From IMG/VR virus record IMGVR_UViG_3300033273_000557, positions 1-21,759 of that record: a stretch of 21,759 bases of DNA; one strand, 5' to 3'. Shown piece by piece: positions 1 to 21,759 of the stretch. The translations under genes were made by a program, and so were the position numbers. A model generated the notes under the pieces. The model searched no databases. It was not told where the DNA came from and was given only the letters and a program-made list of their open reading frames with translations. Each line of letters begins with the position of its first letter. Position 1 is the stretch's first letter. The DNA is from a virus.

Positions 1-41
1 CAAATGCCTTCTAGACGAAGGCGATAGGCGGTAGAAAGCAT
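1..41 (-). CDS. 5' end of a small conserved phage protein (partial)
   Basis: An ATG at 41 on the minus strand, two bases past the stop of the preceding gene, opens a frame that runs off the left edge. It encodes MLSTAYRLRLEGI. A GGAAG Shine-Dalgarno-like sequence lies just upstream, inside the last codons of the neighbour, so the two are probably translated together. The opening resembles a short hypothetical protein common in marine T4-like cyanophages, but only 13 codons are visible. No function can be given. Confidence 0.5.
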   Translation of the reverse strand, partial: MLSTAYRLRLEGI

Positions 42-42
42 A

Positions 43-240
43 TTATTCTTCCGATAGATAGTGCTCTAGTTGGTTGATCCTTTGAAATTCTTGGTACGCT
101 GCTTCAGAACGTACATGGAGCACATCACGAATGTCGTCCATAATGAATGTCGGATCTATACCATCATCTAGATATTTATCTATGGCTTCCTTGAGGTAGC
201 GGTATCTATGCCACTCCTGACTATAAGGTTTGTAGTGCAT
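43..240 (-). CDS. Small conserved hypothetical protein (65 aa)
   Basis: Function unknown. The 65-aa product starts MHYKPYSQEW and is charged and mostly helical in appearance, with no signal peptide, membrane segment or cysteine motif. I chose the ATG at 240. The frame continues upstream to a TTG at 291, but that codon lies inside the terminator stem and is the -35 box of the promoter at 263-291, so it should not be translated. Transcription from that promoter would start near 256, leaving a leader of only about 15 bases and no clear Shine-Dalgarno sequence. The gene may therefore be translated almost leaderless. Its stop is two bases before the next start. The protein resembles short hypothetical proteins of T4-like cyanophages. 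Confidence 0.65.
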   Translation of the reverse strand: MHYKPYSQEWHRYRYLKEAIDKYLDDGIDPTFIMDDIRDVLHVRSEAAYQEFQRINQLEHYLSEE

Positions 241-262
241 AATATAGTAGACATATGCAGAT

Positions 263-291
263 AGTATAGTACAAAAAAAGAGGGGTGTCAA
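263..291 (-). promoter_or_regulatory. Sigma70-type (early) promoter overlapping a terminator
   Basis: On the minus strand TTGACA (291-286), a 17-base spacer and TATACT (268-263) make a near-consensus host sigma70 promoter reading into the 65-aa gene. The -35 box overlaps the loop and right arm of the terminator at 273-300, and the terminator's T-run falls in the spacer. Early genes of T4-like cyanophages are known to use host sigma70 promoters. Confidence 0.75.
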
Positions 292-300
292 GCACCCCTC
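273..300 (-). terminator. Rho-independent terminator after the porin-like gene
   Basis: An 8-bp GC-rich stem, GAGGGGTG (300-293 read on the minus strand) with CACCCCTC (287-280), closes a 5-base loop. It is followed on the minus strand by seven T residues (279-273). It lies 22 bases past the stop of the porin-like gene and should end that transcript. Confidence 0.85.
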
Positions 301-322
301 AATTTTACTTTAGATTCTGATA

Positions 323-694
323 TCAGAAGGACCAAGTAGCACCGATCTTGGTGCCATAACCATTGTCAGCACCGTCAATACCACCAGCGAAGGAGAGTTC
401 GCCGTAAACAGAGAGTGCCTCGGTAGCAGCAACGCTGCCATAGACCTTACCAGACAGAACGGTGTCAGACTCACCGCCGTCAGTGACGACGAAGCTAGGA
501 CCGATTTGAGCACCGTAGGAGACAGCACCAGCTTCACCAGCGTAGCCCACGTGAGCGTCTGTGGTGGTTCCAGTGTAGTCTGATCCCGTGAAACCAGAGT
601 TTGCCTCTACGTTAACGTAGGGACCTGCAAGGGCAGCACCAGGGGCAGCGAAAGCGACGGCTGCAGCGGCAGCAGCGAAAGCAGTTTTGATCAT
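323..694 (-). CDS. Secreted beta-barrel (porin-like) small protein
   Basis: The 123-aa product begins MIKTAF, followed by an alanine-rich hydrophobic stretch and an ALA/G site near residue 23, a classic Sec signal peptide. The mature part alternates glycine and aromatic residues in amphipathic beta strands and ends GATWSF. The C-terminal Phe matches the signal recognised by the outer-membrane BAM machinery. This suggests a small outer-membrane barrel, probably made during infection or related to a host protein. The ATG at 694 is preferred over the upstream ATG at 772 because AAAGGAAAA lies just before it and the signal peptide starts there. The gene is more GC-rich than the tail genes. Similar proteins occur in marine cyanophages; the function is unproven, and a virion-associated role is an alternative. 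Confidence 0.7.
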   Translation of the reverse strand: MIKTAFAAAAAAVAFAAPGAALAGPYVNVEANSGFTGSDYTGTTTDAHVGYAGEAGAVSYGAQIGPSFVVTDGGESDTVLSGKVYGSVAATEALSVYGELSFAGGIDGADNGYGTKIGATWSF

Positions 695-778
695 TGTTGT
701 TTTTCCTTTGTTTAGAGTTACTTGCGGAGTGGTTACCCGCAGATGGTGGATGAGGTTAAACCCCCATCGCATGAATAC

Positions 779-786
779 AATTTATC
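779..786 (-). promoter_or_regulatory. Possible T4-type late promoter for the porin-like gene
   Basis: The 152-base gap between the spike candidate and the porin-like gene (695-846) holds GATAAATT on the minus strand, six of eight matches to the T4 late box TATAAATA, about 85 bases before the start codon. I see no good -35/-10 pair or strong terminator in the gap. A short CGGA/TCCG inverted repeat near 832-841 is too weak to call. Confidence 0.3.
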
Positions 787-846
787 AGGGTTACAAAGAA
801 AAAACAACCCCCCTTGTGCCAGTTTTTAATACGGATTTCCGATCAA

Positions 847-1950
847 TCAGTTAAGATAAATTAATGCACCTTGAATTTTCACGTCTGTCTTTGCCGTGAT
901 GTTGACCCCACCAAGTCCTGACGTGATGCCAACGTCACCGCCACCTATGACGTTCACAGCAGCACCAGCGGTCTGTGTGAGTGCCCCACCTGCTGCTGTA
1001 GTAACCGCTGCTCCTGCCGTCTGTGTGAGTGCTCCTGCAGTGGCAGTCTGAGTGATGTTACCAACAACTGATGTGAAATTCATATTGCCTAACAACGCAT
1101 CTACACTGAATGATGTCAATCTATCCACAATCAAAGGTGTGGAGAGTACAGCACCAGCAACAATTGTTTTAGACACGCCACCAACATTTTGCTGATAGTC
1201 ACCAAGAATCTGCCAGTTGACATGTCCTGGTGAAATAATATTTACAGATGCTCTTGGATCAAACTGAAGATCTGTCTTCTCTGCAACAATTGTTGACTTC
1301 TGCCCAAGAACTTCTTCAACACTAGTCTCACAAGTTTGCTTAATTTTACCAGCATTCAACTGGATTTCTCCACCACCACTGGGACCTGCCTGAATAAGAA
1401 CCTTTGACTTTCCAATCAAAGAGAGAACATCAGCTGCCTCAATGACAACCTTAGTTGCTTTAAGTCGCAACTCTCCATGACACTCGGTGATAGCGTCACC
1501 ATAGTATAGATTGGAACAAGCAAGTTTTTCTGTTGCAGATGTTTCTGTAGTATCAGATCCCTCACCCTCAGTGGGACTTGACGGACTAGCACTTGCTTCT
1601 GTAACTACTGGTCCTCCATATTTTGCCAGTTGTCCACCCTTGGCATTGATGATAAACCTACCACCACATGCCTTGCCATTGCCACCAGATCCAGACAGCA
1701 TCATGATGTCTCCATTCTGCTGAATAGAGATACCCATGCCATTTAGTTTGTTCCTGATCTCAAGGTCACCATCATCTAAGATGGCATACCTCTTACCATT
1801 GATGAGAACTGTAATCTCACGTGTGACTTCAGTATCCTGAGTCTCGTCTGGTTTTGTTGGTTTGGGTGTATTTTTATTCGCAAACTCGTTTGAACGATTG
1901 CGATTTACGCCCCTATCACTTAATACCTTGTCTTCAAATCTTTGTGCCAT
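847..1950 (-). CDS. Beta-helix-like virion protein, candidate gp5-associated spike
   Basis: The 367-aa product has a charged N-terminal tail (about 1-45), then many short beta strands spaced at roughly eight residues. A Ser/Thr/Glu-rich insert lies at about 117-142. A repetitive C-terminus (about 295-345) repeats TQTAGAAV twice and continues with Gly/Val/Thr strands. T4 gp5 ends in a trimeric beta-helix needle of short repeats; this protein could be that needle encoded separately, because it directly follows the gp5-like gene, which lacks such a region. The start at 1950 is supported by AGGAG overlapping the stop of gp5; a TTG 21 bases upstream gives a longer frame but no better ribosome site. 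The spike role is inferred; it could be another tail-tip or fibre protein. Confidence 0.6.
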   Translation of the reverse strand: MAQRFEDKVLSDRGVNRNRSNEFANKNTPKPTKPDETQDTEVTREITVLINGKRYAILDDGDLEIRNKLNGMGISIQQNGDIMMLSGSGGNGKACGGRFIINAKGGQLAKYGGPVVTEASASPSSPTEGEGSDTTETSATEKLACSNLYYGDAITECHGELRLKATKVVIEAADVLSLIGKSKVLIQAGPSGGGEIQLNAGKIKQTCETSVEEVLGQKSTIVAEKTDLQFDPRASVNIISPGHVNWQILGDYQQNVGGVSKTIVAGAVLSTPLIVDRLTSFSVDALLGNMNFTSVVGNITQTATAGALTQTAGAAVTTAAGGALTQTAGAAVNVIGGGDVGITSGLGGVNITAKTDVKIQGALIYLN

Positions 1951-1961
1951 GATTACAACTC

Positions 1962-4823
1962 CTAGGGACAATCAATATATTTACCAGTTCCGATCTTCGC
2001 AGATCCAACTGTGACTCGTGCCTCTGGATCTAGGCAACTGAATGAAGGAATAAATCTTGCACCGTATCCACCACCACCTAAAATCTTCACCTCAGGATAG
2101 CGATCAAATACGATAGATCTATTCTTAACACGAACACTAATAACTTTACCGCCATCAATAACTGCCTCAGCAACGTCAGGATCTCCGTTGATGTATACAG
2201 TGGGTTCAGAGGTATACTGTCTACCAGGACTCAACATGGTAAACGAGTCAATGATACATTCCTTGCCAGCATTTGATGGTGAGTTAAGTTTGTATCCAAA
2301 TCCTGGATCAGTGACTCTAACTTCCTTGAGCAATCCATTCTCATCCAATAGTGGAAGTGCAGCCGCTCTGTTACCCTCACCTGTGATAATGATAACAGGT
2401 GGTTCAACATAAGGAGTTCCTGGATCATCAATAGGAATTTCAATGAATCCACCACCAGGATCTGTAATTGGTGTACCAAATGTTGGACTTCTTTGTCCAC
2501 CATCGGAACCTGGGATGTTAGAGGAACTGTCATCAGATGCTGTCTGATCTTCATCACTAAATCCTTCTGTATCAGAAGCAATCAAGACACTAACCTGAGC
2601 ACCCGTTCCAATAATACCAAATACGATTGTCTCCTGTCCCTCTAACTCACCATCTTCGGCAATACCAACGATAACTTTTGCCTTGTTATTTTCAATTACA
2701 CATGTGCCAGATAGACTATTACTGACAATATCACTTGGAGTAATACCAGTGCCAAACAATCTGTAGAACAAAGTAGTTCCTGTTGCTACATTGGTAGTCG
2801 TGATAGTGTAAGTGATAAACTCACCTTCCTTCACGAGATTCTTATCAGCAGTTACTCTATAAGTTGGTCTTGCATCTGGATCTGTCTCCGTAGTGCCATC
2901 ACCATCATCGTCATCATCATCTGGATCTGTAAGATCAGGAGGAGTGACTGGAGGAACTGGATTCTGTGATGGTGGGGGTGGAGGAGTTCCTGGCGTAATG
3001 GGTGTTGTTGGAGGTCCACTTGGATCGGATGGTGTTGATACTCTAGAGTCACTAATAACACACCTAGCAATAGTCTGAGACGCGACTGCAGCAATTGTAC
3101 CAGGAGTATCCTTACGAATTGTCATGAAGAAATCTTCATCAATCTCCTTCTCAGTATCAACATACGTTCTAACAGCAATGGTCTTGCTAGTTTCTCCTGG
3201 CGAGAATCCAAGAATTCCACTCTTCTGTTCATAATCTACATCTTTTACTGCAGATCCATCACGTGTAGAGTATCTGACACTAGAAGAAACATCAGTATAT
3301 CCACCTCTAGTTACTGTGAATACAGCAATATCTCCTTCTTCAATTCTAATATCAGAGATGGAATACTGAATCACCAGTGGTTCTACAGGATCTTGAATTC
3401 CACCGATAGTAATGACCGAAGTATCAGTTAGAGTTGTTCCTTCATATGCTTCATCACAAGTATACTTAGACCAATCTTCACCTGTAACAGGGAACAGATC
3501 ATCAGTAATATTTTTAAGAAGTTCGTCTAAGAAATTTTCTCTCTTATCAGTTGCACAATCTGTACAAATAGTAGTAGTCTTAGAACAAGACTTGCCAGGA
3601 CCATCACAAGAAATACCAAGCAGATCTAAGACATAGTTGATAGTGTCACCAATAATGTTGATGGCAGAAGCAGCTGCACCAAGAATGTCAGACAAAGGAC
3701 CGAGAACTTTATCAAGAAGTTCTTCCATCAATGACTGAATCTTATTGATAAGACCCTCAACCAATTGATCAACAAGACATGCTGCTGCCTTATAAATTTC
3801 AAACAGATATCCAAAGATAAGGTCTTCAAGGAAGTTGGCGAGACGATCTCCCAGATCTGCCATTTGACAACCAACGTCATCAAGAATCTCATCAAAGAAT
3901 GCAGTAATAGCACTCAATGAATTTCCAGTAGCGTTTGGATATATCAGTAGATTGATAAGATCTTTGACTGCTGCTTTTAATTTTTCAAGAATAAATCCTT
4001 TGACAGAAGCAACAAAAGTCTCCATGACAAGAATACCTTTGTTGACATATTCTCTACCAATATCAACAACATCAAAGAGTTCTCCAGACAATTCACCGAT
4101 AAGGTATGTCCCTAACTTACCATCATTTCTCTGAGTTTCATATAACATCTCAGAGAGTAGTCTCTTGAATGTATTTGTTAGGTCAGTTTCTTTACCACAC
4201 TTGTCAGCAATCTCTACGCAGAAATTAATTCCTGCTGGATTCGTTTTGGTATTCTGTGCGTATTTTGCGTTGAGAAAATTAGTAGTGCCAGTAGATATTG
4301 TTGTACCTTCTTCTTCAACTGTCGCACCAGTGTGTGCATGTCCAGCATCCGTTACACTTGGTGTTGCAGTGGCACTATCATCCTGATCAAAAGGAATCTT
4401 ATTTACATCATCAACATATGTTGTAAATGATTTACACCCTGGTTGACCAGGAGTGGGATCTGTATCATCTGGTTCAGTCTTTGAGTTTGCAACTCTACCA
4501 ATTGATCCCATGATCATTGGTTGCTGTTTATCATTATCTAAGAAAAATCCTACAACCCAGACGCCAGGTCCGAGTTGATCTGATACAGATGTTGCACCAC
4601 CAGGAGTATGTGGATTGGTCACAGGCATCATTACCATTGCCCATGGCAAATCCTGTGTGTCTACGACATCACAAGATTGGGGGTGATAACCAACAATTCT
4701 GACTCTATATCTGCCAGACTGTTTGAAATCACCTGTTTTGTCGGATTCAATTTGTCCAATCCACCAAGAGAATCCGTCAGATCCAATTTGGTTTGTTGGG
4801 TAAAGATTACTCAACGCATCCAT
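1962..4823 (-). CDS. gp5: Baseplate hub protein gp5-like with Calx-beta domains, no lysozyme
   Basis: At 953 aa it is far longer than T4 gp5 (575 aa). Residues about 19-112 match the gp5 OB-fold: W-WIGQIE, GRYRVRIVGYHP, LPWAMVMMPVT, and VVGFFLDNDKQQPMIMGS. In place of the lysozyme domain there is a helical region (about 200-405) and a four-cysteine cluster (406-423). A Calx-beta domain follows (about 485-592, with the DGSAVKDVDY and DEDFF motifs). After a Pro- and Asp-rich linker (595-655) come a second related beta domain (655-750) and C-terminal DPGFGY/SPGRQY-type repeats (800-950). The gp5 lysozyme motifs are not visible. It should form the trimeric hub at the tail tip with the gp27-like protein. 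It lies between cp12 and the spike candidate in the same operon. Confidence 0.85.
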   Translation of the reverse strand: MDALSNLYPTNQIGSDGFSWWIGQIESDKTGDFKQSGRYRVRIVGYHPQSCDVVDTQDLPWAMVMMPVTNPHTPGGATSVSDQLGPGVWVVGFFLDNDKQQPMIMGSIGRVANSKTEPDDTDPTPGQPGCKSFTTYVDDVNKIPFDQDDSATATPSVTDAGHAHTGATVEEEGTTISTGTTNFLNAKYAQNTKTNPAGINFCVEIADKCGKETDLTNTFKRLLSEMLYETQRNDGKLGTYLIGELSGELFDVVDIGREYVNKGILVMETFVASVKGFILEKLKAAVKDLINLLIYPNATGNSLSAITAFFDEILDDVGCQMADLGDRLANFLEDLIFGYLFEIYKAAACLVDQLVEGLINKIQSLMEELLDKVLGPLSDILGAAASAINIIGDTINYVLDLLGISCDGPGKSCSKTTTICTDCATDKRENFLDELLKNITDDLFPVTGEDWSKYTCDEAYEGTTLTDTSVITIGGIQDPVEPLVIQYSISDIRIEEGDIAVFTVTRGGYTDVSSSVRYSTRDGSAVKDVDYEQKSGILGFSPGETSKTIAVRTYVDTEKEIDEDFFMTIRKDTPGTIAAVASQTIARCVISDSRVSTPSDPSGPPTTPITPGTPPPPPSQNPVPPVTPPDLTDPDDDDDDGDGTTETDPDARPTYRVTADKNLVKEGEFITYTITTTNVATGTTLFYRLFGTGITPSDIVSNSLSGTCVIENNKAKVIVGIAEDGELEGQETIVFGIIGTGAQVSVLIASDTEGFSDEDQTASDDSSSNIPGSDGGQRSPTFGTPITDPGGGFIEIPIDDPGTPYVEPPVIIITGEGNRAAALPLLDENGLLKEVRVTDPGFGYKLNSPSNAGKECIIDSFTMLSPGRQYTSEPTVYINGDPDVAEAVIDGGKVISVRVKNRSIVFDRYPEVKILGGGGYGARFIPSFSCLDPEARVTVGSAKIGTGKYIDCP

Positions 4824-4828
4824 ATTAC

Positions 4829-5056
4829 TCAGTTATCATAAATTTTACACTCAGGAGCTCCTGGTTGTTGGTCACAATAGAGTTCTAGAGGAGAGGGATC
4901 ATGGTGATCTCCTGCTTCAATCTCTTCCTTGTGATGCTCCACATATTCTTCCAGATCGTGCAGTTCGCCTTCAATGTGACGACGCTGCTGAGGTGAGGTC
5001 ATGGGATTCTGAAGAATCTCTTTGTCCTTCTCAATATGCTTTTCAATGCTTTCCAT
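4829..5056 (-). CDS. cp12: CP12-like Calvin cycle inhibitor (auxiliary metabolic gene)
   Basis: The 75-aa product ends LYCDQQPGAPECKIYDN, matching the C-terminal CP12 signature in which a disulfide-forming cysteine pair (C61, C70) precedes an acidic tyrosine-containing tail that binds GAPDH. CP12 is a redox-controlled scaffold that joins GAPDH and phosphoribulokinase and shuts down the Calvin cycle. Phage copies are thought to push host carbon toward the pentose phosphate pathway and nucleotides. The N-terminal cysteine pair is absent, and ELHDLEEY stands where host proteins carry AWD-VEEL. The TAAGGAGG directly upstream overlaps the gp27-like stop and is the strongest ribosome site I saw. 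It is sandwiched between two baseplate hub genes, so it would share their late expression unless an internal promoter exists. Confidence 0.85.
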   Translation of the reverse strand: MESIEKHIEKDKEILQNPMTSPQQRRHIEGELHDLEEYVEHHKEEIEAGDHHDPSPLELYCDQQPGAPECKIYDN

Positions 5057-5065
5057 AAGTCCTCC

Positions 5066-6460
5066 TTAGTTTACTTTACTTTCCTTATCCTTGATACCGT
5101 AAGAGTCACGAATCAATTCTAACACAGTGTAGACATTTTGTCCTGGTATGTCAAATTGATGATTCAGATGTTTGATCAAATAGGTGCCACTATGTTCTGG
5201 ATCCCAAACTTCTTCTTCTCTTTGTTGTTCTGCCCGTTGGTTTGGAATTCTAACTTCAATCTTGTCGCCAGCAGAAAGTTCCAAGTGTCCAGTTACAGAG
5301 ATTGTCAATACTTGATTGAACATTAAACCAAGTCTAGAGATACCTTGTGAGAGATAATCCTTTTGTCGGTCTAAGTATTCAGACTTTTCCGTAGCAACTT
5401 CGGTCCCACTATACCAACACTCGTTATTGACGATTGTTGACATTACCCTAGATGGATATTCAGACAAGGTTGTCTGTCCAATAGGTAGTTTTGTTTGACT
5501 GCCCATGTGGACCATATCATCCCAGGTATCTTTTAAAGAATATACAAACTCCTCATACTTTCCAGTATTTATGTCAAGGTAATGAATGATTGAAGAGTAT
5601 GTACCCTCCCGCAACTTCTTCATCATATCAATTTCAGAACCATAGATAACTTCTTGAATTTTATATGTTGACTCTTCACCCGTTGTTTTTCCTGGAGACC
5701 ACACATAATTGCTACCGATAGTAGGAGCAGCATCAACAGAACTCAGTTCATCAATTGACTTGTATACAAATCCCTTCCTTGTTTGGAAGAACAAAAATCC
5801 CGCAGTTCCTTTTGCTTTCTGAGCACCAGCACCAACATCACTGGCAGTAGCAGAAGGAGTTGCCCCAGGTACTGATTTGCTTGTCTTCTTTGAAGGTGCT
5901 GTCTTTGCTACAGTTTTTGACTGCAATGATCTAATTACAGCAAATGGTGTTTTCTTTGCTGGTAGCATCTTGATTCTGCCCTCAGACTCTTGTGCAAAAA
6001 TTTGACCAGGAGAAACTCCCAATTTCTCTCTCAGTAGTTTTGCTGCAATTTCTGTAGGTGTGCCTGTCTGAATCGTATTGACTCGCATACCTTCGTTGAT
6101 GAGACCCTCAACAGATATCAGACAAAGAGTATAAATTTGCTTCCTATCGGCACTAGATCTGTTAGATACTTTCCACACCCGAAATTCATAAGAGTAGTCA
6201 TCTCCATTGATATCCTCAACTTCTAATACAACCTTTTCAAATCCTTGAATAGGCATAGAAGAAATTAAGTTCTCTTGGTTATCAACAATTACCGCTGTTG
6301 CACCAAAAGCAGGATATCCAATATCTTCATGATACTGGAAATGAGAACACATCGCTAACAGGTTAGCATAAGGTGTTCCGTTTTCTTCCCCTGCTTTCCA
6401 AATAGAAAGTTGTTTTGTCGTAAATGAAGAGGCATAAGATTTTTCCTTAAAGTCTGCCAT
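5066..6460 (-). CDS. Probable baseplate hub protein, gp27-like
   Basis: The 464-aa product precedes cp12 and gp5 in the same operon, and T4 gp27 forms the cylinder that carries gp5. The C-terminal part (about 375-455) reads like the gp27 end domain: a strand-rich TGHLELSAGDKIEVRIPN, then GTYLIKHLNHQF and NVYTVLELIRD, compared with the NFNLTPGVKI and YVDEVIHEL motifs of T4 gp27. An Ala/Ser/Lys/Pro-rich linker (about 180-220) makes it longer than T4 gp27 (391 aa). The ATG at 460 positions into the 6000s (6460) follows the previous stop by three bases. Assignment rests on context plus weak similarity; another hub or spike-adapter protein is possible. Confidence 0.6.
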   Translation of the reverse strand: MADFKEKSYASSFTTKQLSIWKAGEENGTPYANLLAMCSHFQYHEDIGYPAFGATAVIVDNQENLISSMPIQGFEKVVLEVEDINGDDYSYEFRVWKVSNRSSADRKQIYTLCLISVEGLINEGMRVNTIQTGTPTEIAAKLLREKLGVSPGQIFAQESEGRIKMLPAKKTPFAVIRSLQSKTVAKTAPSKKTSKSVPGATPSATASDVGAGAQKAKGTAGFLFFQTRKGFVYKSIDELSSVDAAPTIGSNYVWSPGKTTGEESTYKIQEVIYGSEIDMMKKLREGTYSSIIHYLDINTGKYEEFVYSLKDTWDDMVHMGSQTKLPIGQTTLSEYPSRVMSTIVNNECWYSGTEVATEKSEYLDRQKDYLSQGISRLGLMFNQVLTISVTGHLELSAGDKIEVRIPNQRAEQQREEEVWDPEHSGTYLIKHLNHQFDIPGQNVYTVLELIRDSYGIKDKESKVN

Positions 6461-6463
6461 ACA

Positions 6464-8776
6464 TCAATAGGGGGATGGATAAAGTGAAGAGAAACCAGGA
6501 TCTCCCATGTTTGAGATGTGAGACTGCTGAAGATCAACGCTAGTGTCTTCTACGGTTTGATTATTTATGACTATGGGGTCAGGGCTAGTTCTCTGTTTAT
6601 TGAATTTGGACAACGCTTGTCCTTGAGATTCCATATTAACAATGGCAGCTTTCTGTCCAAATGTTCCTGGTCCATGAACAGATTCAAACAAAGATCTTCT
6701 TCTTTCTTCAGACAACTTTGGATTGTTGTACATTGCATTAGGTCCAGTTACCTGATCATAGGCACCTGCTGCTTGTGGATTTGTCAATTCGTTCCAAACA
6801 AGTTCAAGGAAGAGTTGAACTGGATTCATAAGAGCTTTGGCACTAACACCACCTCTTGGTACTGGTGGTCTAACTCCACCAGTTCTCATCTGTGTTCTTA
6901 ATCTATTTGCAGTGGCACTATTAGGTCTATAGTTTGGATCCATTAACTTAGTTGCAAGATCTCTACCCTTATTAAACATCTCTGGTGTAGTTTTTGCCTG
7001 TGGTTCTAAGAAGTTAATTCTGGGTGCATTTGCGGGAACAATACTTCTAACAACACCACCAGGGGTTTGTCTACCACCAAGAGATCCACTTGTTCCAGCA
7101 TATCTCTCAGCACCTCTCAATGTAGGAGCAGAATATGCACCTTGACCAAGAATTTGTGGTTTGCTAGATGGTACGTAATTCTGACCCTGCATCATAGCAT
7201 TGAATCCCTGAGAATTCATGCCAGTAAATCCTACTCTAGCTCTAGTTCCTCTCGCTAGTCCACGTGCTCCACCACCATAGTCATTTGAATACCTTTCTAT
7301 TCTAGTTCCACCACCAGATCCTTTGCGATATCCACCACCTTCACCAGTAAATAAACCAAGCGGATCCCACCATGCTCTCCTCCTTTTATCCGTTGTATAT
7401 CTCTGAGTTTTTTTCTTTCTCGCACCAGTTTCTTTTTCAACAGACTTTCCACGAATTAATGAATTAGTAATCGTATTAGAAACTCCAAACGCAGCAGCAA
7501 GAGGTGAAGATACTTGTTTCAATTGTTGTGCTACTCCACCAGCAAGACCTCCCATATTTGAGACTGCCTCTTGCATCACATTCATGGTAATAATACCAGC
7601 TGCCTTTACAGGAAACTCCATTGCTTTTTGCAATTCACCACCCATTTCCATTAGATCAGGGAGTTTGTTGTCAACAGCAGCAGATTTTTCAAAAATCTTT
7701 GGTCCCATTGATGGAAGTGGAGTGTCACTGGTAATGGGAGATTTTGTGCCCATTTCATACTTCGGAACCACTGGAGTTTTTGGTTTTGGTGCTACTTTTC
7801 CATCAATAGCACTGGATTCTCCTTGAGTATAATTATTGTCCAGTGGAACAATCATCTCATCGCCATGAAGTTTAGTGTAATAACCACTATCTGGTCCAGA
7901 TACAATACCACCCCTTTCAAATCCTTCCTGACCACCAATTAAAGGTAGCGATAGTTGCTCGTCTCGCTTTTCAGCAGCATCTTGAATATCTTCTAGAAGA
8001 TTCAACTGAATTGTATCTTCTTTCTTTTCATCTGGTTGAATAAGTCTTTCCGTTCCAGAAAGGTCTTTTTCTACTTCAGTTTCATCTTCTCTTCTCTGCA
8101 CTTCAGACTGATCTTCTTGTGTTTTTGCAAGAAGATTCTGTTGTCTAAGTGCATCAATGATAGAATCTAATTTTGTTTCAAGTAAATCAGAGTTTTGCTC
8201 TAGTTGCTTGATTGTTCCAAAGACACCTTCTTTAGCTTCAATAACTCCCTGCTCTGTGTCGTCTAGTCTCTCATTAATTGATGCAATATTAGCATTTAAT
8301 GCTTTAATTACAGCAGCAAGATAACCACCCAGTTTTTCATCCTTTACCTTAACTGGTTTTTCTCCAGTTGTAGAGGTGGTTCCTCTAGTTCCAGAAGAAG
8401 GTATATTTTTACCAGTAATATAGGAAGAATTATTGAATAATCTCTCTTGTGGATTTGCCAGTTGCTGATACTCAGGCAACTTTCTAACATTCGCAGGAGT
8501 TCCCATCAAAGGATCGGATGAGAACTGACCACGTGCTAAAAGATCTGGATATCTTGTTTGAGGTACAAATCTTCTACCAAGAGTGCTTTCAATCAAACTA
8601 TTTCTAGCGGATCTTGCAGTAAACTCCCCAGGTGTAAAATCAACATCAACTCCATACTTTGCTGCTTCTTTATCCGCTTTAGCACGCTCAGACTTAGCAT
8701 CACTAATGATGTCAAAAATCTTCCCGACCAGGAAGGACGAGAAGTCTCCACTAAATGTTGGTGAAAAATTTGCCAT
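6464..8776 (-). CDS. Tape-measure-like structural protein, paralogue of the upstream gene
   Basis: The 770-aa product shares the layout of its 1155-aa neighbour. It has an N-terminal SGDFSSF motif, a coiled coil (about 155-235) ending in QRREDETEVEKD, and a Gly-rich GGIVSGPDSG followed by KLHGDEMIVPL (about 289-312). The last is a motif seen in many phage tape-measure and tail proteins. A Gly/Arg/Ser-rich region (about 450-600) follows, with no recognisable enzyme domain. It was probably produced by duplication and then diverged. It starts at an ATG two codons after the neighbour's stop, with TAA and TAG in tandem. Its likely place is the tail lumen or baseplate hub; T4 gp29 is the nearest functional analogue, though I see no direct sequence match. 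Confidence 0.6.
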   Translation of the reverse strand: MANFSPTFSGDFSSFLVGKIFDIISDAKSERAKADKEAAKYGVDVDFTPGEFTARSARNSLIESTLGRRFVPQTRYPDLLARGQFSSDPLMGTPANVRKLPEYQQLANPQERLFNNSSYITGKNIPSSGTRGTTSTTGEKPVKVKDEKLGGYLAAVIKALNANIASINERLDDTEQGVIEAKEGVFGTIKQLEQNSDLLETKLDSIIDALRQQNLLAKTQEDQSEVQRREDETEVEKDLSGTERLIQPDEKKEDTIQLNLLEDIQDAAEKRDEQLSLPLIGGQEGFERGGIVSGPDSGYYTKLHGDEMIVPLDNNYTQGESSAIDGKVAPKPKTPVVPKYEMGTKSPITSDTPLPSMGPKIFEKSAAVDNKLPDLMEMGGELQKAMEFPVKAAGIITMNVMQEAVSNMGGLAGGVAQQLKQVSSPLAAAFGVSNTITNSLIRGKSVEKETGARKKKTQRYTTDKRRRAWWDPLGLFTGEGGGYRKGSGGGTRIERYSNDYGGGARGLARGTRARVGFTGMNSQGFNAMMQGQNYVPSSKPQILGQGAYSAPTLRGAERYAGTSGSLGGRQTPGGVVRSIVPANAPRINFLEPQAKTTPEMFNKGRDLATKLMDPNYRPNSATANRLRTQMRTGGVRPPVPRGGVSAKALMNPVQLFLELVWNELTNPQAAGAYDQVTGPNAMYNNPKLSEERRRSLFESVHGPGTFGQKAAIVNMESQGQALSKFNKQRTSPDPIVINNQTVEDTSVDLQQSHISNMGDPGFSSLYPSPY

Positions 8777-8779
8777 CTA

Positions 8780-11700
8780 TTATGCCCCAAGCACTGCCAT
8801 GCGATATTGATTCACGTAATCATTACTAGACTTTCTACTACTAGTTATAATAGGAGTGGTGGAAGTTGACGCAACTGTAGTATTAACAATGAAAACCTGC
8901 TGAACTACTTGCTCTTCCATGTCTTCCATAATCCGACTGTTAGACTGAAGATCATTAGGTCTATTGTCTAACATCGGAAGTAATTTTAAGAGTTCTTCAT
9001 TTCGTTCTCTCTGTTTTCCCCTATCCAATCCATCATTGATACCTTTTTTAATTGCATCAACAAATTTTTTAATTGTTAGGTCTGGAAAAAATGGTATTCC
9101 AGATCCAACCTTCCCTGGTCCTACTTTTCCTGGTCCCACCTTTGCTGGTCCAGCGAGATCGGATATGCCATATTCACCCTTCTTTCTCTGAATTCTACCG
9201 CCCAATTCAGACACAGTGATAACACCATCTTGGTTTGTATCTAACCATCTATTAGCTCTGTACGCTCCAGTGCCTCTTTCATACATTACTGTATTAGGAT
9301 CTCCACTAGCAAGGGATGGAGCAAAGACAACTGAATACAATTGACCAGCATCAGCACCACGTGGAAGTCCCCACCATTCAAGATATTTTTCAACATATTT
9401 CATCTGCTCAGCACGTGTCATTTGTAGTAGTGCTGCCTGTGTTGTACCAACCATCTTTGCACTATCTCTACTGAATTGAATCAGTCCAACATAATCGCCA
9501 TTACTCCTCTTAGGATCCAATGAAGATTCCGATGCCATCAAACCAAGAAGATCGCCCTCACTAATATTGAACTTTTTAGATATTCTCGTAAGTTCTTTCA
9601 AAAATTCCACATCATTACCAACTCTCTGTATTGCTGCACCATCTCTAGCCAAATTTAGTTTTCTATAACCACCGCCGCCACCATTTCCAGATGATATATT
9701 ACCCCCAGCAAGTCCATCAGCAAACCATCTAAGAACATCGTTACCAGCATTAAAACCAATGCCATTAACATGCAATGAAATGTGCGGATAAATTCCATTA
9801 TCTGCAGATACAGATCTTCCAGACGCACCTTGATATCCAATCAATGTTCCTTTTGGAATTACTGCTCCTTCACTACTACCTTTTAATGGCAAATCTCTAA
9901 AGTGTCCCATGAGGACTTCATACTCCTTACCATCTTTCTCAAAATAGTAAGCACCATAATATCCAAATCCACTACCTGCGGGACCTTTTGCATCTGCATC
10001 TCCCTGCAATCCAACAGCAGGATTTCCATCGGTTCCTTTTGACCTATAAATCAAATCAACTGGTGCATAAATTGGAGTGCCAATTCCACCAGGAAGATTC
10101 ATGTTTAGACCAGTTTGTTCTCCGTCTTTATCTCCTGCAGGTCCAATATATGTTCCAGATGCATAACTTCCACTTCTACCAGAATTGCTAGATGATACTG
10201 GTCTAGATTTTCCAACTATGATTCTTTTTGCTTCTGCTTCCGTAATTTCATCACCAATAGCACCATTTGCCGTAGTTTTATAAAACCTTCCACCCATTTG
10301 TACAGCAGAATTTGGTTCATTGTAATCTAAATCATACTCAGGAACTACTGTGTTTGAAGGTGGTGGATTATTTTTATTATCAGTATCATCATCTTCCTTC
10401 TTTTCTGTTTTAGGATCATCAGGTACTGTGGAAAAAATTTCTCTCTTTAAGTTACTTTCAAGTGAAGAAAGAACCGCTAATTGTCCTGTTTTGCCAATTT
10501 TGCTTGCTATTGGCATTCTAACAATATCATATGACAATCCCGAGCTTTTTAACTCAGACTTAACTGCTTGACCTTGACCAACACTGTCAGCAAGAGACAC
10601 TGCAGAAGATACTAATGTTGATCCAACCTTATCAATAGACTCCTGATATGAGTCCATCATATTATCCCTATCTTTACTGCCAATAACTGCTTCAGTTCCG
10701 TGAAGAACTGCTGGTCCTGGTCTAGTCAGTGTAGTTCCTTTTTCATACTGTGGTACTTCTGGAAGTCCGAGTGGATTGAAACCCATATCTCTGGCAATAT
10801 CAACCGCAGTAAATGCCCATCCAGCAATTGGGATTGCAGATGCCAAACTCAAAACGGCACCAGTTGTATCTCCTTCCTGCCATCTAAAAAATGCTTCGCC
10901 AAGAGCAATTGCAGTTCCTACTCCAGGAACAAGTTTTAATGATTTTTTTGCACCTTTCTTAACTGCTTGTTCTGCAACTTCTTGTCCAATTTTATCACCA
11001 CCTTTTTTCAAGGCAGTATCTACTGCGGCATTTGTTCCGCGTTTTGTAACTCTGTTTCTAGATGTTCCAAAAATAGCATCTTCAAGACTGTCTGTTCTAA
11101 TGCCCCGCATGGCATCAACCGTGCTTCTTTGCATGAAATCTGCTTGGGCACGAGCAAATTGAGATCCCTTTCTGGGTTGTCTCATGTCTTTTGAGTCCCC
11201 GAGAATTTGTCTTAAAAATTTTCGGTTTGTGAGTTCTTTAACACCAGAACCAACATCTTCAAGATCTCTTCTTATAAAGTCAAGATATAATAATGGATTT
11301 GTTCCAAATATTCCGAACTTACTGCCTCTACCTGTTACCAAGCTACGAAATCTACGTCTTCTAGGTTCACTACCATATAAAGCTCCAGACATAATTTGTC
11401 TAGAAATTGCACCCATAGCTCTAGATCCCTGTTTCCTAAAACCAGGACTTCCCAAAAAACTCAGCAAATCTTTTGCTGTTTGGGTAAGTTTTTTGCCTTT
11501 AACTCCAGTACCCTTGATAAGATCTCCAATTGTGCCAAAAAGACTGCTAAGTTTTAAATCACCACCCGTTTTTCCGAAAGTAGATTTTAATTTTTTAGTA
11601 GTAGATCGGTCTTTTTCAAGTTCTAACTCATCTTCTCTTCTCTTTACCTGTGCCTGATCAGCAATTTTTTGCTGATAATCTTTCTGTGCAGAGAATATAT

Positions 11701-12247
11701 CTAATATTTGATCAAATCTAGACCCCAGCAACTCATTTTGATCATAAATGAGTTTTTGAGTATCAACAAGACTGTCTTTTACAGATTTTACATCACCAGA
11801 AAGTCCAGCAACTCTAACATTGGCAAGAATTAACTTAGAATCTAGTCCAGCACCAAGAAGTTTAGAAAGACCCCTCCTAGCATCAACATCCTTTACAGGA
11901 ATTGAATCATCATCCTTTAGTAATTCTCTTTCAGCATCATCCAGATCAGATTTTGGAGTTTTTTTTAAATCTCCAAATTGTGCTTGATATCTCCTTTCCC
12001 TAGATGATTTTCTGTCTGTTTCATCTGCAGACTTTCTGGGGTCAAAGTTACCTAAAGTCCTATTGTACAAATCACCACCAAACTCGCTTTGGAGTGCTTT
12101 TGCAAATAAAGACCCTGGTCTTGCTTTCTCTAAATTTTCGGTTTCTCTCCTTTCTTTCTCACCTTTTGCCATTCCAGCAGCATTCAATAGTTTTCCAGCA
12201 ATAAAACTGGAAAAATCGCCGCTGTATGTTTTAGTGATGTTTGCCAC
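8780..12247 (-). CDS. Probable tape measure protein with degenerate M23 and SLT domains
   Basis: The 1155-aa product starts with GTG in TAGTG, overlapping the stop of the frameshift ORF, just where a tape measure gene follows its chaperones. In order: SGDFSSF motif; coiled coil ending VKRREDELELEKD (200-213); hydrophobic helices (about 438-490); a VLHGTEAVIGSKD tape-measure motif (514-526). Next come an M23 peptidase-like fold (about 700-845) and a lytic transglycosylase-like domain (about 880-1000, likely catalytic E907 in ASESSLDP). An EF-hand loop DTNQDGVITVSE (1003-1014) and three GPxKV repeats follow. The M23 zinc ligands look altered: TGLNMN replaces the usual HTGID. The protein should set tail length and open the cell wall during DNA injection. 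A hub-lysin role instead of tape measure is possible. Confidence 0.7.
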   Translation of the reverse strand: MANITKTYSGDFSSFIAGKLLNAAGMAKGEKERRETENLEKARPGSLFAKALQSEFGGDLYNRTLGNFDPRKSADETDRKSSRERRYQAQFGDLKKTPKSDLDDAERELLKDDDSIPVKDVDARRGLSKLLGAGLDSKLILANVRVAGLSGDVKSVKDSLVDTQKLIYDQNELLGSRFDQILDIFSAQKDYQQKIADQAQVKRREDELELEKDRSTTKKLKSTFGKTGGDLKLSSLFGTIGDLIKGTGVKGKKLTQTAKDLLSFLGSPGFRKQGSRAMGAISRQIMSGALYGSEPRRRRFRSLVTGRGSKFGIFGTNPLLYLDFIRRDLEDVGSGVKELTNRKFLRQILGDSKDMRQPRKGSQFARAQADFMQRSTVDAMRGIRTDSLEDAIFGTSRNRVTKRGTNAAVDTALKKGGDKIGQEVAEQAVKKGAKKSLKLVPGVGTAIALGEAFFRWQEGDTTGAVLSLASAIPIAGWAFTAVDIARDMGFNPLGLPEVPQYEKGTTLTRPGPAVLHGTEAVIGSKDRDNMMDSYQESIDKVGSTLVSSAVSLADSVGQGQAVKSELKSSGLSYDIVRMPIASKIGKTGQLAVLSSLESNLKREIFSTVPDDPKTEKKEDDDTDNKNNPPPSNTVVPEYDLDYNEPNSAVQMGGRFYKTTANGAIGDEITEAEAKRIIVGKSRPVSSSNSGRSGSYASGTYIGPAGDKDGEQTGLNMNLPGGIGTPIYAPVDLIYRSKGTDGNPAVGLQGDADAKGPAGSGFGYYGAYYFEKDGKEYEVLMGHFRDLPLKGSSEGAVIPKGTLIGYQGASGRSVSADNGIYPHISLHVNGIGFNAGNDVLRWFADGLAGGNISSGNGGGGGYRKLNLARDGAAIQRVGNDVEFLKELTRISKKFNISEGDLLGLMASESSLDPKRSNGDYVGLIQFSRDSAKMVGTTQAALLQMTRAEQMKYVEKYLEWWGLPRGADAGQLYSVVFAPSLASGDPNTVMYERGTGAYRANRWLDTNQDGVITVSELGGRIQRKKGEYGISDLAGPAKVGPGKVGPGKVGSGIPFFPDLTIKKFVDAIKKGINDGLDRGKQRERNEELLKLLPMLDNRPNDLQSNSRIMEDMEEQVVQQVFIVNTTVASTSTTPIITSSRKSSNDYVNQYRMAVLGA
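9107..9151 (-). repeat. Three tandem 15-base units encoding GP(G/A)KV
   Basis: Three consecutive 15-base units, each ending CTGGTCC on the plus strand, encode AGPAKVGPGKVGPGKV in the 1155-aa protein just after its EF-hand. The bases differ slightly between units while the peptide is almost constant. It probably forms a flexible linker and may vary in copy number. Confidence 0.75.
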
Positions 12248-12435
12248 TATCTATTCTTAGCTTGTTCTTGTTTTTGTTTGACTTCTTCAAGGTATTGCAT
12301 TAGGAAAGTGACATATACTTCTCTTTCCCAAGGCATCCAATTTTCAATCTCAGTCAAGCTATATTTATGGTACTGCATCAAAGCAAAGTTCATTTTGTAG
12401 TACCCTTCCAGGTTATTCTGAAAGAGTGCTATGCG
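12247..12435 (-). CDS. Tail assembly chaperone partner, read by -1 frameshift from gp26
   Basis: The minus-strand frame from 12435 to the TAG at 12249-12247 is open and encodes 62 residues, beginning RIALFQNNLEG and containing SLTEIENWMPWEREVYVTF. An acidic 'I-E--PW-ERE-Y' pattern is characteristic of the second, frameshifted part of tail assembly chaperones (the lambda gpT type). The frame joins gp26 in the -1 phase at a T-TTT-TTC heptamer (12441-12435), giving a 298-aa fusion. Alternatively an ATG at 12393, with GGAAGGG nine bases upstream, gives a separate 48-aa protein, comparable in position to T4 gp51. Its stop overlaps the GTG of the tape-measure-like gene. Coding is well supported; the expression route is inference. 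Confidence 0.75.
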   Translation of the reverse strand, partial: RIALFQNNLEGYYKMNFALMQYHKYSLTEIENWMPWEREVYVTFLMQYLEEVKQKQEQAKNR

Positions 12436-13142
12436 AAAAAACTCTGGAGACCCTCAATAGTGTAATCAGACGAAACTCCAGTCTTCGGATTTACAACAGA
12501 AAACTTATGACTGAGTTTTGGCGAAGTTACATAGAATTGCTGAATCTTCTCAAATTGCTTCGTAGTCAAACTATCAACAAATTCACGAAACTCTTTCTTT
12601 GATGTCGTAGAAGAGTCATATACATCTTCACCTTGGAAAATCTGATCAATACTATCAGCAATAAAAGTGTATACTTGCTCAGTTTCCATATCTTTCTGTA
12701 AAAACTCGCGATCAACGAATTGTTGCATACTAGGGTAATTCATGATAATACCAAACTCATCATCAAACATGATTTTCTTGTCATGCCCTTCTGGTTTAAA
12801 AACCTCAACTTCGTTAATATTGATATTTGCCTCAACTTGAGTTTCATTGTCATCAAGACAAGTAACAGTCAAAGTAATCATTTCACCAATAGACGCTGCT
12901 CTAATCTTGAGGAACAAATACTCAAGATCAAAACTAGGAAGATTATCAACCTTAATTCTTGAAATTACGCAATTTTTGATAAGATCCTTAACTGCGTTTG
13001 TAATCTGTTTTTCATCTTGCGATTCCATTGCCAGTAAAAGGACTTTTTCCTCTTTTACCAAAAATGGACGATATTTAATAGTTTTTCCACTAGAAGGTAA
13101 TTCCAATTCATAAGTTGGATACCCAGGTGTTGGCAAAGCCAT
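12429..13142 (-). CDS. gp26: Baseplate hub / tail assembly chaperone protein gp26
   Basis: The 237-aa product has the make-up of the T4 gp26 family (208 aa in T4): an N-terminal beta region (YELELPSSGKTIKYRPFLVKEEK), a helical VKDLIKNCV segment, and FLKIRAASIGEMITLTV. The C-terminus is helical, with FVDREFLQKD and FVDSLTTKQFEKIQQFY. In tail phages this position, directly before the tape measure, is held by the chaperone that coats the tape measure during assembly, and gp26 is thought to play that role in T4. GAGGT lies upstream of the ATG at 13142, and a late-type AATAAATA box is at 13163-13170. The gene ends in a slippery run that can shift ribosomes into the following frame. Confidence 0.8.
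   Translation of the reverse strand: MALPTPGYPTYELELPSSGKTIKYRPFLVKEEKVLLLAMESQDEKQITNAVKDLIKNCVISRIKVDNLPSFDLEYLFLKIRAASIGEMITLTVTCLDDNETQVEANININEVEVFKPEGHDKKIMFDDEFGIIMNYPSMQQFVDREFLQKDMETEQVYTFIADSIDQIFQGEDVYDSSTTSKKEFREFVDSLTTKQFEKIQQFYVTSPKLSHKFSVVNPKTGVSSDYTIEGLQSFFA
12435..12441 (-). promoter_or_regulatory. Candidate -1 ribosomal frameshift site, T TTT TTC
   Basis: Read on the minus strand the last gp26 codons are AGT TTT TTC GCA TAG. The heptamer T TTT TTC fits the X-XXY-YYZ rule for simultaneous -1 slippage, and the -1 frame then continues for 62 codons. GAGGG (12455-12451) lies nine bases upstream, like the stimulatory Shine-Dalgarno of dnaX. A 7-bp stem with one bulge (12424-12418 with 12411-12404) lies ten bases downstream. 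Confidence 0.65.
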
Positions 13143-13162
13143 AATATGTACCTCAGGTCGTG

Positions 13163-13170
13163 TATTTATT
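13163..13170 (-). promoter_or_regulatory. T4-type late promoter box before gp26
   Basis: AATAAATA on the minus strand (seven of eight matches to TATAAATA) lies 21 bases before the gp26 start, with GAGGT between. The same eight bases occur before the tube gene at 13918-13925. The location between a terminator-like stem (13199-13215) and the gp26 start makes it the likely start of the tail operon. Confidence 0.6.
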
Positions 13171-13241
13171 TAGTGCGACTTTTTGACCCAAAAATTGGCG
13201 GGAAAATTTTTCCCGATTTTATGGAATTGAAAAGTCAATTT
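13169..13241. repeat. 73-base intergenic repeat, copy A
   Basis: It aligns without gaps to 16871-16943 with 58 of 73 bases identical. Shared blocks are TTTAGTGCGAC at the left end and GGAATT/AGTCAAT at the right, around a central palindrome. It fills most of the gap between gp26 and the tube gene and overlaps the last codons of the latter. Confidence 0.75.
13199..13215 (-). terminator. Stem-loop terminator between the tube gene and gp26
   Basis: CGGGAAAA pairs with TTTTCCCG around a single central base, so in RNA about six or seven pairs are likely. On the minus strand it is followed by CCAATTTTT. It would end the tube gene transcript before the gp26 late promoter. The matching stem in copy B differs by a compensating pair change (G-C to A-T), which supports a structural role. 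Confidence 0.55.
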
Positions 13242-13894
13242 GCATATGCGACAGTATGTCTAGTATAGTAGAAGTTTACCGTACATCTAGTGATTTGTGA
13301 TGATCCATAAGATAGAGGGACCGCATCAATAGAATATGGATAGCAATTCTCCAAAATGAATGTCATTGGTGCTTCAGTCTGCACAGTTTTACGTTCTTTG
13401 TCAGTCTTAGGCATTTCCGTCTTGACAATCCGTGCCTTACATGTATAAGAATCCATGTATTCCAGACGATTTACTCTAGTTATATCCCCTGGGTCTACAG
13501 CAAGAGCGGTGTTTAGGTCTGCTCCACTATATGTTACTTTCTTTTCACCAAAAATATAATCATACCAAGCAGTAAAGAACTTCAATGCAGTCAAATCGCG
13601 ATCCAACATAAAACCTAGACTCAAATCAGTATAGATTCTTGTATGTGGATATGAAATAGGACCCTCACCGAGATATCTTCCTGTTATTTGTGCTGTGGCA
13701 GACTGTACGTTTGGAAGTTGTGCTTCATCACACAACATTGTTACAATATCTTCATTATCATCCGTATAAAAATCTTCTACAAATGTTAGATTTTTACCCG
13801 TAAAATCAAACTTTACATCAAAAGCGGTAGTCATGGACATTCCGCCCTTGACGCCCATCTTTGCCATAAACTCGTTGATCTTTGTTACTGCCAC
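13235..13894 (-). CDS. Tail-tube-fold protein, probably baseplate tube initiator gp54
   Basis: The 219-aa product shows the T4 tube-protein layout: an early beta hairpin, SYPHTRIYTDLSLGFMLDRD followed by LKFFTAWYDYIFG, and a late ENCYPYSIDAVPLSYGSS that ends in beta strands. It is longer than the tail tube gp19 (163 aa in T4) and shorter than gp54 (320 aa). It stands next to gp48 and gp26, where a baseplate tube initiator is expected. The start is a GTG at 13894 with no clear ribosome site; the ATG at 13867 (MAKMGVKG) is an alternative. A late box AATAAATA lies at 13918-13925. The tube fold is well supported; gp54 versus a gp19 paralogue is not settled. Confidence 0.6.
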   Translation of the reverse strand: MAVTKINEFMAKMGVKGGMSMTTAFDVKFDFTGKNLTFVEDFYTDDNEDIVTMLCDEAQLPNVQSATAQITGRYLGEGPISYPHTRIYTDLSLGFMLDRDLTALKFFTAWYDYIFGEKKVTYSGADLNTALAVDPGDITRVNRLEYMDSYTCKARIVKTEMPKTDKERKTVQTEAPMTFILENCYPYSIDAVPLSYGSSQITRCTVNFYYTRHTVAYAN

Positions 13895-13926
13895 TACTAA
13901 ATATACTTGTGGGAACTTATTTATTT
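13895..13926. promoter_or_regulatory. Divergent late promoter pair
   Basis: The 32 bases between the minus-strand tube gene and plus-strand gp4 hold AATAAATA on the minus strand (13925-13918) and CTAAATA on the plus strand (13897-13903). Both resemble the T4 late box TATAAATA. Each would start transcription close to its gene's start codon, and the two overlap face to face. Confidence 0.55.
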
Positions 13927-14361
13927 ATGGCGTACTCTGGACTGTATAAGCCTATCAATCCAAAAAAGTACCGTGGCAACCCATCTCGCATCATTTATAG
14001 ATCACTCTGGGAACGAAAGTTCATGGTGTTCTGTGATAATAATCCCTCTATATTAGAGTGGGGTAGTGAGGAAGTTATTATACCATATCGCTGTCCAACA
14101 GACGGGAGAGTGCATCGTTACTTTCCTGATTTCTACATTAAAGTTCGCGAAAAGACAGGTCAGATTACGAAGTATATTATTGAAGTGAAACCCAAGAAAC
14201 AAACACAACCACCGAATGATAAAAACAGAAAGACCGCTGCCTACAAGAGAGCTGCCCTAACTTTCATGAAGAATCGTGCTAAGTGGGACGCTGCTCAAAA
14301 CTTTTGTGAGGATAGGCAGATGAATTTTTTAATTCTCACCGAAGAGCACTTAGGAGTATAG
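13927..14361 (+). CDS. gp4: Head completion protein gp4 (PD-(E)xK nuclease-like fold)
   Basis: The 144-aa product matches the T4 gp4 (also called gp50/65) head completion family in length and pattern. It contains LYKPINPKKYRG, then SLWERKFMVFCD (E29), RYFPDFYI (P67, D68) and YIIEVKPKK (E86, K88). That arrangement is the PD-(E)xK nuclease fold, as in TnsA-like proteins. It acts after DNA packaging, when filled heads are made ready for tails. The frame opens at 13882, but the ATG at 13927 is preferred because the family starts at MAYSGLYKP and the upstream codons cover the divergent promoter. AGGAG near its end serves the next gene. Confidence 0.85.
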   Translation: MAYSGLYKPINPKKYRGNPSRIIYRSLWERKFMVFCDNNPSILEWGSEEVIIPYRCPTDGRVHRYFPDFYIKVREKTGQITKYIIEVKPKKQTQPPNDKNRKTAAYKRAALTFMKNRAKWDAAQNFCEDRQMNFLILTEEHLGV

Positions 14362-14365
14362 ACCC

Positions 14366-15058
14366 ATGGCACAAGGTTTTGCAACCATCCAGCGTAATGC
14401 TACAAAAGCAAACGCTGGATACACAACTCTGTTTGAGAAAATAACAGAAATGACAGGAGGATCAAAGCAATCGTTCTCCTGGTATAAGAACGCTGTTAAA
14501 AAAGCAGCAATGGATTACAAGAAAGATCCAAAGAAACTGATTAGAGAAGAAAAGATAGACAGCAGAGGTAACGAAGAAGAACCAGATGAGAACTTATTGA
14601 GACGTTATGCTGTCTCTGGTCACCTTTACATGTTTGAATACAAAGCGAAGATGAGACATCTTCCTTACTATGACACATTCCCTCTCGTCTATGTAATCAA
14701 GTCAACTCCAACAGAATTCTGGGGAGCAAACTTACATTACATGACACCAAAAAAGAGAGTAATGGCAGTACAAAGATTATTGGAGGGGAGAATTGACATT
14801 CCTCGCCTTTGCTTCCATAAATATTTAATTGAACAAGTTGATGGATTCCTTTTGGATCTAGCATCAAATGAATGGGACACTGCTATTCTATTGCCAATAG
14901 AAAACTTTGTCAGGAATGTGAAAGGTTCCAACAAAACTCTGCCATACACCAAAGAACTTGTATGGGAAGATGTGGACGAGAGTTACTATGACCGAATCAA
15001 AACGAGAAGAGTCATTCGTGGTTATGGAAAACCCAGAGATACACAGATGGTAAAATAA
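14366..15058 (+). CDS. Conserved structural protein of unknown role (230 aa)
   Basis: I do not recognise a named T4 gene. The product has a basic N-terminal half (KNAVKKAAMDYKKDPKKL). Next comes a conserved-looking centre, with LYMFEYKAKMRHLPYYDTFP, VYVIKSTPTEFWGANLHYM and PKKRVMAVQRLLEG, and a final segment with AILLPIENFV. The tail is basic and reads RVIRGYGKPRDTQMVK. There is no signal peptide, membrane segment or clear enzyme motif. AGGAG ten bases upstream supports the ATG at 14366. It sits between gp4 and gp48. T4 has gp2 (DNA end protector) next to gp4, so a neck, DNA-end or baseplate role is plausible but unproven. Related proteins appear in other marine T4-like phages. Confidence 0.7.
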   Translation: MAQGFATIQRNATKANAGYTTLFEKITEMTGGSKQSFSWYKNAVKKAAMDYKKDPKKLIREEKIDSRGNEEEPDENLLRRYAVSGHLYMFEYKAKMRHLPYYDTFPLVYVIKSTPTEFWGANLHYMTPKKRVMAVQRLLEGRIDIPRLCFHKYLIEQVDGFLLDLASNEWDTAILLPIENFVRNVKGSNKTLPYTKELVWEDVDESYYDRIKTRRVIRGYGKPRDTQMVK

Positions 15059-16222
15059 ATGGCAGCAAAATATCAAGCATACAATTGGTTTAGGGATCCA
15101 GAAACTGGTTTTGTATATTATTACAAATCTAACAATGCATCAAAAGGTCCTGGTTTCTATCCATATGGAGTAAATCCAGAGAAAGGTGGTGATTGGAAAA
15201 AAATAAATGTACCAAAAGATTATAAAACTTTAGTCAAAGAGTATAAGACAGAATTAATTCCGTCTCTCGGGGCTATCAGAGGTGGTGCAAGTCCAATTGA
15301 AAATCCAGAAAAAGGATCTACAATTAGATATCCAGATGCACTTGACATCAAATTTGACACAGATTATGTGCTATTCCAATTTGGAAAATACAAACCACCA
15401 TTTAGTCAAGAAGCAGCAGCACCTGGGCAAGAAGCTTATACTGGATACAACGCATCTATTAATGACTTAGAAATACAAGAACTTGGTGTACCAAACATAG
15501 ATGGAACCAGCAAAACCATCAAAAGTATCATGTTGCCAATGCCACAAGATCTTAGTAATGAATTAAAAAATGACTGGCAAGGAAAATCATTTACAAGATT
15601 GGGAAAGACAGCAATTGCTGCTGCCGCTGGTGGACAAATGGCTATAGTAGCAGCAACGGCTGGTGATTTACCAGGAAATGTCAATGCTCTACGAGAAGCT
15701 TTAACAACATCTGTTCTCAATAAAATTCCAGGTGTTGGTGGAAACATTACATCAAATGATATCTCTGGTGCTACAAGAGGTGTTATCTTAAACCCCAATG
15801 CAGAAGTCTTGTATGATTCACCAAATTTGAGAGAAATTGGAATGGTATTCAAAATGGTTCCAAGAAATGCAGCTGAAGCACAAACAATCAAGAACATTTG
15901 TGATGCTTTTAGAATTGCATCCTCGCCAATTTATGGCGGTGCGGGAGAAATTACAACAGCAGGAACCGATAAAAATCCATTATCACAAGACAACTTTATT
16001 AGAGTTCCTTTCCTATGCAAGTTTGCATTCAGAAGAGGATCAAACAATCACCCATGGATCTCGCAATTTAAACCATGTGCTATCACAAGAGTTCAAGTAA
16101 ACTACACCCCTGACGGAACTTATGCTACATACAGTGACGGTAGTTCGGTAGCAACAGAATTGAGTATCAACTTCTTAGAGAGTAAACTCATCTATCAAAC
16201 AGAAATTGCAGAAGGTTTCTAA
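15059..16222 (+). CDS. gp48: Baseplate tail tube cap protein gp48
   Basis: The 387-aa product is close to T4 gp48 (364 aa) in size and lies with gp53 and a tube-fold gene. The N-terminus is aromatic-rich (YNWFRDPETGFVYYYKSNN). An Ala/Gly-rich helix (about 178-205) is followed by a tube-like C-terminal region: REIGMVFKMVPRNAAEAQTI, PCAITRVQVNYTPDGTYATY and ELSINFLESKLIYQTE. In T4, gp48 caps the baseplate and nucleates the tail tube together with gp54. Its ATG directly follows the previous TAA, and its own stop overlaps the gp53 start as TAATG, so the block is translationally coupled. Confidence 0.75.
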   Translation: MAAKYQAYNWFRDPETGFVYYYKSNNASKGPGFYPYGVNPEKGGDWKKINVPKDYKTLVKEYKTELIPSLGAIRGGASPIENPEKGSTIRYPDALDIKFDTDYVLFQFGKYKPPFSQEAAAPGQEAYTGYNASINDLEIQELGVPNIDGTSKTIKSIMLPMPQDLSNELKNDWQGKSFTRLGKTAIAAAAGGQMAIVAATAGDLPGNVNALREALTTSVLNKIPGVGGNITSNDISGATRGVILNPNAEVLYDSPNLREIGMVFKMVPRNAAEAQTIKNICDAFRIASSPIYGGAGEITTAGTDKNPLSQDNFIRVPFLCKFAFRRGSNNHPWISQFKPCAITRVQVNYTPDGTYATYSDGSSVATELSINFLESKLIYQTEIAEGF

Positions 16223-16875
16223 TGTATTTTTCACTTATTCCAGACATTAAATATGATTTGAAACCAATCAGTTATCCGTTCTCGGAATCTGATTATATTA
16301 CTGCGAAAAATTTCTTCAGAAGATATCAGGTCAATCCAGATCTATTTGACTATGCGGTCTTCTATAAAAAGTATTCTGTGCAGTCAGGTGAACGTATTGA
16401 AAATATCGCAGAAAAATATTACGGTAACGCTTTCTATGATTGGGTGATCATCCTGACTAATAACTATATTAATCCACAGTTTGCTTTCCCTCTTGACTCA
16501 GAAGCATTGAGAAAATCTGTAGAGTATAAGTATGGTGAACTAGAAGCATACTCTGGTATCCACCATTATGTTACCAGTGAAGTAAAGACTGGTAATTTGA
16601 TTGCACTACAAGAGGGATTGATTGTTGATCAGAACTTCTATAGTTCTCCATTTACTTACTGGGATGGATCTCAAACTATTACAGTTCCTGGCAATACTAT
16701 ATGTTCTCCTGTTTCAAACTACGAGTATGAATCAGATGAGAACGAAAAGAAAAGAGAAATCTTTATCCTTAGAAACACTTACTTCAGAAGATTTGTAGAG
16801 GAATTCAAAACTAGAAACCTCTACAAAGAATCGTCTGACTTCATCTCCAAGAGACTAAAAAAGGTCGCAGTTTAG
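16222..16875 (+). CDS. gp53: Baseplate wedge protein gp53 (LysM-like)
   Basis: The 217-aa product matches the gp53 family (196 aa in T4): MYFSLIPDIKYDL at the start, then FRRYQVNPDLFDYAVFYKKY and a LysM-like segment (about 50-90, YSVQSGERIENIAEKYYGN followed by FYDWVIILTNNYINPQF). It has the usual helical C-terminus with a basic end. In T4, gp53 joins neighbouring wedges around the hub. The start overlaps the gp48 stop (TAATG) with AAGG six bases upstream. The last codons and the stop form part of the terminator hairpin at 16859-16886. Confidence 0.85.
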   Translation: MYFSLIPDIKYDLKPISYPFSESDYITAKNFFRRYQVNPDLFDYAVFYKKYSVQSGERIENIAEKYYGNAFYDWVIILTNNYINPQFAFPLDSEALRKSVEYKYGELEAYSGIHHYVTSEVKTGNLIALQEGLIVDQNFYSSPFTYWDGSQTITVPGNTICSPVSNYEYESDENEKKREIFILRNTYFRRFVEEFKTRNLYKESSDFISKRLKKVAV

Positions 16876-16886
16876 TGCGACCTTTT
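16859..16886. terminator. Bidirectional terminator between converging gene blocks
   Basis: A perfect 11-bp stem, AAAAGGTCGCA with TGCGACCTTTT, closes a six-base loop that contains the gp53 TAG. On the minus strand it is followed by six T residues, on the plus strand by TTTTGAG. It would stop plus-strand late transcripts after gp53 and minus-strand transcripts after the gp32 operon. Confidence 0.85.
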
Positions 16887-16943
16887 GAGTGAAAAATTTA
16901 CGGAAAAAATTTTTCCAGTTTTAGGGAATTCAATAGTCAATAT
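16871..16943. repeat. 73-base intergenic repeat, copy B
   Basis: Direct-orientation copy of 13169-13241 (58 of 73 identical, no gaps). It begins in the loop of the terminator, contains the GGAAAAA/TTTTTCC palindrome at 16902-16916, and runs into the last codons of the 61-aa gene. Confidence 0.75.
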
Positions 16944-17115
16944 AGTCACAGGTATCAGGATTCTTTCTCAAGAACTGATGCACGTGACCATGAACATCCT
17001 TTTCCATAGTATGATGTGCCCTGGTGTGGATCACTTCAATCAATCCTAGGAACCCAATCAACATTAGATTAAACACTGTGACTGGGTGAAAGATAACCGA
17101 AGCAATCTTTTTCAT
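16930..17115 (-). CDS. Small single-pass membrane protein (61 aa)
   Basis: The product begins MKKIASVIFHPVTVFNLMLI and has one hydrophobic segment (about 5-28), followed by a His-rich soluble part with five histidines between residues 30 and 46. It is not a typical cleaved signal peptide. The ATG overlaps the stop of the 38-aa gene as ATGA, so its translation depends on that gene. It is the last gene of the gp32 transcript, before the bidirectional terminator. The function is unknown; an inner-membrane or thylakoid location is likely. Confidence 0.6.
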   Translation of the reverse strand: MKKIASVIFHPVTVFNLMLIGFLGLIEVIHTRAHHTMEKDVHGHVHQFLRKNPDTCDYIDY

Positions 17116-17228
17116 CGGGTGAAGTAGCGATCCATACGGAGTTTAATGTAATACATTCCGATGACCCACAGGGAGAAGAGGAACCCCTCCCCGTAGTCCA
17201 TGGAGTTCCAAGCGTGAACTACATCCAT
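17112..17228 (-). CDS. Membrane microprotein (38 aa)
   Basis: The 38 residues begin MDVVHAWNSMDYGEG and contain one membrane-spanning stretch (FLFSLWVIGMYYIKL, about 16-30) with a basic end. The frame is open further upstream inside gp32, but the ATG at 17228 is right because GGAGGAG, which encodes the last two gp32 glutamates, lies just before it. Overlap with the 61-aa gene (ATGA) makes gp32, this gene and the next a coupled set. It is too short for homology by eye; function unknown. Confidence 0.6.
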   Translation of the reverse strand: MDVVHAWNSMDYGEGFLFSLWVIGMYYIKLRMDRYFTR

Positions 17229-17229
17229 A

Positions 17230-18129
17230 TCACTCCTCCGCAAGACGTGCAAAGTAGGACAGGGCATCGTCATCATCAACGACTGCCTCTTCCTTGACGG
17301 GAGAGGGAGCACTCATCTGCTGACGGAACGAGGAAGGTTCGGGAGCAGAGACAGGCTCATACTCTTCATCATCAACGGTAGGCACAGCAGCAGGACGTGA
17401 ACCAATGCCAAGCACAAGGTTCAAGCGACGCTCAAGATCCTCATAGGACTTGAACTGATCCTTGGCAGTGAACGCCTCTAGCGAGTGTTCTTGTTTCCAG
17501 ATCGCTTCAAGTTCAGTATCGTCTGCAGAAAGAGCACTAACACTATCAAACTCAGAGCTATCATAGTTCCAATAACCTGCGACCTTTTTGATCTTCAGTT
17601 TGAAATTGGCACCTTCCCAAAGGTCAAAGACGTTGACAGGAGTCTCGTCTTGGAACTCAGGTTGCATGGCAGCGAGGATCTTATCATGGATCTTCTTGCC
17701 ATACTTGTAGAGGAACACCTTGCCCTCGTTCTCAGGGTGCTTAGGATCCTTCACGACATAGATGTTGCTGTAATACTGGAGCTTACGCTTCTGCTTACGA
17801 GCAGTCTCTTTGTCTTCATCACTACCGCTGTTCCAGAGACGGCGGTTCACTTCACCAACAGGGTCTTTCTCACCCAGTGTAGTCAAAGAATTCTCAATGT
17901 ACCAACCACCAGGACCTTGGAAGGCGTGGGAGTACAGTTTTGCCCAGGGAATAGTTTCCCCTTCAGGGGCGGGGAGGAAACGGATAACAGCATACCCGTT
18001 GCCAGAAGCGTCAACCTCTGGTTTCCAGAAACGATCATCAACATTCTTATTGCTGGATGACTTTTCAAGTTCCTTCTGGAGGAAGTCAAAGTTGTTCTGG
18101 GATTTACGCTTCAGATCTGCGAAAGACAT
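17230..18129 (-). CDS. gp32: Single-stranded DNA-binding protein gp32
   Basis: The 299-aa product matches T4 gp32 (301 aa). Residues 6-10 LKRKS correspond to the T4 cooperativity motif. NGYAVIRFLP, GGWYIENS, NIYVVKDPKHPENEGKVF and LWEGANFKLKIKKV form the OB-fold core, and KDQFKSYEDLERR precedes an acidic tail ending LSYFARLAEE. It coats ssDNA in replication, recombination and repair and recruits partners through the tail. The whole protein contains no cysteine, so the structural zinc site of T4 gp32 (H64, C77, C87, C90) is lost. GAGGTAA lies before the ATG at 18129. The gene is more GC-rich than the tail genes. A strong early-type promoter precedes it. Confidence 0.95.
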   Translation of the reverse strand: MSFADLKRKSQNNFDFLQKELEKSSSNKNVDDRFWKPEVDASGNGYAVIRFLPAPEGETIPWAKLYSHAFQGPGGWYIENSLTTLGEKDPVGEVNRRLWNSGSDEDKETARKQKRKLQYYSNIYVVKDPKHPENEGKVFLYKYGKKIHDKILAAMQPEFQDETPVNVFDLWEGANFKLKIKKVAGYWNYDSSEFDSVSALSADDTELEAIWKQEHSLEAFTAKDQFKSYEDLERRLNLVLGIGSRPAAVPTVDDEEYEPVSAPEPSSFRQQMSAPSPVKEEAVVDDDDALSYFARLAEE

Positions 18130-18218
18130 TTGGATTACCTCGGATTAGTTTGGATTTGGTTTGTGTGTTGGGTCTTACGTACAGTCAAGTCTCCCCGACT
18201 CATCTGCCCAACGAAGTT

Positions 18219-18247
18219 AGTATAACAGGTGGCAGGTCAGGCGTCAA
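18219..18247 (-). promoter_or_regulatory. Sigma70-type promoter for gp32
   Basis: TTGACG (18247-18242), 17 bases and TATACT (18224-18219) on the minus strand lie about 90 bases before gp32. The -35 box overlaps the TGA stop of the DUF1825 gene. The leader contains a small AGTC/GACT hairpin around GGGGA (18188-18200). T4 gp32 controls its own translation through a leader structure, but this hairpin is too small to claim that here. Confidence 0.7.
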
Positions 18248-18588
18248 TCCCCTGTGCCACTTTCAAGAATTTCCTTGAACTCACGGACCTTACCCAGGAG
18301 TTCGTCAAACATGTCGTTGGGATTGAGATTTTCGTTCCCACCCAACAAAACAACTGCCTGCTTGATGCTCTCGGCAACAGACTGTGCCTCAGGGTCATCA
18401 CTTAAACAGATGCGAGCATGAAAAATCTTTTGTTTTTCAATTAACTTTTCCAGTGCTTCAAAGTATTCTAACTTTCTCTCCTTATCAAGAAGAGTAAGAT
18501 TCATTGCACAGCGGAAACAAAACTCTTGCAGTGTGGTCATCTCTTGGATGTCACCACGTACTAATTCAGATTGAAAGAATTTACTCAT
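18244..18588 (-). CDS. DUF1825 family protein, shared with cyanobacteria
   Basis: The 114-aa product begins MSKFFQSELVRGDIQEMTTL and continues with DKERKLEYFEALEKLIEKQK, a DDPEAQSVAESIKQ segment and a C-terminal MFDELLGKVREFKEI helix. This matches my memory of DUF1825, an all-helical family of unknown function found in cyanobacteria (pattern FFDSEIVQ, then an acidic/basic helix set). The gene starts in an ATGA overlap with gp33. In T4 the slot between genes 33 and 32 holds gene 59, the helicase loader; this protein is half its length and unlike it. A host-derived replication or regulatory role is possible but unknown. Confidence 0.7.
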   Translation of the reverse strand: MSKFFQSELVRGDIQEMTTLQEFCFRCAMNLTLLDKERKLEYFEALEKLIEKQKIFHARICLSDDPEAQSVAESIKQAVVLLGGNENLNPNDMFDELLGKVREFKEILESGTGD

Positions 18589-18806
18589 ACCAACATCAAC
18601 TTTGCTCTGGACGTTTTCTTGATAAAATTTAACTTCTGTGCTTCATATTTAAGCTTCTCCTTTAAAGGTTTTGAGATTAGTTTGGGTACGGATTCCACTT
18701 CAATCTCATTTAGTTCACAGAGATGCAGGACAGCATCAATATAATTCATGTCTTGATTACTGAGAGCAATCTTTTCAACTTCTTGAGAGAACTTCGCACT
18801 AGTCAT
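18585..18806 (-). CDS. gp33: Late transcription coactivator gp33
   Basis: The 73-aa product begins MTSAKFSQEVEKIAL and contains NYIDAVLHLCEL, then VPKLISKPLKEKLKYEAQKLNFI. It resembles the short gp33 of cyanophages, and gene 33 lies near 32 in T4 as well. gp33 bridges host RNA polymerase and the sliding clamp gp45 to activate late promoters with gp55. The frame extends to 18839, but the ATG at 18806 has GGAAG at the right distance, whereas the upstream ATG would overlap the exonuclease and lacks a ribosome site. The stop overlaps the DUF1825 start (ATGA). Similarity is recognisable but not strong. Confidence 0.65.
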   Translation of the reverse strand: MTSAKFSQEVEKIALSNQDMNYIDAVLHLCELNEIEVESVPKLISKPLKEKLKYEAQKLNFIKKTSRAKLMLV

Positions 18807-18810
18807 AAAT

Positions 18811-19509
18811 TTATCTTCCAATAAGTTCTTTTTTTCCATATCGTGTCTTGTATTCGTCTATGTACTGGATTAATTGCAAAAGATATTCCTTCTTCGGCGG
18901 AACAACCTTGACCTGTGTCTCTCCGTTTTCACAGGCAACGATAGTAACCAGTTGCTTAACACTCAATCCATAGAGCTCTTGAAGACAGCAAGCGTATGCC
19001 GTTTCCTGAACAAAGTAATCGTATAGGTAACTATCTCTCTTTGGTTCAGCAGCTGTCTTGAAGTCAATGATAGATAATACTCCATCAAACTCAGCGATGC
19101 AATCAACGCGACCAGCAACTTCTAGTTGGTCGGAATAAAGTGCTGCCTCTTGTAGGTAAATATTATTTATGCGGTCCAAAACATCCCTAGAATGCTGGAA
19201 CATGAGTACAGGAAGAGGATACTTCTTGTACTCTTTTAGATCCAGTTTGTTGTTGAAGTAATCTTCAGCAATAGAATGATACTTTGTTCCGCGTCCTGCT
19301 GAACGTGCAGAAATGTTTGCTGCTTTCTCTTTACCGACACGTGCTCTCCATTTAGCAAGACCTGCTTGCTTCCTGGCGTTATTGCTAATCACGGTGGTGA
19401 TTGACGGATATTGATTGCCAGATGGTGTAAGGTAGACACGTTTCCCATCCACCATTTGTGCGGTCATCTCAACAGGAGTCAGATCACCAACATGATTAAA
19501 CAATTGCAT
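18811..19509 (-). CDS. PD-(D/E)XK exonuclease
   Basis: The 232-aa product carries the RecB/MGME1-like nuclease pattern. GTKYHSIAED (H78) and the LQEAALYS glutamate (E121) are followed by AGRVDCIAEFDG (D136) and IIDFKTA (D149, K151). A VQETAYACCLQ helix supplies the Q-x-x-x-Y motif. Nucleases of this family degrade DNA from ends in repair, recombination or host DNA breakdown. The start overlaps the phoH stop in TAATG. Comparable exonucleases are common in cyanophages beside phoH and gp33. Catalytic residues are complete, so activity is likely; the natural substrate is unknown. Confidence 0.85.
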   Translation of the reverse strand: MQLFNHVGDLTPVEMTAQMVDGKRVYLTPSGNQYPSITTVISNNARKQAGLAKWRARVGKEKAANISARSAGRGTKYHSIAEDYFNNKLDLKEYKKYPLPVLMFQHSRDVLDRINNIYLQEAALYSDQLEVAGRVDCIAEFDGVLSIIDFKTAAEPKRDSYLYDYFVQETAYACCLQELYGLSVKQLVTIVACENGETQVKVVPPKKEYLLQLIQYIDEYKTRYGKKELIGR

Positions 19510-20261
19510 TACAAACCAAGCGTCATTTTACTAATCAGATAAGACTTAACAAGTCCAGAGCGTACAATATCATTGACTCCAAATTCTACCATAGAAAACT
19601 CTTCCATGTTCTCAAGGATTCTTTGGAAATCAAGGATGCCATTGCGTTCATTTGTTTTCTGTAGGTCAGACTGATTGACATCACCACAGAAAATGATCTT
19701 ACTATCTTGACCAATACGAGTCATGATTGAATCAAGTTCGTGGAAGTTCAGGTTCTGACACTCGTCAACAATGATGATTGCATTGTCAAGAGTTGTACCA
19801 CGAAGGAAAGATGTGGACCAGAAAGAGACAGTCTCTTGATGCTTCAGATTTTCATACAGCATCTCAAAACTATTGTCGTCTGGCATCTCAAACATATGCT
19901 TCACCATATTCTTGTATGGAATTTGGTAAAGAGATGCCTTATCTTCATGTGTGCCAGGAAGGAAACCAATCTCTCTGGTAGCGACAAGTGAGCGGACAAT
20001 ATAAAGTTTTTCGTATGGAGAATTCTCATCCAAGATATCTTGGAGTGCCAGGTACAAACCAATGAATGTTTTACCTGTACCAGCAGCACCATAAGCAAAG
20101 ATATTCTTTCCTTGCTCCCACTGATCAAAGAAGATTTCTTGGTTCTCTGTCAGTGGTGTGATATCAAGAAGGTAAGACTCATTGATTGGTTTCTTACGCT
20201 TCATCTGTTTCTTGGACATCCCGCTAGGAACGGGAGTTTTGTTTCCTCTACCTCTTGCCAT
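19509..20261 (-). CDS. phoH: PhoH-like ATPase
   Basis: The 250-aa product has the PhoH P-loop ATPase core: NQEIFFDQWEQGKNIFAYG leads into Walker A GAAGTGKT (58-65). IVRSLVATREIGFLPG follows, then Walker B IIIVDECQN (162-170, with D166 and E167), and IIFCGDVNQSDL later. The N-terminal 30 residues are basic and probably disordered. phoH is nearly universal in marine cyanophages and is used as a diversity marker. Its role is uncertain; phosphate stress and RNA metabolism have both been suggested. It lies between a small ORF and the exonuclease with no promoter seen, so it belongs to the thyX transcript. Confidence 0.92.
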   Translation of the reverse strand: MARGRGNKTPVPSGMSKKQMKRKKPINESYLLDITPLTENQEIFFDQWEQGKNIFAYGAAGTGKTFIGLYLALQDILDENSPYEKLYIVRSLVATREIGFLPGTHEDKASLYQIPYKNMVKHMFEMPDDNSFEMLYENLKHQETVSFWSTSFLRGTTLDNAIIIVDECQNLNFHELDSIMTRIGQDSKIIFCGDVNQSDLQKTNERNGILDFQRILENMEEFSMVEFGVNDIVRSGLVKSYLISKMTLGL

Positions 20262-20264
20262 AAT

Positions 20265-20528
20265 TTACCACTGATAACCGTCTTTGTGTCGTGTTGAGTT
20301 CCCGTAACCAGGAACTTCTTTTACTTTGGACATTACATCCTTCCAACCAGGGTGGGTCTTGGACATTTTATCACGCCAGTCACCGACTTCGCCAGCACCA
20401 GCACAACCTTTTGACCAATCCTTATCCCAGTCGGGGTTCTCTTCTTTCCAAGACATGTATTCTTTCATAGACATGTGAAGTTCTTTCTCTTCACCTGTCT
20501 TTAAATTTTTCACAGGATACGTAGGCAT
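20265..20528 (-). CDS. Small phage protein, degenerate FmdB-like start (87 aa)
   Basis: The product begins MPTYPVKNLKTGEEKELHMS, like short phage proteins related to the FmdB zinc-ribbon regulators (MPTY plus a strand pair), but the paired zinc cysteines are missing. A Trp- and Lys-rich region follows (KEYMSWKEENPDWDKDW), then a basic C-terminus. The ATG at 20528 overlaps the thyX stop as TAATG, with GGAG eight bases upstream; a GTG nine bases further upstream is less likely. It is probably common to cyanophages. The FmdB link is weak and the function unknown. Confidence 0.65.
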   Translation of the reverse strand: MPTYPVKNLKTGEEKELHMSMKEYMSWKEENPDWDKDWSKGCAGAGEVGDWRDKMSKTHPGWKDVMSKVKEVPGYGNSTRHKDGYQW

Positions 20529-21166
20529 TAAATCCACTCCAAAGCTTCAGCACAGATAGGAAATTGTTCGCAGAACACACGCTTAGCATCGTTAGCGATG
20601 TCCATGTGTTCTTTCTGGGTGCCGTGAGCACTCCGTAGATCTATATAGTGGATCCAAGAACGAACAGATCCCGTCATGTAGATGCGGGTTGGTGTTGCTA
20701 ACGGAAGCACAAAACGAGAACACTCCTTTGCGATTGATGCGTCAAGCATATCCTTGTAGAGTTTCATACCCTCTTCAAAGTGTCTCTTGATCCTGATCTC
20801 AAAGTCTTGCTTAGTGAAAGGATCAACGTCATCAATAGAGTTCTGACGGTTCTTTGTATCCTGACGACGAAGATCAAACAGAGGGATCTCATCTGCCAAC
20901 ATAGAACTGTCAGCATACCGTTGGGAAAACTCTTGATATGTGAAGCTACGGTGACGCAGCACTTGAGCTGCGATTCCCCTGGTAGTTTCAATCTCCAGGG
21001 TCATGTGTGCTTGCTCAAACACGGACCAGTGGTTGTGTTTGATGCAATACTTTAACAGACCAGCGACCTTAGGGTTCTCCTGGTTGTTCGGGTTGCTCAC
21101 CCTTGCCACGTACCCCATCGTCTTCTCCGCGTCGGGAGTGACCGTCACCAATTTCACTGAATTCAT
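20528..21166 (-). CDS. thyX: Flavin-dependent thymidylate synthase
   Basis: The 212-aa product has the ThyX signature RHRSFTYQEFSQR (71-83). The usual RHR-x2-S-x4-S-x-R is present with Thr in place of the first Ser. E79 and S81 are kept, and the C-terminal region shows SVRSWIHYIDLRSAHGTQKEH. ThyX makes dTMP from dUMP using FAD and methylene-tetrahydrofolate, supplying thymidine for phage DNA. Unlike T4, which uses td, cyanophages often carry thyX. AGGA eight bases before the ATG at 21166 supports the start, although this places 98 bases inside the end of the upstream ORF. Confidence 0.95.
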   Translation of the reverse strand: MNSVKLVTVTPDAEKTMGYVARVSNPNNQENPKVAGLLKYCIKHNHWSVFEQAHMTLEIETTRGIAAQVLRHRSFTYQEFSQRYADSSMLADEIPLFDLRRQDTKNRQNSIDDVDPFTKQDFEIRIKRHFEEGMKLYKDMLDASIAKECSRFVLPLATPTRIYMTGSVRSWIHYIDLRSAHGTQKEHMDIANDAKRVFCEQFPICAEALEWI

Positions 21167-21341
21167 TGCTAAATCCTTTCTCCTGCTTGCGTCGTAGTTG
21201 TTTTTCTTTCAGTTGTATTTTAGCACGGCGAAGTTGAATCGCCATGTACAAGAGTTCTTCCTCTGTGTACAGTTTAGGATTCTTCTTTGCTTCTTTGATT
21301 GCCTTTTTCGCTAAGCGAATTTGGTCTTTGAGTCGTGTCAT
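21069..21341 (-). CDS. Basic helical small protein overlapping thyX (90 aa)
   Basis: The first 55 residues are a basic helix rich in Lys, Arg and Leu (MTRLKDQIRLAKKAIKEAKK, then YTEEELLYMAIQLRRAKIQL). The last 35 are hydrophilic and low in complexity (EDDGVRGKGEQPEQPGEP). That end is encoded entirely within the first third of thyX in another frame, so it may be the by-product of a lost stop codon. The ATG follows the TAA of the 54-aa gene immediately, which points to coupled translation. It could bind nucleic acid, but no domain is recognised. Confidence 0.6.
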   Translation of the reverse strand: MTRLKDQIRLAKKAIKEAKKNPKLYTEEELLYMAIQLRRAKIQLKEKQLRRKQEKGFSNEFSEIGDGHSRRGEDDGVRGKGEQPEQPGEP

Positions 21342-21506
21342 TTAATCTGCGTATCCATCGTCGTCATCCCTCCCTTGATAAAAACCAAATTTTGGATTGC
21401 CTACTTCACTTTTGTAAGCATCAACGTCTGAGTATACTTCACTCTCCAAAACTTGGACAAGAGACTTTAGATTTTTGACAACAAGTTTTAGTTTCTCTCT
21501 GTCCAT
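21342..21506 (-). CDS. Small acidic-tailed phage protein (54 aa)
   Basis: The product begins MDREKLKLVVKNLKSLVQVL, an amphipathic helix, and ends in an aspartate-rich tail (RDDDDGYAD). It is the first gene after the promoter at 21529-21557, with about 15-20 bases of leader and no convincing Shine-Dalgarno sequence. Its TAA directly touches the next ATG. Similar short proteins occur in T4-like cyanophages, function unknown. Confidence 0.65.
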   Translation of the reverse strand: MDREKLKLVVKNLKSLVQVLESEVYSDVDAYKSEVGNPKFGFYQGRDDDDGYAD

Positions 21507-21528
21507 ATATTTATGGTAAGGTGTTCTT

Positions 21529-21557
21529 ATTATAACATAAAAAAAGAGGAGCTACAA
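21529..21557 (-). promoter_or_regulatory. Sigma70-type promoter heading the thyX-phoH-gp33 transcript
   Basis: TTGTAG (21557-21552), 17 bases and a perfect TATAAT (21534-21529) on the minus strand precede the 54-aa gene. As at 263-291, the -35 box is in the loop and arm of a terminator and the T-run lies in the spacer. A CATAAATA late-like box (21508-21515) is too close to the ATG to judge. Confidence 0.65.
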
Positions 21558-21565
21558 GCCCCTCT
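21539..21565 (-). terminator. Rho-independent terminator for the right-edge gene
   Basis: AGAGGGGCT pairs with AGCTCCTCT (nine pairs, one G-U) around a TGT loop on the minus strand, followed by seven T residues. The stop codon of the right-edge gene lies inside the stem and loop. Confidence 0.8.
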
Positions 21566-21759
21566 TAATTGAATATGCTGGTGATGAATATTTTATATCC
21601 AACCAGTCTCGCAAGTGAATCCGATAGCAGGACCAGTATGTTACCCCTCTATATTTGAGTAGATAACAACTGGGTGGTCTGCTGTCTTTGTCCATGTCAT
21701 CATAATGATAGACATAGTTTTCCATCAGATCCTCTGCAATAATAGGATCTCTCCGTATA
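21552..21759 (-). CDS. 3' part of a small phage gene at the right edge
   Basis: A minus-strand frame open to the window edge ends at TAG 21554-21552. It encodes an aromatic-rich segment, including ENYVYHYDDMDKDSRPPSCY, then KYRGVTYWSCYRIHLRDWL. The visible 68 codons may be the C-terminus of a longer protein. Alternatively, an ATG at 21725, with AGAGG just upstream, would give a complete 57-aa protein. There is no recognisable domain, and the stop codon is built into the terminator hairpin. Confidence 0.55.
   Translation of the reverse strand, partial: IRRDPIIAEDLMENYVYHYDDMDKDSRPPSCYLLKYRGVTYWSCYRIHLRDWLDIKYSSPAYSIKRGL

Follow-up and report, generated by a model that had tools for sequence, protein, structure and literature searches.

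Where does translation of a gp26-type gene end in a T4-like marine cyanophage when the gene is followed, in the -1 frame, by a long open stretch that databases list as another gene? The question is raised by a locus on the minus strand of the window (the whole stretch of DNA analysed here, 21,759 nt of IMG/VR record IMGVR_UViG_3300033273_000557; Table 1). The gp26 gene ends with GAG GGT CTC CAG AGT TTT TTC GCA TAG, in which T TTT TTC stands in X XXY YYZ phase relative to the gp26 frame. Reading after a -1 slip would continue as CGC ATA GCA CTC ... through 62 codons (12435-12250) to a TAG at 12249-12247, which overlaps the GTG of a 1155-aa ORF as TAGTG. A sequence-only reading of this DNA had drawn attention to the in-phase heptamer (12441-12435) located nine bases after GAGGG (12455-12451) and to the open -1 frame ending at TAGTG; we saw both as described. 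A scan of the 19 other main ORFs of the window found no in-phase T TTT TTC.

We consider it very probable, judging from sequence comparison, that a programmed -1 ribosomal frameshift at T TTT TTC yields two tail assembly chaperones from this one gene. Most ribosomes would terminate at the TAG and release gp26 (TAC-N, 237 aa); a fraction would slip back by one base, aided by pairing of GAGGG with 16S rRNA behind and by a hairpin ahead, and would produce a fusion of 298 aa (TAC-NC). By analogy with gpG/gpGT of lambda, TAC-N would bind the tape measure protein, while the extra domain of TAC-NC would recruit tail-tube subunits. What the comparison of sequences brings out is a conserved shift site, two conserved putative stimulators, a -1 frame with coding character from its first codon, and a natural in-frame counterpart, gp51 of T4; the slippage itself, its rate and the chaperone activity are what we infer.

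Table 1. Features of the gp26 locus in window coordinates
Feature	Position	Strand	Remarks
gp26-type gene, 237 aa, proposed short chaperone TAC-N	12429..13142	-	PF12322, E 4.6e-71; PHROG 150
GAGGG, Shine-Dalgarno-like putative upstream stimulator, 9 nt 5' of heptamer	12451..12455	-	kept in 120/133 relatives
Slippery heptamer T TTT TTC	12435..12441	-	kept in 132/133 dereplicated relatives
gp26 stop TAG, also paired in lower stem	12429..12431	-	same distance in 163/167 relatives
Downstream hairpin	12402..12427	-	12427-12418 paired with 12411-12402; lower stem 12431-12429 with 12400-12398
-1 frame extension, 62 codons and stop, proposed C-terminal domain of TAC-NC	12247..12435	-	named gp51 in relatives
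Internal ATG, competing start for a 48-aa protein	12391..12393	-	in 11/134 relatives; inside predicted helix 9-23
Next gene, 1155 aa, GTG start at 12247	8780..12247	-	putative tape measure gene
Tail tube gene, directly upstream of gp26	13235..13894	-	PF23849, E 1.1e-50

The extension is matched by 557 phage records, mostly of marine Synechococcus and Prochlorococcus phages, with matches usually beginning at its first residue, i.e. upstream of the window's internal ATG; IMG/VR scans added 80 + 80 further loci. Altogether 167 loci were compared (133 after dereplication, cyanophages and kin, with locus L143 set aside). At the same place we found TTTTTTC in 163 of the 167 loci and TTTTTTT in three; the codon preceding the site always ends in T. 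Elsewhere in gp26 phenylalanine is encoded by 1031 TTT vs 324 TTC codons (76% TTT), and still the pair TTT TTC is present in 132 of the 133 dereplicated relatives; conservation of the heptamer is therefore far beyond chance. The zero spacing between the extension stop and the next gene, for which conservation had also been anticipated, is common among the relatives, not universal. Loss of the T run, or a -1-frame stop ahead of the position of the ATG, would have spoken against the sequence-only reading; neither was seen in the relatives.

A few loci deserve separate mention. In L143 a local deletion at the gp26 end (around 1500) removes the heptamer; it is probably an assembly error or a defective copy. 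L037 looked like an in-frame exception, but the fuller locus comparison groups it with the other relatives. In loci of the Methylophilales phage Melnitz type (L057, L058, L070, L096) the gp26 TAA is directly 3' of the T run (TTT TTT TAA or TTT TTC TAA), so that the A site of a shifting ribosome would be beside the stop.

The two putative stimulators, of a kind that often but not always accompanies -1 shifts, show signs of selection not explained by the protein. At the site of GAGGG, nine nucleotides from the heptamer, the glutamate codon is GAG in 120 relatives and GAA in 12 (n=132), while GAG makes up 30% of the Glu codons elsewhere (P 2e-49). Downstream, a bulged stem ten bases from the heptamer had been suggested; a stem is indeed present, though its main part starts 7 nt after the heptamer and has an unbulged 10-bp core. 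In comparison with synonymous-codon shuffles the hairpin has a family mean z of -3.5 (window, -4.7), with P < 0.05 in 88% of the 133 relatives, and four control regions in the same test gave mean z of 0.04, -0.42, -1.16 and -0.47. The hairpin is thus stronger than the amino acids require; a clear hairpin is missing in 10 of the 133. Within the clade of the window (33 members) 85% of pair cells form, as against 42-58% when the structure is slid by 1-3 bases, and at one pair a compensatory exchange of C-G to G-C is seen in L021, L024, L026, L029 and L062. Hairpins of other clades are in another register; thus, it is structure rather than sequence that appears to be conserved. The change of register between clades also accounts for the outcome of consensus folding of all relatives together, where no or weak common structure was found; the window structure imposed on the whole family did no better than slid controls. 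Both window spacings, 9 and 7 nt, fall within the working distances given for a Shine-Dalgarno-like element (9-14 nt) and a hairpin (6-9 nt) from the heptamer (PMC5009743).

By its pattern of substitutions the -1 frame evolves as protein from the first codon. Within extension codons 1-14 there is no -1-frame stop in any of 133 relatives, against 122 relatives with a stop in the +1 frame, and differences between near neighbours at the three codon positions of the -1 frame are 0.116, 0.089 and 0.261. In 34 relatives with neither ATG nor GTG before codon 15 the values are 0.106, 0.079 and 0.312, so that variation at third positions is 3-4 times that at the other two; having no such start, these relatives could translate codons 1-14 only by frameshift or from an unusual start. 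A structure model of the extension (mean pLDDT 84.6) has helices at 2-5, 9-23, 27-33 and 37-61.

Could the extension still be a separate small gene, translated by ribosomes that enter at an internal ATG or reinitiate past the gp26 stop, with no fusion made? It is so annotated, as gp51, in public records of S-PM2, P-SSM2 and S-RSM4, and possible starts are not rare: of 134 relatives, 78 have an ATG at codon 4 of the extension, 30 at codon 7 and 109 at codon 20. The window has its own ATG at codon 15 with GGAAGGG upstream, the very start, with its ribosome site, that had been put forward as the competing explanation. However, no start codon is common to all relatives; the window's ATG is shared by just 11 of the 134, and an early start with a Shine-Dalgarno match of at least 4 nt exists in only 25. 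As this ATG is so rarely kept and would cut the predicted helix 9-23, a separate 48-aa protein is unlikely as the main product. Moreover, a gene of this kind would leave the fixed TTT TTC, GAGGG and hairpin unexplained, as well as the protein-like evolution of -1-frame codons upstream of the first ATG, and gp51 of T4 corresponds to the fusion. We therefore regard a purely separate gp51 as very unlikely. Somewhat less improbable, yet still unlikely, is a combination in which some lineages make the frameshift fusion and an internally started C-terminal protein as well. The codon-4 ATG lies six bases after the gp26 stop, and in the 78 relatives that have it reinitiation could add a separate product; on the other hand, the methionine may be merely a residue of the extension, Shine-Dalgarno matches are weak, and the window lacks this ATG. 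As for slippage of the RNA polymerase instead of the ribosome, the six consecutive T (eight in relatives of the Melnitz type) might bring it to mind; the bacterial cases described have runs of 9 A or T (PMC5009743), and the fixed C at position 7, with GAGGG and hairpin at ribosomal spacings, fits translation, making this source of the fusion the least credible of all. Ribosomal frameshifting thus is the reading that we retain.

Annotation of the extension varies between public records: where gp51 is listed as a separate gene (S-PM2, P-SSM2 and S-RSM4, i.e. L082-L084, and L096) its starts differ (codon 4, codon 20, others), and several records leave the extension out. In the window, the 48-aa part of the extension matches PHROG 634, baseplate hub assembly catalyst, with E 6e-20, the match covering only positions 71-117 of the 121-column profile.

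A fusion of gp26 with its downstream partner had been proposed to link the strategies of frameshifting and of two genes, and alignments with T4 bear this out. Against a profile built from 17 virtual fusions, hhalign places T4 gp51 (249 aa) across the junction, with 228 columns aligned (E 3e-12); T4 gp26 (208 aa) matches the short form along 197 columns, ending ...GLKEFFEL where the shift would occur (hhalign E 2e-20); PF12322 is found in both. Genes 26 and 51 of T4 are separate and divergently placed. T4 thus encodes the two forms in genes of their own, a short one homologous to the short form of the window and a naturally in-frame long one homologous to the fusion; unlike the window, it needs no frameshift. 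The -1 layout with T TTT TTC/G/T was also seen in Schizotequatrovirus (PG216, ValKK3), Emdodecavirus phiM7, Menderavirus Ps15, Pootjesviridae (N34, AF3) and Aeromonas phage G2. In Ackermannviridae the layout is present and no canonical heptamer was found. Loci of Ackermannviridae and relatives (YC, 2050H1, Cba120 and K469; L092-L095) keep the -1 chaperone frame with sites GGCTTTC, GGTTTTC, GATTTTC or GCTTTTT, none of which fits X XXY YYZ; YC and K469 have a TAATG in which stop and ATG overlap.

Most likely, then, the products of the locus are two tail assembly chaperones, one short and one long. The assignment is supported by homology to T4 gp26/gp51 (PF12322 and end-to-end profile alignment), by gene order and by a modest fold match. 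Both T4 proteins have been listed among the chaperones of hub assembly; gp51, an essential protein, is not part of the final particle (PMC3004832). Upstream, the tail tube gene is confirmed; downstream, the tape-measure role is putative. The large gene there (8780-12247) and the one that follows it (6464-8776, minus strand) are paralogous over ~220 N-terminal residues (27% identity, E 7e-16), and both begin with MANxxxTxSGDFSSFxxGK.

The predicted model of gp26 (mean pLDDT 87.3) had as its top match in a second-look structural alignment the HK97 tail assembly chaperone 2ob9 (Z 6.8, rmsd 4.6, 84 residues), which at Z < 8 is not decisive; the next match was 3fgx (Z 6.4), and unrelated entries appeared at Z 3. 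Foldseek gave a weak result for the same model (E 0.86), and its matches in a viral fold library were gp26 relatives, adding no function. A gp26 profile search of the PDB returned no match; PDB matches of the extension to HIV gp41 reflected coiled coil only and were taken as chance. The W-x-PWERE-x-Y motif of the extension had been likened to gpT of lambda; profile comparison does not detect the likeness, as hhalign of gp26 and extension against lambda G/T and HK97 gp13/gp14 (single sequences on one side) gave no significant match.

For two decades, annotation of cyanophages has listed gp26 and gp51 as two genes of the baseplate hub; most likely they are one frameshifted chaperone gene, and hundreds of records would then carry a split annotation, given the number that match the extension. 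With its conserved set of stimulators the locus would make a good natural series in which to measure how the ratio of short to long chaperone depends on frameshift efficiency. In their abstract, Vladimirov, Gautam and Davidson (2022) reportedly mention genes 26 and 51 and describe frameshifting as retained in several T4-like groups.

That chaperone genes of many tailed phages, T4-like ones included, use a -1 frameshift is already known. As late as 2016 a review named T4 as an exception to the conservation of G-T frameshifting (PMC5009743). Identification of the T4-like chaperone genes is credited to Vladimirov et al. 2022 (Virology 566:9-15) in passages of two papers citing it (PMC10885494, PMC12846349), the latter naming it as the source on poly-T signals for frameshifting in the TAC-N genes of T4-like phages. 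The link between frameshift and two-gene strategies is, as these passages present it, the subject of that work and not new. According to a passage of PMC10885494, T4 encodes the short and the long protein in different genes, and the long protein consists of the short form plus a C-terminal part. In the literature searched, no paper on stimulators in cyanophages was found, which is weak evidence of novelty; what is new here may be confined to the conserved dnaX-like stimulators.

Among known systems, the TAC locus of Vandenendeviridae and Andersonviridae (phage Adele), as far as a passage of PMC12846349 describes it, resembles ours in a conserved -1 shift at a T run ending TAC-N and an open -1 frame before the tape measure gene; it differs in belonging to other families and in its motif, GTTTTT, and the passage makes no mention of stimulators. 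With gpG/gpGT of lambda the window shares a gene 5' of a tape measure gene (putative here), a -1 shift near the end of this gene, and short and long products, of which in lambda the short form acts on the tape measure and the extra domain recruits tube subunits (PMC5009743). The lambda heptamer is GGGAAAG rather than T TTT TTC, and sequence similarity is not detectable; furthermore, shifts of lambda-type phages were described as seeming to lack stimulators (PMC5009743), whereas two are conserved in the family of the window. In this respect E. coli dnaX is closer, having a heptamer flanked at similar distances by a Shine-Dalgarno-like element and a hairpin (PMC5009743), although it is another gene with A AAA AAG in place of T TTT TTC, and in the window the shifted product would be the longer one. 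It is plausible, though slightly less likely than not, that in cyanophage relatives of T4 the chaperone shift is driven by all three parts of a dnaX-type signal (U UUU UUC, hairpin and anti-Shine-Dalgarno element) under selection beyond coding, so that its rate would be higher than that of the lambda type or adapted to the host, with a different ratio of long to short chaperone.
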